Assembly: GCA_947624485.1 (NCBI GenBank)
Contig: CANQKM010000002.1
Span: 186,001-250,000, forward strand
Length of the DNA: 64,000 nt
From: an uncultured Clostridia bacterium
Lineage (GTDB): Bacteria; Bacillota; Clostridia; UBA1381
Direction: 5' to 3'
Shown: positions 1-64,000 of the stretch, in pieces
Layout: each line of letters begins with the position of its first letter
Numbering within the stretch: position 1 is the stretch's first letter
Program-made: the position numbers and the translations under genes
The notes under the pieces: model-generated
What the model was told of the DNA's origin: nothing
Databases searched by the model: none
Seen by the model: only the letters and a program-made list of their open reading frames with translations

Positions 1-117
1 CATAGCGCCCACGCCCTCGCCGTAAGGCTCGTGAGAGGGGAAACCGTCCGCCGCGCAGGCGGTGACGCTTACAAGGCACGCAATCATAATAAATATTACC
101 GCGGCAATCTTTTTCAT
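1..117 (-). CDS. putative secreted lipoprotein, N-terminal part only
   Basis: The first 39 codons of a leftward gene are visible; the rest lies outside the window. The start is an ATG preceded by a good GGAGG. The N-terminus is a signal peptide: MKK, a hydrophobic stretch, then VTAC at residues 18-21, which could be a lipobox with Cys21 lipidated. After it comes a short segment ending PYGEGVGAM. From memory this resembles the entry to DUF362-type iron-sulfur flavoprotein partners (GxGxxPGRVVW), but the decisive residues are beyond the edge. It is divergent from a LysR regulator, which may control it. Confidence 0.55.
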   Translation of the reverse strand, partial: MKKIAAVIFIMIACLVSVTACAADGFPSHEPYGEGVGAM

Positions 118-147
118 AGCCGATTCCTCCCTGTCTATATTTATTCT

Positions 148-176
148 ATTATATAACGGCAACATAAAAATATCAA
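148..176 (-). promoter_or_regulatory. promoter of the leftward lipoprotein gene
   Basis: On the minus strand TTGATA (171-176) and TATAAT (148-153) are separated by 17 nt, a near-consensus sigma-A promoter about 30 nt upstream of the start. It is back to back with the LysR promoter. Confidence 0.6.
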
Positions 177-203
177 ATACTTATATTGAATACAGCAATA
201 TGC

Positions 204-233
204 TTGACAGGCATAATAGCAGGGAAGTATAAT
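204..233 (+). promoter_or_regulatory. promoter of the LysR gene
   Basis: TTGACA (204-209), an 18-nt spacer and TATAAT (228-233) lie 21 nt before the LysR start. The close divergent arrangement is typical of a LysR protein that regulates both itself and its neighbour. Confidence 0.6.
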
Positions 234-254
234 ATAAAAAAGGAAGTGATTATT

Positions 255-1136
255 ATGGAAATCCGAGTATTGAAATATTTTCTCGCGGTGGCGCGTAAAC
301 TGAGCATTTCATCCGCCGCCGCCGATTTGCACATAACGCAGCCGACGCTGTCAAGGCAGATCATGGATTTGGAAAAGGAGCTTGGCGCGCAGCTGATTGT
401 GCGCAGCAGTAAACGGCTAAGTCTCACGCCCGACGGTATGAGGCTGAAAAAGCGCGCCGAGGAAATAATAAGCCTTGCCGACAAGACGGCGGCTGAATTT
501 TCGTCCGGCGTGAGCCATGTCGGCGGCGACGTTTACATCGGCGGCGGCGAGACGGACGCTATGCGTATGCTTGTGCGTATCGCGGCGCAGCTGCACGATG
601 AACACAGCGACATTCACTTTCATATTTTCAGCGGCGACCGCGACGATATTACCGACAAGCTCGACAAGGGAATATTCGATTTCGGCGTTTTTGTTGAGCC
701 TGCCGACGTGAGCAAATACGAGTATATACGGCTTCCCGCGGTTGATAAGTGGGGGATTCTGATGCGCGCGGACAGTCCGCTTGCCGATAAAGAATATATC
801 GAACCAGAGGATTTGCGTGATTTGCCGCTTATCGTGTCGCGCCAGTCGCTCACGAGCCGCGACATACCGAAATGGCTCGGACGTGATTTCGATGACCTCA
901 ACGTCGTCGCGACGTACAACCTGCTCTACAACGCGTCGCTCATGGCTGACGAAAGGCTTGGGTACGTGCTGTGTCTCGACAAAATAATCCGCACGAATGA
1001 GGAAAAGACGCTCACCTTCAGACCATTAAAGTCCGACATGGAGGTGCATCTCGATATTGTGTGGAAGAAGCATCAGGTGTTTTCAAAGGCGGCGGAGCTG
1101 TTTCTGCAAAGGCTTAGGGAAAAATACGAGAAATAA
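255..1136 (+). CDS. LysR-family transcriptional regulator
   Basis: A 293-residue DNA-binding regulator with the usual LysR layout. An N-terminal winged helix-turn-helix spans about residues 1-60 and begins MEIRVLKYFLAVA; the recognition helix is in ITQPTLSRQIMDLEKELG. The C-terminal effector-binding domain (about 90-290) resembles the periplasmic binding fold. The ATG at 255 is chosen because AGGAAGTGA precedes it and the family signature begins there; an in-frame ATG at 186 would add 23 atypical residues. It is divergent from the lipoprotein gene, its likeliest target. The effector cannot be told from sequence. A hairpin terminator follows immediately. Confidence 0.9.
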   Translation: MEIRVLKYFLAVARKLSISSAAADLHITQPTLSRQIMDLEKELGAQLIVRSSKRLSLTPDGMRLKKRAEEIISLADKTAAEFSSGVSHVGGDVYIGGGETDAMRMLVRIAAQLHDEHSDIHFHIFSGDRDDITDKLDKGIFDFGVFVEPADVSKYEYIRLPAVDKWGILMRADSPLADKEYIEPEDLRDLPLIVSRQSLTSRDIPKWLGRDFDDLNVVATYNLLYNASLMADERLGYVLCLDKIIRTNEEKTLTFRPLKSDMEVHLDIVWKKHQVFSKAAELFLQRLREKYEK

Positions 1137-1137
1137 A

Positions 1138-1162
1138 AACGGAGAGGTATATCCTCTCCGTT
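1138..1162. terminator. bidirectional intrinsic terminator
   Basis: A perfect 10-bp stem, AACGGAGAGG with CCTCTCCGTT, closes a 5-nt loop right after the LysR stop. The minus-strand side has the better T run (TTTTTATTT), so it probably also serves the small leftward pseudogene. Confidence 0.7.
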
Positions 1163-1406
1163 TCACTTTACAGGAACAGCAGTAAACTCAGCTTTTATAT
1201 TTAATCCGTCATCTGTTTTTAATCAATCCGCTTCTGCTTAGCTTGTCGATTTCATCCTCGTTCAAGTCCTCGATCGGGACGACAAGGCGCGACACGTATT
1301 TTTCGTTCCAAGTCGTACCCTTAAATTCCTTTTGGTAACAGACATATTCGGGCAGCTTTATAATTTCCGGCCGGAGGTGCTGCTTATCGTCCATTCTCAG
1401 TTTCAT
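1163..1406 (-). pseudogene. small hypothetical gene broken by a frameshift
   Basis: Reading leftward from an ATG at 1406, the protein begins MKLRMDDKQHLRPEIIKLPE and runs 65 residues to SGLIKNR and a TGA at 1209. Removing one base in the A-run at 1216-1220 lets it continue as IKTDDGLNIKAEFTAVPVK to a TGA at 1163-1165, just before the terminator. This looks like an 80-residue protein with a one-base homopolymer frameshift, which could be real decay or a sequencing error. No ribosome-binding site is visible before 1406, and the region just upstream is the opposite-strand SLH fragment, so the true 5' end may be lost. I do not recognise the family. Confidence 0.4.
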
Positions 1407-1548
1407 TTGGGCGGCTGAAAGCGTGATGTTCTGCACAATGAAGGGCATAATGGTGGGACGCGTCAGCGGAGAGTTCGATCCGAAAGCGAATATTACCCGC
1501 GCCGAAGGCGCAGCCGTGTTTGAACGGTATTTGAATATGACAAGGTAA
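1339..1548 (+). pseudogene. SLH (S-layer homology) domain remnant
   Basis: An open stretch lacking its own start and N-terminus. From about 1408 it reads WAAESVMFCTMKGIMVG, then GEFDPKANITRAEGAAVFER, then a stop. This is a clear S-layer-homology repeat (Trp at the start, G-I-M-x-G turn, F-x-P, I-T-R-A-E). SLH domains bind pyruvylated secondary cell-wall polymer. A strong terminator follows, as for the 3' end of an ordinary SLH gene. Everything upstream appears deleted and replaced by the opposing small gene. It fits the pyruvyl transferase at 22.5-23.5 kb. Confidence 0.6.
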
Positions 1549-1554
1549 AAACTG

Positions 1555-1588
1555 AAAAGGCGCTGTCCCCATGGGGACAGCGCCTTTT
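1555..1588 (+). terminator. strong intrinsic terminator
   Basis: A 16-bp perfect inverted repeat (AAAAGGCGCTGTCCCC with its complement) with a 2-nt loop, ending in TTTT. It follows the SLH remnant and insulates the AT-rich defence genes downstream. Confidence 0.8.
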
Positions 1589-1668
1589 ATGTCTCGATTT
1601 TTCAAATATGATGTAATTAAGCTGCTATTTGCTATCCTGCCGCATTTCAGCGCCGTTACAATACTATG

Positions 1669-1698
1669 TTGACTTAATATTTATTGCTATGGTATAAT
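1669..1698 (+). promoter_or_regulatory. promoter of the Shedu-type gene
   Basis: TTGACT (1669-1674), an 18-nt spacer and TATAAT (1693-1698) lie 55 nt upstream of the start. Apart from this the 1589-1752 gap is AT-rich and shows nothing else. Confidence 0.6.
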
Positions 1699-1752
1699 TA
1701 AAATAATATTTGTATATTTACCATAAAGGTAGTTGCAATTGGGAGTGTTTAT

Positions 1753-2811
1753 ATGAAACTTACAGATTTTATTTTTACGTTTAGAGATGAATGCAATATA
1801 TCATCTAAGACGGCTATTTGTCGTGTAAGGCTGTTTGCAAATAAGCAAAGTGAAATATATGCTGTAATATCCGAGCTTGATGAGAATCCATCCGTATCGG
1901 TAACAAATGCAATAGAGACAATTCATTCTCAGCTTGTGAAAGAAAAAAAGATTCCGTATGAATCGAAAATTATAGAGCATTACCCTAAATCCTCTTTAGG
2001 TTTTCCGGAAAGCTTTGATTTGGTAGAGTATACTTCCGCAGGTACTCCGCAATGGAAAAGTATTACATATTCTCAAATTTTAGAATTGCTGGAATGTACG
2101 GAGGATGAATTTAATGACTATAGGGCGGACCAAAGAGTAAAACAAGAAATATGTGAGGCGTTAAACGGAACTCCTAAAATAAAACGGTTTGAATATATAG
2201 AGCCGCCGGAAATTACAGAGAGAAGATTGGAAATCGATAAAGGAAAGATTAGCAAGCAAGCCGTAAAGGAGATGCTGGATCAATATCCACCCGAAAGAGA
2301 GATGTCTGCCTTTTTAAAACGCGATATGTCGTTATTATCTGAATGTTATGCGAATCCCAAAGACGAATATATTTGTTTTTCTGAATTTCCGATTGATAAA
2401 GGGGAAGGAAAAGGGAAAGGAAAAGAGATAGTGGATTTTGCTTTATTCACAGGACGTTCGAGAATGACTGTATATTTGATAGAAATCAAAGGGGCGCAGA
2501 ATGATTTATGCAGAAAGAATCATTATAAAGACTTTAGGGCTGACGTGCAGGAAGGCAGAGGACAATTGATACAGCGTGCCGCATGGATTAAAAACAATTA
2601 TAGAGAGTGCTGCAATTTTGTACATAAGGTTCTTAAAAGCGTCAAAGAAAATGGACGTCCATACAATGCATTTGCGGGACCACGATATAAGCTGCTGGTA
2701 GATCCCAATAAAGATGTTATGTATGAGCCAACTAAAATGGAAAGAGGATTATATAAAGGTACAAGAGTATCTCAGAGGGAATGTAGAATCGTGGGATATG
2801 CTGTACAATGA
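1753..2811 (+). CDS. Shedu-type (DUF4263) antiphage nuclease, probably C-terminally truncated
   Basis: A 352-residue protein with an unrecognised N-terminal half and a C-terminal PD-(D/E)XK nuclease core of the Shedu/DUF4263 kind: SEF (Glu211), VDF (Asp228), LIEIKGAQ (Glu244, Lys246) and GQLIQ (Gln271). Shedu proteins are single-gene phage-defence nucleases. After GPRYKLLVDPNKDV (about 309-322), family members as I recall them continue some 50-60 residues (an IGGRT segment and an IESWDxW tail). Here the frame instead runs into an unrelated out-of-frame tail overlapping the sigma-factor gene. The catalytic residues remain, but activity is uncertain. The gene is much more AT-rich than its surroundings, suggesting transfer. 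Confidence 0.7.
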   Translation: MKLTDFIFTFRDECNISSKTAICRVRLFANKQSEIYAVISELDENPSVSVTNAIETIHSQLVKEKKIPYESKIIEHYPKSSLGFPESFDLVEYTSAGTPQWKSITYSQILELLECTEDEFNDYRADQRVKQEICEALNGTPKIKRFEYIEPPEITERRLEIDKGKISKQAVKEMLDQYPPEREMSAFLKRDMSLLSECYANPKDEYICFSEFPIDKGEGKGKGKEIVDFALFTGRSRMTVYLIEIKGAQNDLCRKNHYKDFRADVQEGRGQLIQRAAWIKNNYRECCNFVHKVLKSVKENGRPYNAFAGPRYKLLVDPNKDVMYEPTKMERGLYKGTRVSQRECRIVGYAVQ

Positions 2812-3310
2812 AGCATATCCTATTGTATATAATTATGTCGATAGAATATCTATAAAAGATTATATAGGGAATAGTATGATAGATGACATAGTAAGCGAGT
2901 CTTTTAAAAGGTGTTACGATAAGCCGGAGGCTTTTGAGGGAAGAAGCAGGTTTTCAACATGGGTATGTGCTTTTTCAAGATATGTATTGCTATCACAATA
3001 CGGTAAGGTAAAAACAAGAAATATTCTTAACAATAGGTTCAAATACATTTCATCGGCAGTATCGGAAATAGGATTGCCGGAATTGATAGTGATAAAAAAG
3101 GAACAATATAGCTGTTTACATATTGCATTTAAAGCGTTATCATCTAAACATAAATTGCTTATTAAGTGTTACATATTAAAAATCGTACCGCCAAATACAG
3201 TTATAAAACAAACTCGTCTGAAATACAGCGATAGAATGGTAGAGCTTCAGATTGCTATTAAAGTATTGCGTAGGTATTATCTGTTTTTATATGAAAAAAT
3301 GTCAGTATAG
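2723..3310 (+). CDS. sigma-70-family RNA polymerase sigma factor (orphan)
   Basis: About 195 residues. Region 2 is recognisable: WDMLYNEAYPIVYNYV, then DDIVSESFKRCYDKPEAFEG and RSRFSTWVCAFSRYVLLSQYG (DDIV for core binding, FSTW for the -10 contact). A weaker region 4-like helical segment follows (about 125-190). No anti-sigma gene is adjacent. It overlaps the end of the Shedu-type gene by about 90 bp in another frame. ATGs at 2714 and 2723 are both possible and neither has a strong ribosome-binding site, which fits a deletion that fused the two genes just upstream. AT-rich like its partner. The regulon is unknown. Confidence 0.7.
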   Translation: MSQLKWKEDYIKVQEYLRGNVESWDMLYNEAYPIVYNYVDRISIKDYIGNSMIDDIVSESFKRCYDKPEAFEGRSRFSTWVCAFSRYVLLSQYGKVKTRNILNNRFKYISSAVSEIGLPELIVIKKEQYSCLHIAFKALSSKHKLLIKCYILKIVPPNTVIKQTRLKYSDRMVELQIAIKVLRRYYLFLYEKMSV

Positions 3311-3375
3311 TCTGACAGTAAAATTGTAATACTGCCGCCAACTCGCAGCTTTTGCGCACAGGGCGATGTGCGGTA

Positions 3376-3404
3376 TTGATTTTTCAATGCGAATATGATA
3401 TGAT
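3376..3404 (+). promoter_or_regulatory. promoter before the methyltransferase remnant
   Basis: TTGATT (3376-3381), a 17-nt spacer and TATGAT (3399-3404), followed by AGGAGGG and an ATG. The expression signals survive although the gene body is deleted. Confidence 0.5.
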
Positions 3405-3436
3405 AATTTTGCGATCGAGACAAGGAGGGCGCGGGA

Positions 3437-3589
3437 ATGAATATAGAGTGGGACGCGGACAAATACACCGCGGATTTTTCTTTTGTGCATAAATACGGAA
3501 ACAGTATGATAGATATGATCAACGCCGACGAGGGCGGTAAATGGTATGCGGATTACGTTCGTATAAGAATGAAAGCCGTGAGGTTGTGA
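3437..3589 (+). pseudogene. class I SAM methyltransferase with its middle deleted
   Basis: A 50-codon frame with an excellent AGGAGGG. The N-terminus, MNIEWDADKYTADFSFVHKY, matches the opening of trans-aconitate-type methyltransferases. The C-terminus, GGKWYADYVRIRMKAVRL, looks like the end of the same family. The SAM-binding core that should lie between them (roughly 200 residues) is absent, so this is most likely an in-frame internal deletion. It might be made as a short peptide but cannot be a methyltransferase. Confidence 0.5.
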
Positions 3590-3649
3590 TAAGCATTTGA
3601 AGCTTTATTTTATGCTCTTTTGAAAGAGAGGCCGCCGTATTTCGATAGC

Positions 3650-3970
3650 CTATGACCGCTTTTTCTGTTTCGGCGCGGGAAGCTCCGGCTCCATAGCCTC
3701 AAACAATCCAGTCAGATATTCCCTGCTGTCAACATTGTCAACAAGGAGCATTTCCTTTGCTCCTTCATAGGGCAGCGCGTATTCCGCCTCCGGCATATAG
3801 CGCACCGCCGCTCTTACGGGCTTGACAAGCAGACGGTCGTCATATATGCCGCCGACGATTTTGTCCTTGTAATACAAAATGTACTCACCCATCATTGCCC
3901 GATAGGTAATATCCTCCAAGCCGGACAGCTGCTCCAAAATATACTCCAAATATTCTTTGCTCGACGCCAT
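3650..3970 (-). CDS. TfoX/Sxy N-terminal-domain protein
   Basis: A 106-residue protein matching the TfoX N-terminal domain alone. Typical parts are the helix SSKEYLEYILEQLSGLEDIT, the strand pair around MMGEYILYYKDKIVGGIYDD, LLVKPV, and a basic tail KQKKRS. In Proteobacteria TfoX/Sxy affects competence; in Clostridia these short single-domain versions are common and their role is unknown. The ATG at 3968-3970 is preceded on its strand by GGAGATG. It runs towards the EFR1-like gene on the same strand with about 40 bp on its upstream side to nothing else recognisable. Confident of the family, not of the function. Confidence 0.8.
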   Translation of the reverse strand: MASSKEYLEYILEQLSGLEDITYRAMMGEYILYYKDKIVGGIYDDRLLVKPVRAAVRYMPEAEYALPYEGAKEMLLVDNVDSREYLTGLFEAMEPELPAPKQKKRS

Positions 3971-4012
3971 AAAATCATCTCCAAACGTAACTGTTTCCCC
4001 GTTTACTTTTGC

Positions 4013-4771
4013 CTAACAATATTTTTCATACCGACATTGCTCCACAACCTCGTCGCCCAAAAGCGTGATCGCTTTTTGCGGACAGCGGCTTATGCAGCGG
4101 TAACACATTGTACACCTGCCGCCTGCGACCGCGCGGTTGTTTTTGACAGAAATATTTTTCATCGGGCAGAGCGACGCGCACAGTCCGCAGCCTATGCAGC
4201 CGGCGCTTATTTTTAGTTTGTCGGTGTAGCCCGCCGTCTTTTTGTAAAACCAAAGCCGCTGCCCGAAAAGACCTGCCAAATGAGAAATCGGCGTTATACC
4301 GTCCTTTGGATATTTACCCTGTCTGATTTGCTCCGCGATATGCTCAATCTTTTTGTCGGCCTGCCTGATTATTTCCCGATTTTGCTCGGCACTCTTTTTC
4401 AGGAGATTGCTGTCGCAGACGGAATCCGGCATTTTAATATGTACGCCGCCCAAAATCACTGCGCCGTACTTTTTGAAAAGCCGCGCCGTGCAGCCTGCGC
4501 CGTCGCCGCTGAAAGCGCCCATTGTGGCAATGCACAGTATTTTCTTGTTTTTCCAAAGAGAGCAGTTCTCCTTGATAAAATCCCTGACCATGTACGGCGC
4601 GTTTGAAAATTGCGTCGGATAACCGAATATTATTGTGTCGTTGTTTTTTATTTGATCGGTAACACTCGGATCTTCTAAAGGCAAGGCTGCCGCGGTCTTG
4701 TCCGGCAGCCCGATTAGCTTCTCGACACAATGCTTCGTGTTCCCCGTTCCGCTTAAATATATCCCAATCAT
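4013..4771 (-). CDS. EFR1-family flavodoxin-ferredoxin fusion
   Basis: A 252-residue cytosolic redox protein. The N-terminal flavodoxin-like half carries the FMN phosphate loop LSGTGNTKHC (about residues 5-14) and FGYPTQFSNAPY near 60-75. The C-terminal half has two [4Fe-4S] motifs, CIGCGLCASLCP and CTMCYRCISRCP. Such EFR1 proteins are widespread in Clostridia and probably shuttle electrons; the partner is unknown. The start is the ATG at 4771, backed by GGAGAG; longer in-frame versions lack family similarity. It is separated by about 40 bp from the TfoX-like gene downstream on the same strand. Confidence 0.85.
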   Translation of the reverse strand: MIGIYLSGTGNTKHCVEKLIGLPDKTAAALPLEDPSVTDQIKNNDTIIFGYPTQFSNAPYMVRDFIKENCSLWKNKKILCIATMGAFSGDGAGCTARLFKKYGAVILGGVHIKMPDSVCDSNLLKKSAEQNREIIRQADKKIEHIAEQIRQGKYPKDGITPISHLAGLFGQRLWFYKKTAGYTDKLKISAGCIGCGLCASLCPMKNISVKNNRAVAGGRCTMCYRCISRCPQKAITLLGDEVVEQCRYEKYC

Positions 4772-4936
4772 TTTTCTCTCCGATAAAGACTGATTTGCTT
4801 TGTACGATGATAAAATAATTGTACCACAAATCTCCGGCTTTTTCAATCCGTTTTTTTGTAAAGGAAAAATCGAAAAATCAAAATTCAAAAAAGCCGGCCG
4901 TTTTATAAAACCGGTCGGCTCTTGTATAACGGCATA

Positions 4937-5881
4937 TCAATTTTGCAAAGCGTTTGTGTTTCTTTCCCAGAAAACGCCGTCGGTGTAGCCTTGAATCGAT
5001 TTATCGTGCTCAGCCGTTTCGAGGCGCTTCTCCGCCCAGACGCAGTACTGCTCGTTCTGCTCTATTCCCACATAATGGCGCCGCAGCTTTTTTGCCGTAA
5101 CGGACGTTGAACCCGAGCCGAGGAACGGATCCAACACAACATCGCCGGGGTTGGAGCTTGCGAGAATAAGCTTCGCCAGCAGTTTCTCCGGCTTCTGCGT
5201 CGGGTGGGCGGTGTTCTCGGGCATAGACCAGTACGGGATTGAAATATCATCCCAGAAATTGGACGGGTATGTGTTGCGGAAGTTACCGCTTGCGGTTTCC
5301 TCCCAATCCTTCGGCTTACCGTCTACCTTGTACGGCGCTATTACCCTGCGGCGGATTTTTACGTCCTCGACATTAAACGTGTACTGCTTTGACTTGGTCG
5401 CGAACCATATATCCTCCATGCCGTTTTTCCAATTTGTGAGCGCGCCGCGCCCCTTTTCACGCTGCCACGTAATGCGGTTGCGGACAATAAAATATTTCTT
5501 CAGCACCCTCGCGACCGCCGGACTTGACTGCCAGTCACAGCAAACATACACGGTGGCGCTGTCCTTCAGTGCGGGCAGAACCTGCTTCACCCACGATTCC
5601 GTGTATTCTTCATACAAATCGTCGGTTGTCTTTTTGAATTTTTTACCGTTAAAATCCTTGTCGAGATTGTACGGCGGATCAGCAATCAAAAGGTCAACAA
5701 ACTTTTCAGGCAGAAGCGGGAGCACGGCGAACGTGTCTCCCATTACGGTCTTGTCAAGCACGGAAGAGACCTCGGTCTTTTGCGTAACCGCGATGCACCT
5801 CTCCAGATATTTCTGCCCTTCTTCAACGGTAATGTCTATTGTTTTGTTTCGGTCTGCTTTCATCTTTTTCATCCTTGCCAT
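4937..5881 (-). CDS. orphan DNA methyltransferase (N6-adenine or N4-cytosine, beta order)
   Basis: About 314 residues. The catalytic motif DPPYNLDKDF comes first (about residues 66-75) and the SAM-binding motif LDPFLGSGST near the C-terminus, giving the beta-type order. HPTQKPEKLL precedes the latter as usual. No restriction endonuclease is next to it, so it is probably solitary; its target cannot be read from sequence. The start is uncertain: Met codons at 5881, 5872 and 5863 all precede the conserved region; 5881 is used because AGGA lies upstream. It follows lacZ on the same strand after about 105 bp but is functionally unrelated. Confidence 0.85.
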   Translation of the reverse strand: MARMKKMKADRNKTIDITVEEGQKYLERCIAVTQKTEVSSVLDKTVMGDTFAVLPLLPEKFVDLLIADPPYNLDKDFNGKKFKKTTDDLYEEYTESWVKQVLPALKDSATVYVCCDWQSSPAVARVLKKYFIVRNRITWQREKGRGALTNWKNGMEDIWFATKSKQYTFNVEDVKIRRRVIAPYKVDGKPKDWEETASGNFRNTYPSNFWDDISIPYWSMPENTAHPTQKPEKLLAKLILASSNPGDVVLDPFLGSGSTSVTAKKLRRHYVGIEQNEQYCVWAEKRLETAEHDKSIQGYTDGVFWERNTNALQN

Positions 5882-5987
5882 GTAATATATTGTTCCTAAT
5901 TGCATTGAATGTTGCGCTGTTATTCGGGAAAGATTTGCCCGTTTCCAAACATTCTGCCGCAATAGGGTAGGGCTTGGCATATCGGTT

Positions 5988-8918
5988 TTACACCGGATTC
6001 TTTACCTCGATCCTTATCTTCCACGTAAATTCCTTTTCGTCGAATCTGTACTCCTCAAGCGGCAGAGGCCCGCACGCGTTCTGACCGATACCGTCCTGCT
6101 TGTAATCGACGCACAGCACCGTTTCGCCGCACGGTTCAAGCTCGAAATTGTGCGCCTTTTCCGTAAGCTCCTCCTGCGTGTAATGCGACGCACTGAACGA
6201 AAACGGCGTGTCGGAGCTTACGCGGAGCGTATCCGTCTCAAAGTACCGCGTACCGAAGTGACTGCCGTTTTCCTGCGGCTTTACGTAGTCCTCGTGCATG
6301 TCGCCGACGGTCGTCTCAAACTCGCCGAGGTATGACGCTAAATGCTTGTCGCTGTAGCTCTCGTACGGGCCGCAGCCGTAGTAGCGCACATTTTCGCCCT
6401 CGGTAAAGAAACGCAGTCCGAACCGCGGCAGCGGCGGCAGATCCTTGTTTACCTTCACGTCCGCCTTTAAATCGATAACGCCGTTTGCGTAAATTGTCCA
6501 CTCCGCAAAAATATCGACCGTCTTTTGCAGGAACACGGGAATAAGCGCGCTGTGGCATTTTATCAACGCCGCGCCGTCCGCCGTCTCACACGAAATGTCG
6601 TAAACGTACGTACATTCGCGGTCGTAACCGGCGCTTTGCCAGATATTCCTTATATTGCGGTCATTATCGGTCGGCGCGCGCCACACGTTCCACTCGACTG
6701 CACTTGTAACCGCGCCGCCGAGCTTTGTGAAATTGCCGACCGCCTTGTCAAACTCATATTCAAACCCTTCGCCCGAAACGGTGATGTAACGCTCCGTCTC
6801 GTTCGCGCTTACGCTGCCGACGGCTGTTACATTTTCGAGCGCCTTAACGGTGTCGTTTACAATAATCTGCTCAAAACCGACCTCGTACCCTTTGTCAGCC
6901 CACGGGGTATTGTTTTTCTGATACGCCTTAATCATCAGCGTGTCGCCGTCGGGCATCGGGAAGCTCTTTTTGCCGCGCGGCGGCACGTCGAATTTGACCG
7001 TCTCGCCGTTTATCTCGAAATCGAGCATGTCGTCAAGTTCCGAAAAATCGTATCTGTTTTCAACTATCAGAATTTTGCCGTATGATGTGATCTTAAACGG
7101 CTTTACCGCCTGCTTGTACTCCAAAAGACCGACATGCGGTCTGCGGTCGGGGTACACGAGACCGTCCATGCAGAAATTCCCGTCGTGCGGGAACTCGCCG
7201 AAGTCGCCGCCGTAGAGGTACTTGCCGTCCTTGTACACCGCGTGGTCGCACCACTCCCAAACGAACGCGCCGAAAAAGCCGTCGTAGCGGTACATGCGGT
7301 CGATGTACTCCTTAATGCCGCCGGGGCCGTTGCCCATCGCGTGTACAAACTCGCACTGCATATACGGCTTTATCTGCTTTTCGTCCTTTTCGGGCAAATC
7401 TGTCCACGCGTGTTCCATGTCGTAAAAGCTGCTGTCGCCGTCGCCGAAATGCAGCACATGCACGCCCGGATTTTTGAAATATTCGTCGATCCATTCGTAC
7501 GAAGCGTACATCGTGCTTATAACGTCGAGGTCGGTGAGGTCGTTTTTGTGACCGCATGTCTGACACGACGCGCTTTCGTAATGCGTGGGGCGCGTAGGAT
7601 CATAGCTCTTGATCCAGTGCAGCGCGTTTTCGATGTTCGTACCGTAGCCGCCTTCGTTGCCTGCCGACCACAGACAGACGCACGGACGGTTCTTGTCGCG
7701 TATCACGCTGCGCTTATTGCGGTCGAGAATCGCCTCGCCCCAGTCGAGGTCGTTCGCGAGAAGTCCGAACGTGCTTTCCTGCGAGCCGCCGTAAAGCGTG
7801 GACGTGCCGTGTATTTCGAGATCCGCCTCCGCTATGACGTAAAAGCCGTACTCATCGCACATCTGAGTGAACCACGGCGCGTTGGGGTAGTGGCTCGTGC
7901 GTATCGCGTTGATATTGTGACGCTTCATCATCATAAGGTCTTTTTCCGCCTGCTCGCGCGAAATCGTGTAACCCGTAACGGGATCGCTGTCGTGACGGTT
8001 CACGCCGCGCATTTTTATCGGCTTGCCGTTCAGCAGGAAAATACCGTCCTCGATCTTTATTTCGCGTATGCCGACCTTATCCTTTATAACCTCGTTTTCC
8101 GTCGCGATGTAGAGCGTGTACAAATAAGGATTTTCCGCGTTCCACAAAACGGGCTTGTCAATCTTAATCGTTCCGTCCGTGCCGCTGTATACGACCTTGC
8201 CGTCCGCGTCCTCCAGAACAAACGACGCGGCTGTGTCTGTTTTAACCGTCACTGTGCCGTCAACGGCTGTCGTTACCGTGTAATCCGTGACATGCGTTTC
8301 GGGGCGTCGCAGGATATACACGTCGCGGAAAATGCCGCTCATACGGAGCTTGTCCTGATCCTCGAGGTAGCTGCCGTCGCACCACTTCATCACGAGCGCG
8401 GCGAGAATGTTCGCGCCGTCTTTGACAAAATCGGTAACATCAAATTCAGACGTTGAGTGCGAAACCTGACTGTAGCCGACGAAGCTGCCGTTTATCCACA
8501 GGTACAGGCACGAGTCCACGCCCTCAAAGTTCAGATACAGCCGCTCGCCGTCGCGCTTTTCGCACGAAAACTCCGTCACGTACGCGCCGCACGGCGTTTC
8601 GTAAGGCACGTAGGGTGGGTTGTAGGGGAACGGGTAGCGCACGTTCGTGTACTGATGCGTGTCATAGCCGTGATTCTGCCAGCACGACGGCACGGGTATC
8701 TTCTTAAATCCGTCCGTGCTGCCGTTTATAAAATCCTCAGGCACGTCGTACGCGCAGCCGTAGTACGCGAAATCCCAGTCGCCGTTAAGCATCGTTTTCC
8801 TGTCCTCATTCGAGCGGCGCGCGTTTTCGATGTCCGAATATATCTCATAATACGGACGTTCGCTTTCCGTATTTACATGCAGTGTTTTCAAATTTTTGTG
8901 GTAATTATCAAGCTTCAT
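5988..8918 (-). CDS. lacZ: beta-galactosidase, glycoside hydrolase family 2
   Basis: A 976-residue LacZ-type enzyme that hydrolyses terminal beta-galactosides. Order: sugar-binding/jelly-roll domain (about 1-200), immunoglobulin-like domain, TIM barrel, second Ig-like domain and the small-chain domain at the C-terminus. The acid/base is Glu422 in SAGNEGGYG and the nucleophile Glu523 in QCEFVHAMGN. No signal peptide is present, so it acts in the cytosol on imported sugars. The ATG at 8918 has GGGAGG upstream and begins the family N-terminus. No transporter or regulator is adjacent. The substrate could be lactose or galacto-oligosaccharides from plant material. Confidence 0.93.
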   Translation of the reverse strand: MKLDNYHKNLKTLHVNTESERPYYEIYSDIENARRSNEDRKTMLNGDWDFAYYGCAYDVPEDFINGSTDGFKKIPVPSCWQNHGYDTHQYTNVRYPFPYNPPYVPYETPCGAYVTEFSCEKRDGERLYLNFEGVDSCLYLWINGSFVGYSQVSHSTSEFDVTDFVKDGANILAALVMKWCDGSYLEDQDKLRMSGIFRDVYILRRPETHVTDYTVTTAVDGTVTVKTDTAASFVLEDADGKVVYSGTDGTIKIDKPVLWNAENPYLYTLYIATENEVIKDKVGIREIKIEDGIFLLNGKPIKMRGVNRHDSDPVTGYTISREQAEKDLMMMKRHNINAIRTSHYPNAPWFTQMCDEYGFYVIAEADLEIHGTSTLYGGSQESTFGLLANDLDWGEAILDRNKRSVIRDKNRPCVCLWSAGNEGGYGTNIENALHWIKSYDPTRPTHYESASCQTCGHKNDLTDLDVISTMYASYEWIDEYFKNPGVHVLHFGDGDSSFYDMEHAWTDLPEKDEKQIKPYMQCEFVHAMGNGPGGIKEYIDRMYRYDGFFGAFVWEWCDHAVYKDGKYLYGGDFGEFPHDGNFCMDGLVYPDRRPHVGLLEYKQAVKPFKITSYGKILIVENRYDFSELDDMLDFEINGETVKFDVPPRGKKSFPMPDGDTLMIKAYQKNNTPWADKGYEVGFEQIIVNDTVKALENVTAVGSVSANETERYITVSGEGFEYEFDKAVGNFTKLGGAVTSAVEWNVWRAPTDNDRNIRNIWQSAGYDRECTYVYDISCETADGAALIKCHSALIPVFLQKTVDIFAEWTIYANGVIDLKADVKVNKDLPPLPRFGLRFFTEGENVRYYGCGPYESYSDKHLASYLGEFETTVGDMHEDYVKPQENGSHFGTRYFETDTLRVSSDTPFSFSASHYTQEELTEKAHNFELEPCGETVLCVDYKQDGIGQNACGPLPLEEYRFDEKEFTWKIRIEVKNPV

Positions 8919-8942
8919 AATTAAAACCTCCCATACCGTTAA

Positions 8943-8971
8943 AGTATATATGCGCGCGTGAAATTTGTCAA
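8943..8971 (-). promoter_or_regulatory. lacZ promoter
   Basis: Minus strand: TTGACA (8966-8971), 17-nt spacer, TATACT (8943-8948). A near-perfect sigma-A promoter, divergent from the DUF1292 promoter. Confidence 0.8.
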
Positions 8972-9000
8972 TAAGATTTGCAATTATTTTCCCGACGGGA

Positions 9001-9029
9001 TTGACAATTTTGCGGTTGTATATTAAAAT
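9001..9029 (+). promoter_or_regulatory. promoter of the DUF1292 gene
   Basis: TTGACA (9001-9006), 17-nt spacer, TAAAAT (9024-9029), then AAGAAAGGA ahead of the ATG at 9061. Confidence 0.75.
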
Positions 9030-9060
9030 AAAAATATAACGTAAGAAAGGAATAAAAAAC

Positions 9061-9327
9061 ATGGAAAACAACATAATAATTCTTGAAGACGAAAACGGCT
9101 GCGAGGTTGAATTTGAAGTTATAGACGTGTTCGAGTTCGAGGATGTGACGTACTTCGCGCTTCTGGAGGTACTGCCCGAGGAAATGGAGAACGACGAGGT
9201 TCTCATCATGCAGGTGCAGGGCGACATTGACAGCGAGGACGCAGAGCTTGTAATGGTTGACGACGACGCGAGACTTGAAAGAGCGTTTAACGAATTTCTC
9301 CGCCGCGACGAGGAAAATAATGACTGA
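9061..9327 (+). CDS. DUF1292-family small acidic protein
   Basis: An 88-residue acidic protein of the DUF1292 (YrzB-like) family: MENNIIILEDENGCEVEFEV, then YFALLEVLPEE, VLIMQVQGD and a terminal helix LERAFNEFL. These proteins are nearly universal in Bacillota, often near alaS or ruvX, and have no established function. It has its own promoter and an AAGAAAGGA ribosome-binding site. It is directly followed by the 6S RNA promoter, so it forms a single-gene unit. Confidence 0.85.
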   Translation: MENNIIILEDENGCEVEFEVIDVFEFEDVTYFALLEVLPEEMENDEVLIMQVQGDIDSEDAELVMVDDDARLERAFNEFLRRDEENND

Positions 9328-9355
9328 AAAAATTGCAAAAAACACAAATTTCCTA

Positions 9356-9384
9356 TTGCAATTTTAACAGTAATATGCTAAAAT
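9356..9384 (+). promoter_or_regulatory. 6S RNA promoter
   Basis: TTGCAA (9356-9361), 17-nt spacer, TAAAAT (9379-9384); predicted start near 9391. Confidence 0.7.
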
Positions 9385-9391
9385 TAAATCA

Positions 9392-9600
9392 GAAAAAATA
9401 AATAGCCAATTACCCTGAGATTTCGCGTTTAAAAGTCTTTTTTTTACCAACACTTCTTTAAAGGGACTCATTCTCCGGATGCGGCGTATACGCCTCCTTT
9501 CCTTCGGGACTGCCAGTGGACATATAAAGTATTCGGGATGTAACCCACCTGCATGGGCAGGTAGAAACTTGACTTGTTCAGACGGTTATTTCGGGGTTTT
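9392..9600 (+). ncRNA. ssrS: 6S RNA
   Basis: About 190-210 nt with the 6S architecture. A closing helix of ten contiguous pairs (with G-U wobbles) joins ACCCTGAGAT (9412-9421) to ATTTCGGGGT (9588-9597). The 5' part CTGAGATTTCGCG is very close to the E. coli 6S 5' motif CTGAGATGTTCGC. The middle holds a long interrupted hairpin (GGCGTATACGCC, CACCTGCATGGGCAGGT). 6S RNA mimics an open promoter and sequesters the sigma-A holoenzyme in slow growth. It has its own promoter, a T-rich 3' end and no sizeable reading frame. Confidence 0.8.
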
Positions 9601-9671
9601 TATTTTTTTGTTCTTGTATTTAACGGGCGAATGTGGTAAAATAGCTTTAATATTCATAGGAGGAATGCAAA

Positions 9672-10433
9672 ATGGAGATAAGCGTAAAAAGAGACGGTCT
9701 GACGCTTAAAGGAACGCTCGAAAGACCGGAAGGAATCGATAAATGCCCGATAACGATAATATTCCACGGACTTATGTCGAGCCGAGGCGTCGGCAAGGGC
9801 GGTATGCACGATATTCTCGCGGAAAAACTGTTAAAGCGCGGCATAGCCGTAATACGCTTTGATTTTAACGGTCACGGCGAGAGCGGCGGCGAGTTCGAGG
9901 ATATGACGGTTTACGGCGAGATACTCGACGCTATGGCGATAATGGAATATGTGAGACAGCTTGACTGGGTAAGCGAAATATACATAGCCGGACATTCGCA
10001 GGGTGCGCTTGTCGGCGGTATGACGGCGGGCTATTACAGAGAGCTTGTGAAAAAGCTCGTTTTAATGGCGCCGGCGGCGACGATACCAGACGACGCTCAG
10101 CGCGGCTCGTGCTTCGGCAAAATATATGATACCTACAACCCGCCCGAGTATATAGATATGAAGGACGTCGAGCAGAACGATTACAGGCTCGGTCAGAAGT
10201 ATATGCGCCTTGCGCGCACGATACCCGTGTACGAAACGACCTCGATGTTCCTCGGCAAGACGCTTATCATCCACGGCACGAAGGACGAGGCGGTAGGACT
10301 TATCGGCTCGCTGCGGTACAAGAAATGTATGGATAACGTGACGCTTCATATAATAGAGGGCGAAACGCACGGTCTCGACACGATTTCGCTTGACAGCGTG
10401 CTTGAGGAAGCGGCGGAGTTTTTGAAAAACTGA
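9672..10433 (+). CDS. alpha/beta hydrolase (serine esterase type)
   Basis: A 253-residue cytosolic hydrolase. The oxyanion region is FHGLMSSRG (about 31-39), FDFNGHGES follows the next strand, the nucleophile is Ser in AGHSQGALVGG (about 110-120), the acid Asp in IHGTKDEAV and the base His in GETHGLD. This is the layout of small feruloyl/acyl esterases and lysophospholipase-like enzymes in Clostridia; the substrate is unknown. AGGAGGAATGCAAA precedes the ATG. The stop is followed after one base by the rhodanese gene, so the two are translationally coupled. Confidence 0.85.
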   Translation: MEISVKRDGLTLKGTLERPEGIDKCPITIIFHGLMSSRGVGKGGMHDILAEKLLKRGIAVIRFDFNGHGESGGEFEDMTVYGEILDAMAIMEYVRQLDWVSEIYIAGHSQGALVGGMTAGYYRELVKKLVLMAPAATIPDDAQRGSCFGKIYDTYNPPEYIDMKDVEQNDYRLGQKYMRLARTIPVYETTSMFLGKTLIIHGTKDEAVGLIGSLRYKKCMDNVTLHIIEGETHGLDTISLDSVLEEAAEFLKN

Positions 10434-10434
10434 T

Positions 10435-10749
10435 ATGGAATACGGCGAAATAACATTTGAGGAAGCGAAAAAAATACTGGACGGCGGCGGAGTGCTGCTC
10501 GACGTGCGCGAGGAGAGCGAGTTCGCGCAGGGACACGCCGACGGCGCGGAGCTGCTTGCCGTTGACGATATAACGGACGAAACAGCCGCGCGCGCAATAC
10601 CCGAAAAGACAACGCCGGTCGTAACGTACTGCCGCAGCGGCAGCCGCGCGCGTCTCGCGGCGGAGCGGCTTGCGGAAATGGGCTACGAAAACGTATACAC
10701 CATAGGCAGCATAGTCGGCTGGCAGTACGGCATAGTACACGGACTGTAA
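10435..10749 (+). CDS. single-domain rhodanese-like sulfurtransferase
   Basis: A 104-residue rhodanese domain: VLLDVREESEFAQGHADGA, then the active-site loop VTYCRSGSRARLAAERL, with the Cys that carries the persulfide, and a C-terminal helix. Such proteins move sulfane sulfur; the acceptor here is unknown. It begins one base after the hydrolase stop and has no independent ribosome-binding site, so it is read as the second gene of that operon. Normal length and intact catalytic Cys. Confidence 0.88.
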   Translation: MEYGEITFEEAKKILDGGGVLLDVREESEFAQGHADGAELLAVDDITDETAARAIPEKTTPVVTYCRSGSRARLAAERLAEMGYENVYTIGSIVGWQYGIVHGL

Positions 10750-10757
10750 AAACACGC

Positions 10758-10786
10758 TTGTAATTTTGTAATTTATGTGCTAATAT
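10758..10786 (+). promoter_or_regulatory. promoter of the CobW-type GTPase gene
   Basis: TTGTAA (10758-10763), 17-nt spacer, TAATAT (10781-10786). I see no obvious zinc-regulator box. Confidence 0.5.
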
Positions 10787-10824
10787 ATACCACAAAGGCA
10801 TAACAAGGAAAGAGGTAATAAAAA

Positions 10825-12078
10825 TTGGATAAGAGAATACCCATAACGCTTCTGACGGGCTATCTCGGAGCGGGAAAAACGACGCTTATGAACCACATTC
10901 TGTCGAACCAGGAGGGCTACAAATGTGCCGTGATCGTGAACGACATAGGCGAGGTCAACATCGATTCGACGCTCATACAGAAGGGCGGCATGGTTCAGGA
11001 GGAGGACGCGAGCCTTGTGCCTCTAACGAACGGCTGTATCTGCTGCACGCTGAAGGTCGATTTGATGAAGCAGATCGCGGAGCTTGCGACGTCGGGAAAG
11101 TTCGACTATATACTGATCGAGGCGAGTGGAATATGCGAGCCGCTGCCTATCGTGCAGACGATTTCGATGATGGACGGCTCGGTCGAGGGCAGCGAGGTGC
11201 CGCCTATCGTAAAGCTCGACTGCGTTGTGACGGTCGTTGACGCGCTGCGTCTTGTTGACGAGTTCGCCGGCGGCGACAAGCTTATGGGACAGGTTGACGA
11301 GGAGGATATAGAAAACCTTCTGATACAGCAGATAGAGTTCTGCTCGACCATTATCATAAACAAGGTTGACGAGGTGAGCGAGAGCGACCTCGGCAAGGTT
11401 CGCGCCGTGATAAAGGCTTTGCAGCCGAAGGCGAAGATTATCGAAACGAATTACTGCAAGGTCGATATGAAGGACGTGCTTGACACAAAGCAGTTCGACA
11501 TTGACGAGACATTCTCGTCGGCGGGCTGGATCGCGGAGTTCGAGAACAAGGAAAACGAGCATGAGGACGACGATGACGACGATGAGCACGAGCATCACCA
11601 CCACGACGACGATGATGATGAGCATGAACATCATCATCACGACCATGACGAACATGAACACCACGGTCACCACCATCACCACCACCATGACCACGACCAC
11701 GGCGAGGCGGAGGAATACGGTATCGGCTCGTTCGTGTACTACCGCCGTCAGCCGATGAAGCTCGGCAGATTGAAGCGCTGGGCGCGCAACGGCTTCCCGA
11801 AGAACGTTATCCGCTGCAAGGGCATACTGTGGCTCGACGCGGACAACGATATGTCCTACGTGTTCGAGCAGGCGGGCAAGCAGATACAGATGTACGAAAA
11901 CGGCAAGTGGCTCGCGAGCGCGCCGAAGAAGATGCTCGACCAATTTATCGCCGATGATCCGTCTATACTCGACAACTGGGACGAGAAGTGCGGCGACAGA
12001 ATGATAAAGCTTGTGTTCATAGGCAGAGACCTTGACAAAAAAGCAATATCGGCAGAGCTTGACGCGCTGCTTCTGTAA
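10825..12078 (+). CDS. CobW/G3E-family GTPase, putative metallochaperone with a His/Asp-rich segment
   Basis: A 417-residue G3E GTPase starting at TTG behind AGAGGT. Seen: P-loop GYLGAGKTT (about 11-19), the metal-site motif C71-I-C73-C74 in NGCICC, and the guanine-specificity motif NKVD (179-182). The CobW C-terminal domain ends the protein. Between GTPase and C-terminal domains (about 245-294) lies a run of some fifty residues almost entirely His, Asp and Glu, a likely metal store or sensor. Family members deliver Zn, Co or another metal to client enzymes. The metal and client here are unknown. Monocistronic, with a terminator after it. Confidence 0.9.
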
Positions 12079-12089
12079 TATATGAATTT

Positions 12090-12121
12090 AAGCGTTCTCC
12101 GCTTCAGCGCGGGGAACGCTT
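12090..12121 (+). terminator. terminator of the CobW-type gene
   Basis: Hairpin AAGCGTTCTCCGC / GCGCGGGGAACGCTT with a TTCA loop just after the stop. A second hairpin with a T run (AACCGAT...ATCGGTTTTT, about 12140-12170) gives a back-up. Confidence 0.7.
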
Positions 12122-12173
12122 TACTGCTTTATGAAAAATAACCGATATTTTTATGTAAAAATCGGTTTTTGTA

Positions 12174-12202
12174 TTGTTTACAAAAAGGCGTTGTGATAAA
12201 AT
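12174..12202 (+). promoter_or_regulatory. promoter of the galacturonate operon
   Basis: TTGTTT (12174-12179), 17-nt spacer, TAAAAT (12197-12202), 26 nt before the lplD start. The -35 is weak, as expected for a regulated promoter. No clear operator seen. Confidence 0.5.
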
Positions 12203-12228
12203 ATAAAAAAATCATACGGAGGGTACAT

Positions 12229-13617
12229 ATGAAATACGCAGATAAGAAAGTAACGGATTTGAAAATAGCGTACATAGGCGGAGGCTCGCGCGGCTGGGCG
12301 TGGGGGCTTATGAGCGACCTTGCCGCGACCGGGGATATGTGCGGCACGGTCTATCTCTACGACATCGACTATGACGCAGCAAAGAAGAACGAAGCGATAG
12401 GCAACAGGATAAAGGACGTAAAGGGCTGCAAATCGCCGTGGAAATACAGAGCGGTAAAAAGCGCGCGCGCCGCGTACAAGGACGCGGACTTTGTCGTAAT
12501 ATCCATTCTGCCGGCCACGTTCGACGAAATGGAGAGCGACGTACACGCGCCCGAAAAGTACGGCATATACCAGTCGGTCGGCGACACCGCCGGCGCGGGC
12601 GGCATAATAAGAGCGCTGCGCACAATACCGATGTTTGAGGAAATCGCGGAGTGCATTAAAAAATACTGCCCGAACGCGTGGGTAATAAATTACACAAACC
12701 CCATGACTATATGCACAAAGACGCTTTACCGAGTATTCCCCGAGATAAAGGCGTTCGGCTGCTGCCACGAGGTGTTCGGCACACGGAAGCTGCTCGCGGC
12801 GGCTCTTGACGATATGTGCGGCATAAAGAACGTAAAGCGTGAGGAAATAAAGGTAAACGTAGTAGGCGTGAACCACTTTACATGGCTCACGAGCGCGCAG
12901 TACGAGGACATCGACATATTTCCGATATACCGCGAATTTGCGGAGAAGTACAAGGATACGGGCTACGGCGACGCGGCGGACAAGAACTGGATGAACAAGT
13001 CCTTTTTCAGCCGCGAGAAGGTAAAGTTCGACCTGTTCCTGCGCTACGGCTATATCGCCGCCGCCGGTGACAGACATCTCGCGGAATTCTGCCCCGGCAA
13101 GTGGTACCTCAAGGATCCCAAAACGGTTGAGAAGTGGGGCTTCGGTCTCACGACCGTAAAGTGGCGCAAGGAGGATTTGAAGCGCCGTCTGGAGCGCAGC
13201 GAGCGTCTGTATAAGAACGAGGAAAAATTTGAGATACGCGAGACGGGCGAGGAGGGCGTACAGCAGATGCGAGCGCTTCTGGGACTTTGCGACCTCGTTA
13301 CGAACGTAAACATACCGAACCGCGGACAGATACCGAATTTACCCATGGGCGCGGTAGTTGAAACGAACGCTGTGTTCCGCGCGAACTCATTAACGCCGGT
13401 GTTCGCGGGCAACATTCCCGAAGAGATCTATCCGCTCATAAGCCGCGTGTCGGGCGAGCAGGACAGAGTGCTTGACGCGGCTCTCGCGCGCGACCTCGAC
13501 GGCGTGTTCGCGTGCTTCGCGAACGACGCGAACGTTGAGCTTCCGCTTGACGACGCGCGCAGGCTGTTTGACGAGATGATCAACAACACGAAAAAATATT
13601 TGAAAATGTATTTCTGA
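12229..13617 (+). CDS. lplD: alpha-galacturonidase, glycoside hydrolase family 4
   Basis: A 462-residue GH4 enzyme that, as in LplD, releases galacturonate from alpha-linked oligogalacturonides using NAD+ and Mn2+. The Rossmann N-terminus is KIAYIGGGSRGWAWGLMSDL. The metal site is Cys178-Cys179-His180 in GCCHEVFG plus NHFTW further on. YTNPM, QSVGDT and ETNAV are family motifs. The recalled B. subtilis LplD sequence agrees along the whole length. GGAGGG precedes the ATG. It heads the uxaC-uxaB-uxaA cluster, which would catabolise its product. Confidence 0.9.
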   Translation: MKYADKKVTDLKIAYIGGGSRGWAWGLMSDLAATGDMCGTVYLYDIDYDAAKKNEAIGNRIKDVKGCKSPWKYRAVKSARAAYKDADFVVISILPATFDEMESDVHAPEKYGIYQSVGDTAGAGGIIRALRTIPMFEEIAECIKKYCPNAWVINYTNPMTICTKTLYRVFPEIKAFGCCHEVFGTRKLLAAALDDMCGIKNVKREEIKVNVVGVNHFTWLTSAQYEDIDIFPIYREFAEKYKDTGYGDAADKNWMNKSFFSREKVKFDLFLRYGYIAAAGDRHLAEFCPGKWYLKDPKTVEKWGFGLTTVKWRKEDLKRRLERSERLYKNEEKFEIRETGEEGVQQMRALLGLCDLVTNVNIPNRGQIPNLPMGAVVETNAVFRANSLTPVFAGNIPEEIYPLISRVSGEQDRVLDAALARDLDGVFACFANDANVELPLDDARRLFDEMINNTKKYLKMYF

Positions 13618-13631
13618 TTGGGAGGATAAAT

Positions 13632-15026
13632 ATGAAACCGTTTATGGACAAGGACTTCATGCTTTCAAACGACACCGCGAAAAAGCTTTACCACGACTAC
13701 GCGGCGGACATGCCGATATTCGACTACCACTGCCACCTTTCCCCGCAGATGATGTACGAGGATAAGCCGTTTAAGAACATTACCGAGATTTTTCTCGGCG
13801 GCGACCATTACAAGTGGCGGTACATGCGCTCGAACGGCATTGACGAGGAATACATAACGGGCGGCGCAAGCGATTACGATAAATTCAAGGCATTTTGCTC
13901 GTGTCTGCAGTATGCCGTCGGAAATCCGCTCTACCACTGGACGCATCTCGAATTAAAGCGTTACTTCGGCGTTGAGGAAATCGTGACGGAAAAGACGTGC
14001 GACGCGATATGGGAAAAGTGCAACGCCGTTATCGGGGACACTGAAATGAGTCCGTCAACGCTCATAAATTCCTCGAATGTCGCGGTGATATGCACGACGG
14101 ACGATCCTGCCGACAGCCTCGAGTGGCACAAAAAAACAGCGGAAAAGGGACACATAAAAGCGAAGGTTTACCCCGCGTACCGCCCCGACTTCCTGATAAA
14201 TATCGACAAGGATACGTTCCTGCCGTATGTGGAAAGGCTGGCGAAGGTGTGCGGTAAGGAGATAAAGACGTATGACGATTTGATAAACGCGGCGTGCGAG
14301 CGCGCCGACTTTTTCCACGCCGCCGGCTGCCGCATAAGCGACCACGCGCTTGACGGCGTGCCGTACAACACGTCGCACAGTCCCGCGGACGTTTTCGCAA
14401 AGGCAATGCGCGGCGAAGCGGTCACAAAGGACGAAGCCGAGGCGTACAAGACAGGTGTGCTTACGGCTCTGGGCAAAAAGTACAAGGAGCTTGGCTGGGC
14501 GATGCAGCTTCACATCGGCGCGCTCCGCAACAACAATTCGCGCATGTTCAGAAAGCTCGGCGCGGACACCGGTTTCGACTCTATCGCCGATTATGAGATA
14601 GCGGCGGATTTGAGCGCGCTGCTGAATTCAATGGAGGAAAACGACAACCTCCCCAAAACGATACTTTATACGCTTAACCCGAAGGACAACTACGTTCTCG
14701 CGACCATGCTCGGCAACTTCCAGTCGAGCGAAACTGCCGGCAAGATACAGTTCGGCTCGGGCTGGTGGTTCAACGACCAGCGCGACGGCATGACGGAGCA
14801 GATGAAGGCGCTCGCGAACCTCGGCGCGCTGAGCCGATTCGTCGGCATGCTCACCGATTCGCGCAGCTTCCTGTCGTACACGCGCCACGAGTATTTCAGA
14901 CGCATAATGTGTAACCTGCTCGGCACGTGGGTAGAAAACGGCGAATTTCCGCAGGATTACGATACGCTCGGTAAGATTGTGCAGGATATTTGCTATAATA
15001 ACGCGGTAAGGTATTTTGATATGTAA
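13632..15026 (+). CDS. uxaC: glucuronate/galacturonate isomerase
   Basis: A 464-residue uronate isomerase converting D-galacturonate to D-tagaturonate (and glucuronate to fructuronate). The amidohydrolase-like barrel shows the metal ligands in FDYHCHLSPQ near residue 32, GDHYKWRYMR, and LHIGALRNNN, HDSRSF-like TDSRSFLSYTRHEYFRR near the end. It has a GGGAGG site and follows lplD by 14 bp. The next uxa gene is 238 bp away, across a repeat element that interrupts the operon. Full length. Confidence 0.95.
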   Translation: MKPFMDKDFMLSNDTAKKLYHDYAADMPIFDYHCHLSPQMMYEDKPFKNITEIFLGGDHYKWRYMRSNGIDEEYITGGASDYDKFKAFCSCLQYAVGNPLYHWTHLELKRYFGVEEIVTEKTCDAIWEKCNAVIGDTEMSPSTLINSSNVAVICTTDDPADSLEWHKKTAEKGHIKAKVYPAYRPDFLINIDKDTFLPYVERLAKVCGKEIKTYDDLINAACERADFFHAAGCRISDHALDGVPYNTSHSPADVFAKAMRGEAVTKDEAEAYKTGVLTALGKKYKELGWAMQLHIGALRNNNSRMFRKLGADTGFDSIADYEIAADLSALLNSMEENDNLPKTILYTLNPKDNYVLATMLGNFQSSETAGKIQFGSGWWFNDQRDGMTEQMKALANLGALSRFVGMLTDSRSFLSYTRHEYFRRIMCNLLGTWVENGEFPQDYDTLGKIVQDICYNNAVRYFDM

Positions 15027-15051
15027 ATGAGGCGCATCGGCGACGGACGCC

Positions 15052-15191
15052 GTAGGGGCGAACCGTGTTCGCCCGTGAGGCTCCCCTTGAGGGGAGCTGT
15101 CGCCGAAGGCGACTGAGAGGTGGTTTTACAAAATTCGTTGCCACCTCTCCGTCATCGCTTCGCGATGCCACCTCTCCTCAAGGAGAGGCTC
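15052..15191. repeat. MITE-like palindromic element, copy 1
   Basis: It begins with the unit GTAGGGGCGAACCGTGTTCG (from 15052). Then come inverted halves: GAGGCTCCCCTTGAGGGGAG, GTCGCC-GAAG-GGCGAC and GAGAGGTGG on the left; CCACCTCTCC, a small hairpin and CCTCAAGGAGAGGCTC on the right. The 28.4 and 36.4 kb gaps have the same layout. No transposase is inside. It fills most of the uxaC-uxaB gap. Confidence 0.75.
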
Positions 15192-15264
15192 ACAAGATGT
15201 GCCGCACGCCATAAACATAAGACCAAATCATAATTTACCTACCCCAAAAAAGGAGAAAATAACC

Positions 15265-16632
15265 ATGGAACTACTGAAACGCACCCAATCCCTACCCAAG
15301 CACACGGAGCGTGTGCTGCAATTCGGCGAAGGCAACTTCCTCCGCGGCTTTGTCGACTGGATGATTGACTGTCTCAACAAGGAAAACGGCGGCGACTACG
15401 GCGTTGTCGTGGCACAGCCGCTTCCGCAGGGATTAAGCGATATGATAAACGCGCAGGACGGACTTTACACGCTCTACCTGCGCGGACTGCTCGAAGGCAA
15501 AGCGACGGAGGAAACGCGCGTCGTTGACTGCGTGACGCGCTGCATTAACCCGTATGAGCAGACGGACGTATTTTTCGCGTGCGCGCTAAATCCCGACCTT
15601 CGCTTTATCGTGTCGAACACCACCGAGGCGGGTATCGAGTACAGACAGGGCGACAGCGCGGACGACTTTAACGGCACAACGTTCCCCGGACGGCTCGCGA
15701 TGTTTATGAAAAAGCGGTTCGACGCTGGACTTAACGGCTTTGTGCTGCTGCCGTGCGAGCTTATAGACAAAAACGGCGACAACCTCAAGGAGTGCGTTTT
15801 AAAATACGCGTCCGACTGGGGCTACGGCGGCGCGTTCGTAAAGTGGGTTAATGAGAAAAACCACTTCACGAACACGCTCGTTGACCGAATTGTTACCGGC
15901 TATCCGCGCGACACGGCGGCGGAAATGGAAAAGAGCTACGGCTACCGCGACAACGTGATTGACACAGCCGAAATATTCCACCTGTGGGTAATAGAGGGCG
16001 ACAAAAAGTACGCGGAGGAAATCCCGTTTCATAAAATCGGTCTCAACGTGCTGTGGACGGACGACGTTACGCCGTACAAAAAGCGCAAGGTCCGCATATT
16101 AAACGGCGCGCACACCATGTCGGTGCTTGCCGCACGGCTCATGGGGCTTGAAACGGTCGGCGAGATGATGAACGACGCGGACACGTACAAATTCGTTCAC
16201 GACGGCATATTCGAGGAAATCATACCGACGCTCGACCTCCCGAAGGAGGAGCTTTGCGCGTTCGCAAACGACGTAATTGAGCGCTTCAAAAACCCGTTCA
16301 TAAAGCACTACCTTTTGAGTATCGCGCTTAATTCCGTGTCGAAATTCAAGGTGCGCGTACTGCCGAGCATACAGGAGCATATAAAGCGGTTCGGCAAAGA
16401 ACCGAAGCGGCTCGTGTTCTCGCTTGCCGCGCTTATAATGTTCTACCGCACCGACGAGGCGAACGACGACGCAGAAATCACATCGTTTATGAAGTCTGCG
16501 ACGGCGGCGGAAATATTAAAGCGCGCCGATTACTGGGACGAGGATCTGACGTACCTTCTGCCGAGCGTGGAAAGGTATATCGCCGCTATGGAAGCAAAGG
16601 GAGTGCGCGAAGCGTTAAAGGAAATATTGTAA
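15265..16632 (+). CDS. uxaB: tagaturonate reductase
   Basis: A 455-residue member of the mannitol/altronate dehydrogenase family, reducing D-tagaturonate to D-altronate with NADH. The N-terminus VLQFGEGNFLRGFVDWMID is the nucleotide-binding signature; KKRKVRILNGAHT in the middle contains the catalytic Lys region. The ATG at 15265 has AAAAAAGGAGAAAATAACC before it; an upstream in-frame extension falls in repeat DNA and is rejected. It ends in TAATG, sharing one base with uxaA, so they are coupled. Confidence 0.93.
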   Translation: MELLKRTQSLPKHTERVLQFGEGNFLRGFVDWMIDCLNKENGGDYGVVVAQPLPQGLSDMINAQDGLYTLYLRGLLEGKATEETRVVDCVTRCINPYEQTDVFFACALNPDLRFIVSNTTEAGIEYRQGDSADDFNGTTFPGRLAMFMKKRFDAGLNGFVLLPCELIDKNGDNLKECVLKYASDWGYGGAFVKWVNEKNHFTNTLVDRIVTGYPRDTAAEMEKSYGYRDNVIDTAEIFHLWVIEGDKKYAEEIPFHKIGLNVLWTDDVTPYKKRKVRILNGAHTMSVLAARLMGLETVGEMMNDADTYKFVHDGIFEEIIPTLDLPKEELCAFANDVIERFKNPFIKHYLLSIALNSVSKFKVRVLPSIQEHIKRFGKEPKRLVFSLAALIMFYRTDEANDDAEITSFMKSATAAEILKRADYWDEDLTYLLPSVERYIAAMEAKGVREALKEIL

Positions 16633-18044
16633 TGAGAACTATTAAAATAAACGAAAACGACAACGTAGCCGTAATGCTCGACGGCGAAATGCGGGGACAC
16701 AAAACCGCGCTCTGCGACATAAAAAAGGGCGAAGATATCATAAAATACGGCTACAGCATAGGTCACGCCGCGTGCGATATAAAAAAGGGCGAGCATGTCC
16801 ACACGCATAACGTAAAAACCAACCTCGAGGGGACACTAAAATATACTTATGAACCGAAGCCGGGGACACTAAAACCGAGGGACACTAAAACCTTCCTCGG
16901 CTACCGCAGAAAAAACGGCAGCGTCGGCATACGCAACGAAATCTGGATCGTAAACACAGTCGGCTGCGTGAACAAAACCTCGGAAATACTCGCGCGCGAG
17001 GCGAACAAAAAATACGCGGGCGAGTGCGACGGCATATTTAATTTCGTTCACCCGTTCGGCTGCTCGCAGCTCGGAGACGACCAAAAAACTACGCAGGCAG
17101 TCCTAAAGGGACTTGTGAACCACCCCAACGCCGCGGGCGTGCTTGTGCTGGGATTGGGCTGCGAAAACAACAATATACCCGTATTTCGAGAAGTTCTCGG
17201 CGAAACGGACGGCGAGCGCGTAAAATTTATGTCGGCGCAGGATTACGGCGACGAGATTGAAAAGGGTATGGAGCTTATCGGCGAGCTTGTGGAGTATTCC
17301 AAAAAATTCAGGCGCGAGGAGTGCGGCGCGGACGAGCTTGTGATAGGCTTAAAATGCGGCGGCAGCGACGGTTTTTCCGGTCTTACCGCGAACCCCCTTA
17401 TAGGACGCGCGTCCGACGCGCTTATCGCTATGGGCGCAAGCACGGTTTTAACGGAGGTGCCGGAGATGTTCGGCGCGGAAACGATTCTTATGAACCGCTG
17501 CGTCAGCGAGGAGGTGTTCAATAAAACCGTTCATCTCATAAACGACTTCAAGGACTATTTCACGCGTCACGGGCAGGTCGTGTACGAGAACCCGTCGCCA
17601 GGCAACAAAAAAGGCGGCATAACGACGCTTGAGGACAAGTCGCTCGGCTGCGTGCAGAAGTCGGGCAGCGCGAATGTGGCTGACGTTATAGATATAGGCG
17701 AACACGTCAAAAACAAGGGACTTAACCTTCTGACAGGCCCCGGCAACGACATCGTGGCCGTAACGAACCTCACCGCGTCGGGCTGTCACATGATTTTGTT
17801 CTCGACCGGACGCGGCACGCCGGTGGGCGCGCCCGTGCCTACGGTGAAGATCGCGACGAACACTCCGCTCGCGGAGAAAAAGCCGCATTGGATAGACTTT
17901 AACGCCGGCCCGATCATCGACGGCGCGGATCTCACGGAGGAATTTGTGGATTACATACTTTCCGTTGCAAGCGGCGAAAGAACGAATAATGAGAAAAACG
18001 GTTACCGCGAAATTTCGATTTTCAAGGACGGGGTAACCTTATAA
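16632..18044 (+). CDS. uxaA: altronate dehydratase
   Basis: A 470-residue iron-dependent lyase converting D-altronate to 2-keto-3-deoxygluconate. The N-terminal SAF domain (about 1-65) is followed by a linker and the catalytic domain (FLGYRRKNGSVGIRNEIWIV, TVGCVNKT, FVHPFGCSQLGDD, LGLGCENNN, LKCGGSDGFSG). The linker (about 66-87) is encoded by three copies of the 13-bp GGGGACACTAAAA repeat, giving GTLKY...PGTLKPRDTKT in unusual codons. The reading frame stays intact, so the protein is probably functional. KDG kinase and aldolase, needed to finish the pathway, are not in the window. Confidence 0.94.
   Translation: MRTIKINENDNVAVMLDGEMRGHKTALCDIKKGEDIIKYGYSIGHAACDIKKGEHVHTHNVKTNLEGTLKYTYEPKPGTLKPRDTKTFLGYRRKNGSVGIRNEIWIVNTVGCVNKTSEILAREANKKYAGECDGIFNFVHPFGCSQLGDDQKTTQAVLKGLVNHPNAAGVLVLGLGCENNNIPVFREVLGETDGERVKFMSAQDYGDEIEKGMELIGELVEYSKKFRREECGADELVIGLKCGGSDGFSGLTANPLIGRASDALIAMGASTVLTEVPEMFGAETILMNRCVSEEVFNKTVHLINDFKDYFTRHGQVVYENPSPGNKKGGITTLEDKSLGCVQKSGSANVADVIDIGEHVKNKGLNLLTGPGNDIVAVTNLTASGCHMILFSTGRGTPVGAPVPTVKIATNTPLAEKKPHWIDFNAGPIIDGADLTEEFVDYILSVASGERTNNEKNGYREISIFKDGVTL
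16829..16890 (+). repeat. three GGGGACACTAAAA repeats inside uxaA
   Basis: Copies at 16829-16841 and 16862-16874 are exact; 16879-16890 has 12 of 13 bases. They fall in the linker between two domains and keep the frame, being read in different phases as GTLK, GTLK and DTK. Confidence 0.9.
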
Positions 18045-18072
18045 TAAATGCTCCGAGAGTCACGCACATTGA

Positions 18073-18134
18073 GGGACACTAAAATACGGGGACACTAAAG
18101 CTTGGGGACACTAAAACAAAGGGGGACACTAAAA
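18073..18134 (+). repeat. four GGGGACACTAAAA repeats before the zinc-ribbon gene
   Basis: Copies at 18073-18084 (12 bases), 18088-18099 (12 bases), 18104-18116 and 18122-18134 (exact). They fill most of the uxaA to zinc-ribbon gap. The last A of the final copy is the A of the next gene's ATG. Confidence 0.9.
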
Positions 18135-18787
18135 TGATATGCAAACACTGCGGCGCGCAGATACCCGATGACTCGGCGTTCTGCACTAATTGCGGAAGCG
18201 CGGTTGACATCACGGACACGCAGACGCGCCCGATGAACTACGCGGGATACGGGACTGAAAAGAGCGGCACAAACACGACGCTCATAGTGATCATTATCGT
18301 CATTGTTACGGCGATTTTGGGCGGAGTTATCGCGTTCTTTATATTCAGAGATAATTTCATTCCCGAAAAGAAGGACGATCCGCAGTACACGGTTACCGAG
18401 AACAGCGGCAGCGCGGAGGCAACGGCTGCACCGACAAACACGCCGCAGCCTGCGCCGACGCAAAATCCGACAGTGCCGCCCGCGCGGAGCGAGGTGAACA
18501 CCAACCCCGGCAATAATGAATACATGTACGCGAGCAATATAAAGGTATTGTCGCAGAGCGACCTTTCAAGTCTCACGCAGGCGGAGACGCGTCTGCTCTT
18601 AAACGAGATTTACGCCCGCCACGGCTACATATTCCAAACGAGGGAGTACAGCGATTACTTTTCAAGGAAAGCGTGGTACACGCCGAGATACACGTCCCAA
18701 AGCGACGCGGAATCGCAGTTTAACGATATAGAGCTTCAAAACAAAAATATTATATCAAATTACGAAAAATCAAGAGGCTGGAGATAA
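18134..18787 (+). CDS. zinc-ribbon, single-pass membrane protein with YARHG domain
   Basis: A 217-residue protein in three parts. An N-terminal zinc ribbon has CKHCG and CTNCG (about 3-23). One transmembrane helix lies at about 54-76 (LIVIIIVIVTAILGGVIAFF). After a Pro/Thr/Ala-rich linker comes a C-terminal extracytoplasmic YARHG domain (LLLNEIYARHGYIF, about 153-217). Such proteins are common in Clostridia with no known function; a cell-envelope sensor is a guess. The ATG is fixed by the repeat: GGGGG of the last 13-bp copy sits 8 nt upstream as the only Shine-Dalgarno-like sequence. It ends in a shared terminator. Confidence 0.85.
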   Translation: MICKHCGAQIPDDSAFCTNCGSAVDITDTQTRPMNYAGYGTEKSGTNTTLIVIIIVIVTAILGGVIAFFIFRDNFIPEKKDDPQYTVTENSGSAEATAAPTNTPQPAPTQNPTVPPARSEVNTNPGNNEYMYASNIKVLSQSDLSSLTQAETRLLLNEIYARHGYIFQTREYSDYFSRKAWYTPRYTSQSDAESQFNDIELQNKNIISNYEKSRGWR

Positions 18788-18821
18788 AAAAATACCGTCC
18801 GCTATGCGGACGGTATTTTTT
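18787..18821. terminator. bidirectional terminator, overlapping the flippase 3' end
   Basis: A 16-bp perfect stem (AAAAAATACCGTCCGC and its complement, TAT loop) between convergent genes. The flippase stop codon (18802-18804) lies in it, so its last codons are part of the stem. Confidence 0.85.
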
Positions 18822-20286
18822 TTATGTCCTTTCTGACGCCGAGGAACCAAACCGACGGAGCGTATACCGCGGTAAGAATAAGTGCTGACGCGGCGATGTG
18901 CAAAATATCCGATTCGGTAAACGCGTGCAGAAAGATTGCGCACGCTGACGGCAGAATAAACGCCGGAACAAGCTTTAAAAGCTCCGTCCAAAAACGCTTC
19001 ATATTGAGTCCGACTCGCGTGTGGTTATAGATGTTCATTATCACGATATTTCCCGCGACAAGGCACGCGCATGTTCCGACGGCGCAGCCGACCGCGCCGA
19101 GCCGTATCGAAAGCGGAATACTTACGGCAATGTTTACGGCTGCGATAAGTATGTATAAAACGCTCCTGAAACGGTGCATATCCTTCGCTCTCTGAATTTC
19201 AATCGCGATAGACTGCGTGGATGTTATAAGGAGCGGCGTAATCAGTATCATCGCGGTGTAGTAGGGAATGTCGCTGTCAAGTCCCGACCACATGCGCATA
19301 AACGGCTTGCCGACCGATACGAGCATAAGGAAAATGTAACCCATAACGGCAAGCTGCAGCCTTCCGAACCGCGCGAACAGCTTATCGAGAAGCGGCGCGG
19401 CGCGGTTGTTTACGGCTATCCTGTACGCCTTCGGCGCGAACAGCGACGACAGCGCGTAGGAAAACGTCAGGAAATACGTGTTAAACTGCATACCGAGCGA
19501 GTAAAGCGTCACCTCGTCCGAGCCGCTCACTATGCCGAGAATAGTGTTTCCGGCGTTCCAGTTTACCTGGTCGGAAACAATGTTCAAAAATACGAAAAAC
19601 GAAAAGCCGCACAGCTTTTTAAACAGCGCTGTGTCAAAGCTGAAGCTGAATTCCATGTGAAGCTTTTTAATACAGTAAAAGCCGCTTACTGTAAGCTTTA
19701 TAAACGTGATAAGCGTCATACATACGGCGACCGTCGCGCTGCCCTTGCCGATAAGGAGCAGCGGGAACGTCAGCATCGGATTTAGGAACGCCGTCAGTAT
19801 CACGAGCGCTTTCTGGAACGTGAACCGCTCGTGCGCCGTGATGTACGCGTCAAACACGCTGCACGGGAACGAAAGCGCGAGATTTACCGTCATGATTCCG
19901 AGCAGCAGTCTTAACCGCTCCGTTTCAGCCGCGCTCATCGAGGCGGAGAATATCATGTCGGAGCATGATGTCACGGTAAAGCCCGCCAAAAGCGCAATAA
20001 GCGACACGGCGGTAAATATCGCCGCGTACATACCGTTTAGGGACGCTATCGCTTTTTTGTCGCCGCGTGCGCGGTACGACGAGTAAAATCTCAAATACGA
20101 GCCGGAAAAGCCGAAGCTCAAAATGCCCAGATGAGCTATCGCGCTCATCGCGATCTGTAAAAGCCCGTAATCGCTCTGACCGAGAAGCCGCAGCATTACG
20201 GGCGTGTAAACAATGCTTATAACGCTTTGTACGCCGATTGACACGTATGAAAGAACAAAGCCGGATTTAACGTGGGAATTTTTCAT
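18802..20286 (-). CDS. polysaccharide/lipid-linked oligosaccharide flippase (MOP superfamily)
   Basis: A 494-residue membrane protein with about 12-14 predicted helices, of the Wzx/MurJ type. Typical segments: SGFVLSYVSIGVQSVISIVY at the N-terminus, LLGQSDYGLLQIA, and GIVSGSDEVTLYSLGMQF in the middle. It would move an undecaprenyl-linked glycan to the outer face for a surface polymer. The ATG at 20286 has GGGAGGAGAA just upstream and overlaps the end of the upstream glycosyltransferase by 4 bp, showing coupling. An upstream in-frame extension overlaps that gene and is rejected. Confidence 0.88.
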   Translation of the reverse strand: MKNSHVKSGFVLSYVSIGVQSVISIVYTPVMLRLLGQSDYGLLQIAMSAIAHLGILSFGFSGSYLRFYSSYRARGDKKAIASLNGMYAAIFTAVSLIALLAGFTVTSCSDMIFSASMSAAETERLRLLLGIMTVNLALSFPCSVFDAYITAHERFTFQKALVILTAFLNPMLTFPLLLIGKGSATVAVCMTLITFIKLTVSGFYCIKKLHMEFSFSFDTALFKKLCGFSFFVFLNIVSDQVNWNAGNTILGIVSGSDEVTLYSLGMQFNTYFLTFSYALSSLFAPKAYRIAVNNRAAPLLDKLFARFGRLQLAVMGYIFLMLVSVGKPFMRMWSGLDSDIPYYTAMILITPLLITSTQSIAIEIQRAKDMHRFRSVLYILIAAVNIAVSIPLSIRLGAVGCAVGTCACLVAGNIVIMNIYNHTRVGLNMKRFWTELLKLVPAFILPSACAIFLHAFTESDILHIAASALILTAVYAPSVWFLGVRKDIKKIPSA

Positions 20287-21329
20287 TTTCTCCTCCCGCA
20301 AAGCCTTTGCACAAACTTTGTTATATATACGCAGACAACAAGCGACAGCGGTTTTGAACGCTTCAGAAGATTGAAATAAAGCCTGTGGTGGAACTCTGAA
20401 ATGTCGAGGTCGTCCGCGAAGCCCTCGCGCCGCGTAAAGTCGCATATCTTGCGTATATTGCCGAGCTTTTCGCGGAAAGTGAGACCGCTCCGCGGTTTAA
20501 GCTCGTTGCTGACGCTCGTCTTTACAAGGTACGCGTAGTAGTAGTCGAGCTGCTTCGCGTAAGGCGACGACGCGATATCCGACGCGGAAAAGAAATCGTA
20601 CAGCGTCTTGAACCGCTCGAAATACATGCTGTCGTACGCCGTCGTCATGGAGTTTTCCGAGCGGCGGTAGTGGTAGAGCGACATATCCTTTATAAAGTAA
20701 ACGCTTTCGCAGCTTAAAAGATACGGGTACACGCACGCCGCGTCCTCGCCCGTTTTGATGCGCGCGTCAACAGCCGACTGGTGCTTTATGAGTTTTTCGC
20801 GCTTGTAGAGCTTGTTCCAAATAACGGGGTACACGCCGAACTCGTAAAACTGTCCCGCGTAAATCATATTCGGGAAAATCTTTTCCTTAAGCTTTTCGTG
20901 GTCATAGTATCCGCCGTCAAGGTCGGCGCGCGTGCCGCCCGACGAGAGCGGCAGAGCCTTGCTTTCATGCACTATATCGCACATTACGAGGTCGCAGCCG
21001 TACTCCCTCATGTAATGCACCATTTTTTCGTACATATCCTTTTCTATCCAGTCGTCGCCGTCAACGTAACCGGCGTACAATCCCTTAGCAGCCGCGACGC
21101 CCGCCTTACGCGCGCTCACGACACCGCCGTTTTCCTTGTGTATGACCTTTATGCGGCTGTCACGCTTTACGTATTCGTCACATATTTCGCCGCTGCCGTC
21201 GTCCGAGCCGTCGTCAACGAGAATAAGCTCAAAATCGGTAAAGGACTGAGCGAGAATGCTTTCGATGCAGTCTCTGAGATAGCCGCACACGTTGTATACG
21301 GGTACGATGATGCTGAGCGTGACTTCCAT
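20283..21329 (-). CDS. GT2-family glycosyltransferase
   Basis: A 348-residue GT-A enzyme: VTLSIIVPVYNVCGYLRDCI at the start, ELILVDDGSDDGSGEICDEY for nucleotide-sugar binding and GYVDGDDWIEKDMYEKM with the metal-binding D-x-D equivalent. It resembles transferases that build capsular or wall polysaccharides; donor and acceptor are unknown. AGGAGGACGCGCGG precedes the ATG. First gene of a leftward two-gene operon with the flippase, under the divergent promoter. Confidence 0.9.
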   Translation of the reverse strand: MEVTLSIIVPVYNVCGYLRDCIESILAQSFTDFELILVDDGSDDGSGEICDEYVKRDSRIKVIHKENGGVVSARKAGVAAAKGLYAGYVDGDDWIEKDMYEKMVHYMREYGCDLVMCDIVHESKALPLSSGGTRADLDGGYYDHEKLKEKIFPNMIYAGQFYEFGVYPVIWNKLYKREKLIKHQSAVDARIKTGEDAACVYPYLLSCESVYFIKDMSLYHYRRSENSMTTAYDSMYFERFKTLYDFFSASDIASSPYAKQLDYYYAYLVKTSVSNELKPRSGLTFREKLGNIRKICDFTRREGFADDLDISEFHHRLYFNLLKRSKPLSLVVCVYITKFVQRLCGRRK

Positions 21330-21366
21330 TCCGCGCGTCCTCCTTTAACATAATTATACATAATAA

Positions 21367-21395
21367 AGTATATCATAAAGTTTGATACCAGTCAA
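21367..21395 (-). promoter_or_regulatory. promoter of the leftward GT2-flippase operon
   Basis: Minus strand: TTGACT (21390-21395), 17-nt spacer, TATACT (21367-21372). Its -35 is five bases from the triple palindrome. Confidence 0.75.
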
Positions 21396-21400
21396 TAAGA

Positions 21401-21461
21401 CCGCGAATTTTTCGCGGTGAGACCGTGATTATTTCACGGTAAGACCGCGAATTTTTCGCGG
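21401..21461. promoter_or_regulatory. triple palindrome between divergent promoters, candidate operator
   Basis: Three 17-bp palindromes begin at 21401, 21423 and 21445, exactly 22 nt apart. The outer two read CCGCGAATTTTTCGCGG; the middle reads CCGTGATTATTTCACGG. The C-G to T-A change is made in both arms, so pairing or palindromy is kept. The array lies between the -35 boxes of both operons and would be well placed for a cooperative dimeric regulator. Alternatively it is transcribed as three small hairpins. Confidence 0.7.
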
Positions 21462-21468
21462 CTGTGTA

Positions 21469-21497
21469 TTGAATTTCACGCCGTAAAATGGTAAAAT
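21469..21497 (+). promoter_or_regulatory. promoter of the rightward GT2-pyruvyl transferase operon
   Basis: TTGAAT (21469-21474), 17-nt spacer, TAAAAT (21492-21497); the ATG follows 31 nt later behind AAGGAGG. Confidence 0.7.
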
Positions 21498-21528
21498 AAA
21501 ATAAGATAATATGAAGGAGGCGGAAGGC

Positions 21529-22485
21529 ATGGCAAAGGTCAGCGTTATAATACCGGTTTACAACGGCGAAAAAACGATAAAACGCTGCATTGACAGCGTG
21601 ACGGCGCAGACGCTCGCGGATATCGAGATAATCGTCGTGAACGACGGCTCGGCTGACGGTACGGCTGATATTGTAAAATCGCTTGATGATAACCGCATCC
21701 GCCTTTTTACCGTGCCGAACGGCGGTCAGGGTTACGCACGGAATACGGGTATGGACGCGTCGTCGGGGGAGTATTACGCGTTCGTTGACGCGGACGACGA
21801 GATTGAAAAGGATATGCTCGAAAAAATGTACGCGGCGGCAAAGAGCAGCGGCGCGGACGTTGTGCAGTGCAATATATTCGACATTTATCCCGGCGGCGGC
21901 AGGGTGCAGCTTCCGCTTCTCGACGAAACGGTCGAAATAACCGACCGCGGCGCGTACACGGATAAATATTTTTCTACATGCCGCCACAGCTACGAAGTGT
22001 GCAACAAGCTGATAAAAAAAGAAGCTGTCGGCACGCTTCGGTTCGGGGACACTAAAAAATATTTTTCCGAGGATTTGCTTTTTAATCTGGAGCTTATAAG
22101 CCGCGTAAAGCGCGTGACGTTTATCGCCGATCCGCTCTATGTCTATTATCAGAGCGAGACGAGCCACCTTCACAAAAACGCGGACGAGCGTCTCGCGGGA
22201 CTTCGGTTGCTGTTCCGCGACTACATAGCGTCTGCGCCGGACGATATGAAAAGCGCGGCTGCGTACACTGCGGCAATGGTGCTTTCGTACAGCGCGGCTG
22301 ACTGCGCCAAAAGCAAAGCCGCAAGGGATATGCTCACGGGCGGCGAGTTTAAGGGATATGTAAGGGAAGCGTTAAAGCGAAGCTGCGGCGTGAAGCGTCG
22401 GCTGTTCCTTATCGCGATGCTTTACGCGCCGCTCGGCGTGAAGATGACACTGATTAAAATGTACGGCGGGAGGGAGCAAAAATGA
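21529..22485 (+). CDS. GT2-family glycosyltransferase with an embedded 13-bp repeat
   Basis: A 318-residue GT-A transferase: KVSVIIPVYNGEKTIKRCID, EIIVVNDGSADGTADIV and YAFVDADDEIEKDMLEKM. The ATG at 21529 is preferred over 21511 because AAGGAGG lies between them at the right distance. At about residue 173 the sequence TLRFGDTKKYFSEDLLFNLE contains GDTKK encoded by an exact GGGGACACTAAAA copy; the conserved SEDLLFN motif follows normally, so function may persist. It overlaps the next gene by 4 bp (ATGA). Part of a surface-polysaccharide operon. Confidence 0.9.
   Translation: MAKVSVIIPVYNGEKTIKRCIDSVTAQTLADIEIIVVNDGSADGTADIVKSLDDNRIRLFTVPNGGQGYARNTGMDASSGEYYAFVDADDEIEKDMLEKMYAAAKSSGADVVQCNIFDIYPGGGRVQLPLLDETVEITDRGAYTDKYFSTCRHSYEVCNKLIKKEAVGTLRFGDTKKYFSEDLLFNLELISRVKRVTFIADPLYVYYQSETSHLHKNADERLAGLRLLFRDYIASAPDDMKSAAAYTAAMVLSYSAADCAKSKAARDMLTGGEFKGYVREALKRSCGVKRRLFLIAMLYAPLGVKMTLIKMYGGREQK
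22045..22057 (+). repeat. GGGGACACTAAAA repeat inside the glycosyltransferase gene
   Basis: One exact copy in frame, read as G-D-T-K, with no frame disruption. Confidence 0.9.
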
Positions 22486-23471
22486 AAATACTTCTCGACG
22501 GCTACTTTGACCGCAATTTGGGCGACGATTTAATGCTCACGCTCGCCGCGCGCGGACTTAAGGAGCATGAGATTTACGTTCCGCCGCATGAGATAAATAT
22601 TGGAAACGCGCGGTACACACAGGCGAAAAGCGGATTTGACGCGTATTTGAAGGTGACGGGCTCGGGATTTGTGATATATAATACGCTCGGCGCGGCGTAC
22701 CGCCTGCGCGACGCGTACCGCGAAGCAAAATACGCGCCGCGCCGCGCGGTGATAAGCTGCAATATCGGACCGTTCGCGAACGCGATAGGGGAGGCGGCGG
22801 TCAAAAAGCATTTGTCGCAGTTTGACTTTGTGACGGTGCGCGACACGCGGTCGCTCGAATACATGAACCGCCATTTTCCAGAAAAGAACGCGGTGTGCCG
22901 TCCCGATATTGTGTTTTCGCTGCCGGACGATATGATACCCGACGTAAAAAGCGAAAACCTGCTCGGCATAGCGGTGCGCGGTGCGGCTGACTGTGACGCG
23001 CTTGCGGAAATCGCCGACCGATATATAGCGGAAACGGGAGGCAAAACTCTGATTTTGTGCTTTGACAGCGGCATGGAAAACGACCTTCTCGCCGCGGAAC
23101 GCGTAAAGGAAACAATGCGCGCGGGTGACAAAGCCGAAATCATACATTATGAAACGATAAATGATATGCTTTATGCGATGAAACGCTGCGCCGCAGTGCT
23201 TTGTGTGCGTCTGCACGCGTCGGTACTCGCCGCGCGTATGGGTATACCGTTCGCGGCTGTTTCATATTCGCAGAAAACCGAGGACGCGCTGCGTGAGGCG
23301 GGCGTGAAAAGTAAAATATACAAATCGGGAAGCCTGCCGGTTCAAGAGGTAACGGACGCGCTGCTTAACCCGACGGATTTTAAGGTGAGCGCCGATGTGG
23401 TAAAAGCCGCGTCGGAGCATATCGGTAAATTTAAGGAATATCTTGAAGAAAACATTGACAAAACAATATGA
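22482..23471 (+). CDS. polysaccharide pyruvyl transferase (CsaB-like)
   Basis: A 329-residue member of the polysaccharide pyruvyl transferase family (PF04230 type): LLDGYFDRNLGDDLMLTLAA at the start, SCNIGPF, TVRDTRSLEYM, LRLHASV-like CVRLHASVLAARMGIPFAAV near the C-terminus. CsaB adds ketal pyruvate to the wall polymer that anchors SLH-domain proteins; the SLH remnant at 1.3-1.5 kb shows such proteins exist here. Coupled to the upstream GT2 gene. Its 3' end contains the -35 box of the antisense promoter of the toxin-antitoxin-like module. Confidence 0.85.
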   Translation: MKILLDGYFDRNLGDDLMLTLAARGLKEHEIYVPPHEINIGNARYTQAKSGFDAYLKVTGSGFVIYNTLGAAYRLRDAYREAKYAPRRAVISCNIGPFANAIGEAAVKKHLSQFDFVTVRDTRSLEYMNRHFPEKNAVCRPDIVFSLPDDMIPDVKSENLLGIAVRGAADCDALAEIADRYIAETGGKTLILCFDSGMENDLLAAERVKETMRAGDKAEIIHYETINDMLYAMKRCAAVLCVRLHASVLAARMGIPFAAVSYSQKTEDALREAGVKSKIYKSGSLPVQEVTDALLNPTDFKVSADVVKAASEHIGKFKEYLEENIDKTI

Positions 23472-23483
23472 ATGTGATATATT
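23455..23483 (+). promoter_or_regulatory. promoter of the antisense RNA, module A
   Basis: TTGACA (23455-23460), 17-nt spacer, TATATT (23478-23483). The -35 lies in the last codons of the pyruvyl transferase gene. Confidence 0.75.
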
Positions 23484-23489
23484 AAAGAT

Positions 23490-23571
23490 AACAAAGAGCG
23501 GTTTTGACCGTTCCGCAATGAACTTACTATATCAAATGAATAGTCGTCCCATTGCAGGCGGGGCGACTATT
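23490..23571 (+). ncRNA. predicted antisense RNA (antitoxin), module A
   Basis: Predicted from the promoter above to the hairpin at 23539-23571, about 80 nt. It starts AGATAACAAAGAGCGG, forms a stem GCGG-TTTTGA-CCG, and converges on the tiny peptide gene, sharing only the terminator and the last codons with it. Expression is inferred from signals, not observed. Confidence 0.5.
23539..23571. terminator. bidirectional terminator, module A
   Basis: AATAGTCGTCCC pairs with GGGGCGACTATT (one wobble), followed by TTTCTT on the plus strand. On the minus strand it closes the peptide mRNA. Confidence 0.75.
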
Positions 23572-23641
23572 TTCTTATGCTTTTAATAATTTCATATATT
23601 ATAAGTAATTCAATCAGGTTAAGTAAAATATTAAAATCCAT
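23567..23641 (-). CDS. 24-residue hydrophobic peptide, putative type I toxin (module A)
   Basis: MDFNILLNLIELLIIYEIIK followed by SIRK: a single hydrophobic helix with a basic end, as in membrane-acting type I toxins. The site GGAGGTG lies 8 nt upstream but is locked in a hairpin (23648-23668). The gene has a near-consensus promoter and an intrinsic terminator, and faces a convergent antisense promoter. I do not recognise the family. The same layout recurs twice at 60.2-60.8 kb with another peptide. Toxicity is inference. Confidence 0.6.
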   Translation of the reverse strand: MDFNILLNLIELLIIYEIIKSIRK

Positions 23642-23647
23642 AAAAAG

Positions 23648-23668
23648 CACCTCCTATCTGTAGAGGTG
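23648..23668 (-). promoter_or_regulatory. hairpin sequestering the ribosome-binding site, module A
   Basis: In the RNA, CACCTC pairs perfectly with GAGGTG, the Shine-Dalgarno, across a 9-nt loop. Blocking of the full-length mRNA in this way is typical of type I toxins. Confidence 0.65.
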
Positions 23669-23720
23669 TCGGAACAGTCGCCGCCGCTCCCGTTATCCGC
23701 CGCAATTCTGCGGCGGATAT

Positions 23721-23749
23721 ATTTTATCATAAATAATGTTACGTTTCAA
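23721..23749 (-). promoter_or_regulatory. promoter of the peptide mRNA, module A
   Basis: Minus strand: TTGAAA (23744-23749), 17-nt spacer, TAAAAT (23721-23726). The transcript begins with a stable hairpin (23695-23718; ATCCGCCGCA and complement) and then GATAACGGGAGCGG. Confidence 0.7.
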
Positions 23750-23784
23750 TAAACCGTTCTTTACGGAATTTTAAAACAACCGCA

Positions 23785-24576
23785 TCATTTAAGGGTGAGG
23801 CGTATTCTGTCGGCGACCATGGCGATGAACTCCGAATTTGTCGGCTTACCCTTGCCGGTGTGAATGGTGTAGCCGAAAATTTCATTCATGACCTCCGGCT
23901 TGCCGCGGCTCCACGCGACCTCGATCGAATGTCTTATCGCTCTTTCGACGCGGCTTGCCGTTGTGCCGTAAGCCTTCGCGATTTCGGGGTAGAGCTGTTT
24001 CGTGATAAAATTCAGCAAATCCATATTTTCCACAACCATCATAATCGCGCTGCGTATATACTGATAGCCCTTAATATGCGCCGGAACGCCCAGCTCGTGT
24101 ATAAAATCGGTAACGACCGTTTCAAGGTCGGCAGGCTCGTTTTTGGCTTCCGCGGCGGCGGTAAGCTTCGCCGACACGGGTATTTTCGACACTCTGACGG
24201 ACGCGGTAAGGTCGCGAGCCGCCTCGCACACGCGCTCAGGACTCTGCGGCTTCAACAGGCAGTAGTCGGCTGACGGCGTGACGGTCGCAGCCATATTTAT
24301 AGCCACCGACGATGCGGAGTAGATTATTATTTTCGGACGCTTCGGCAGCGGTGACGCGCCGAGCTTTTTGAGAACGCCGACGCCGTCGAGCTTTGGCATG
24401 ATAAGGTCAAGGATAACCACGTCGGGACGCGTTTCGAGTATCATCTCGTACGCCTCCTCACCGTCAGCCGCTTCCGCGGCAAGGCGCATATCCTGCTGAG
24501 CCGTTATGTACTCGCAAAGCTCTTCCCTGACGTCCTTATTGTCATCCGCTACCAGCACAGATATTTTGTTATTCAT
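23785..24576 (-). CDS. spo0A: sporulation master regulator Spo0A
   Basis: A 263-residue response regulator. The receiver domain (about 1-125) has the acidic pair DD (11-12), the phosphoacceptor Asp57 in [13 protein letters not shown] and the conserved Lys in LLKPQS. The C-terminal Spo0A DNA-binding domain (about 150-263) has [19 protein letters not shown] and [18 protein letters not shown], the recognition region. Its presence implies a sporulation programme or a recent descent from sporeformers. AGGAGG precedes the ATG. Monocistronic here; spoIVB, its usual upstream neighbour, is absent. Confidence 0.96.
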
Positions 24577-24625
24577 AATTTTTCCTCCTATAAGTAAAAC
24601 TGGAAATATTTACCATTTCGGGATA

Positions 24626-24654
24626 ATATTACCATATATTGGAAATAAAATCAA
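24626..24654 (-). promoter_or_regulatory. spo0A promoter
   Basis: Minus strand: TTGATT (24649-24654), 17-nt spacer, TAATAT (24626-24631), about 50 nt upstream of spo0A. A vegetative sigma-A type; no clear sigma-H promoter or 0A box recognised. Confidence 0.6.
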
Positions 24655-24705
24655 GCCTTTTTCGCAAAATTTGGAAAAAAAGTTAAAATTGTAAAAAAGC
24701 TGACA

Positions 24706-24734
24706 TAAAAAAGACCGCCCCTTTAAGGGCGGTC
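24706..24734 (-). terminator. terminator of the Cys-rich small gene
   Basis: GACCGCCC / GGGCGGTC hairpin followed on the minus strand by TTTTTT. It separates the small gene from spo0A. Confidence 0.8.
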
Positions 24735-24743
24735 CGGGCGCTG

Positions 24744-24866
24744 TCAGTTGCAGCCGTTGCATCCGCCGCAGCCGTTGCAGCCGCATGTAAAGCTTACGAT
24801 AATGATGATGATAAGAACCCACAAAATCATATCAAAATCAAATCCGCAATGATTGTTACAATTCAT
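24744..24866 (-). CDS. 40-residue membrane peptide with a Cys/Gly-rich tail
   Basis: Begins MNCNNHCGFDFDM, has one transmembrane helix (ILWVLIIIIIVSF, about 14-26), and ends in TCGCNGCGGCNGCN with six cysteines. AGGAGG lies 10 nt upstream and a terminator follows, so it is a real small gene. The design is like small Cys- or Gly-rich spore and membrane peptides of Bacillota (YjcZ-type in spirit), but I cannot assign a family. Its place beside spo0A hints at sporulation only weakly. Confidence 0.7.
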   Translation of the reverse strand: MNCNNHCGFDFDMILWVLIIIIIVSFTCGCNGCGGCNGCN

Positions 24867-24944
24867 TTCAAGGTCCTCCTTTCAAGGTTTTGTAGTATAT
24901 ACTATGCAAATTTCCGAAAAACGCAGATTGTCCGCAGATTTTAC

Positions 24945-24973
24945 TTGAAAAATTCGACGGGTTGATGTATAAT
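24945..24973 (+). promoter_or_regulatory. promoter of the DUF896-asnA-asnS operon
   Basis: TTGAAA (24945-24950), 17-nt spacer, TATAAT (24968-24973), 31 nt before the first ATG. The leader is far too short for a T-box. Confidence 0.7.
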
Positions 24974-25004
24974 ACACTTATCTATGCACAGGAGATGCTA
25001 AAAT

Positions 25005-25181
25005 ATGGAAAAAGCGAAAATTGACAGGATAAACGCCCTCGCGAAAAAGGCGAGGGAGGAAGGTCTCAGCGACGATGAGATCGTTGAGAGAGACGCGTTA
25101 AGGAAAGAATATCTTGCTGCCGTGCGCGCAAATCTTAAAAGCACGCTTGACAGCATCGAAATAAAAAATAAAGGAGAATGA
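25005..25181 (+). CDS. DUF896-family small protein (YnzC-like)
   Basis: A 58-residue two-helix protein: MEKAKIDRINALAKKAREEG, LSDDEIVERDALRKEYLAAV, then a basic helix and IEIKNKGE. This is the DUF896/YnzC signature; the structure is a helical hairpin of unknown role, sometimes linked to the SOS operon. The ribosome-binding site of asnA (AAGGAG) lies in its last codons, so it is probably co-transcribed and coupled with asnA. Confidence 0.85.
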   Translation: MEKAKIDRINALAKKAREEGLSDDEIVERDALRKEYLAAVRANLKSTLDSIEIKNKGE

Positions 25182-25184
25182 ACC

Positions 25185-26192
25185 ATGTCATTACAAATTC
25201 CCGAAAACTACAGTCCGAAGCTCAGCGGCAGAGAGACGGAGAGAGCCGTAAAATTCATAAAGGACACCTTCCAGAAGGAAATAATGGAGGCGTTAAATCT
25301 TCAGAGAATATCCGCGCCGCTGTTTGTGCGCCCCGAAACCGGTCTTAACGACAACTTAAACGGCGTGGAGCGTCCCGTTGACTTTGACGCGCCGTGCATA
25401 GGCGGCAAGGTGCTTGAAATAGTACACTCGCTCGCGAAGTGGAAGCGCATGACGCTCGGACGCTACGGCTTTGACGTCGGCGAGGGACTTTACACCGATA
25501 TGAATGCGATCCGCCGCGACGAGGAGGTTGACAATCTCCACTCGATGTACGTTGACCAGTGGGACTGGGAAGCCGTTATAACGCACGACCAGAGAACGGT
25601 CGACACGCTTAAAAAGTACGTTAAGAACATTTACGGCGCGATGAAGCGCACGCAGGAAAAGGTGTGCGAAAAGTACCCCGAGCTTGCGAACAACTTCCCC
25701 GACGACATAGTTTTCATAACGACGCAGGAGCTTGAGGACATGTACCCCGACCTTGAGCCGAAGGAGAGAGAAAACAAGCTGCTCCGCGACAAGAAGGCGG
25801 TATTCCTGATGCAGATAGGCAAGGAGCTTAAGTCGGGCAAGAAGCACGACGGCAGAGCGCCCGACTACGACGACTGGGAGCTTAACGGCGACATAATCCT
25901 TTACAGTCCGGTGCTTGACTGCGCATTCGAGCTTTCGAGCATGGGTATAAGAGTTGACGAGGAGTCGCTCAAAAAGCAGATTGAAATTGCAAACTGCCCT
26001 GAAAGACTGGAGCTTGAATTCCACAAAAAGCTTTTGAACAAGGAGCTGCCGTACACGATAGGCGGCGGTATCGGGCAGTCGAGACTTTGCATGTTCATGC
26101 TCGGCAAGGCGCATATAGGCGAGGTACAGTCGTCCGTATGGCCCGAGGAAATGCGCAAGGCGTGCGCGGAGAGCAACATAAAGTTAATGTAA
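25185..26192 (+). CDS. asnA: aspartate-ammonia ligase (asparagine synthetase A)
   Basis: A 335-residue AsnA making asparagine from aspartate, ammonia and ATP by a class II aaRS-like fold. Motifs: [44 protein letters not shown], and [14 protein letters not shown] in place of class II motif 3. Normal length. It starts 3 bp after the DUF896 stop and is followed after 13 bp by asnS, so its product and the enzyme that loads it on tRNA are made together. Confidence 0.96.
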
Positions 26193-26205
26193 GAGAGGAA
26201 ACAAT

Positions 26206-27603
26206 ATGAACACACTCATAAAAGCATTGTACCGTGAGACGGAAAATTACGGCGGTAAGGAAATAACCGTGTCGGGCTGGATAAGAAACAGCAGAATGTC
26301 AAAGAATTTCGGCTTTATAGAATTAAACGACGGCTCGTTTTTCAAAAACCTTCAAATCGTGCTTGAGGCGGAGCTGCCGAATTACGCCGAGCTTTCAAAG
26401 CTCAACATCGGCGCGGCTATCACTGTGACGGGTACGCTTGTACTCACGCCCGAAGCGAAGCAGCCGTTCGAGCTTAAAGCGGCAACTATTGTTACCGAGG
26501 GCGAGTCAACGCCCGATTATCCGCTACAGCCTAAGCGCCACAGCTTCGAGTACCTGCGCACGATAGCGCATTTAAGACCGCGCACGAACACGTTTTCGGC
26601 TGTGTTCCGCGTCCGCTCGATGATCGCCTACGCGATACACAAATTTTTCCAGGAGAGAAATTTCGTGTACGTCCACACACCGATTATAACTGCGTCCGAC
26701 GCGGAGGGCGCCGGCGAGATGTTCCAGGTTACAACGATGGATCTCGACAATGTACCCAAAACGGACGGAAAGACAGACTACTCGAACGACTTTTTCGGCA
26801 AAAAAACAAACCTCACCGTCAGCGGACAGCTTAACGTCGAGACGTACTGCATGGCGTTCCGCAACGTTTACACATTCGGACCGACGTTCCGCGCCGAAAA
26901 TTCAAACACGGCGCGTCACGCTGCCGAATTCTGGATGATAGAGCCGGAAATCGCGTTCGCGGACTTGAAGGACGACATGGAGCTTGCCGAGGACATGCTC
27001 AAATATATCATCAATTATTGCCTTGAAAACGCGCCGGAGGAAATGGAGTTTTTCAACAAGTTCGTCGATAAGGGACTTCTGGAGCGTCTCAACCACGTCG
27101 TAAACAGTGAGTTTGCGCACGTCACGTATACAGAGGCGGTGGAAATCCTTGAAAAAGACCGTGACGCCGGCAAGGTAAAATTCGATTATCCCGTTTCGTG
27201 GGGTTCGGATTTGCAGACGGAGCATGAGAGATATTTGACGGAGCAGGTGTTCAAGCGACCGCTGTTCGTGACCGACTATCCGAAGGAGATAAAGGCGTTC
27301 TACATGAAGCTGAACGACGATAACAAAACGGTCGCGGCTATGGATCTGCTTGTGCCTGGCGTCGGCGAGATCATAGGCGGCAGCCAGAGGGAGGAAAATC
27401 TCGACACGCTGCTGCGCCGCATGCACGAGCTTGGACTTAAGGAAAAGGATTATGAATTTTACACCGACCTGCGCCGCTACGGCACAAACAAGCACGCGGG
27501 CTTCGGTCTCGGCTTCGAGAGAGCCGTAATGTACATCACGGGCATGCAGAATATACGCGACGTACTGCCGTTCCCGAGAACGGTCGGCACGGCTGAATTT
27601 TAA
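26206..27603 (+). CDS. asnS: asparagine-tRNA ligase
   Basis: A 465-residue class IIb synthetase. The OB-fold anticodon-binding domain (about 15-110, [20 protein letters not shown]) precedes the catalytic core with [39 protein letters not shown] (motif 2) and [16 protein letters not shown] (motif 3). AGGAAACA precedes the ATG. It charges tRNA-Asn directly. Placement with asnA fits asparagine supply. Confidence 0.96.
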
Positions 27604-27624
27604 GCGGATTGAGAGGTTATTGCC

Positions 27625-28434
27625 ATGACGTTACTTTATATAGCTGCCGCCTGCGCGGCTGTGTTCTTCGCGTTTAATATAAATGTGTGGGCAGGCGTTG
27701 CGCTTGTCGCCGTTATAATCGGCGCGGGAATTTACTATTATATACCGCGCTACTACGCGGCGAAGGGTAATCAGGCGTACTACGCCGGCGACGACGAGGC
27801 GGCGTACCAATGGTATAAGAAGTCATACGAAACGGGCAGGTCGACGGTGAATATAAAAGCGTCTTACGCCTACGTGCTTATGCGCACGGGCAGAGAGGAT
27901 GAGGCGGAAAAGGTGCTTGACCCGATAATACGCGTAAAGAGTCTTGATCCGAAGAAAAGAAATATGGCAAAGCAGCAGCGGTGCATGGTATACTACCGCC
28001 AGGGCAGGCTTGACGAGGCGATCGAGGAGGTGCAGGCGCTGTTCGACGAGGGCTATATAAACTCGAACGTCTACGGTATGCTCGGCTTTTTCAAGCTGCT
28101 GCGCGGCGACGACCTGAACGAAACGCTCAAAATCTGTGAAGCGGCATACGAGTACAACAAGGACAACCGCGACATACTCGATAACCTCGCGATGTGCTAT
28201 TACCGCCTGAAGCGGTACGGGGACGCGGAGAAAATATCGAACGAGCTGCTTGAAAAGAGCGACAGCTTTGTCGAGGGCTGTTACCACGGCGCGCAGATAG
28301 CCGTCGCGCTCGGCAAGTACGGCCGCGCGGAGGAAATACTCGAAAAGCTCCCCGAATGTAAACGCTCCGCAATGACAACGGTAAGCGAGGAACAGATAGA
28401 GGAATTGAAAAGGGAAATAAGGGACAAGAAATAA
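27625..28434 (+). CDS. membrane-anchored tetratricopeptide-repeat protein
   Basis: A 269-residue protein with two N-terminal hydrophobic helices (LLYIAAACAAVFFAFNI and ALVAVIIGAGIYYYIP, about 2-46), then five or so TPR-like repeats: YYAGDDEAAYQWYKKSYETG, AYVLMRTGREDEAEKVL, MVYYRQGRLDEAIEEV, and others. It likely tethers a protein-protein interaction scaffold to the inner face of the membrane; partners are unknown. A GAGAGGT site precedes the ATG 21 bp after asnS, so it may be the last gene of that operon. Confidence 0.8.
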   Translation: MTLLYIAAACAAVFFAFNINVWAGVALVAVIIGAGIYYYIPRYYAAKGNQAYYAGDDEAAYQWYKKSYETGRSTVNIKASYAYVLMRTGREDEAEKVLDPIIRVKSLDPKKRNMAKQQRCMVYYRQGRLDEAIEEVQALFDEGYINSNVYGMLGFFKLLRGDDLNETLKICEAAYEYNKDNRDILDNLAMCYYRLKRYGDAEKISNELLEKSDSFVEGCYHGAQIAVALGKYGRAEEILEKLPECKRSAMTTVSEEQIEELKREIRDKK

Positions 28435-28445
28435 AGTGTGTGGAA

Positions 28446-28561
28446 GGCCCCCTTGTCAAAGGGGGCTGTCACGCGTAGCGTGACTGGGGGATTCCTTTTC
28501 AAATTGAAATGAATCCCTCCACCGCCTACGGCGGTCCCCCTCCCTTTAACAAGGGAGGCTG
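28446..28561. repeat. MITE-like palindromic element, copy 2
   Basis: Inverted halves: GGCCCCCTTGTCAAAGGGGG then GTCACGC-GTA-GCGTGAC and GGGGGATTC; on the right GAATCCCTCC, an inner hairpin and TCCCTTTAACAAGGGAGGC. Same layout as copies 1 and 3. After it comes GGGGGCGCTGTCCCCTACG, the reverse of the related GTAGGGG unit. Confidence 0.75.
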
Positions 28562-28610
28562 ACGGGACGTCGGGGGCGCTGTCCCCTACGATAATCAACA
28601 TAACAACATC

Positions 28611-28634
28611 GGCTCACACGAGCCTTTTTATTTT
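28611..28634 (+). terminator. intrinsic terminator
   Basis: GGCTC-ACAC-GAGCC followed by TTTTTATTTT. A short stem, but a strong T run; it ends the transcript coming from the TPR gene. Confidence 0.6.
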
Positions 28635-28682
28635 GCATACAAATCACCGAACGTGACAAAATAAGTCGGGGAGGTGAGAGCG

Positions 28683-29534
28683 ATGAAAGGAAAAATATGC
28701 CTTATACTGTCGGCGTTCATATACGGCGTTGCGCCGCTGCTCGCAAAAATCGCGTACGGCGGCGGCGCGAACGTAATGACGCTGACATTCCTGCGCACGT
28801 TTCTGACGCTGCCGCTTTTGTATATAATAATGAAAATACGCGGACAGTCGTTCCGCATAAGCGTGAAGGATTTTTACCGCATAACGGCTCTCGGACTTAT
28901 CGGCGGCACGCTCACTAACCTTGCGCTTTACACGGCTTACGACTACATTTCCACAGGTCTCGCGACCACTCTCCATTTTATTTATCCCCTTATCATAATA
29001 TCCGCGTCGGCGTTTGTGTACCACGAGCATATAAAACGCGTGCAGCTTATTGCAGCCGCGCTCGTGACGGCGGGGATCGCGATGTTCGCGTCGTTCGGCG
29101 GCGCGGACAAAACAGGCGTAACGCTCGCACTTTTGTCGGGCGTGTTTTACAGCTTCTACGTCGTGTACATGGACTACTCCGGCATAGACGGAATGGACTA
29201 CATCAAGCTCACTTTTTACCTTATGATAATGATGAGCGCCGGCACGCTCGTGTTCGGCGCGGCGACGCACACAATATCGTTTTCCGGCATGAACGTCACG
29301 GGCTGGGCGTTTTCGGCGTTTATATCACTGCTCGTAACGGCGTTCGCACTGCCGCTGTTCCAGATAGGAGTGCGGCGCGAGGGCGCTTCGACCGCGGGGA
29401 TAGTGTCGGCATTCGAGCCGATAACGACGCTTATTATGGGCGCGGCGTTCCTCGGCGAAAGCATGAGCGCCGCACAGTACGCCGGCGCCGCCGCGATAAT
29501 CATAGGCATCACCCTCGCCGAAAAATTTGCGTAG
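28683..29534 (+). CDS. EamA/DMT-family transporter
   Basis: A 283-residue drug/metabolite transporter with ten predicted helices in two EamA halves. The first half opens MKGKICLILSAFIYGVAPLL; LTNLALYTAYDYISTGLATT and AFEPITTLIMGAAFLGES are typical end-of-half motifs. The substrate is unknown. GGGGAGGTGAG precedes the ATG at 28683; a GTG in that purine run is a poor alternative start. Single-gene unit. Confidence 0.88.
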   Translation: MKGKICLILSAFIYGVAPLLAKIAYGGGANVMTLTFLRTFLTLPLLYIIMKIRGQSFRISVKDFYRITALGLIGGTLTNLALYTAYDYISTGLATTLHFIYPLIIISASAFVYHEHIKRVQLIAAALVTAGIAMFASFGGADKTGVTLALLSGVFYSFYVVYMDYSGIDGMDYIKLTFYLMIMMSAGTLVFGAATHTISFSGMNVTGWAFSAFISLLVTAFALPLFQIGVRREGASTAGIVSAFEPITTLIMGAAFLGESMSAAQYAGAAAIIIGITLAEKFA

Positions 29535-29633
29535 AACGCATGCCCCTTTAATTAGAAAGATATTATTTCAGATTGACGAATCGTGACAAATATGCTAAAA
29601 TAATATCGAAACCACAAAGGGGAGGCGGCAAAT

Positions 29634-30266
29634 ATGACAAAAAAAGAGCGCGCGGAAAGAACGCGTATTCTTCTCGAGGAGGCCTATCCGAACGTGAAAT
29701 GCACGCTCGAATACGACACGCCGCTCCAAATGCTTATCGCGACGCAGCTTTCGGCGCAGTGCACCGATGCGCGCGTCAACATTGTTACAAAGGATTTGTT
29801 CAAAAAATATAAAACAGCCGAGGATTTCGCGAACGCCGATTACGACGAGCTTTGCGATGATATTAAATCGTGCGGCTTTTACCGCAACAAGGCGCGCAAC
29901 ATAATAGAGTGCTGCCGCCGCATTCTGGCGGTGTACGGCGGCGAGGTGCCGGACACTATGGAGGATCTCACAAGCCTTGCCGGAACGGGCAGAAAGACCG
30001 CGAACCTTGTACTCGGCGACATTTTCGGCAAGCCGGCGGTCGTTGTGGACACTCACTGCAAGCGTATCGCGAAGCGCATAGGCCTCACGTCGAACGACGA
30101 TCCGACAAAGGTCGAGTACGACCTTCAAAAGCTGATCCCCGGCGAATATCAGCTTGCGACGTGCCACCGATTTGTCGCGCACGGCAGAGCGTGCTGCACC
30201 GCGTGCAGTCCAAAATGCGATATCTGCCCCGTCGGAGAGGTGTGCAAAAGCAAAGGGAAATGCTGA
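29634..30266 (+). CDS. nth: endonuclease III
   Basis: A 210-residue base-excision DNA glycosylase/AP lyase for oxidised pyrimidines. The helix-hairpin-helix LTSLAGTGRKTANLVLGDIF carries the catalytic Lys, and VDTHCKRIAKRIGL the catalytic Asp. The [4Fe-4S] cluster is bound by four Cys at the end (CCTACSPKCDICPVGEVC). A sigma-A promoter (TTGACG, 17 nt, TAAAAT) lies just upstream, and GGGGAGGCGG precedes the ATG. Full length. Confidence 0.96.
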   Translation: MTKKERAERTRILLEEAYPNVKCTLEYDTPLQMLIATQLSAQCTDARVNIVTKDLFKKYKTAEDFANADYDELCDDIKSCGFYRNKARNIIECCRRILAVYGGEVPDTMEDLTSLAGTGRKTANLVLGDIFGKPAVVVDTHCKRIAKRIGLTSNDDPTKVEYDLQKLIPGEYQLATCHRFVAHGRACCTACSPKCDICPVGEVCKSKGKC

Positions 30267-30377
30267 CCGTAATGCGCGTGAAACAGAAAAGTAACAATAA
30301 AGTAAACGCCGTGATACCACACCGCAGGAATTATATGTTACAATACATATATCCATTTTTTAAGGAGGTAAATAACA

Positions 30378-30875
30378 ATGGAAAATCTTACATCTGATGA
30401 GTTTGGCGCAGTTGCTCTTTTTGCCATGATAGGAGTTACGGGGGTATTACTGATAGCTCTGGCATGGTATGTGGTTCAGGTAATCGCCAACTGGAAGATA
30501 TTCAAGAAGATGGGTGAACCCGGTTGGAAGTCGATAATTCCGTTCTATAACTCGTATATCCTCTACAAGAGAACATGGAAAACGATGTTTTTCTGGATTG
30601 CGCTTGTAATAGGATTTATTGCCGGCGTGTTCCAGTCGCTGGCGCAAAACGCGGGAGTGGCTGAGACGGCTTCGGTTTTCGCGGTGATTGAACTGGTATT
30701 CCTTATTGCGGCGCTTGTAATCGAGATTATCGGGGACAACAAGCTTTCAAAGTCGTTCGGACACGGCGCGGGCTTTACCGTAGGTCTCGTGTTCCTGAAC
30801 CCGATATTCAAGCTTATTCTCGGTTTCGGTTCATCTCAGTACATCGGCAACACAACAGAACAAAATAAGCAGTAA
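30378..30875 (+). CDS. DUF5684-type membrane protein
   Basis: A 165-residue protein with four predicted helices. After the first helix comes the hallmark NWKIFKKMGEPGWKSIIPFY, NSYILYKRTWK, matching the small DUF5684 family that often stands near signal peptidase genes in Bacillota; function unknown. The C-terminus has LSKSFGHGAGFTVGLVFLNP, also typical. AAGGAGG precedes the ATG and a strong terminator follows, so it is monocistronic. Confidence 0.8.
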   Translation: MENLTSDEFGAVALFAMIGVTGVLLIALAWYVVQVIANWKIFKKMGEPGWKSIIPFYNSYILYKRTWKTMFFWIALVIGFIAGVFQSLAQNAGVAETASVFAVIELVFLIAALVIEIIGDNKLSKSFGHGAGFTVGLVFLNPIFKLILGFGSSQYIGNTTEQNKQ

Positions 30876-30886
30876 TGCATTTCACG

Positions 30887-30914
30887 CAGAGGGCATACGC
30901 CCTCTGTTTTTTTT
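30887..30914 (+). terminator. strong intrinsic terminator
   Basis: CAGAGGGC-ATAC-GCCCTCTG followed by eight T. Confidence 0.92.
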
Positions 30915-30956
30915 GTGCAAATTTAGCAAAAGGCATGAAAAATTACTTATTTGTTA

Positions 30957-30985
30957 TTGAAAAATTATGAATAATAGGGTATAAT
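30957..30985 (+). promoter_or_regulatory. promoter of the hprK operon
   Basis: TTGAAA (30957-30962), 17-nt spacer, TATAAT (30980-30985). Probably drives hprK to whiA. Confidence 0.7.
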
Positions 30986-31049
30986 ATAAACGGAGATATA
31001 TGCAAGACAATATCTTTACACTAAACAGACACGAAAGGCGGAAGCGCAC

Positions 31050-31994
31050 ATGCCAAACGACGAGTACAAAATCCCTCTTATAAAAATCATAGAGGAGTTC
31101 GATCTTGAGAAAATTTACGAGCCTGCAAATATCGAGGAAATATTTATTTCACGTTCCGACATAACGAGACCGGGACTGCAGATAGCGGGCTTTTTCGACT
31201 ATTTCGATTCAAACCGTATTCAGATAATGGGAAAGGTCGAGTTTACATATCTTGAGAATTTTTCCGTTGACGAGCGTTCGCAGAAGATAGAAAAGCTGTT
31301 CGCGCAGCACATTCCCGCGCTTATAATCGCAAGAGGAATGCAGATTTTCCCCGAAATGATGGAGCTTGCGGAAAAGCACGGCGTACCGCTTTTGAGAACG
31401 GAGAGCGGCACGAGCGCGTTCATGAGCGCGCTTATCGAGTACCTCAACCGTCAGCTTGCGCCGAGACTTACGCGCCACGGCGTGCTTGTCGAGGTTTACG
31501 GCGAGGGTATACTCATAATGGGCGAAAGCGGCGTCGGAAAAAGCGAGACGGCTATCGAGCTTGTAAAGCGCGGACACCGCCTTGTCGCGGACGACGCGGT
31601 TGAGGTAAAGCGCGTAAGCGACAACACGCTCATAGGCAGCGCGCCCGAAATTATAAGGCATTTCGTCGAGCTTCGCGGAATAGGTATTATAGATGTAAAA
31701 GAAATATTCGGTATAGGCTCGGTAAAGGGCGAGGAAAATATCGACATGATCATTCACCTCGAACCGTGGGAGGACGGTAAGCAGTACGACCGCCTCGGCA
31801 TGGTTGACGAGTTTACGAATATTATGGGCATAAACGTGCCGTCGCTTACGATACCGGTAAAGCTCGGACGTAACCTCGCGGTTATCGTCGAGGTCGCGGC
31901 GATGAACAACAGACAGAAGCGCATGGGCTACAATGCCGCGGTGGAGCTTAACAAGCGGCTCATGGAGCATATGGAGAGCCAGTTGAGTTTGTAA
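31050..31994 (+). CDS. hprK: HPr kinase/phosphorylase
   Basis: A 314-residue bifunctional enzyme that phosphorylates or dephosphorylates Ser46 of HPr, linking carbon status to catabolite repression. The P-loop GESGVGKSETAIEL is at about 157, and ELRGIGIIDVKEIFGIGSVK is the signature segment. GAAAGGCGG precedes the ATG. It heads a run hprK-PHP-murB-rapZ-yvcK-whiA conserved in Clostridia. Confidence 0.96.
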   Translation: MPNDEYKIPLIKIIEEFDLEKIYEPANIEEIFISRSDITRPGLQIAGFFDYFDSNRIQIMGKVEFTYLENFSVDERSQKIEKLFAQHIPALIIARGMQIFPEMMELAEKHGVPLLRTESGTSAFMSALIEYLNRQLAPRLTRHGVLVEVYGEGILIMGESGVGKSETAIELVKRGHRLVADDAVEVKRVSDNTLIGSAPEIIRHFVELRGIGIIDVKEIFGIGSVKGEENIDMIIHLEPWEDGKQYDRLGMVDEFTNIMGINVPSLTIPVKLGRNLAVIVEVAAMNNRQKRMGYNAAVELNKRLMEHMESQLSL

Positions 31995-32012
31995 GGGAAC
32001 AGAGGAAAAACA

Positions 32013-32744
32013 ATGAAAATACTGGTAGACACACACACGCACACGTTAAAGAGCGCGCACGCGTACTCGACAATTCAGGAAAACGCGCGCCGCGCCGCCG
32101 AGGTCGGTATGGAGGCGATCGCGGTGACGGATCACGCGCCGTCCATACCCGACAGTCCTCACGTGTGGAATTTCGTCAATCTAAAAGCAATACCGCGCGA
32201 CATGTACGGCGTAAAAATACTGTACGGCGCGGAGGTAAACATTCTCGACCTCGAGGGCAATATCGACCTCGACGATGACATTTTACAGAAGCTTGACGTT
32301 GTGAACGCGAGCATACATAAGGAGTGCTACAAGGATTACGGCGCGAAGGACAACACAAGCGCGTACCTTGCGGCCGTGAACAATCCGCTCATAGACGTTA
32401 TATGCCACAGCGGCTACGCGGACATCCCGTACGACTACGACCTTATCACCGACCTTGCGAAGAAAAATCACAAGCTTATGGAGATAAACAACCATTCCTT
32501 TTACGTGCGCAGGCCGAGCATTGAGAACTGCAAAACTATCGCGCGTCTCTGCAAGGAAAAGGGCGTGGGAATCGTCGTGTCGTCGGACGCGCACATATCG
32601 TTCGACATAGGCGAGTACGGGCCGTCATTGGAGCTTTTGCGCGAGGTCGGCTTCCCCGAAAAGCTCGTGATAAACAGAGACTTAAAATCCTTTGAGGAAT
32701 TTATGGAAAACAAGGGCAAGAAATTATATTCGTGGAGCTACTGA
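32013..32744 (+). CDS. PHP-domain metal-dependent phosphatase (YcdX-like)
   Basis: A 243-residue PHP phosphoesterase with the metal ligands in VDTHTHTLKSAHAYST (His-x-His), AVTDHAPS, YGAEVNI, CHSGYAD and VSSDAHIS. A trinuclear site of this type hydrolyses phosphomonoesters; substrate unknown. It stands between hprK and murB as in many Clostridia. Normal length. Confidence 0.9.
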   Translation: MKILVDTHTHTLKSAHAYSTIQENARRAAEVGMEAIAVTDHAPSIPDSPHVWNFVNLKAIPRDMYGVKILYGAEVNILDLEGNIDLDDDILQKLDVVNASIHKECYKDYGAKDNTSAYLAAVNNPLIDVICHSGYADIPYDYDLITDLAKKNHKLMEINNHSFYVRRPSIENCKTIARLCKEKGVGIVVSSDAHISFDIGEYGPSLELLREVGFPEKLVINRDLKSFEEFMENKGKKLYSWSY

Positions 32745-32770
32745 CCGCGAAAATGTGTACGGAGGCTGAT

Positions 32771-33670
32771 ATGTTAGACAAGGTAAGACTTTCGTCCGCC
32801 GCGGATGATGTTCGTTACGACGAGCCTATGAGCGAGCATACAACGTTCCGCATAGGCGGAAATGCCGACGCGTTCGTGAGTGCGGCAAACGCTTTGGAAA
32901 TAGGCAAGGTAATACATTTCTGCAAGGATACCGATACGCCGTACGTGATAGTCGGAAACGGCTCTAATCTGCTTGTCGGTGACGGCGGCATACGCGGCGT
33001 TGTCATACACATAGGCAAGGCTATGTCGAAGTGCCGCATAGACGGTACGGAGGTTACGGCGGACGCCGGTATACTGATGTCCGCGCTCGCGCATAATATT
33101 TTAGAGGCGCGTCTTACGGGCTTTGAGTTCGCGGCTGGTATCCCGGGAACGCTCGGCGGCGGAATATTCATGAACGCCGGCGCTTACGGCGGCGAGCTTA
33201 AGGATATAATAGAGACGGTGACGTTTATCGCTCCCGACGGACTTATAAAGACGGAAACGGCTGATAAGCTCGGCTTCGGGTACAGGACAAGCGTTTTCAC
33301 CGAGGGCGGCTACACGATTTTATCGTGTAAAATGCGCCTTGAAGAAGGAAATTACGATGAGATAAAGGAGCGCATGGCGGAGCTTAGCCGCCGACGCGCC
33401 GAAAAGCAGCCGCTCACGCAGCCGTCGGCGGGCAGCACTTTTAAGCGTCCCGAGGGGTATTTCGCCGGAAAGCTCATACAGGACGCGGGACTTATGGGCT
33501 GCAAGATAGGCGGCGCAATGGTGAGCGACAAGCACGCCGGCTTTGTCGTGAACGACGGCACTGCGACGGCAAAGGACGTAACGGCGCTGATCAAATATAT
33601 TCAAAAGGCGGTAAACGATAAATTCGGCGTAATGCTTGAGCCGGAGGTCAGATTTATAGGAGAGGCGTAA
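32771..33670 (+). CDS. murB: UDP-N-acetylenolpyruvoylglucosamine reductase
   Basis: A 299-residue FAD enzyme making UDP-MurNAc for peptidoglycan. FAD-binding motifs are YVIVGNGSNLLVGDGGIRGV and GIPGTLGGGIFMNAGAYGGE; the catalytic Ser is in QPSAGSTFKRPEG and the Glu near EPEVRFIGE. The ATG at 32771 has GGAGG 7 nt upstream; an in-frame ATG at 32732 would overlap the preceding gene and is rejected. It ends one base before rapZ. Confidence 0.95.
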   Translation: MLDKVRLSSAADDVRYDEPMSEHTTFRIGGNADAFVSAANALEIGKVIHFCKDTDTPYVIVGNGSNLLVGDGGIRGVVIHIGKAMSKCRIDGTEVTADAGILMSALAHNILEARLTGFEFAAGIPGTLGGGIFMNAGAYGGELKDIIETVTFIAPDGLIKTETADKLGFGYRTSVFTEGGYTILSCKMRLEEGNYDEIKERMAELSRRRAEKQPLTQPSAGSTFKRPEGYFAGKLIQDAGLMGCKIGGAMVSDKHAGFVVNDGTATAKDVTALIKYIQKAVNDKFGVMLEPEVRFIGEA

Positions 33671-33671
33671 T

Positions 33672-34529
33672 ATGCGGTACACAATCGTAACCGGAATGTC
33701 GGGCAGCGGAAAAACAAAGGTAATACGTTATCTGGAGGACATGGGGTACTTCTGTATCGACAACATGCCCCCGGTTCTTATACCCAAATTTTCCGAAATG
33801 CTCTCGGCTGTGAACGGTAATTTCAACAACGTCGCGCTCGTAATAGACATACGCGTCGGAAATATGATAAACGAGCTGTTAAAGCAGATAGATGAGCTTA
33901 AAAGAAAGGGCTACGACTGCACGCTTCTGTACCTTGACGCGAACGACGAAACGCTTGTGAAGCGGTACAAGGAGACGCGCCGCTCGCACCCGCTGCAGGG
34001 CGATGGCGGACTGCTCGAAGCGATACGCACCGAGCGCGGTATGCTGTCCGCGCTGTTTGACGACGCTGACTACGTAATTGACACGTCGGATCTGACGGCG
34101 GCACAGCTTTTGTCGAAGCTGAAGGAAATATACGCGCCAGCGTCAACGGGACAGAGCCTTAAAATAAACGTTATGGCGTTCGGCTACAAGTACGGTATGC
34201 CGCTTGACGCAGACCTTGTTTTTGACGTGCGCTGTTTCCCGAACCCGTTTTACATCGACGAGCTTAAACGTCTTACGGGCAACGATAAAGCCGTTCAGGA
34301 CTACGTTATGTCGTTCCCGACGGCTGTCGAATTTATGAAAAAGCTTGAGGATTTAATGTCATTTATGATACCCCTCTACATCGAGGAGGGCAAAATATCG
34401 CTCACGATAGCTATAGGCTGCACGGGCGGCAAGCACAGAAGCGTTACAATGACGAATAAGCTGGCGGATTATTTGAAGTCGGAAAATTACGACGTAAACG
34501 TTTCATACAGGGATTTGGGCAAGGAGTAA
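33672..34529 (+). CDS. rapZ: RapZ/YvcJ-family nucleotide-binding protein
   Basis: A 285-residue P-loop protein: TGMSGSGKTKVIRYLEDMG at the start, LFLDA-like LLYLDANDETLVKRYKETRR, and the C-terminal VFDVRCFPNPFY and AIGCTGGKHRSVTM. In E. coli RapZ delivers sRNA to RNase E and senses amino-sugar; in Bacillota YvcJ affects competence. It starts one base after murB and precedes yvcK by 13 bp, the canonical order. Confidence 0.95.
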   Translation: MRYTIVTGMSGSGKTKVIRYLEDMGYFCIDNMPPVLIPKFSEMLSAVNGNFNNVALVIDIRVGNMINELLKQIDELKRKGYDCTLLYLDANDETLVKRYKETRRSHPLQGDGGLLEAIRTERGMLSALFDDADYVIDTSDLTAAQLLSKLKEIYAPASTGQSLKINVMAFGYKYGMPLDADLVFDVRCFPNPFYIDELKRLTGNDKAVQDYVMSFPTAVEFMKKLEDLMSFMIPLYIEEGKISLTIAIGCTGGKHRSVTMTNKLADYLKSENYDVNVSYRDLGKE

Positions 34530-34542
34530 GGAGCGGAGCGGA

Positions 34543-35505
34543 ATGTTATCTGATACGCGCGTTGCGGCAATCGGCGGCGGCACGGGGCTGTCGACGATGC
34601 TCAAGGGCTTAAAATTACATACTCACAATATAACGGCGGTCGTGACCGTCGCGGACGACGGCGGCTCGTCGGGGGTGCTTCGGAGCGACCTCGGCATGGC
34701 TGCGCCCGGCGATATAAGAAACTGCGTGAACGCCCTCGCGGAGGTCGATCCCGTAATGGGCGAGCTTTTGAACTTCCGTTTTAAGGACGGGAGCCTTAAA
34801 GGTCACAGTCTCGGCAATCTTTTTCTCGCCGCGCTTAACGAAACGTCGTCGAGCTTTGACGAGGCGGTAAAGAAATTCAGCCGTCTCGCGGGTGTTGTCG
34901 GGACGGTGTACCCGGTGACGAACGAGGCGGTGACGCTGAGCGCGTTTCTGGAGGACGGCACGGTCATAGAGGGCGAGAGCAACATTGGACACCGCCGCGG
35001 CGGACAGTCCTCGCCGATAGACAGAGTGACGCTTACGCCCGAAATGCCGAAACCGGTCGGGGGAGTTATACGCGCGATAGAGAAAGCGGATATAATAGTA
35101 ATGGGACCGGGCAGCCTCTACACAAGCATAATACCGAATTTGCTCGTGGACGGCGTCGCTGACGCGATAAAGGCGAGCAAAGCCGTTAAAATATACGTGT
35201 GCAACATAATGACGCAGGGCGGTGAAACGGAGGGCTACACCGCGTCAGAGCATTTGAAGGCGATTGAAAAGCACTCGTACGAGGGCATAGCGGACGCGGT
35301 TATAGTGAATAACGCGCCCGTACCCGAAAGCCTTCTCGAGTTGTACGCCGAGGAACACGCGGCTGCGGTGACGGTGGACGAGGACGAGCTTGTAAAGCGC
35401 GCGGCGCTTGTGCAGGGCAATATGCTGCTCGTAAAGGACGGCAAGGTGCGCCACAATTTCAGCCGTCTTGCGCGAACGATCATGAGGATAGGCTCGGAAT
35501 TGTAA
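34543..35505 (+). CDS. yvcK: YvcK-family (CofD-like) gluconeogenesis factor
   Basis: A 320-residue protein with the nucleotide-binding start VAAIGGGTGLSTMLKGLK, then VVTVADDGGSSGVLRSDLGM and LKGHSLGNLFLAAL, EGESNIGHRRG, and MGPGSLYTSIIPNLLV. YvcK binds UDP-GlcNAc and is needed for growth on gluconeogenic carbon and for cell shape, which suits a uronate user. GGAGCGGAG precedes the ATG. Confidence 0.95.
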   Translation: MLSDTRVAAIGGGTGLSTMLKGLKLHTHNITAVVTVADDGGSSGVLRSDLGMAAPGDIRNCVNALAEVDPVMGELLNFRFKDGSLKGHSLGNLFLAALNETSSSFDEAVKKFSRLAGVVGTVYPVTNEAVTLSAFLEDGTVIEGESNIGHRRGGQSSPIDRVTLTPEMPKPVGGVIRAIEKADIIVMGPGSLYTSIIPNLLVDGVADAIKASKAVKIYVCNIMTQGGETEGYTASEHLKAIEKHSYEGIADAVIVNNAPVPESLLELYAEEHAAAVTVDEDELVKRAALVQGNMLLVKDGKVRHNFSRLARTIMRIGSEL

Positions 35506-35528
35506 AATATATTGAAAGGGATGTGGAT

Positions 35529-36386
35529 ATGTCTTTTTCATCGGATGTAAAGGAAAGGCTGTGCCGCGCGGAATTTGTATGCCCGAAGTGCCGTTTGTAC
35601 GAAACGGCGGGCGCGCTCGCGTTCGGCGGACGGATAAGCGGCACGGAAATCAAATTCACGACTGAAAGCGGTGCGGCAATGGAGCGCGTCAAAAAGGATA
35701 TAGCGGACGAGTTCGGCATAAACGCGCGCGTTGAATACGGAACGCGTTCGTATCGCATAGTAATAGACGATATTTACAGCGTTGAAAACATAAAAGGCGG
35801 TATATCGCCGGCGGGCGGTGTACCGTTTTCGTGTTGCAGGGCGGCGTACGCCAGAGGCGCGTTTCTCGGCGGCGGCTCGGTAACGGATCCCAACAAGAGC
35901 TACCACATCGAGTTTGACACACGCGATAAAAACGGCGCGCTGCTTTTGCAAAGGCTCACAGCTAAGGACGGGTTTGACGTTAAAATAACGGAGCGAAAGG
36001 GTGTTTACGTGCTTTACATGAAGGGCGGCGAAAAAATTGCAGACCTCCTGGGTTACATGGGCGCGGCAACGGGCGCGTTTGAGATGTATTCGGTGCAGAT
36101 AGAACGCGATATGCGCAACAGCGTCAACCGCCGCGTCAACTGCGAAACGGCGAACACCGACAAGTCCGCGCAGGCGTCGTCGAAGCACCTAACGGCAATC
36201 AAGAAAATACGCCGCGCCGGTAAGTGGGACAAGCTGCCCGATGTTTTGAAGGAAATAGGACGGCTGCGCGAGGAGTACCCCGAGGACAGTTTGAAGGAGC
36301 TTGGAGAGAAAACAAACCCGCCGATTGGTAAGTCGGGGGTAAATCATAGATTAAACCGGATTTTGGATTTCGCGGAGGAGTTGTAG
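35529..36386 (+). CDS. whiA: DNA-binding protein WhiA
   Basis: A 285-residue protein with a LAGLIDADG-like N-terminal domain (CCRAAYARGAFLGGGSVTDP, about 95-115) and a C-terminal helix-turn-helix (LGEKTNPPIGKSGVNHRLNR). In Bacillota it influences division and chromosome segregation. The start MSFSSDVKERLCRAEF at 35529 has GAAAGGG 8 nt upstream and is preferred to the GTG at 35523. Its TAG stop begins a GTAGGGGCGG repeat unit. Confidence 0.95.
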   Translation: MSFSSDVKERLCRAEFVCPKCRLYETAGALAFGGRISGTEIKFTTESGAAMERVKKDIADEFGINARVEYGTRSYRIVIDDIYSVENIKGGISPAGGVPFSCCRAAYARGAFLGGGSVTDPNKSYHIEFDTRDKNGALLLQRLTAKDGFDVKITERKGVYVLYMKGGEKIADLLGYMGAATGAFEMYSVQIERDMRNSVNRRVNCETANTDKSAQASSKHLTAIKKIRRAGKWDKLPDVLKEIGRLREEYPEDSLKELGEKTNPPIGKSGVNHRLNRILDFAEEL

Positions 36387-36424
36387 GGGCGGATATTATC
36401 CGCCCGCGTTTGCGGCACACCGCC

Positions 36425-36570
36425 GTAGGGGCGAACCGTGTTCGCCTGCAAACCCCTCAGTCGCGCAAGCGCGACAGCTCCCCTAATAGGGGAGCCTTAC
36501 AATGTGAGCCGCCCGTCGTATGGCTCCCCTATTAGGGGAGCTGTCACACGTAAGTGTGACTGAGGGGTTT
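36425..36570. repeat. MITE-like palindromic element, copy 3
   Basis: Starts with the same 22-nt unit as copy 1 (GTAGGGGCGAACCGTGTTCG, then CC). Then inverted halves: AAACCCCTCAGTCGCGC, GCGCGAC and AGCTCCCCTAATAGGGGAGC on the left; GCTCCCCTATTAGGGGAGCT, GTCACACGTAAGTGTGAC and TGAGGGGTTT on the right. It fills the whiA-dnaE gap almost completely. Confidence 0.8.
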
Positions 36571-36600
36571 TATCACAATCATAAAAAAGGAGGAAACACC

Positions 36601-39600
36601 ATGCAATTCTGTCATTTACACACGCACACCGAATACAGCCTGCTTGACGGTGAGGCGAGCATAAAAAAGCTTATCGCGCGCGTCAAGGAGCTTGGCATGA
36701 CCTCCTGCGCGATAACCGACCACGGCTCGATGTACGGCGTAGTCGATTTTTACCGCGAAGCGAAGGCGCAGGGTATACACCCCGTGATAGGCTGCGAGGT
36801 GTACGTCGCGCCGAGAAAGCACACCGACAAGGTGTACGACATTGACAACAAAAACAGCCACCTCATACTTCTTGCGGAAAATCAAACGGGCTATCAAAAC
36901 CTTATAAAGCTTGTGTCAACGGCGTATATAGACGGCTTTTACTACAAGCCGAGAATTGACTTTGAGCTTCTAAAGGCGCACCACGAGGGGCTTATTGCAT
37001 TAAGCGCGTGCGTCGCGGGCGAAGTGCCGAAGGCTCTTCTGCGCGGCGACTACGACGGCGCGAAGGAAACCGCGCTGCGCTGCCTCGACGTAATGGGCGA
37101 GGGGAACTATTTCCTCGAAATACAGGATCACGGTCTCGCGGAGGAAAAACGCATAATCCCCGATATGATGAGGCTGTCGAAGGAAACGGGTATCGGTCTT
37201 GTTGCGACGAACGACATACACTACCTCACGAAAAACGACGCGAAGTACCAGGACATTCTGATGTGCATACAAATGGAAAAAAAGGTACAGGATCCCGACC
37301 GCATGAAGTTTGAGACGGAGGAATTTTATATAAAGTCGCCGGAGCAGATGTCGGAGCTTTTTGACTACGCGCCGGAGGCGATAGAGAACACGCAGAAAAT
37401 CGCCGACAGGTGTCACGTTGAATTTGACTTTAATACGCGCCACCTGCCAGCGTACGACGTGCCGGACGGTAAGGACGCGTATGCGTATCTTAGGGAGCTT
37501 TGCGGGACGGGACTTGAAAAACGCTACAGCCCCGTCACGGACGAGCTTAAAGACCGCCTTAATTACGAGCTCGGCGTTATAAGCAGCATGGGCTTTGTGG
37601 ACTACTTCCTCATAGTGTGGGATTTTATAAATTTTGCGAAAAACAACGGCGTAATGGTAGGACCGGGACGCGGCAGCGCGGTCGGCAGTCTCGTGTCGTA
37701 CTGTCTCGGCATAACGAACGTCGATCCGATAAGGTACTCGCTGATTTTTGAGCGCTTCCTAAATCCGGAGCGCGTGAGTATGCCGGATATAGATATAGAT
37801 TTCGCGCCGGACGGACGGCAGAAAATCATAGAATACGTCGTGCGGAAGTACGGCGAGGGACAGGTCGCGCAGATAGTGACGTTCGGCACGATGAAGGCGA
37901 AGCTCGCGATACGCGACGTGGGACGCGCGCTCGACATTCCGTACGCTGAGGTTGACAAGGTGGCAAAGCTCGTGCCGTTCGACCTCAAAATGACGATACG
38001 CAAGGCTCTCGACATATCGACGGAGCTTAACGCGCTCTACGAGAACGATCCGAAAATAAAAGAACTGCTCGACTCGTCAATGGCTCTCGAGGGACTGCCG
38101 CGCCACGCGTCAACGCACGCGGCGGGCGTGGTTATAACGAGCGAACCGCTTGTGAATTACGTGCCGCTCCAGCTTAACGCCGACAACTTTATACAGACGC
38201 AGTTCCCGAAGGACACCGTTGAAAGCCTCGGACTGCTCAAAATGGACTTTCTGGGACTCCGCAATCTGACGGTAATCGAAAACGCCATAAAAATCATAAA
38301 GAAAACGCGCGGCGCGGACATTGACATAGACAACGTGGACTTCAACATAAAAGAGGTGTACGACCTCATATCGTCGGGCAACACCGACGGCGTGTTCCAG
38401 CTTGAAAGCGCGGGTATGCAGTCGTTCATGCAGGAAATGCGCCCGACGTGCTTCGAGGACGTTACGGCAGGCATATCGCTGTACCGCCCGGGGCCAATGG
38501 AGCAGATACCGCGCTACATCAGCAACAAGGCGCACCCCGAAAAAATCACGTACAAGCACCCGCTGCTCGAGGGCATATTAAACAGCACCTACGGCTGTAT
38601 GCTCTACCAGGAGCAGATACTTCAGATAGTGCGCACGCTCGCGGGTTACTCGCTCGGCAGAGCGGACATAATGCGCCGCGCGATAAGCAAGAAAAAAGAA
38701 GAGCAGATGAAGATAGAGCGTAAAAACTTCATCTACGGCAGCGACGACGGCGAAATTCCGGGCTGTATCAAAAACGGCATAGACGAGGCGACCGCGACGG
38801 CTATATTTGACGAGATGAGCGATTTCGCAAATTACGGCTTCAACAAGTCCCACGCGGCGGCATATGCCGTTGTGGCGTACCAGACGGCGTACCTCAAAAA
38901 ATTCTATCCCGTGGAGTTTATGGCGGCGCTCATTTCGAGCATAGACGACACCGATAAAATAAACCACTATATACAAAACTGCGCCGACATGGGCATAGAC
39001 CGTCTGCCGCCCGACGTGAACAAGTCCGAGGACACGTTTACGGTCGAGAACGGCTCGATACGGTTCGGACTGTCGGCGGTAAAGAACGTCGGACGCGCGA
39101 TGATCGTGAGCCTTGTAAACGAGCGTAAGCGCGGCGGCGAATTCAAGAGCTTTTCGGATTTTATAGAGCGTATGGCGGGCGGCGAGATGAACAAGCGCGC
39201 TCTCGAGGGACTTATAAACTGCGGAGCGTTCGACTCTATGGGTATCAAGCGGTCGCAGCTTCTTGCCGTTTACGAAAGCGCGCTCGAAGGTACGGCAAAG
39301 GCTGCGCGCGACAACATAGCCGGTCAGGTGTCGCTGTTCGACGATATCGACGACGCGGACGCGGAAATGGAGTTTCCCGACATAGAGGAGCTTGACAAAA
39401 AGACGCTCCTGAAGCTCGAAAAGCAGTCAACGGGAATGTACTTTTCAGGTCACCCGATGGAGGAATACGCCGACAGGATAAAGAAGCTCACACGCTACAA
39501 CATAGGCGACGTTTTATCGAGCGTACACCGCGACGAGGACGGCAACTACCGCGCCTCCGAGGGCGGAATAAAGGACGATGAGATGATAGTTATATGCGCC

Positions 39601-40074
39601 GCCGTAGCGTCGAGGAAGAACAAGACGACGCGCAGCGCGAACGCGCAGATGGCGTTTCTGACGCTTGAGGACATATACGGCTCGGTCGAGTGCATAGTGT
39701 TCCCGAAGGTGCTTGCCGAATATTCGCCCATTCTCACCGAGGACAACCTTATAGCGGTGACGGCGAGACTCAGCATACGCGAGGACGAAGAGCCGAAGCT
39801 TTTAATGCAGTCGGCTCTGCCGATAGAGGAGGCTCTCGCAAGCAAAATCGAACCCAAGCGGCTCTATATACAGCTTGACACGCGCAGCGAGGAAAATCTC
39901 GAGGCTGTGTCGGAGGCGCTTGCGCCGTACGGCGGCGATATGGAGGTGCGGCTGTTCTTCCGCGACACGAAACAAATTACGCGTGCGCCGCGCAGACTGT
40001 ACTTTAACGGCACTGCGGGAGCGGTCGAGGATTTAAAATCCGTTTTCGGCGAGGAAAACGTGAAAATAAAATAA
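36601..40074 (+). CDS. dnaE: DNA polymerase III subunit alpha
   Basis: A 1157-residue DnaE-type replicative polymerase. PHP domain first (CHLHTHTEYSLLDGEASIKK, about 3-200), then the polymerase core with VGPGRGSAVGSLVSYCLGI and the catalytic aspartates in MPDIDIDFAPDGRQK, the YQEQIL and FNKSHAAAYAVVAYQTAYLK segments, a helix-hairpin-helix region, and a C-terminal OB fold. AAAGGAGGAAACACC precedes the ATG at 36601; an upstream extension runs into the repeat and is rejected. It leads towards pfkA and pyk, a common clostridial order. Confidence 0.96.
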   Translation: MQFCHLHTHTEYSLLDGEASIKKLIARVKELGMTSCAITDHGSMYGVVDFYREAKAQGIHPVIGCEVYVAPRKHTDKVYDIDNKNSHLILLAENQTGYQNLIKLVSTAYIDGFYYKPRIDFELLKAHHEGLIALSACVAGEVPKALLRGDYDGAKETALRCLDVMGEGNYFLEIQDHGLAEEKRIIPDMMRLSKETGIGLVATNDIHYLTKNDAKYQDILMCIQMEKKVQDPDRMKFETEEFYIKSPEQMSELFDYAPEAIENTQKIADRCHVEFDFNTRHLPAYDVPDGKDAYAYLRELCGTGLEKRYSPVTDELKDRLNYELGVISSMGFVDYFLIVWDFINFAKNNGVMVGPGRGSAVGSLVSYCLGITNVDPIRYSLIFERFLNPERVSMPDIDIDFAPDGRQKIIEYVVRKYGEGQVAQIVTFGTMKAKLAIRDVGRALDIPYAEVDKVAKLVPFDLKMTIRKALDISTELNALYENDPKIKELLDSSMALEGLPRHASTHAAGVVITSEPLVNYVPLQLNADNFIQTQFPKDTVESLGLLKMDFLGLRNLTVIENAIKIIKKTRGADIDIDNVDFNIKEVYDLISSGNTDGVFQLESAGMQSFMQEMRPTCFEDVTAGISLYRPGPMEQIPRYISNKAHPEKITYKHPLLEGILNSTYGCMLYQEQILQIVRTLAGYSLGRADIMRRAISKKKEEQMKIERKNFIYGSDDGEIPGCIKNGIDEATATAIFDEMSDFANYGFNKSHAAAYAVVAYQTAYLKKFYPVEFMAALISSIDDTDKINHYIQNCADMGIDRLPPDVNKSEDTFTVENGSIRFGLSAVKNVGRAMIVSLVNERKRGGEFKSFSDFIERMAGGEMNKRALEGLINCGAFDSMGIKRSQLLAVYESALEGTAKAARDNIAGQVSLFDDIDDADAEMEFPDIEELDKKTLLKLEKQSTGMYFSGHPMEEYADRIKKLTRYNIGDVLSSVHRDEDGNYRASEGGIKDDEMIVICAAVASRKNKTTRSANAQMAFLTLEDIYGSVECIVFPKVLAEYSPILTEDNLIAVTARLSIREDEEPKLLMQSALPIEEALASKIEPKRLYIQLDTRSEENLEAVSEALAPYGGDMEVRLFFRDTKQITRAPRRLYFNGTAGAVEDLKSVFGEENVKIK

Positions 40075-40129
40075 ATCGGTAAAACTAACCAAAAAATATC
40101 CCTCTGCCAATAATTTAACGCTTTAGGAC

Positions 40130-40158
40130 TTGCAAAATAAGAGAAAATATAGTATTAT
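40130..40158 (+). promoter_or_regulatory. promoter of mtrB and following genes
   Basis: TTGCAA (40130-40135), 17-nt spacer, TATTAT (40153-40158). The 40075-40191 gap holds nothing else clear, and no regular run of GAG/UAG triplets. Confidence 0.55.
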
Positions 40159-40197
40159 ATATAGAGTATATTCGAGATTGGACGGGGAGAGATGAGT

Positions 40198-40410
40198 ATG
40201 GACGACTATATTGTTATAAAGGCGCTCGAAAACGGCGTCAACATTATAGGACTGACGAGAGGCAAGGATACGAAATTTCACCATACCGAGAAGCTTGACA
40301 AGGGCGAGGTTTACGTGGCGCAGTTCACGGAGGTAACGTCGGCTATCAAGATTAACGGCAAGGCGGAGATATACACCAAACACGGCAAGGTAATGTCGGA
40401 CGAGAGGTAA
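40198..40410 (+). CDS. mtrB: trp RNA-binding attenuation protein (TRAP)
   Basis: A 70-residue protein nearly identical in pattern to B. subtilis [62 protein letters not shown] forms an 11-subunit ring that, with tryptophan bound, wraps GAG/UAG repeats in trp leaders. The Lys and Arg residues for RNA binding and the Thr/His tryptophan-site residues are present. The ATG at 40198 suits GGGGAGA better than the ATG at 40192. No trp gene or anti-TRAP is in the window; its targets must be elsewhere. Confidence 0.9.
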
Positions 40411-40437
40411 ACTTTTCCTTCGCGGGAGGATATTAAA

Positions 40438-40635
40438 ATGTGGACTGTAATTTATGTGTCACAGTCGCCGGAAACGGCGAAAAAGCTTGCGGACGCACTT
40501 GACAAGAACGGCATAGTCTCAAAGGTGAGACAGTCGGGCGGCGACGGCGAAAGTCAGGGCTGCTGCGAGGTGCTTGTGCCGGATACCGAAATGGAAGCGG
40601 CGCAGGACCTGATTATTGAAAACGATTTATTTTAA
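40438..40635 (+). CDS. DUF2007-like small protein
   Basis: A 65-residue protein: WTVIYVSQSPETAKKLADAL, NGIVSKVRQ, CEVLVPDTEMEAAQDLIIE. This ferredoxin-like alpha/beta pattern matches small proteins commonly found just upstream of pfkA in Clostridia (similar to the DUF2007 putative signal-transducing family). Function unknown. GGGAGG precedes the ATG; 19 bp separate it from pfkA, so they are co-transcribed. Confidence 0.75.
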   Translation: MWTVIYVSQSPETAKKLADALDKNGIVSKVRQSGGDGESQGCCEVLVPDTEMEAAQDLIIENDLF

Positions 40636-40654
40636 TACGGTGGGAGGACTCAGG

Positions 40655-41632
40655 ATGGAACACAGAAATATAAGAACAATAGGTGTACTGACTTCGGGCG
40701 GCGACGCTCCCGGTATGAACGCGGCGATACGCGCCGTTGTCAGAGTAGGCTCGTATTACGGACTTCGGGTATTCGGCGTAAAGCGCGGATATAACGGACT
40801 TATAAAGGGCGACCTCGTCGAGATGAACGCGAGAAGCGTTTCCGAAACGCTCCAGAGAGGCGGCACGATACTTCAAACGGCGCGCTGCCTTGAATTTAAG
40901 GAGGAAGAGGGCGTTAAGAAGGCTGTCGAGATAGCAAGGGTATTCGGGCTTGACGGACTTATCGTAATAGGCGGCGACGGCTCGTTCCGCGGCGCGCGCG
41001 ACCTGTGCCGTCACGGTCTGCCGACGATAGCCATGCCCGGCACGATAGACAATGACATCAGCTGCAGCGAGTACACCGTCGGCTACGACACGTGCCTTAA
41101 CACCGTTAAGGACGCGGTGGACAAGATAAGAGACACCGCGCAGAGCCACGAGCGCTGCTCGATTATCGAGGTAATGGGACGAGCAGCCGGTTACATCGCG
41201 ATTCAGGCGGGTATAGCGTGCGGCGCGGAGGTAATTCTCGTGCCGGAAAAGAAATGGAGCTTTGACGAGGATGTGCTGCGCCCCATTCTCGAAGGCAAGT
41301 CGAGGGGAAGAAAGCACTCAATCATCATCGTTGCCGAGGGTATCGGCGGCGTTATCGAAATGGCGAAGGAAATCGAGGAAAAGACCGGTATCGAGTCGAG
41401 AGCGACGATTTTAGGTCACGTACAGCGCGGCGGAAGCCCGACGGTGCGCGACAGAGTTGTCGCGAGTGAAATGGGCGGTATGGCGGTCGAGCTTCTTCTG
41501 CAGGGCAAGCAAAACAGAATTGTCTGCATGAGAGACCACATCATCACCGACGTTGACATCGAGGAAGGTCTCAGCATGACGAAGGAGCTTCCGCAGCAGC
41601 TTGTGGACCTCGCGAAAAAGCTCAGCGTGTGA
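40655..41632 (+). CDS. pfkA: ATP-dependent 6-phosphofructokinase
   Basis: A 325-residue glycolytic enzyme phosphorylating fructose 6-phosphate. IGVLTSGGDAPGMNAAIRAV (ATP loop), GDGSFRGA, AMPGTIDNDISCSEYTVGYD (catalytic Asp) and LGHVQRGGSPT (substrate loop) are all present. GGD in the first motif and Gly in GGDGS indicate ATP rather than PPi as donor. The ATG at 40655 has GGGAGG; the longer in-frame start at 40616 overlaps the previous gene. A hairpin follows. Confidence 0.96.
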   Translation: MEHRNIRTIGVLTSGGDAPGMNAAIRAVVRVGSYYGLRVFGVKRGYNGLIKGDLVEMNARSVSETLQRGGTILQTARCLEFKEEEGVKKAVEIARVFGLDGLIVIGGDGSFRGARDLCRHGLPTIAMPGTIDNDISCSEYTVGYDTCLNTVKDAVDKIRDTAQSHERCSIIEVMGRAAGYIAIQAGIACGAEVILVPEKKWSFDEDVLRPILEGKSRGRKHSIIIVAEGIGGVIEMAKEIEEKTGIESRATILGHVQRGGSPTVRDRVVASEMGGMAVELLLQGKQNRIVCMRDHIITDVDIEEGLSMTKELPQQLVDLAKKLSV

Positions 41633-41640
41633 ATATATTT

Positions 41641-41669
41641 AAAGGTGTTGTTTCCGCGGCACCTTTTTG
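41641..41669 (+). terminator. weak terminator or attenuator between pfkA and pyk
   Basis: AAAGGTG pairs with CACCTTT ahead of TTTTGT; the loop is large, so partial read-through into pyk is likely. Confidence 0.5.
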
Positions 41670-41700
41670 TATTATACAAGAAAGGGAGGGTATATAAATT

Positions 41701-43455
41701 ATGAGAAAAACAAAGATAATCTGCACAATGGGGCCCGCGACGGAGAGTGAGGACGTACTCCGCGACCTGATGATAGCGGGTATGGACGTGGCGAGGATCA
41801 ACTTTTCCCACGGCACGCACGAGGAAGCGCTCAAAAAGATGAACAGCATAAAAAAGGTACGCGAGGAGCTTGATATGCCCGTTGCGATACTGCTTGACAC
41901 TAAAGGCCCCGAGGTTCGCATAAAGGACTTCAAGGACGGAAAGGTGGAGCTTAAGGAAGGTCAGAAATTCACGCTCTGCACCGACGACGTGGAGGGCGAC
42001 GAGACGCAGGTGTCGATTACATACGCAGACCTTCCCAAGGACGTTAAGGCGGGCAACAGAATACTTATAGACGACGGACTTATCGAAATGGAGGTTCTGA
42101 GCGTAAACTCCGACCGCATAATCTGTCAGGTCAAAAACGGCGGCGTAATATCGAACAAAAAGGGCGTGAATATCCCGAACGTGTCGCTCTCGATGCCGTA
42201 CATGAGCCAGAAGGACATCGACGATATAATTTTCGGCATAGAGCAGGACGTTGACTTTATCGCCGCGTCGTTCGTGAGAACGGCGGACGACGTTAAGGAG
42301 ATAAAGAACCTTCTCCAGCAGCGCGGCGGCAGCGACATAAAGGTAATCGCGAAAATCGAGAACGCCGAGGGCGTTGAAAACATCGACGCTATTCTCCACG
42401 AGGCGCACGGCATAATGGTCGCGCGCGGCGACATGGGCGTTGAGATAGATATGCAGGATCTGCCGGTAATCCAGAAGCAGCTTATAAAGAAAACGTACCG
42501 CGCCGGCAAGGTCGTTATAACGGCTACGCAGATGCTTGACTCGATGATAAGAAATCCGCGTCCGACGAGAGCGGAAACGACCGACGTCGCGAACGCTATC
42601 TACGACGGCACGAGCGCTATAATGCTGTCGGGCGAGACGGCTGTCGGCAAGTACCCGGTCGAAACGGTAAAAACGATGGCGTCGATCGCGGAGCGTACGG
42701 AGAACGATATAGACTACGTAAAGCGTCTTGAAAACATGAATTTCAACTCACGCATGGATATCACGAACGCTATAAGCCACGCGACATGTACTACGGCGCA
42801 CGACCTCCACGCGGCGGCAATCATTGTGCTTACATACGCTGGCGGCACGGCGCGCCAGATCTCGCGTTTCCGTCCGGCGTGTCCTATCATCGCGCCGACG
42901 CTGAGCGTAAAGGGACGCAGACAGCTTAACCTCTCGTGGGGCGTAACGCCGATAATGAGCGAGTCGAGAAGCAACACCGACGAATTGTTCGACCACGCCG
43001 TTGAGTGCGCGCAGAAAACAGGACTTATAAAGGACGGCGAGCTTGCCGTAATCACCGCCGGCGTTCCTATGGGCGTTGCCGGCACGACAAATATTATGAA
43101 GGTACACCTTGTAGGTCACGTGCTTGTGAGCGGCAAGGGACTGTCAAGTATCAGCGCGACCGCGAACGTGTGCGTCGCGACGAGCAGCGACGAGCTTGCG
43201 CGCGACTTTACGGACGGCGATATAGTCGTTACAAATATGGTTACGAACGACATGATCACGACGCTGCGCAAGGCTGCCGGTATCATAAGCGAGGAAACGG
43301 GCGAAGCCAACAACGCGCAGGTGCTTGCGGCGGCGCTCGACATACCCGTAATCGTTGCCGCGCCGGGCGCGACAAAGATACTTACCTCCGGCACGACCGT
43401 AACGATGGACGCGAAGCGCGGACTTGTTTACTCCGGCACGGAAAAGGTTATATAA
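41701..43455 (+). CDS. pyk: pyruvate kinase
   Basis: A 584-residue enzyme converting PEP and ADP to pyruvate. MRKTKIICTMGPATESEDVL at the start, VARINFSHGTHEEA, ILLDTKGPEVRIKDF, the metal-binding IAKIENAEG and MVARGDMGVEI. The last about 110 residues add the PEP-utilising-enzyme-like domain (VIVAAPGATKILTSGTTVTM, with ISATANVCVA before it) found in Bacillota and Geobacillus-type kinases. AAGGGAGGG precedes the ATG. Confidence 0.96.
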   Translation: MRKTKIICTMGPATESEDVLRDLMIAGMDVARINFSHGTHEEALKKMNSIKKVREELDMPVAILLDTKGPEVRIKDFKDGKVELKEGQKFTLCTDDVEGDETQVSITYADLPKDVKAGNRILIDDGLIEMEVLSVNSDRIICQVKNGGVISNKKGVNIPNVSLSMPYMSQKDIDDIIFGIEQDVDFIAASFVRTADDVKEIKNLLQQRGGSDIKVIAKIENAEGVENIDAILHEAHGIMVARGDMGVEIDMQDLPVIQKQLIKKTYRAGKVVITATQMLDSMIRNPRPTRAETTDVANAIYDGTSAIMLSGETAVGKYPVETVKTMASIAERTENDIDYVKRLENMNFNSRMDITNAISHATCTTAHDLHAAAIIVLTYAGGTARQISRFRPACPIIAPTLSVKGRRQLNLSWGVTPIMSESRSNTDELFDHAVECAQKTGLIKDGELAVITAGVPMGVAGTTNIMKVHLVGHVLVSGKGLSSISATANVCVATSSDELARDFTDGDIVVTNMVTNDMITTLRKAAGIISEETGEANNAQVLAAALDIPVIVAAPGATKILTSGTTVTMDAKRGLVYSGTEKVI

Positions 43456-43473
43456 AGACAAAGGGGAAACAAA

Positions 43474-43890
43474 ATGGCGTATACGAGCGAAACATATTTA
43501 ACGGTGCGCTACGCGGAAACGGACATGATGGGGATAGTACATCACTCCCGCTACTATCCATGGTTCGAGCTGGCGCGCACGGACTATATAAAAAAGACGG
43601 GCGAAACGTACAGCGGTATGGAGAAAAAGGGCGTGCAGATGCCGCTCACCGAAACGGGCGCGAAATATATTTTCGGGCTTAAGTACGAGGACGAGGTTTT
43701 GGTAAAGTGCCGCATGACGAAGCTGACGGTCGCGCGGTGCGAGTTTGAATACGAGGTATACAAGCTGCCCGAAATGAAGCTTGCAACTACGGGCAGAACG
43801 GCACACGGCTTTGTGAACGAAAATTTCGCGCCGATAAATCTGAAAAAGGCGCAGCCGGAGCTGTGGGAAAAGCTGCAGGCTCTTATGTGA
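43474..43890 (+). CDS. hotdog-fold acyl-CoA thioesterase (YbgC/FadM type)
   Basis: A 138-residue 4HBT-family protein: VRYAETDMMGIVHHSRYYPW with the catalytic Asp near residue 15, FELARTDYIKKTG, and CEFEYEVYKLPEMKLATTGR. It would hydrolyse an acyl- or aroyl-CoA; the substrate is unknown. GGGGAAAC precedes the ATG, 18 bp after pyk. It is 9 bp from the dehydrogenase gene, so they form a small operon. Confidence 0.88.
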   Translation: MAYTSETYLTVRYAETDMMGIVHHSRYYPWFELARTDYIKKTGETYSGMEKKGVQMPLTETGAKYIFGLKYEDEVLVKCRMTKLTVARCEFEYEVYKLPEMKLATTGRTAHGFVNENFAPINLKKAQPELWEKLQALM

Positions 43891-43899
43891 GGTGATTGT

Positions 43900-44856
43900 A
43901 TGAAAATAGTGATACTCGACGCGAAAACGCTCGGCGACGACATCGAATTTTCCGCGATAGAGCGTCTCGGCAGCCTCACGGTCTACAAAACGACGTCCGA
44001 GCTGCAGCTTGCCGACCGCATAAAGGACGCGGAGGTAATAATCGTCAACAAGGTAAAGCTCACGAGTGAAAATCTGCCGCTCGCGCCGGAATTAAAGCTT
44101 ATATGCGTGACGGCGACGGGCTTCGATAACATAGACGTGAACTACTGCTGGCGCAAGCAGATAGGCGTGTGCAACATAAAGGGCTACTCCACCGACTCCG
44201 TCGCGCAGCTTACGGTCGCGATGGCGCTGTCGCTCGTGACGCGTCTCGGCGCGTTTGACAAATACGTAAAGGACGGGCGCTACACCGAGAGCGGCGTTCA
44301 GAACCGCTTAAAGCCGTATTTCCACGAGATAAAGGGCATGACGTGGGGAATAATAGGATTCGGCAACATCGGCGGCGAGGTGGCGCGTATAGCGCGCGGA
44401 CTCGGGTGCAGCGTGCTTGTAACGCCGCACAAGCCGCAGAGCAGGTACGACTTTTTTGTAAGCCTTGACGAGCTTTTGGAAAAATCGGACATAATCTCCC
44501 TGCACGTGCCGCTCACGAGCGAAACGAGGAATATGATAAACCGCGAGCGTATCGCGAAAATGAAGGACGGAGCGGTGCTTATAAACGTGTCGCGCGGAGC
44601 GGTGTGTGACGAGGCGGCGCTTACGGACGCTGTAAAGGACGGTAAAATAGGCGGTCTCGGCATTGACGTGTACTCAAAGGAGCCGCTCGGCACCGACAGC
44701 CCCTACAACCGTATCCTAAACGAAAAAAATGTTATATTCACGCCGCACATGGCATGGGGCGCGTACGAATCGCGCGTCAGGTGCATAGACGAGGTCGCGA
44801 AGAACATAGAAACCTTCATAATGGGCGGCACAAGAAACAGAGTGGACTTGAAATAG
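43900..44856 (+). CDS. D-2-hydroxyacid dehydrogenase (glycerate-dehydrogenase-like)
   Basis: A 318-residue NAD-dependent enzyme. IGFGNIGGEVARIARGLG (about 151) is the dinucleotide loop; HVPLTSETRNMINRE, LINVSRGAVCDEAAL (catalytic Arg) and FTPHMAWGAYESR (catalytic His with Trp) follow. The likely reaction is hydroxypyruvate to glycerate or a similar 2-ketoacid reduction. GAGGTGATTGT precedes the ATG. Its stop codon G is the first base of a GGGGACACTAAAA repeat. Confidence 0.88.
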   Translation: MKIVILDAKTLGDDIEFSAIERLGSLTVYKTTSELQLADRIKDAEVIIVNKVKLTSENLPLAPELKLICVTATGFDNIDVNYCWRKQIGVCNIKGYSTDSVAQLTVAMALSLVTRLGAFDKYVKDGRYTESGVQNRLKPYFHEIKGMTWGIIGFGNIGGEVARIARGLGCSVLVTPHKPQSRYDFFVSLDELLEKSDIISLHVPLTSETRNMINRERIAKMKDGAVLINVSRGAVCDEAALTDAVKDGKIGGLGIDVYSKEPLGTDSPYNRILNEKNVIFTPHMAWGAYESRVRCIDEVAKNIETFIMGGTRNRVDLK

Positions 44857-44903
44857 GGGACACTAAAATAAAAATACGGGGACACTAAAATTTTAGTGTC
44901 CCC
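44856..44903. repeat. GGGGACACTAAAA repeats, two direct and one inverted
   Basis: Copies at 44856-44868 and 44878-44890 (plus) and 44891-44903 (inverted). The last two abut to form a perfect 26-bp palindrome between convergent genes, which could work as a bidirectional terminator. Confidence 0.9.
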
Positions 44904-44908
44904 ATGTT

Positions 44909-45520
44909 TTATTTAAGCTCCGTAAGAGTTATATCCTCCGAGACCTGCACCTTCTCACCGTCGAACAGGTCAAAGGTATACGTGTGGTCGTACGCCACGG
45001 TGAGGTTCTGCGATATGCGCGCCCTGCCGGTCGAATTAAGGACAGTAAGCTGACCGCTTCCCTCCGCGACGTATCTCCCTGCCGGTATTTTGTCGGGGCA
45101 GGAGTAGCTCTCGTTCCCCTTAAGCGCATACTTTTTGCCCTTTTCGGTTTTAGCCGCGTCACCGGATATGCCCGCCTCGCTTTTTTTCGCTTCAATATCG
45201 CGGTCAAGCTGCTCGATTCTGCTCTGCAGTTCGCTGATTTCTTCGGTCAGACTGTCGTGCGTTTTCTTATATTCCATGTAGGAATTGTTTACCGTGCCGC
45301 GCGTGCCGAGCTCCGCGTCAGCCGCGCTTATCTGCTCCTTTATCGCTTCGGAATCGGCTGTGACAGAATCGGTATCGGCGGTAATTTCGCTTATCTCCGC
45401 GTCAAGCAGCGCCTCGGCATCCTTTTTTGCGTCCGCTCTGAACGCGGCAGTCCCGACCGCCGCGGACGCGGCGGCTGTGAACACGGAGAGCAGTATAATA
45501 AACAGTTTTTTTCTCGTCAT
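44909..45520 (-). CDS. membrane-anchored or secreted coiled-coil protein, paralogue 1
   Basis: A 203-residue protein. An N-terminal hydrophobic segment (KLFIILLSVFTAAASAAVGT) is a signal peptide or anchor. About 25-110 is helical and heptad-like (EEISELQSRIEQLDRDIEAK). The C-terminal beta-rich domain (about 125-203) has KIPAGRYVAEGSGQLTVLNS. I know this C-terminal pattern (IPAGxY) from surface proteins of Bacillota, function unknown. The ATG at 45520 follows GAGGTGG. It shares its whole layout with the next gene and is 13 bp from it. Confidence 0.7.
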   Translation of the reverse strand: MTRKKLFIILLSVFTAAASAAVGTAAFRADAKKDAEALLDAEISEITADTDSVTADSEAIKEQISAADAELGTRGTVNNSYMEYKKTHDSLTEEISELQSRIEQLDRDIEAKKSEAGISGDAAKTEKGKKYALKGNESYSCPDKIPAGRYVAEGSGQLTVLNSTGRARISQNLTVAYDHTYTFDLFDGEKVQVSEDITLTELK

Positions 45521-45533
45521 TCGTACCACCTCG

Positions 45534-46346
45534 TCACCTCGGAATAAATTTCGCGCTGCCGTCGATCTGTACGCGGTCGTCGTCTTTAAGCTCGAACGCT
45601 TCGCCGTCCGATGTAAGCAGCTTGTTAGCCGTCGATTTGCCGCCGCGCGCCACCGCTATCGAGCCGGAGCCTGTCACGGTGTAGCTTCCGGCGGTAATGT
45701 CCTTGCCCACGGTATAGTAACCGGAGGGCAGCGTCACGATCCTGCCCGCGCCGCTTGTCTCCGATGTGAGCGAATCGTATTCATTTTGTTTCTGCTCAGC
45801 TTGTTTTGCAAGCTCGTCCCTCTTTTTTTCAAGCTCCGCGTTGCTCTCATTTATTTTGTCAAGACCGCCCTGCGCGCCGCGGAATTCCTCAAGCTCTTCG
45901 TTTTTTGCGCGAAGCTCCTCACCAAGCTGCCTGTTTTCCGCGAGAGCGTTGTCGTGAGCGGTTTTTACCTCATTGTAAGCGCCGCTGCTTGCACGGAGCG
46001 AATTCAGCGACCTTTCTGCCGCGCCGTCGCTTTTCGGAATAAAATACAATGCGGCAGCGACCGCGATTATCACCGCCGCGCTTACGGCGCAGGATATTTT
46101 AACAAATTTCGGCGTAAGATCCGACGGCAGCGACTTTACGCGCTCCGCCGCTTTAAGCGCCGCGCCGCGTAATTTTTCCGCAGCCGAACGCAAAAAATCG
46201 GACGCGGCATGTTTTTTGATCTCCGCGCCGCTCTCGTTTTCCGTGATTACCGTATCGGATTTATCGCTGTCGGACGTCATGACCGTTTCGGGAGCGGTAT
46301 CGTCCCCGTCGGTGATTATTATGATATTGTCCTTTTCTCTCTCCAA
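45534..46346 (-). CDS. membrane-anchored coiled-coil protein, paralogue 2
   Basis: About 270 residues: a cytosolic N-terminal segment (1-85), one transmembrane helix (ISCAVSAAVIIAVAAALYFI, about 84-103), an external coiled coil (about 115-200, ENRQLGEELRAKNEELEEFR) and a C-terminal beta domain with YYTVGKDITAGSYTVTGSGS. The start is probably TTG at 46346, because AAGAGGTG lies 7 nt before it; a GTG at 46355 is inside that purine run. Likely co-transcribed with paralogue 1 and ispE. Function unknown. Confidence 0.7.
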   Translation of the reverse strand: MEREKDNIIIITDGDDTAPETVMTSDSDKSDTVITENESGAEIKKHAASDFLRSAAEKLRGAALKAAERVKSLPSDLTPKFVKISCAVSAAVIIAVAAALYFIPKSDGAAERSLNSLRASSGAYNEVKTAHDNALAENRQLGEELRAKNEELEEFRGAQGGLDKINESNAELEKKRDELAKQAEQKQNEYDSLTSETSGAGRIVTLPSGYYTVGKDITAGSYTVTGSGSIAVARGGKSTANKLLTSDGEAFELKDDDRVQIDGSAKFIPR

Positions 46347-46362
46347 AAGGAACACCTCTTAT

Positions 46363-47244
46363 TCAGTTCATTATACTCGTCAGGTACACGTCGCGGAACT
46401 GCCTTGCAAAGCTGTCCGCGCTTCTTTTCGCCTTTGCGTAGTCGTCGAATATTCCCAGCACCGTCGGACCGCTGCCGCTCATTACCGCGCCGAGCGCACC
46501 GTTCATGATCATTTTTGTTTTAATGCCGCCCACAACGGGGTGCAGCTTAACCGTGACGCTTTCCATAACGTTGCACAGCTTGGACGCGACGTCCTTAACG
46601 CTGCCCGACCTTATCGCGCGTATCATGCCGTCGGTGTCGGGGCGCGTCATATTTTCCGCACTGTCGATCTGCTCGTACACCGCCGCGGTCGAAACGCTTA
46701 TCGGCGGTTTTACGAGCAGTATATGCGTTTTCGGGGCAGGGGGGAGCGGCGTTAAAATTTCGCCTATACCCTCCGCAAGCTGCGTGCCGCCCGTGAAGCT
46801 GTACGCCACGTCCGCACCGAGCGACGCTCCGGCGCGTATAAGCTCCTCATCGCTTAACGGACAGCCGTAGAGCATATTGAGCGCGCAAAGCACGGCGGCG
46901 CAGTTGCCGCTTCCGCCCGCAAGCCCTGCCGCCACGGGGATATTCTTATGTATTATGATTTTCACGCCGCCGCGTATCGAGGTGAGCGAATAAAAAAGCT
47001 CCGCCGCCTTGTACGCGATATTTTTGTTGTTGGTCGGCAGGTACTTGAGATTTGTGGAAACGGATATTTCACCGTCGGTTTTGTCGATTATGAGCAGGTC
47101 AAACAGCGACACCGTCTGCATAATCATCTTTATATCGTGGTAGCCGTCCGCGCGCCTTGACAGAACGTCGAGCGTGAGATTGACCTTCGCGTACGACCTT
47201 GCTATGGCGCGTCTGCCTGTTATTACTATGTCGTCCGAAAGCAT
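46363..47244 (-). CDS. ispE: 4-diphosphocytidyl-2-C-methyl-D-erythritol kinase
   Basis: A 293-residue GHMP kinase of the MEP isoprenoid pathway. SYAKVNLTLDVLSRRADGYH carries the substrate-binding Lys, IPVAAGLAGGSGNCAAVLCA the ATP loop, and LGAVMSGSGPTVLGIF the third GHMP motif. GGAGGC precedes the ATG. It follows tlyA and dxs on the same strand, so two MEP-pathway enzymes are made from one leftward operon. Confidence 0.94.
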   Translation of the reverse strand: MLSDDIVITGRRAIARSYAKVNLTLDVLSRRADGYHDIKMIMQTVSLFDLLIIDKTDGEISVSTNLKYLPTNNKNIAYKAAELFYSLTSIRGGVKIIIHKNIPVAAGLAGGSGNCAAVLCALNMLYGCPLSDEELIRAGASLGADVAYSFTGGTQLAEGIGEILTPLPPAPKTHILLVKPPISVSTAAVYEQIDSAENMTRPDTDGMIRAIRSGSVKDVASKLCNVMESVTVKLHPVVGGIKTKMIMNGALGAVMSGSGPTVLGIFDDYAKAKRSADSFARQFRDVYLTSIMN

Positions 47245-47257
47245 ATTTTAGCCTCCT

Positions 47258-48058
47258 TTACAATGCGCTGTGCGACTCGTCAGCGACGCGGCGTATCACC
47301 TCGTCCGTTATATTATCCTCACAATCGCTCTTTTTGAAATACGCGAGGTACTCTATATTTCCCTCCGGCCCCTTTACGGGCGAAAACGACAGCCCTGCGG
47401 CGTGAAGATCGATGCTGCGAGCAAAATCAAGCACGTTTTTTATGACCTCGTAATGCACCTTAATGTCCCTCACAACGCCTTTTTTGCCGACCTGCTCGCG
47501 TCCGGCTTCAAACTGCGGCTTTATAAGCGCGACAATTTCGCCGTCGTCCGCGAGCAGATTTTTCGCCACTGGCAGCACGAGCCTGAGAGATATAAACGAA
47601 ACGTCGATCGACGCGAAATCTATCTTTTCTCCGATATCCTCGGGCGTTACGTAGCGTATGTTCGTGCGTTCCATGTTTACGACGCGCTCGTCCGAACGCA
47701 GCTTCCACGCGAACTGACCGTACCCCACATCGACCGCGAACACCTTTTTAGCGCCGTTTTGGAGCATACAGTCCGTAAAGCCGCCCGTTGACGCGCCTAT
47801 GTCCATTGTCACTCTGCCTTCGAGCGATATTGGGAACACTTTAAGAGCCTTTTCGAGCTTTAACCCGCCTCGGCTCACGTATTTAAGCGTTTCTCCGCGA
47901 ATCTCGGGCGTGACGCTCTCGTCAACCTGCTGCCCCGCCTTGTCGCACTTCTGGTTGTCTATATAAACCTGTCCCGCCATTATGAGCGCCTTCGCGCGCT
48001 CGCGGCTCTGTGCCAGACCTTTGTCCACAAGGAGCGTGTCAAGCCTTACCTTAGCCAT
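47258..48058 (-). CDS. tlyA: TlyA-family rRNA 2'-O-methyltransferase
   Basis: A 266-residue protein: S4 RNA-binding domain first (VRLDTLLVDKGLAQSRERAK, about 3-60), then an FtsJ-like SAM methyltransferase (MDIGASTGGFTDCMLQNGAK). TlyA proteins methylate 16S and 23S rRNA; some are called haemolysins. Its ATG overlaps the dxs 3' end by 8 bp, so it is translationally coupled. The dxs-tlyA order is typical of Clostridia; nadK, argR and recN, which usually follow, are missing. Confidence 0.94.
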   Translation of the reverse strand: MAKVRLDTLLVDKGLAQSRERAKALIMAGQVYIDNQKCDKAGQQVDESVTPEIRGETLKYVSRGGLKLEKALKVFPISLEGRVTMDIGASTGGFTDCMLQNGAKKVFAVDVGYGQFAWKLRSDERVVNMERTNIRYVTPEDIGEKIDFASIDVSFISLRLVLPVAKNLLADDGEIVALIKPQFEAGREQVGKKGVVRDIKVHYEVIKNVLDFARSIDLHAAGLSFSPVKGPEGNIEYLAYFKKSDCEDNITDEVIRRVADESHSAL

Positions 48059-49916
48059 TATTATTTTCCTCTCGCATTGAATTATTCATGTATCCGGCTA
48101 TCGATGCCGCGTCGCAGCCGCAGTGCGCGTCAAGCTCGTCAACCGTGCCGTGCGGTACGGGCTTGTCGGGGAACGCGAATATCTTTAATTTGCATTTTAC
48201 GCCGCGCTCTGCGATAAGCGACGCGATCATACTGCCCATACCGCCGATTTTTACGTTGTCCTCAACCGTAATCACATTCCCTGTCTTGACAGCCGACGCG
48301 ATAACAGCCTCCGTATCGAGCGGCTTTATCGTCGGCATAGCAAGTATTTCGACCGATCTTCCCGAAAGCGCGGCAGCCTCCTCCGCGCGTTTTACCATTC
48401 TGCCCGTCGCGACTATCGTAACGTCCGCGCCCTCTTGTATAAGCTGCGCCTTGCCGAGCGTGAACGCGCGCGGCACGTTTTCAGCCTCGCATCCGCCGCG
48501 CGGATAGCGTATCGCTATGGGCGCATTGAAACGGTTAATTGCAAAGTCGAGCATTTCCTCAAGCTGGCCGAGCGTCGCGGGCGACAGGAGCGTCATGTTC
48601 GGCATATGCGTCAGGTACGAAATATCGTAAACGCCCTGATGCGTTTCACCGTCCGCGCCGACAATTCCGGCGCGGTCAATGGGGAACACGACGTGAAGAT
48701 TCTGCAGACACACGTCATGCAGCGTCTGATCGTACGCGCGCTGCAAAAACGATGAGTACAGCGGTATTACGGGAATGTAGCCTGCCGACGCGAGACCTGC
48801 CGACAGCGTTACGCCGTGCTGCTCCGCTATGCCCACGTCGAAAAAGCGGTTTTTGTTCTTCTTCACAAATTCGTCAAGACCTGTGCCGTTCGGCATAGCG
48901 CCCGTGATAGCTACGACCTTCGGATTTTTTTCGGCTATGCGCACCATTGCCGCGCCGAAACGGTCGCTGTACGTTTCGCCCGACTTTGCTGCTTCGCCCG
49001 TCTCTCTGTCGAACGGCGATATGCCGTGGAACTTCTGCGGATTGCTTTCCGCCGGAGCGTAGCCCTTGCCCTTCTTCGTCTGAACGTGTATAAATACAGG
49101 TTTTTTCTCGCTCTTGACGTAGTCGAAACAGCTTATGAGCGCTTCTATATCGTGACCGTCAACGGGTCCCATGTACGTAAAGCCCAAATCGTCGAACATC
49201 GTCGTCGGTATTACGAGGCGGCGGAAAAACCGCTTTACCTTTTTTATGACCGTCGCTATGCCCTTGCCGACGAGCGGGATTTTGTTCAGTATCCTTTCAA
49301 CGACAACCTTTGAATGAAAATACGCCGGCGACATACGCAGCTTGCGCAGGTGCGTCGATACCGCGCCGACATTTCGGGATATGGACATGGCGTTGTCGTT
49401 TAGTATGAGTATCAACGGCGTGCGCGAGTGACCGGCGTCGTTCATCGCCTCGTACATCATGCCGCCCGTGAGTGCGCCGTCACCGAACACGGCGATTACG
49501 TTGTAGTCGTCTCCGTCAAGGTCGCGCGCGCGGGCTATGCCGAGAGCCGCGCTTATCGAGGTGGAGCTGTGACCGGTGTCAAACGCGTCGCAGCCGCTTT
49601 CCGCGCGCTTCGGAAAACCCGACAGACCGCCGAATTGACGGAGGGTGTCGAATTTATCCTTCCTGCCCGTCAGAATTTTGTGGACGTACGACTGATGCCC
49701 CACGTCGAATATTATTTTATCCTTGGGAACGTCAAAAACAGTGTGAAGAGCGACGGTAAGCTCCACAACGCCTAGGTTCGACGCGAGGTGACCGCCTGTT
49801 TTTGACACACTGTCAACAAGAAACTCCCGAATTTCGGCGCACAGCGCGTTAAGCTCGGGAACTGTAAGGCTTTTTAAGTTTTCCGGCGATTGAATTTTGT
49901 CTAATAACTTGTCCAT
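48051..49916 (-). CDS. dxs: 1-deoxy-D-xylulose-5-phosphate synthase
   Basis: A 621-residue thiamine-diphosphate enzyme, first step of the MEP pathway. GHQSYVHKILTGRKDKF and GDGALTGGMMYEAMNDAG (ThDP-binding GDG...N) are in the first domain; DVGIAEQHGVTLSAGLASAG is in the pyrimidine domain; IRYPRGG and EDNVKIGGMGSMIA follow. Full length. No good ribosome-binding site; the ATG is 3 bp after the oapA stop, so it probably depends on coupling to oapA. Confidence 0.96.
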   Translation of the reverse strand: MDKLLDKIQSPENLKSLTVPELNALCAEIREFLVDSVSKTGGHLASNLGVVELTVALHTVFDVPKDKIIFDVGHQSYVHKILTGRKDKFDTLRQFGGLSGFPKRAESGCDAFDTGHSSTSISAALGIARARDLDGDDYNVIAVFGDGALTGGMMYEAMNDAGHSRTPLILILNDNAMSISRNVGAVSTHLRKLRMSPAYFHSKVVVERILNKIPLVGKGIATVIKKVKRFFRRLVIPTTMFDDLGFTYMGPVDGHDIEALISCFDYVKSEKKPVFIHVQTKKGKGYAPAESNPQKFHGISPFDRETGEAAKSGETYSDRFGAAMVRIAEKNPKVVAITGAMPNGTGLDEFVKKNKNRFFDVGIAEQHGVTLSAGLASAGYIPVIPLYSSFLQRAYDQTLHDVCLQNLHVVFPIDRAGIVGADGETHQGVYDISYLTHMPNMTLLSPATLGQLEEMLDFAINRFNAPIAIRYPRGGCEAENVPRAFTLGKAQLIQEGADVTIVATGRMVKRAEEAAALSGRSVEILAMPTIKPLDTEAVIASAVKTGNVITVEDNVKIGGMGSMIASLIAERGVKCKLKIFAFPDKPVPHGTVDELDAHCGCDAASIAGYMNNSMREENNNG

Positions 49917-49919
49917 AGC

Positions 49920-50510
49920 TTATTTTCTGAGGAAATGCCTGCAAAAGTACATTATTTTTCCGACCGCGAACACTATCGAGTTGCCGTTCTGCATGGAAAT
50001 GCCCTTTGACATGGCTTTTCCGCCTATCGTGAGAGCGCCGACGATACCGGTAAGGATAAGGCTCGGAAGTATTCCCGTGAGCTTAAACACGCTTATAAGC
50101 TCGCTCACTATAAGCGTCGTCGTCGCGCCGGAGATAATACCCGCGATGTCGCCTATTACGTCGCAGCACATGTTCGCAAGCTGCGGAGCGTGGCGTATTA
50201 CCGAAATGCTTTCCTTAGCGCCCTTGACCTTCCTTGCCGCGAGCGAGTGAAACGGGTGTTCCTCGGCGTTCTGCACCGCCGTGCCTATCATGTCGAAGAA
50301 GATGTTTACCGCGATTATGACAAACAGCAGCACAAAAGCGAAAAACAGAGTCAGCGACTGCATGAGTACGGACGTTATAAAGCTGAAGAACACCGAAAGC
50401 ACGAATGACAGTATAAGCACCGTCACCGTCCATTTATGCGACACAGCCACGTTTATTTTCGGCTGCGGCACGGTGTATTTTTTTCGTTTCGGTATGTCGG
50501 ACTTGTCCAA
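49920..50510 (-). CDS. oapA: OLE-associated membrane protein OapA
   Basis: A 196-residue protein with four predicted helices, often labelled CorB-like Mg/Co transporter. Seen: a basic cytosolic N-terminus (KRKKYTVPQPK), paired helices, EHPFHSLAARKVKGAKESIS, and the D-x-x-x-D motif in CCDVIGDIAGIISGATTTLI that I recall as conserved in OapA. OapA binds OLE RNA at the membrane. Start TTG at 50510 behind AAAGGAGAG. It lies between a structured non-coding region and dxs, the standard OLE context, which supports the assignment. Confidence 0.8.
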   Translation of the reverse strand: MDKSDIPKRKKYTVPQPKINVAVSHKWTVTVLILSFVLSVFFSFITSVLMQSLTLFFAFVLLFVIIAVNIFFDMIGTAVQNAEEHPFHSLAARKVKGAKESISVIRHAPQLANMCCDVIGDIAGIISGATTTLIVSELISVFKLTGILPSLILTGIVGALTIGGKAMSKGISMQNGNSIVFAVGKIMYFCRHFLRK

Positions 50511-50559
50511 TTTGTTTTCTCTCCTTTATATTAAAGCCGCACCCTGCGGCATCGGTAAC

Positions 50560-51213
50560 ATAAGTAAAAATAGGGTAGTGAACGGAGTAAAGTTTGCGGC
50601 TTAGGTCCGGCAGGTTTTCCCGTCGGTCAACTCCCTCGTCGCCGTGGGAGCGGTTTCCCATTAAAGACCGGCACCTATACGCCTTTCGGCGTACCGAGTA
50701 GCCGGATCGCCACTGAGTCCGCACTGCAATCCTCCGCTCACCCTTTTACGACAGCCTAGAGGTTTTCCCATACAGCCGAAGCCTTCCGTATCCTCTTTTG
50801 CAGAGCATGGTTTCAGCGCGCGATTCCCCTTATGCCCGATGGCGCCAAAATAGGCGAAAGGTTCTGTTCGCGCATCCGCCACATCCACTCAAGGCTGGCT
50901 ACGCTGCCCACAGCCCTCGCGCGGTCTCCTTATGGGAGATACGCGCTACTGACCGCAAAACAGGTTTTCCCCTGAGCCGTAACAGCTTACTCCCTTAGGG
51001 GGAATGGGCTGCCACAGTCACAGGCCTCCACGGAAAAGGGGGAAGGGCTGCTATGCCGTTAGCAACCGCCCCTAAACCTTAACTCCCAGCATCAGCCCCG
51101 AACTGGGCGTTCAAAGCAAAACACCAGAAACTTCATCGATGTGCCATTTGGCGGATTTTTAGGCCCGCTTTCCGAAAAGCCGTACTGACTAGGATACTGC
51201 ACCGCTATTACAA
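50560..51213 (-). ncRNA. ole: OLE RNA (ornate large extremophilic RNA)
   Basis: About 650 nt with no sustained reading frame on either strand, a strong promoter at one end and oapA at the other, read towards oapA-dxs. The segment has many paired blocks, such as GGTACGCCGAAAGGCGTA and CCCCTTTTCCGTGGAGGCC. Size, orientation and neighbours match OLE RNA, a highly structured RNA that forms a membrane complex with OapA and affects stress tolerance. I base the call mainly on context; the 3' end is approximate. A GCCGCA-GGG-TGCGGC hairpin lies between it and oapA. Confidence 0.75.
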
Positions 51214-51219
51214 TTTATT

Positions 51220-51248
51220 ATCTTATCATACTTAAAGCAAAAAGTCAA
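51220..51248 (-). promoter_or_regulatory. promoter of the OLE-oapA-dxs transcript
   Basis: Minus strand: TTGACT (51243-51248), 17-nt spacer, TAAGAT (51220-51225); start predicted near 51213. Confidence 0.75.
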
Positions 51249-51289
51249 ATATACGCGCAAAAATAAAGAAGCGCGCGCCGTAATTTTCA

Positions 51290-51318
51290 TTGACAACGAC
51301 CGCCAAATATGATTTAAT
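51290..51318 (+). promoter_or_regulatory. prfA promoter
   Basis: TTGACA (51290-51295), 17-nt spacer, TTTAAT (51313-51318); divergent from the OLE promoter. Confidence 0.6.
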
Positions 51319-51359
51319 ATTATTATATAATGCAACAAGGTTCATAAAGGAGAGGGAAT

Positions 51360-52427
51360 ATGCTTGACAAATTGGCTGCGCTGGAGGAACGGTTCGAGCT
51401 TATCGCGGGTAAAATCAGCGATCCCGAGGTAATCGCGGATCAGGAGGCGTGGAGAAAATACTGCAAGGAACATTCGGATTTAACGCCGATCGTGGAGAAG
51501 TACAGGGAGCTTAAAGCGGCGCAAAAGACTGTCGAGGACGATAGGGAAATGCTCGAAAGTCCGCAGGACAAAGAGTTTGAGGAAATGATACGCGACGAAT
51601 TGACCGAGGCGCAGTCGGCGATAGAGCGCGTTACGGACGAGCTTAAAATACTGCTCCTGCCAAAAGACCCGAACGACGACAAGAACGTCATAATGGAGAT
51701 ACGCGGCGGCACGGGCGGCGAGGAGGCGGCTCTTTTCGCCGCAGACCTAATGAGAATGTACACGATGTACGCCGAAACGCAGCGGTGGAAAATAGACGTA
51801 TTAAACTCAAACCCCACCGACATAGGCGGCTACAAGGAAATCTGCTTTTCCGTGGAGGGGCAGGGCGCGTACAGCCGTTTGAAGTTTGAGAGCGGCGTTC
51901 ACCGCGTCCAGCGCGTACCCGAAACGGAGTCGGGAGGACGTATACACACGTCGGCCGTAACCGTGGCGGTGCTGCCGGAGGCGGAGGAGGTCGAGGTCGA
52001 GATAAATCAGAACGACCTTAGAATAGACGTGTTCCGCGCGGGAGGCCCCGGCGGTCAGTGCGTAAACACGACCGATTCGGCAGTGCGCATAACGCATATA
52101 CCGACCGGCATCGTCGTATCGTGCCAGGACGAGAAGTCGCAGCACAAAAACAAGGACAAGGCTATGAAGATACTGCGTTCGCGCATATACGAGATCATGG
52201 AAGAGCAGCGTCACAAGGAAATCGCGGACGAGAGAAAGTCGCAGGTCGGCTCGGGCGACAGGAGCGAGAGGATACGCACGTACAACTATCCGCAGAGCCG
52301 CGTCACCGACCACAGAATAAATCTCACATTGTACAAGCTCGAACAGGTCTTAAACGGCTCGCTCGACGAAATAATAGACGCGCTTGTGACAGCCGACCAG
52401 GCGGCGAAGCTCGCGAACGCGGAATAA
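51360..52427 (+). CDS. prfA: peptide chain release factor 1
   Basis: A 355-residue class I release factor. The GGQ motif (231-233) is in [17 protein letters not shown]; the stop-codon-reading segment is [16 protein letters not shown], where RF1 usually has PxT (here PET). The C-terminal [16 protein letters not shown] is the RF1 signature. AAAGGAGAGGG precedes the ATG. hemK/prmC, which methylates GGQ and is often adjacent, is not here. Confidence 0.95.
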
Positions 52428-52460
52428 ACGTATACGTAAATCAGGGAAAGGGGAATGAAG

Positions 52461-53306
52461 ATGCAGAAGTTTGACAACCTCAAAGGTAAAACCGTGGTTA
52501 TAACGGGCGGCAGCGGCGTGCTGTGCAGCGCGTTCGCGTACGCTTACGCAGAGCAGGGTATGAACGTCGCCGTTCTGGGACGCACCATGTCAAAGCTCGA
52601 ACCGGTAGCGGAGAAGATAACGGCGCTTGGCGGCAAAGGGCTTGCCGTTGCGTGCGACGTCGTTGACGAGGAAAGCGTCAAAAAGGCGAAAAAGGCGGTA
52701 AACGACGCGTTCGGCAAGGTCGATATTCTCGTGAACGGCGCGGGCGGCAACCATCCGCGCGGCAACACCGACAAGGAGCATTACGAGGACGGCGACATGG
52801 AAAATCCGAATGTTGTTTCGTTCTTCGATATTCCGAAGGAAAACTTTAATTTTGTGTTCGACCTAAACCTCGTCGGCACGATCATACCGTCGCAGGTATT
52901 CATTCCCGATATGCTCGGCAGGGAAGGGACATGCGTCATAAACGTCGCATCAATGGGTTCTTACCACCCGCTTACGAAGGTGAGCGCGTACAGTGCGGCA
53001 AAGGCGGCTGTCGTAAATCTTACGGAGTGGCTCGCGGTGCATTTCGCGCCGCAGAAGGTGCGCGTAAACGCCATTGCGCCGGGCTGGTTTTTGACGACGC
53101 AGAATAAGACTTTACTTACAAACGAGGACGGCTCGCTCACGGAGCGCAGCAAAAAGGTAATCGCGCATACGCCTATGGATCGCTTCGGCGTGCCGGAGGA
53201 TCTGCTCGGCACGATGCTGTTCCTCGCGGACAGCAGTTTGTCGGGATTTGTGACCGGTACTGTAATACCCGTTGACGGCGGACTTCACGCGTACCTCGGA
53301 GTGTAA
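52461..53306 (+). CDS. uxuB: SDR-family D-mannonate oxidoreductase (fructuronate reductase)
   Basis: A 281-residue short-chain dehydrogenase. VVITGGSGVLCSAFAYAYAE is the NAD(P) loop, LVNGAGGNHPRGNT the following motif; Ser and the Y-x-x-x-K pair are in ASMGSYHPLTKVSAYSAAKA. GNHP and LNLVGTIIPSQVF are, as I recall, features of SDR-type mannonate oxidoreductases (YjmF/UxuB). It would reduce fructuronate to mannonate, complementing uxaC. AAAGGGG fits the ATG at 52461 better than 52455. Followed by the 13-bp repeat palindrome. Confidence 0.8.
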   Translation: MQKFDNLKGKTVVITGGSGVLCSAFAYAYAEQGMNVAVLGRTMSKLEPVAEKITALGGKGLAVACDVVDEESVKKAKKAVNDAFGKVDILVNGAGGNHPRGNTDKEHYEDGDMENPNVVSFFDIPKENFNFVFDLNLVGTIIPSQVFIPDMLGREGTCVINVASMGSYHPLTKVSAYSAAKAAVVNLTEWLAVHFAPQKVRVNAIAPGWFLTTQNKTLLTNEDGSLTERSKKVIAHTPMDRFGVPEDLLGTMLFLADSSLSGFVTGTVIPVDGGLHAYLGV

Positions 53307-53309
53307 AAC

Positions 53310-53350
53310 GGGGACACTAAAATAGGGGACACTAAAATTTTAGTGTCCCC
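53310..53350. repeat. GGGGACACTAAAA repeats, two direct and one inverted
   Basis: Copies at 53310-53322 and 53325-53337 (plus) and 53338-53350 (inverted), then TTTTG. The last two form a perfect 26-bp palindrome between convergent genes, the same arrangement as at 44.9 kb. Confidence 0.9.
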
Positions 53351-53365
53351 TTTTGAATTGCTTGT

Positions 53366-54988
53366 TTAATATACGACAACAGGATCTCCGGGCGATATGT
53401 TGTTAAAGAGCGTCTGCGCCACGCTGTAGGGAAGGTTCACACAGCCGTGCGAGCCGCCGCCGCGGTATATGCTTCCGCCGAATGTGCCGCGCCATGTCGC
53501 GTCGTGCAGTCCTATACCGCCGTTAAACGGCATCCAGAACGACACGGGCGTCTCGTAGTCCTCACCCTTCAAGGTGACATTTTTGTCGGTGTAAGCTATG
53601 CGGTACACGCCCGCCGGAGTGGCGTTATTCTTGTTCGGATTACCCGTCACAACGTCGCTCGACACAACGAGAGAGCCGTCCTTGTAGTACCACATATGCT
53701 GCGCACCCAAATTTATCTCCACGTACGTGCTTCCTATGTCGTTCGTGCCGTGTACGCGCGCCTGCTGCTTGTAAACAGGCTCGCGCTCAACCGTTTCGCC
53801 GCCGCGTATAATATCGAGCAGAGCGGCTGTTTCGCTTGCGTTGTTTACGCACCAGCCGTAATTTCCGCCCGAAACGGTGATGTCGCTGCCGCTGCTCGTA
53901 CGGAATGTGCGCGCTTTGCCTATCGAGTCATAGCCTTTCGCGAGAGTATCAATGTATGCCCTCGCTTTTTCCTCGTCGATGCGTATTATATAGTCGTCCG
54001 ATACGGTGAGCCAGTCGTTTATCGTCAAGCCGTCGAGAAGCGTTGAATTGTCGCCGTTAAGATACGTAACCTTTGTGCCGACGTACCTGTTGAGCATATT
54101 CAGCACACCCTTTATCGTGTCCTCCTGCGCGAGACCTTCGTAGCAGCTCTCCTTTTCGAGCGACATTCCCTTGTAAAGACCGTAAATTTTCGGCTTAACC
54201 TTTTCGTAAAGCGAGTTGAGGCTCACTATTTCGGTGTGGTCGTTGTCGCTTATGACGTATTCGCCGTCCGCATAGTAAATGTTCTGCGCCTGTCCGACGA
54301 TGCTTTCGCGCGTCTCTGCCATAAAATCCATTTCCGTGAGGCGGTTGTAAAGAGCGTCCTCGTCGTACGTCACCTCGGTTTTGAGAGGGAGTACATTTGT
54401 TTTGAACGAAACGGGCCACGCGAACGGATTCTGCTGCGCGCGCATTTCCTCAAGTCCCTCGGCAGTGCCGTGCGTGAGGTGGATCTCATCGCCCGTTATC
54501 GTTTCCTGCTTGTCGTCCTTCTCAAAAAAAGTGAACGTGTAATTATCCAAATCGTTTCCGATTGTCTGTTCGGCTTTTGCGACCGTCATATTGGATATAT
54601 CCGTGCCGCCGACATTCGTGCCGATAAAGAAGTGACTTGAATAGAACGCCGCGCCGCCTAAGTACACGGCTGCCAAAAATCCCGCCGCGCACGACGCGAT
54701 TATAATCGCTTTCTTTTTGCCTTTGCCCTTTTTCCCGACTGAATCTTCGCCGCCCGATTCTTCCTTATTTTCTTCAATTTTTTCGGGAGCGTTCTCCGCT
54801 TCCGTGCCGCCGTCGGTCGGTGTGTTTTCCTTCGCCGCCTCCGATGTGTCATTGTCGGTCAGCTCGGTTTCCTCCGCAGCTTCAGCGGTGTCATTCTTTT
54901 CTTCTGCGGCGGGTTCGCTTTCCTTCGCACTGTTTTCTGTATTTATATCCGGAATTTCTTCCATGTTTTCTGTTTCGTTGCCTTCCAT
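53366..54988 (-). CDS. L,D-transpeptidase with peptidoglycan-binding domain
   Basis: About 540 residues. An acidic, low-complexity cytosolic N-terminus (about 1-85, rich in Glu, Ala, Thr) precedes one transmembrane helix (AIIIASCAAGFLAAVYLGGA). Outside, one or two PG_binding_4-like regions (about 125-350) are followed by the YkuD domain, whose catalytic motif is GGGSHGCVNLPY with an upstream HDATWRG. It makes 3-3 cross-links or attaches proteins to the wall. GGGGG sits 8 nt before the ATG at 54988; a TTG at 55003 is a weaker start. Confidence 0.88.
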   Translation of the reverse strand: MEGNETENMEEIPDINTENSAKESEPAAEEKNDTAEAAEETELTDNDTSEAAKENTPTDGGTEAENAPEKIEENKEESGGEDSVGKKGKGKKKAIIIASCAAGFLAAVYLGGAAFYSSHFFIGTNVGGTDISNMTVAKAEQTIGNDLDNYTFTFFEKDDKQETITGDEIHLTHGTAEGLEEMRAQQNPFAWPVSFKTNVLPLKTEVTYDEDALYNRLTEMDFMAETRESIVGQAQNIYYADGEYVISDNDHTEIVSLNSLYEKVKPKIYGLYKGMSLEKESCYEGLAQEDTIKGVLNMLNRYVGTKVTYLNGDNSTLLDGLTINDWLTVSDDYIIRIDEEKARAYIDTLAKGYDSIGKARTFRTSSGSDITVSGGNYGWCVNNASETAALLDIIRGGETVEREPVYKQQARVHGTNDIGSTYVEINLGAQHMWYYKDGSLVVSSDVVTGNPNKNNATPAGVYRIAYTDKNVTLKGEDYETPVSFWMPFNGGIGLHDATWRGTFGGSIYRGGGSHGCVNLPYSVAQTLFNNISPGDPVVVY

Positions 54989-55005
54989 CACATATTCCCC
55001 CAAAA

Positions 55006-56253
55006 TTATTCCCTGATTTGTCCGCTGCCGTAAATTATATATTTTATACTCGTCAGAGCCTCAAGCCCCATAGGACCTCTCGCGTGCATTTTCTGCGTGC
55101 TTATGCCAATCTCCGCGCCGAAGCCGAACTCGAACCCGTCGGTAAAGCGCGTCGAAGCGTTCACGTACACAGCAGCCGCGTCAACCTCGTTTAAAAATTT
55201 CTGCGCCGCCGTGTAGTCGTTTGTCACGATCGCTTCGGAATGTTTTGTGTTGTACTTGTTTATATGCGCTATCGCCTCGTCAACGCCGTCAACGACCTTT
55301 ACCGCGATTATATAATCGTTGTACTCGGTATAATAATCCTCGTCGTCAGCGTCAAGAACGTCCGCGTAAATATTCTTTGCGTTTTTGTCGGCTCTTATTT
55401 CGACATTTTTTTCTTTCAGCGCGTCAAAAATTACCGGAATGAATTTGTCCGCGATTTTTTTGTCGACGAGCAGCGTTTCGGCTGCGTTGCAGACCGACGG
55501 ACGCTGAACCTTCGCGTTCATGACGATTTTTTTCGCCATATCGAGGTCAGCCGAGCCGTCAACGTACACGTGGCAGTTGCCGGCAGCCGTTTCTACGACC
55601 GGCACTGTCGCGTTGTCGACGACCGATTTGATCAAGCCCTTGCCGCCGCGCGGTATGAGCATATCGACGTAACCGTTCATCTTCATAAGCTCCGCCGCCG
55701 TTTCGCGCGACGTGTCCTCGATTATGTTGAGACTGCCCTCGGGAAGCCCCGCGCCGTACGCTGCGTCCTGCATTACGCGCATGAGTGCCTTGTTCGAGTT
55801 TATCGCTTCGCTGCCGCCGCGGAGTATGCATGCGTTCGACGTTTTAAGACACAGCGCCGCCGCGTCGACCGTGACGTTCGGACGCGCCTCGTATATGATC
55901 GCGATAACTCCCATCGGGACGCGCTTTTGCCCTATCTCCAGACCATTGGGGCGCTTCCGCATCTTAACGACCTCGCCTATCGGATCGGCGAGCGCTTTTA
56001 CCTGCCTTACGCCCTCCGCGATACCGTCTATGCGCTCCTTTGTGAGCGTGAGACGGTCAATCATCGCCTCGCGCGTACCCTTTTCGCGCGCGTTTTTAAT
56101 ATCCACCGCGTTAGCCGCGATAATCTCATCGGCGCGGCTTACGAGCGCGGACGCTATCGCTTCGAGCGCGTTATCCTTTGTGACGGTCGAAACGTTCGCC
56201 ATTTTGAACGACGCGTCCTTCGCGAGCGTGCATTTTTCAAGAAGCTCCGTCAT
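55006..56253 (-). CDS. proA: glutamate-5-semialdehyde dehydrogenase (gamma-glutamyl phosphate reductase)
   Basis: A 415-residue aldehyde-dehydrogenase-fold enzyme, second step of proline synthesis. RVPMGVIAIIYEARPNVTVD, LRGGSEAINSNKALMRVM and VQRPSVCNAAETLLVD (with the catalytic Cys) are diagnostic; the C-terminus has KMHARGPMGLEALTS. It overlaps proB by 4 bp and lies downstream of it, the usual proBA order. Confidence 0.96.
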   Translation of the reverse strand: MTELLEKCTLAKDASFKMANVSTVTKDNALEAIASALVSRADEIIAANAVDIKNAREKGTREAMIDRLTLTKERIDGIAEGVRQVKALADPIGEVVKMRKRPNGLEIGQKRVPMGVIAIIYEARPNVTVDAAALCLKTSNACILRGGSEAINSNKALMRVMQDAAYGAGLPEGSLNIIEDTSRETAAELMKMNGYVDMLIPRGGKGLIKSVVDNATVPVVETAAGNCHVYVDGSADLDMAKKIVMNAKVQRPSVCNAAETLLVDKKIADKFIPVIFDALKEKNVEIRADKNAKNIYADVLDADDEDYYTEYNDYIIAVKVVDGVDEAIAHINKYNTKHSEAIVTNDYTAAQKFLNEVDAAAVYVNASTRFTDGFEFGFGAEIGISTQKMHARGPMGLEALTSIKYIIYGSGQIRE

Positions 56254-57068
56254 TCCTCATACCTCTTTTCAAAATTTTTGGACACGAAAAGCGTTCCGAC
56301 GCTTTTACCGTCCAATATGTCATATATTCCGTCAATATTGCTGCTGTTCGCTATAATCATGTGTATACCGGCGTTCGTCGCCTTTTCGGCGGCTTCGAGC
56401 TTCGTAACCATGCCGCCCGTGCCGCGGCTCGTACCGGCGCCGCCCGCCATACCCTTTACAGACTCAATATCGTAGACAACGGATAAAAGATTCGCGTTTT
56501 TGTTCATGTGCGGATCGTCGTCGTAAAGACCGTCGATATCGGAAAAAAGTATCAATAAATCCGCGTCGACCATGTCGGCAACGACGGCGGAAAGCGTGTC
56601 GTTGTCGCCTATCTCGATCTCGTCGTAGCTTACCGTGTCGTTTTCGTTTATTACCGGTATTATGCCCATTTCAAGCAGCGTATTGATCGTGTTCTGAATA
56701 TTTCTCTTACGCTTCGGCACGGCTATATCCTCGCGCGTCAAAAGCACCTGCGCGACGGTGTTGTTGTAGTCGCCGAACATCTTGTCGTACAAAAACATCA
56801 GCTCGCACTGACCGACAGCCGCGACCGCCTGCTTGCCCTTTGTGTCGTGCGGACGCTCGGTGAGACGGAGCTTGCCCATTGCCACGCCTATCGCGCCCGA
56901 CGATACGAGTATGATCTCCCTGCCCTGATTTTTAAGGTCGGACAGAACCATTGCGAGACGGTCGGCAAACTTGAGATTTACCGCGCCCCGGCTGTATGTG
57001 AGCGACGACGTGCCGACCTTTACCACAATTCTGTGCGCCGACGCGACGTCCTTTAAAATATCTTCCAT
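56250..57068 (-). CDS. proB: glutamate 5-kinase, without PUA domain
   Basis: A 272-residue amino-acid kinase: IVVKVGTSSLTYSRGAVNLK, LVSSGAIGVAMGKLRL, NENDTVSYDEIEIGDNDTLS and GTGGMVTKLEAAEKA. It phosphorylates glutamate. E. coli ProB (367 residues) has a C-terminal PUA domain; this protein ends after the kinase domain, as in several Clostridia. Proline feedback sites in the kinase domain are kept in general pattern. Starts behind GGAGGG. Confidence 0.95.
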   Translation of the reverse strand: MEDILKDVASAHRIVVKVGTSSLTYSRGAVNLKFADRLAMVLSDLKNQGREIILVSSGAIGVAMGKLRLTERPHDTKGKQAVAAVGQCELMFLYDKMFGDYNNTVAQVLLTREDIAVPKRKRNIQNTINTLLEMGIIPVINENDTVSYDEIEIGDNDTLSAVVADMVDADLLILFSDIDGLYDDDPHMNKNANLLSVVYDIESVKGMAGGAGTSRGTGGMVTKLEAAEKATNAGIHMIIANSSNIDGIYDILDGKSVGTLFVSKNFEKRYEE

Positions 57069-57096
57069 AATTATCCCTCCGGGTATAGATATTAAA

Positions 57097-57125
57097 ATTA
57101 TACAACCGCGGAATTGATTTGTAAA
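57097..57125 (-). promoter_or_regulatory. proBA promoter
   Basis: Minus strand: TTTACA (57120-57125), 17-nt spacer, TATAAT (57097-57102). The leader is short; no T-box is visible. Confidence 0.65.
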
Positions 57126-57226
57126 GTAAAAAAAGTGACAATTTTATATTTTTTCCGGAAACCGCGCAGGTAAGCTGTTTTTGCGACACGCGGTGGAGCA
57201 AATTCAAAAAATAATCGCTTTTGGTA

Positions 57227-57256
57227 TTGCAAATCGGCGAAAAGCGTTGTATAATA
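57227..57256 (+). promoter_or_regulatory. folT promoter
   Basis: TTGCAA (57227-57232), 18-nt spacer, TATAAT (57251-57256), just ahead of the riboswitch. Confidence 0.65.
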
Positions 57257-57271
57257 TATCCACAATCGAAC

Positions 57272-57384
57272 ATCAGAGTAGGCGTATGCGCGTAAAGTGC
57301 GGAACGAACGGGGAGTTGTCGTTCCGACGAAAAGCCGTCCGTATGAGCGGAGGCTTGCGGTGCGTATGCCGCATCCCGCTGAAA
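57272..57384 (+). promoter_or_regulatory. tetrahydrofolate (THF) riboswitch
   Basis: Key blocks agree with the recalled THF consensus: GAGTAGGCGTATGCGCGTAA, AAGTGCGGAAC, GGGGAGTTGTCGTTCCGACG, then GCGGTG...TGCCGCATCCCGCT. Stem pairs such as CGGAACGA/TCGTTCCG are perfect. Downstream, ACATCTCTTT (57393-57402) can pair over ten bases with AAAGAGGTGT, the folT ribosome-binding site (one G-U), so control is probably translational: ligand bound, site hidden. Confidence 0.8.
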
Positions 57385-57450
57385 AAACAGGACATCTCTT
57401 TTTTTGGCAATGTTTGGTTGCCGAAATTTTTATAAAGAGGTGTTTTTATT

Positions 57451-58008
57451 ATGCGTAAAACGCTTGAAAACTTCAGACAATCGGCGCGCAATCTCACAAA
57501 TACGCGTCACCTTGCGCTCGCGGGTATGCTGCTCGCGATGCACGCGGTACTCGGTATCATCAAAATTCCGCTGCTTACGCCCGACAACCGTATAACCTTT
57601 ACGTTCGCGGCTACGGCTGCGGCGGGTATAACGCTGGGACCCGTTCCCGCGATGCTTGTCGGAGGGCTGGGCGACATACTCGGCTACTTCTTAAATCCCG
57701 GCGGCGGCGCGTACTTTTTCGGCTTTACAATATCGGCGGCGCTCGGCGGACTCGTTCACGGAGTGCTGCTTTACAAAGCCGAGCCGAAATACGCGTTTTG
57801 GCGCGTCATAATCGCGGAGCTTATTATAACTTTATTCATAAATATAATGCTCAATACGTATTGGCTGTCGGTTTTGTACGCAAAGGCGTTCGCGGTTTTC
57901 TCCGCGGCGCGTATCATTAAGAATTTCGCGGCGTTTCCGATACACGTACTTATAGTGTTCGCGCTTTACGAGCTTATATATCGCACAAATTTATCAAAAA
58001 AACTGTAA
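57451..58008 (+). CDS. folT: folate-family ECF transporter S component
   Basis: A 185-residue membrane protein with about six helices: LALAGMLLAMHAVLGIIKIP, GPVPAMLVGGLGDILGYFLN, PGGGAYFFGFTISAALGGLV, with LNTYWLSVLY further on. This is the FolT pattern of energy-coupling-factor folate uptake; it needs EcfA, EcfA' and EcfT, encoded elsewhere. The THF riboswitch just upstream independently supports folate. AAAGAGGTG precedes the ATG by 8 nt. Confidence 0.9.
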   Translation: MRKTLENFRQSARNLTNTRHLALAGMLLAMHAVLGIIKIPLLTPDNRITFTFAATAAAGITLGPVPAMLVGGLGDILGYFLNPGGGAYFFGFTISAALGGLVHGVLLYKAEPKYAFWRVIIAELIITLFINIMLNTYWLSVLYAKAFAVFSAARIIKNFAAFPIHVLIVFALYELIYRTNLSKKL

Positions 58009-58060
58009 CATAAGCGTAAAATTTTGTCGATTTTCCGATAAAATAATTTTCACTTGTCAC

Positions 58061-58089
58061 TTGCAAAAACATACTATATATGGTATATT
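58061..58089 (+). promoter_or_regulatory. prs promoter
   Basis: TTGCAA (58061-58066), 17-nt spacer, TATATT (58084-58089). Confidence 0.6.
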
Positions 58090-58138
58090 TATCATGTAAA
58101 GTGTGCCACATATGCGAGTGACAAAAAGGAGAATCATA

Positions 58139-59275
58139 ATGACAAACAACTTTATAAGCGACGAAGCCGCTCCCGTTGTGGGAAAGCTGAGCGTAATCGG
58201 CATGAAAGGCTGCGAGGAAATTACATCAAAGATCGACTACTACTTAAAGAATTTCCGCTCCGACGAAAACGAAGAAACATACGTGACGCACGTGGACTGC
58301 CCGAGATTCGGAACGGGCGAAGCCAAATGCGTGCTTGACGAAACGGTAAGAGGACATGACGTGTATATTATCTGCGACGTGTTCAATTACGGCGTTACGT
58401 ACAAGATGTACGGTATGGAAAACCACATGAGTCCCGACGACCATTATCAGGACTTGAAGCGTATCATAGCCGCCATGGGCGGTAAGGCGAGACGCGTTAC
58501 GGTCATAATGACCATGCTTTACGAGGGCAGACAGCACAGGAGAAAGGGCAGAGAGTCGCTCGACGCGGCGATCATGCTCCACGAGCTTGTGAACATGGGC
58601 GTAAGCAACATAATAACATTTGACGCGCACGATCCGAGGATTTCAAATTCGATCCCGCTTGCGGGCTTTGACGACGTACAGGCGACGTACCAGATGATAA
58701 AGACGCTTACGAGAAACGTTCCCGACATATCGCTCAACAAGTTCGACACAATCGTAATTTCACCCGACGAGGGCGGCATGCAGAGATGTATGTATTATTC
58801 GTCGGTATTAAAGCTCGACCTCGGTATGTTCTACAAGCGCCGCGACTATTCGCGCGTCGTAAACGGCAAAAACCCGATCGAGGCGCACGAGTACCTCGGA
58901 CGCGAGGTTACCGGCAAGGACGTTATAATCGTTGACGATATGATTTCGTCGGGCGAGAGCGTTATAGACGTCGGAAGGAAATTAAAGGCTGACGGCGCGA
59001 AGAGAATATTCGTGTTCTCGACATTCGGACTGTTCGTAAACGGTCTTGAGGGCATTGACCGCGCCTATGAGGAGGGCGTAATAGACAAGATATTCACGAC
59101 AAACCTCATATACAGAAATCCCGACCTTGCGTCGCGCGAGTGGTACTGCGAGGTCGATATGTCGAAATATATGTCGCTCCTCATAGACACGCTGAACCAC
59201 GACGAGACGATTTCAAAGCTGCTCGATCCCGTCAACAAGATCAACGCGCTCGTCGAGAAATTTAACAATAAGTAA
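58139..59275 (+). CDS. prs: ribose-phosphate pyrophosphokinase
   Basis: A 378-residue PRPP synthase, longer than the usual 315-320. Seen: VIMTMLYEGRQHRRKGRESL (where the ATP flexible loop lies), FDAHDPRISN, VISPDEGGMQRCMYY, KRRDYSRVVNGKNPIEAHEY, and the PRPP loop VIIVDDMISSGESVIDVGRK. Such long forms are typical of Clostridia. GGAGAATCAT precedes the ATG at 58139. It makes PRPP for nucleotides, His and Trp. Confidence 0.94.
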   Translation: MTNNFISDEAAPVVGKLSVIGMKGCEEITSKIDYYLKNFRSDENEETYVTHVDCPRFGTGEAKCVLDETVRGHDVYIICDVFNYGVTYKMYGMENHMSPDDHYQDLKRIIAAMGGKARRVTVIMTMLYEGRQHRRKGRESLDAAIMLHELVNMGVSNIITFDAHDPRISNSIPLAGFDDVQATYQMIKTLTRNVPDISLNKFDTIVISPDEGGMQRCMYYSSVLKLDLGMFYKRRDYSRVVNGKNPIEAHEYLGREVTGKDVIIVDDMISSGESVIDVGRKLKADGAKRIFVFSTFGLFVNGLEGIDRAYEEGVIDKIFTTNLIYRNPDLASREWYCEVDMSKYMSLLIDTLNHDETISKLLDPVNKINALVEKFNNK

Positions 59276-59299
59276 TCGTAAGACTATAGGAGAAAGAAA

Positions 59300-60055
59300 A
59301 TGCAGTGTGTACTGTTGGCGGCGGGCTACGCCACGAGACTGCGCCCGCTTACGGATAACATGCCGAAGGCTCTTTTGCGTCTCGGCGGCAAGACCATACT
59401 CGAAATGGTGACGGATAAGATCGACGAGGTGGGCGAGGTAGAGAACATTTACATCGTCACGAACGAAAAATTCCACACGCAGTTTGAGGAGTGGGCGAAA
59501 ACCGAGTACAAGGGCGGCAAAAAGGTGAAGGTGTTAAACGACCATACTACCTCGAACGACAACCGTCTCGGCGCGATAGGCGATTTGAAGTACGTCATAG
59601 ACAGCGAGAAGATCGACGATGAAATTCTCGTTATGGCGAGTGATAACATATTCGATTTCCCGCTTACCGACTTTACCGCGAAATACCGTGAAACGGGCTG
59701 CGACATGATTTGCGCCCACACGATTGAGAACAAGAGCGACCTCCATTCGATGGGCGTTGTGGAGCTTGACGGAAACGGTAAGGTGCTGAGCTTTGAGGAA
59801 AAGCCCGAAAAACCGAAGTCGGATCTGGGAGTGCCGCCGTTTTACCTGTACAAGAGGGACACGCTGCCGCTTATCGACAAATACCTCGCCGAGGGCAATA
59901 ACCCCGACGCGCCCGGTCATTTTATACCGTGGCTGATCGGACAGCGCGACGTGTACGCGTATGTGTTCGACGCGGTGAGAATAGACATCGGCACACCCGA
60001 AAGCTATTACGATGCGTGCGAGAGATTGGAAAAGGGAATATTGTTTCAAAAATGA
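59300..60055 (+). CDS. sugar-phosphate nucleotidyltransferase
   Basis: A 251-residue NTP-transferase: QCVLLAAGYATRLRPLTDNM, PKALLRLGGKTILE (signature GxxTRLxP...KPK-like with Lys), VMASDNIFDFPLTDF and LSFEEKPEKPKSDLGVPPFY. The product could be a glucose-, mannose- or cytidine-linked donor for surface glycans; the exact sugar is not clear. AGGAGAAAG precedes the ATG. A terminator follows; it is probably co-transcribed with prs (24 bp apart). Confidence 0.88.
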   Translation: MQCVLLAAGYATRLRPLTDNMPKALLRLGGKTILEMVTDKIDEVGEVENIYIVTNEKFHTQFEEWAKTEYKGGKKVKVLNDHTTSNDNRLGAIGDLKYVIDSEKIDDEILVMASDNIFDFPLTDFTAKYRETGCDMICAHTIENKSDLHSMGVVELDGNGKVLSFEEKPEKPKSDLGVPPFYLYKRDTLPLIDKYLAEGNNPDAPGHFIPWLIGQRDVYAYVFDAVRIDIGTPESYYDACERLEKGILFQK

Positions 60056-60081
60056 AAATCACCCCTTAGGGGTGATTTTTT
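60055..60081 (+). terminator. strong intrinsic terminator
   Basis: AAAATCACCCC-TTA-GGGGTGATTTTTT right after the nucleotidyltransferase stop. Confidence 0.92.
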
Positions 60082-60146
60082 GTGTGGTGCGGTGCGGCGC
60101 ATCTTGTTCGCCCGAGTGCGGCTGCTATCATTTCAAAACAAATCTA

Positions 60147-60175
60147 TTGCAATATAAATTTCAATATGATATACT
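60147..60175 (+). promoter_or_regulatory. promoter of the peptide mRNA, module B
   Basis: TTGCAA (60147-60152), 17-nt spacer, TATACT (60170-60175). Confidence 0.75.
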
Positions 60176-60249
60176 GATTAACAGGTGACGGAGAAATCCG
60201 TGCGACCTTGATAACCGGAGCGGGGCGGTCTGTTTCGGAAAGGTGCTGT

Positions 60250-60312
60250 ATGAGCGAATTAACGATTGATCTAATCATAATTTTGCTAATTGTAATCTGG
60301 ATAAAGAAATAA
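60250..60312 (+). CDS. 20-residue hydrophobic peptide, putative type I toxin (module B)
   Basis: MSELTIDLIIILLIVIWIKK: acidic start, one hydrophobic helix, Trp and two Lys at the end, typical in shape of membrane-acting type I toxins. The ribosome-binding site AAAGGTG is 6 nt upstream, and leader bases GCGACCTT can pair with it. The leader (about 60182-60249) has a CGGAG-AAA-CTCCG-like hairpin and GATAACCGGAGCGG. A terminator hairpin follows the stop. Too short for gene finders; supported by its near-perfect copy with only silent changes. Confidence 0.65.
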   Translation: MSELTIDLIIILLIVIWIKK

Positions 60313-60414
60313 CCGCCCTATCTCGTAAATAGGACGGTTATGGGTAGAATTTATGTAATTCTACAAAATAATTAACTATTTGTGATAGAAACAGAATGTT
60401 TCCGCTCCTTCGTT
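60305..60414 (-). ncRNA. predicted antisense RNA (antitoxin), module B
   Basis: Minus-strand promoter TTGACA (60444-60449), 17-nt spacer, TATAGT (60421-60426); predicted start near 60414. The RNA opens GATAACGAAGGAGCGG, forms hairpin GAAACA-TTC-TGTTTC, and runs into the shared terminator and the peptide's last codons. Expression is inferred. Confidence 0.55.
60311..60339. terminator. bidirectional terminator, module B
   Basis: AACCGCCCTAT pairs with ATAGGACGGTT (one mismatch). On the minus strand it is followed by TTATTTCTTT, so it can also end the antisense RNA. Confidence 0.7.
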
Positions 60415-60482
60415 ATCTAAACTATATCACATTCTCTTTTATTTGTCAAGTATACAACTTTTTCCATCTTAAAACAGATCTA

Positions 60483-60511
60483 TTGCAATATAAATTTCAA
60501 TATGATATACT
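60483..60511 (+). promoter_or_regulatory. promoter of the peptide mRNA, module C
   Basis: TTGCAA (60483-60488), 17-nt spacer, TATACT (60506-60511), identical to module B. Confidence 0.75.
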
Positions 60512-60585
60512 GATTGCCGGGTGGCGGAGAAATCCGTGTGACCTTGATAACCGGAGCGGGGCGGTCTGTTTCGGAAAGGTGCTGT

Positions 60586-60648
60586 ATGAGCGAACTAACG
60601 ATTGATTTAATCATAATTTTGCTAATTGTAATCTGGATAAAGAAATAA
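60586..60648 (+). CDS. 20-residue hydrophobic peptide, putative type I toxin (module C)
   Basis: Same peptide as module B (MSELTIDLIIILLIVIWIKK). The two genes differ at codon 4 (TTA/CTA) and codon 8 (CTA/TTA), both Leu, so both visible changes are silent. This suggests the peptide sequence is selected and the gene is translated. Same leader, ribosome-binding site and terminator as module B. Confidence 0.65.
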   Translation: MSELTIDLIIILLIVIWIKK

Positions 60649-60750
60649 CCGCCCTATCTCGTAAATAGGACGGTTATGGGTAGAATGACGATGTCAATCT
60701 CAAATAATCTCTTAAAACGAATAGAAACAGAATGTTTCCGCTCCTTCGTT
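60640..60750 (-). ncRNA. predicted antisense RNA (antitoxin), module C
   Basis: Minus-strand promoter TTGACA (60780-60785), 17-nt spacer, TATAGT (60757-60762); predicted start near 60750. 5' sequence GATAACGAAGGAGCGG and the GAAACA hairpin are as in module B; the 3' half has diverged. The promoter starts one base from the end of the neighbouring leftward gene. Confidence 0.55.
60647..60675. terminator. bidirectional terminator, module C
   Basis: Same hairpin as module B, AACCGCCCTAT / ATAGGACGGTT, overlapping the peptide stop codon. Confidence 0.7.
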
Positions 60751-60786
60751 ATCTAAACTATACCACATTTCTCCTACATTGTCAAG

Positions 60787-61785
60787 TCAATTTTCAATCA
60801 CAACCGTCCGTGTGCTGCCGTCCCAATCGACGTTCACGTCGAACGCTTCCATAACGAACCGAAGCGGCACCATTGTACGGTTATTTTTAATCATAGCCGG
60901 AATATCAAGCTCCACGTCCTCACCATCGAACAGCGCACTGTCGGAACCGACAAACAAAATCATCTTATGCCCGTCCTTTTTAATCGTGACCGCCCGCGTC
61001 TTACCGTTCCAGCTTACGTCCGCGTCAAGCGCCTCGCTTATGCCGCGAATGGGAATAAGCGTATATGTATCACCGTTCACCGTTTCAAGCACGGGGTACT
61101 GGTCGTCGAACTGCAGAAGCTCGCCGTTCAGCCTAACCTTCGCGCCGACGTACGGAATATCGTTATGGTAATACCGCAGCACATGCTCTATATACTCCGC
61201 GTCGCCGTACGTTTCATACTGCCAGTTATCGGCGTACGCCGCAGCATTCGCACGCTCCGCGAGCCAATCGTCACCCTTCGCCTCAACGATCCTGTTAAGC
61301 ACCGTCTGACCGAAATTATACGACTGTATCATCTTCATATAATCACAGTCATACCGAATAAGCGACTGCGAAATCAAATACGCCGCGAACGGCACAGCCT
61401 TTTCCGGCACAAGCCTGTCCTCGAGCGTCCACTCCTCACCGGTCGTCCTTTTACCGAACTCGGCGAAGCTGTCACCGAGCGTGTACTCGATCTGCATAAT
61501 TCCCCACGCAGGGTACTCGCTGCCGTCCTCGCGGTAGCTCAAATTACGTCCCGAACTCTCCTGCATACAAATCGCGGCGAGCAAATTCGGATCTACGCCG
61601 TACTGATCGCCCGCTTGGCGGAACAAATCCGAATACGACTTGACCGCGCTGTTAAGCTGCATTGTACCGATCTCTATCCCATCCATGCTCGTGCCGCTGT
61701 GGTCGGGGATAACGCCGTCCGCGTACGCGCACACGCCCGACGCCGTCACAGCCGCGGCAAGCAAAAGACCAACAAGTCTTTTCAT
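60787..61785 (-). CDS. secreted lytic-transglycosylase-like protein with copper-amine-oxidase N-terminal (stalk) domain
   Basis: A 332-residue exported protein. Signal peptide MKRLVGLLLAAAVTASGVCA, then an SLT-like domain (about 45-200) with the catalytic Glu in NLLAAICMQESSGRNLS and WGIMQIEY. The C-terminal third (about 210-332) is a Cu_amine_oxidN1-type domain (PVLETVNGDTYTLIPIRGIS, TMVPLRFVMEAFDVNVDWDG), a wall or polymer-binding module common in Clostridia. Likely cleaves peptidoglycan. AAGGAG is 8 nt before the ATG at 61785. The module C antisense promoter lies just past its stop. Confidence 0.85.
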   Translation of the reverse strand: MKRLVGLLLAAAVTASGVCAYADGVIPDHSGTSMDGIEIGTMQLNSAVKSYSDLFRQAGDQYGVDPNLLAAICMQESSGRNLSYREDGSEYPAWGIMQIEYTLGDSFAEFGKRTTGEEWTLEDRLVPEKAVPFAAYLISQSLIRYDCDYMKMIQSYNFGQTVLNRIVEAKGDDWLAERANAAAYADNWQYETYGDAEYIEHVLRYYHNDIPYVGAKVRLNGELLQFDDQYPVLETVNGDTYTLIPIRGISEALDADVSWNGKTRAVTIKKDGHKMILFVGSDSALFDGEDVELDIPAMIKNNRTMVPLRFVMEAFDVNVDWDGSTRTVVIEN

Positions 61786-61903
61786 ATGTAGCACTCCTTA
61801 ATATTATAATACCCACCTACATTATAAACTTTTTCCGCGCTCTCGTCAATGTTATTAAATACCATGTATCACAAATGAAAAAAACGGGAAATATGTAAAC
61901 AAA

Positions 61904-61922
61904 TGTCAACAAACTGTTGACA
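61904..61922. promoter_or_regulatory. palindrome overlapping the -35 box, candidate operator
   Basis: TGTCAAC-AAACT-GTTGACA, a perfect 7-bp inverted repeat whose right arm contains the -35 TTGACA. A repressor here would block the promoter. The regulator is unknown. Confidence 0.5.
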
Positions 61923-61945
61923 AACCGCGTGTAATATAATACAAT
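61917..61945 (+). promoter_or_regulatory. promoter of the cation exchanger gene
   Basis: TTGACA (61917-61922), 17-nt spacer, TACAAT (61940-61945). Confidence 0.65.
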
Positions 61946-61955
61946 AATATAAGTA

Positions 61956-62078
61956 ATAAAGGGGAGTAGTTCGCGCGCCTCGGCGCGATGAATGGGACGA
62001 CAAACCCGGAGAAATCCCGTCCATTCTGTAAGGAACAAGACTTTTATCACGTTTATGCGCGTGGTAAAGGTCTTTTTA
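61956..62078 (+). promoter_or_regulatory. yybP-ykoY (manganese) riboswitch with terminator
   Basis: Opens ATAAAGGGGAGTAG, the P1/L1 signature, and closes AACAAGACTTTTAT (L3 and P1'); ATAAAGG pairs with CTTTTAT. Inner stems GCGC/GCGC and GGGACG/CGTCC are present. The 3' side of P1 is also the 5' arm of a terminator (AAGACTTTTATCACG with CGTGGTAAAGGTCTT, then TTTATTT), so metal binding should favour read-through, an ON switch. Confidence 0.8.
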
Positions 62079-62107
62079 TTTACTCCCGAAAAAAAGGAGC
62101 GAAAAAA

Positions 62108-63064
62108 ATGAAAATCCTGCTAATGATAATATGCCTAATCGGCGGCTTCATACTGCTTGTAAAAGGCGCGGACTACTTTGTTGACGGCGCGTGCGCCATA
62201 TCGGCGAAGCTGCGCATACCGGCATACGTCGTCGGGCTTACCGTCGTAGCGTTCGGTACGAGCCTGCCCGAAGCGGCTGTATCGATAACCGCGTCCATAC
62301 AGGGCAGCAACGAAATCGCAATCGGCAACGTAATCGGCTCAAACACGTTTAACACGCTCGTCGTACTCGGCGCAAGCGCGCTGTTCGCGCCGATAATGGT
62401 AAAAAAGGACATACTCCGCCGCGACCTGCCGTTCTGCACCGCCGTGACCGTCCTTTTACCGATACTCATACTGACGCTGAACCACGGCGACCTCGCGCTG
62501 ACGCGGATCGACGGCATAATCCTGCTCGTATGCTTTGTAATATTCATGACCTTTTCCGTCATATCCGGCAAAAGGAAAGCCGCGCTCGAACCGCCGGAAA
62601 CGAGCGGCGGCGCGGACATGTCGGGGCTTAAATGCGCGCTGTTTGTGATACTGGGACTTGCAGGCGTGATCGCAGGCGGCGAACTCACGGTCTACGGCGC
62701 GAAATCGCTCGCGCTTATCGCGGGACTGTCGGAAACGGTCGTCGCGCTCACGGTCGTCGCAATCGGCACGAGCCTGCCGGAGCTTGTAACATCGGTCGTC
62801 GCGTCGCGCAAGAATCAAAACGACATCGCGGTCGGCAACGTGATCGGCTCAAACATATTCAACCTGCTGTTTATCCTCGGCATGTCGGCGACGATAGGCA
62901 CGATCGGCTCGGACATGAACGGCGTTATCGACGCGTGCGTGCTTGTGGGGGTAATGCTGCTGCTGTGCGTCCTCACGGCGACGCGCAAGCGGATAGACCG
63001 CGCGGAGGGCATTGTAATGCTGCTTTTGTACGTTGCGTACACCGCGTACCTGCTTATCAGATAA
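62108..63064 (+). CDS. CaCA-family cation exchanger (YrbG-like)
   Basis: A 318-residue protein with about ten helices in two inverted halves, each with the alpha-repeat: VVAFGTSLPEAAVSITASIQ then GNVIGSNTFNTL, and VVAIGTSLPELVTSVVASRK then GNVIGSNIFNLL. Usually called Na+/Ca2+ antiporter; the manganese-type riboswitch upstream suggests Mn2+ export. GGAGCGAAAAAA precedes the ATG at 62108; upstream in-frame sequence belongs to the riboswitch. Ends in a terminator. Confidence 0.92.
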   Translation: MKILLMIICLIGGFILLVKGADYFVDGACAISAKLRIPAYVVGLTVVAFGTSLPEAAVSITASIQGSNEIAIGNVIGSNTFNTLVVLGASALFAPIMVKKDILRRDLPFCTAVTVLLPILILTLNHGDLALTRIDGIILLVCFVIFMTFSVISGKRKAALEPPETSGGADMSGLKCALFVILGLAGVIAGGELTVYGAKSLALIAGLSETVVALTVVAIGTSLPELVTSVVASRKNQNDIAVGNVIGSNIFNLLFILGMSATIGTIGSDMNGVIDACVLVGVMLLLCVLTATRKRIDRAEGIVMLLLYVAYTAYLLIR

Positions 63065-63083
63065 AAATTTGTAAATTTTGTTC

Positions 63084-63113
63084 AAAAAACCGACTTTTGC
63101 AGGGCGGTTTTTT
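63084..63113 (+). terminator. intrinsic terminator of the exchanger gene
   Basis: AAAAAACCG pairs with CGGTTTTTT around a 12-nt loop. Confidence 0.6.
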
Positions 63114-63116
63114 GCA

Positions 63117-63145
63117 TTGTAAATAAATTGTAACAGGTGTATAAT
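63117..63145 (+). promoter_or_regulatory. promoter of the secreted protein gene
   Basis: TTGTAA (63117-63122), 17-nt spacer, TATAAT (63140-63145), directly after the terminator. Confidence 0.6.
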
Positions 63146-63212
63146 AGATACAGTATAATCTGCGTAATGTGCGATTTACACGCAGAATAAAAAAGAAAGA
63201 GGGAGAGGTTTT

Positions 63213-64000
63213 ATGAAAAGAACAAAAAAACTTTTGTCATTGCTCACCGCATTGGCAATAACCGCATCGTCCTTCGCGGCGATGGTAATTCCGGCAAGTG
63301 CGGATGTCAATGATCCGGCTGCGCCGGAATGGCAGATTGGTCGGGACGGTTCCGCTGCGGCTACGACTGACACCGTAACACAGGGCGGCGTACAAAATGC
63401 GCTTAAGATCAACGACAAGAATGTCTACGCGGCTATAAACGAGGTATCTACGGATACGGTAGAGTTCAAAACAGACGTATATCTTGATCCGACAGTGCAA
63501 AAGAATTTCAGAATTGTGCTGCAAAACGAAGCGGCTGAAATGTATGATACGGAAACGGCTTTTGCACAGGTGGCGTTTAATAATGGCGGCAAGGTGTATA
63601 CGGGACCGGATCTGGGAGATGCGGGTACGGAGCTGTTTACCCATAGTACAGCAGGTTGGTATACTTTTGATATAACGCTTGACTATAGCCAAAAGACAAC
63701 AGATCAGTTTATCACTCTTAAAGTAACCGATGCATTGGGTACAGTTCAAGGTACAGAAACAAAGATGGCTGCGATTGACGGTAAGGATACGACTTTAAAG
63801 GCTATCAGACTGATTAGGTCAGCGGCTCCGGTGTATTTCGCAAATTACACGGTAACGCCCGGCTCGGTTTTAGCTCCTGTGACAACACCGAGTACAGATC
63901 CCGGCGGTGACGGCGGCGATGACGGCGGCGACTTTTCATACGAACAGGATTTCGATGATTTGACGCAGCCTTCCGAATTGGGTTGGACATTAAGCGGCGA
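63213..64000 (+). CDS. secreted cell-surface protein, N-terminal part
   Basis: The first 262 codons of a gene that runs off the window. Signal peptide MKRTKKLLSLLTALAITASS, cleavage likely after PASA (about residue 31). A beta-rich region follows (about 33-225; FKTDVYLDPTVQKNFRIVLQ, WYTFDITLDYSQ), like a carbohydrate-binding or surface jelly-roll module, then a PSTDPGGDGGDDGGD linker and the start of a second domain. In this organism a polysaccharide-degrading enzyme, perhaps pectinolytic, is plausible but unproven. GGGAGAGG precedes the ATG. Confidence 0.8.
   Translation, partial: MKRTKKLLSLLTALAITASSFAAMVIPASADVNDPAAPEWQIGRDGSAAATTDTVTQGGVQNALKINDKNVYAAINEVSTDTVEFKTDVYLDPTVQKNFRIVLQNEAAEMYDTETAFAQVAFNNGGKVYTGPDLGDAGTELFTHSTAGWYTFDITLDYSQKTTDQFITLKVTDALGTVQGTETKMAAIDGKDTTLKAIRLIRSAAPVYFANYTVTPGSVLAPVTTPSTDPGGDGGDDGGDFSYEQDFDDLTQPSELGWTLSG

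Follow-up and report, generated by a model that had tools for sequence, protein, structure and literature searches.

Several described systems join the mRNA of a small toxin to an antisense RNA. In bsrG/SR4, according to passages of a review (PMC6562991), the two RNAs pair at their 3' ends, the Shine-Dalgarno (SD) sequence is sequestered and RNase III cleaves, without being essential there; the same passages describe an antisense RNA overlapping the 3' end in txpA/RatA and other Hol_Tox systems. In aapA/IsoA of Helicobacter, a section of another article (PMC6733600) describes a long-distance helix between the 5' and 3' ends of the mRNA that hides the SD, activation by 3' trimming, and the presence of an antisense RNA. 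The Fst/par locus of pAD1 (RNA I-RNA II), as presented in an extract of PMC4147584, produces convergent RNAs that overlap at their 3' ends and has a small hydrophobic toxin and direct repeats. For Clostridia, parts of a review of type I modules with C. difficile as its main focus (PMC6563280) describe CD0956.2-RCd10 and its kin, which have a convergent antisense RNA and a hydrophobic peptide with a Lys-rich tail, and report that most Clostridial species yielded no hit when homologues of known type I toxins were sought.

The stretch analysed here, referred to as the window, comprises 64,000 nucleotides of the genome of an uncultured Clostridia bacterium. A first-pass annotation, made from these letters alone, had proposed two units 336 bp apart encoding the same 20-residue peptide, and this arrangement was recovered. 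Two direct repeats share the offset of 336, one of 222 nt (60129-60350 / 60465-60686, 95% identical) and one of 49 nt (at 60385 / 60721, 98% identical), and the tandem units 1 and 2 span 60129-60785. Their features, and those of a third module in the window, are as follows.

60147..60175, plus strand: predicted promoter of the unit 1 peptide mRNA, TTGCAA-17-TATACT with TG before the -10 (9/12 consensus, moderate)
60204..60209, plus strand: possible anti-Shine-Dalgarno GACCTT of unit 1, which pairs with AAAGGT (60239-60244) when leader and frame are folded together
60210..60237, plus strand: leader arm of the unit 1 fold-back, near-identical to the 5' end of the antisense RNA (from sequence and family covariation)
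60250..60312, plus strand: unit 1 peptide gene, an open reading frame of 20 codons encoding MSELTIDLIIILLIVIWIKK
60309..60341, minus strand: predicted terminator stem of the unit 1 antisense RNA, followed by TTTCTTT on the minus strand; at the orthologous site of two relatives a like stem persists alone
60387..60417, plus strand: 3' arm of the unit 1 fold-back, complementary to the 5'-terminal 30 nt or so of the antisense RNA (from sequence)
60421..60449, minus strand: unit 1 antisense promoter, TTGACA-17-TATAGT (11/12 consensus)
60483..60511, plus strand: predicted promoter of the unit 2 peptide mRNA (promoter scan)
60546..60573, plus strand: unit 2 leader arm (from sequence)
60586..60648, plus strand: unit 2 peptide gene, also encoding MSELTIDLIIILLIVIWIKK, with two silent differences from unit 1
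60645..60677, minus strand: predicted terminator stem of the unit 2 antisense RNA
60723..60753, plus strand: unit 2 3' arm / antisense 5' end (from sequence)
60757..60785, minus strand: unit 2 antisense promoter (11/12 consensus)
23567..23641, minus strand: peptide gene of the third module, encoding MDFNILLNLIELLIIYEIIKSIRK (reading of the locus, module rule)
23669..23698, minus strand: leader arm of the third module (from sequence)
23487..23516, minus strand: 3' arm / antisense 5' end of the third module (from sequence)
23455..23483, plus strand: antisense promoter of the third module, TTGACA-17-TATATT (promoter scan)

Only two codons, 4 and 8, distinguish the frames of units 1 and 2; each encodes Leu in both copies, in agreement with the two silent changes that the first-pass annotation had noted. 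The near-consensus convergent promoter that it had placed on the other strand is the TTGACA-17-TATAGT listed above. The sense promoter, which it had also called near-consensus, is present with its TG before the -10 and is merely moderate in its match. The intrinsic terminator assigned to the peptide mRNA proved to be misassigned: the T-run sits on the minus strand, so that the hairpin 3' of the stop codon ends the antisense RNA, and a sense-strand terminator was ruled out in the window units. The predicted antisense RNAs would start at about 60415 (60751 in unit 2) and end at about 60300 (60636), which gives an overlap with roughly the final ten bases of the peptide frame; they are strongly structured relative to shuffles (z -6.1 and -5.6 in units 1 and 2). 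The structured leader of the first-pass annotation was weak by single-sequence folding, with z -2.2 (unit 1) and -1.5 (unit 2) for leader plus frame and -1.5 when the leader of unit 1 is folded by itself. The leader-plus-frame folds of the window units pair ACCTT with AAGGT, whereas the leader-alone fold does not, and the GACCTT/AAAGGT pairing of unit 1 is likewise absent when the leader is folded alone. Two features had been overlooked, the third module (23641-23567, minus strand) and an inverted repeat between the leader and the 3' end.

The gene adjoining the tandem units encodes an SLT transglycosylase domain and a Cu_amine_oxidN1 domain and has close relatives in the genus. Elsewhere, the window contains an OLE RNA (Rfam RF01071, 413 bits, full length) at 50556-51221 on the minus strand, a THF riboswitch (RF01831) at 57272-57383 on the plus strand, just upstream of an ECF transporter gene (substrate-specific component, PF12822, at 57451-58008), and a 6S RNA (RF00013) at 9409-9601 on the plus strand.

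Homologous units, whose absence elsewhere the first-pass annotation had named as an argument against its reading, occur in the same genome and in relatives. DNA search, locus reading and peptide-profile searches gave at least 11 modules of one design in the own genome, with the architecture checked: those at 60250, 60586 and 23641 (minus strand) of the window, and others on contigs C6 (159130), C10 (40374, with an adjacent module encoding an unrelated peptide, and 1489), C14 (24537), C20 (3315), C1 (400699) and C9 (10740). The same tandem pair is present in an uncultured Clostridia MAG, Lapin-008 bin90. DNA matches at E <=0.01 were found in 40 of 101 genomes, many of the weak ones probably by chance, and in 15/16 members of the genus, the own genome being included in both counts. 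The profile of MSE-type peptides had matches in 25/70 genomes of the family at E <=1, in 21/95 genomes at order level at 0.01, all 21 from the same family and none from the 25 genomes outside it, and in 4/291 genomes at class level at 0.001. With the MDxD-type profile, 7 of the 291 class genomes matched at 0.01; four of these belong to two other families, and the module rule recognised one or more modules in each of the four. In G231, a genome of another family, 20 modules lie in three stretches (L182 on C22, L183 on C17 and L184 on C5), in tandem runs of up to five. All 20 have a 12/12 antisense promoter, and their leader/arm duplexes reach -45 or lower in 18 cases and are weak in two (-25.7, -20.5); by eye, the leaders and arms are unlike those of the window. 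One further locus, L119 (G100, C21 match), failed the module rule.

Phage and plasmid collections gave zero blastn matches to the window unit, near-own records possibly being excluded there. Among viral contigs, MSE-type peptides gave 378 pattern matches, none of them confirmed, and MDxD-type peptides gave 143, of which one was confirmed; 308 pattern matches in genome contigs likewise yielded one confirmed case (L112). The confirmed viral case (L185) is an IMG/VR contig of 37,979 bases with two modules, at 1501-1575 and 2511-2585, and the module family may thus also ride on phages.

For the comparisons below, 63 candidate modules were taken from 82 sequences; two (MKPPIRH.. and MLLSSS..) were dropped as unlike the family and one further candidate because its leader was too short, which left 60 modules in 39 clusters. 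MVSTDW.., whose 3' region runs into its neighbour, and MGGGSF.., whose start is uncertain, were excluded from folding and from the terminator scan (37 modules) and kept in the strict-alignment and strand-composition analyses (n=39). A re-derived set, based on a peptide length of 18-33, a hydrophobic core, a basic tail and a Shine-Dalgarno-like word, comprised 75 modules in 51 clusters. The promoter test used 77 unique frames chosen by the same peptide criteria, with less flanking sequence demanded.

An antisense promoter of at least 9/12, taken as the best in the 110-nt stretch downstream, was found in all 77 peptide-picked modules. It reached at least 11/12 in 71 of the 77, as against 19 of 2000 random window stretches, in a test that is partly dependent, some loci having been fetched by a DNA query containing the antisense -10. 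Across the 75 modules, sense promoters match at 7-12 of 12 positions (mean 9.9) and antisense promoters at 11.3 on average, and a stronger antisense promoter is expected if the antitoxin outruns the toxin. By a strict rule, an antisense terminator was detected in 22/37 modules, including window unit 1. A sense terminator was detected between the stop codon and the antisense -10 in one of the 37, and further downstream (to +400) in five. With a sense terminator before the antisense -10 in just 1/37, the extension of the peptide mRNA across the 3' arm is an inference.

A stretch of the leader reappears at the 5' end of the antisense RNA, where it makes up roughly the initial 30 nt; put differently, this stretch is complementary to the 3' region of its own mRNA. 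Over the 51 non-redundant modules, the duplex of leader and own arm had a mean of -42.1 kcal/mol, compared to -29.5 with permuted arms and to -32.8 for the lowest mean among 10,000 arm permutations. In 38 of the 51, the duplex was better than with all 50 shuffles of the arm. Ranked by energy, the own arm came first in 16/51 and among the top three in 31/51, related modules sharing similar arms. A strict alignment in which G-U counts as a mismatch was less favourable: 15 of 39 modules did not outscore 20 shuffles, and 16/39 had their own arm as the strict best match. Of 37 mRNAs folded between a loosely predicted 5' end and the vicinity of the antisense start, 35 had 10 or more leader/3' pairs. 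RNAalifold picked the leader/3' helix unaided in a MAFFT alignment of 16 members, hand-picked from the 51 (MSE-type and three others). In this alignment, 7/7 pairs showed double changes (shuffles average 4.1, 9/500 as high), with 22 double-change cells versus 7.2 in shuffles (0/500 as high), and 86.6% of the cells in the helix were paired; the corresponding values were 73.6% for shuffles and 49-70% for slid versions.

The differences between leader and antisense 5' end leave G-U pairs in the peptide mRNA in a ratio of 137:46, compared to 584:373 in swapped pairs (Fisher p 0.0003). With the conserved GGCGG masked, the ratio was 77:27 toward the peptide mRNA and 438:330 in swapped pairs (Fisher p 0.0009). 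This strand bias is in part compositional and in part not, and it indicates that the folding strand is the peptide mRNA. The sequence shared by leader and antisense 5' end might instead be a common site for a protein or a third RNA. The leader arm does resemble the antisense 5' end in sequence, and in the window units each of the two is able to form a G-U-rich hairpin. By eye, the arm sequences of different groups differ beyond recognition, and a common ligand site would not permit such divergence; together with the excess of the G-U bias over that of swapped pairs, this makes such a site very unlikely.

The models do not predict that the fold-back masks the ribosome-binding site directly, the mean predicted SD accessibility being 0.35 at full length and 0.34 without the 3' part. 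The SD is mostly paired, locally, in 23/37 modules, among them the third module of the window (0.19), and its accessibility exceeds 0.45 in 14/37, including unit 1 of the window, where it is 0.48 at full length and 0.24 without the 3' part. Local masking in the window units is uncertain in these predictions, and our confidence in a bsrG-like reading is reduced because the SD of the window unit is not clearly hidden.

The peptides, with their hydrophobic core and basic tail, are under purifying selection, in agreement with the selection on protein first read from the two silent changes. The non-synonymous drift that would have spoken against it was not seen: among 33 twenty-residue modules, pN/pS was 0.19 in 65 close pairs, 0.33 in 131 middle pairs and 0.43 in 256 distant pairs (528 non-independent pairs in all, 76 of them outside the bins). 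This selection shows only that the peptide matters, and its toxicity is putative; the product could also be a non-toxic small membrane protein, such as a transporter regulator, whose expression is incidentally set by an antisense RNA. Such a role is unlikely, as the neighbours seen vary, from tRNA genes (L003 1910-1985, L004 407-482, L005 1671-1746) and the RNase P RNA (L007 1724-2055) near own-genome modules to the SLT-domain gene in the window. The modules are also often in tandem, some pairing unrelated peptides side by side (L004 1535-1946, L048 640-1073), and every one of the 77 peptide-defined copies has the antisense promoter.

A peptide of L048 (MTVYDAI...) begins like BsrG, which starts with MTVYESL. 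The leader part at 60183-60223 of the window is 98% identical over 41 nt to L005 although the peptides are unrelated, which suggests recombination between modules.

The site behind the SLT-domain gene, compared by eye, offers a series of losses. It carries two modules in the own genome and in G010. In G011 (L163), the antisense promoter, 5' arm and terminator are kept, and the peptide gene and leader are gone; in G005 and G008 the terminator alone is left, adjoining the gene end, and in seven further relatives (L167-L173) no module was seen. The one case of an antisense gene outliving its peptide gene fits toxin-antitoxin logic. Presence and absence at orthologous sites, together with the many copies, their intergenic position where read and the inverted arms at their bounds, would also be marks of a tiny MITE-like mobile element with the peptide frame as incidental cargo. 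The arms, however, lie inside both promoters, the 3' arm adjoining the antisense promoter, and they vary between groups while staying complementary within a module, covarying and favouring one RNA strand. What persists after loss at the orthologous site is the antisense gene or its terminator, and the selection on the peptide argues against incidental cargo. A mobile element of this kind is therefore extremely unlikely.

The units are almost certainly genuine modules under selection, each with an antisense gene and an mRNA that folds back, and the peptide is probably a toxin held in check by its antisense RNA in the manner of bsrG. The moderate promoter would give an mRNA encoding a peptide of about 20-30 residues that spans the membrane once, and the strong convergent promoter an antisense RNA of about 110 nt that covers the 3' part of the mRNA and the last few codons and would stop at a terminator of its own. 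The mRNA would fold back in cis, its leader pairing with its own 3' arm and lowering translation; in trans, the antisense RNA, its first 30 nt or so nearly copying the leader arm, would pair with the same 3' arm, which would probably lead to cleavage by RNase III. Any mRNA that escaped would be translated into a membrane-disturbing peptide.

A large Clostridia superfamily, whose toxin mRNAs each contain, in cis, a copy of the arm with which their own antitoxin pairs, is conceivable, and we put it forward tentatively, as more doubtful than not. If it were true, leader arm and antisense 5' end would stay alike while their letters turn over, and a genome could accommodate ten to twenty pairs that are mutually independent, some of them in tandem runs of at most five, as an arsenal that might serve, for example, in anti-phage defence or in holding loci. 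The family, unrecognised by the libraries searched, reaches a minimum of 11 modules in one genome and of 20 in another. It supplies numerous natural replicates of a single RNA architecture and, at one site, a loss series. With these, one can ask how leader, 3' arm and antisense RNA co-evolve yet remain complementary, and whether the pairs come to act independently.

Type I toxin-antitoxin-like modules of a family that it did not recognise, the reading offered by the first-pass annotation, remain the best reading of the locus, given the antisense promoter in 77/77, the purifying selection and the database searches, which gave no match at cut-off. No Rfam gathering score was reached by the window units; RsaOG (E 0.59), U4 (0.84) and PK-repZ (1.9) all fell under it and were judged to be chance. 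The BsrG covariance model (RF01412) gave nothing at gathering score in the window or in L133, L004, L185, L003, L005, L007, L162 and L182-L184, nor any match up to E 5 in 60100-60800. The same model finds bsrG itself with 210 bits; the modules are not bsrG members by sequence. Fourteen family peptides gave no match at the Pfam or NCBIfam cut-off; two of them came short of it with Hol_Tox (PF16935; E 0.14 and 0.15), and the window peptide had no match to that family. Seven peptides compared to PHROGs had a best E of 0.031, to families of unknown function, and four compared to PADLOC had zero matches. Within the titles and abstract openings of the matches listed, a scope that leaves subscription papers and supplements outside, the family was undescribed.

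Among the known systems, CD0956.2-RCd10 and its kin share with the modules their occurrence in Clostridia, the convergent antisense RNA and the hydrophobic peptide with its Lys-rich tail; in the parts of the review that describe them (PMC6563280), they are 34-53 aa long and several lie in prophages, and the modules are set apart from them by this description. Fst/par resembles the modules in its convergent RNAs with overlapping 3' ends and in the small hydrophobic product. The repeats of Fst/par are direct, so that the leader pairs with the antisense RNA, whereas those of the modules are inverted, so that the leader resembles the antisense 5' end and pairs with its own mRNA. With aapA/IsoA, the modules have in common a 5'-3' long-distance helix in the peptide mRNA and a predicted antisense RNA, but their helix is not predicted to hide the SD, whose accessibility is unchanged by the 3' part. 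With txpA/RatA and Hol_Tox systems they share a 3'-overlapping antisense RNA and a hydrophobic peptide.

The likeness to bsrG/SR4 extends to the pairing of the leader with the 3' part of the mRNA, a predicted antisense RNA that overlaps at the 3' side and a small hydrophobic peptide with a Lys tail. BsrG differs in being a peptide of 38 aa, compared to about 20-30 residues in the modules. Its mRNA has a sense hairpin with a T-run after the arm, whereas such a sense terminator precedes the antisense -10 in 1/37 modules. A local SD hairpin is present in bsrG, as computed on NC_001884; in the modules the SD is mostly paired, locally, in 23/37 and more accessible than 0.45 in 14/37. The same fold-back computation, applied to bsrG of SPbeta (NC_001884), gave -59.8 versus -35.4 in shuffles (sd 4.8, 0/200 as low). 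This result and the account in the passages of the review (PMC6562991) are the basis for the bsrG/SR4 anatomy proposed here, and, as far as the DNA can tell, the units are probably chromosomal type I toxin-antitoxin modules of a new sequence family that would work in a bsrG/SR4-like way.
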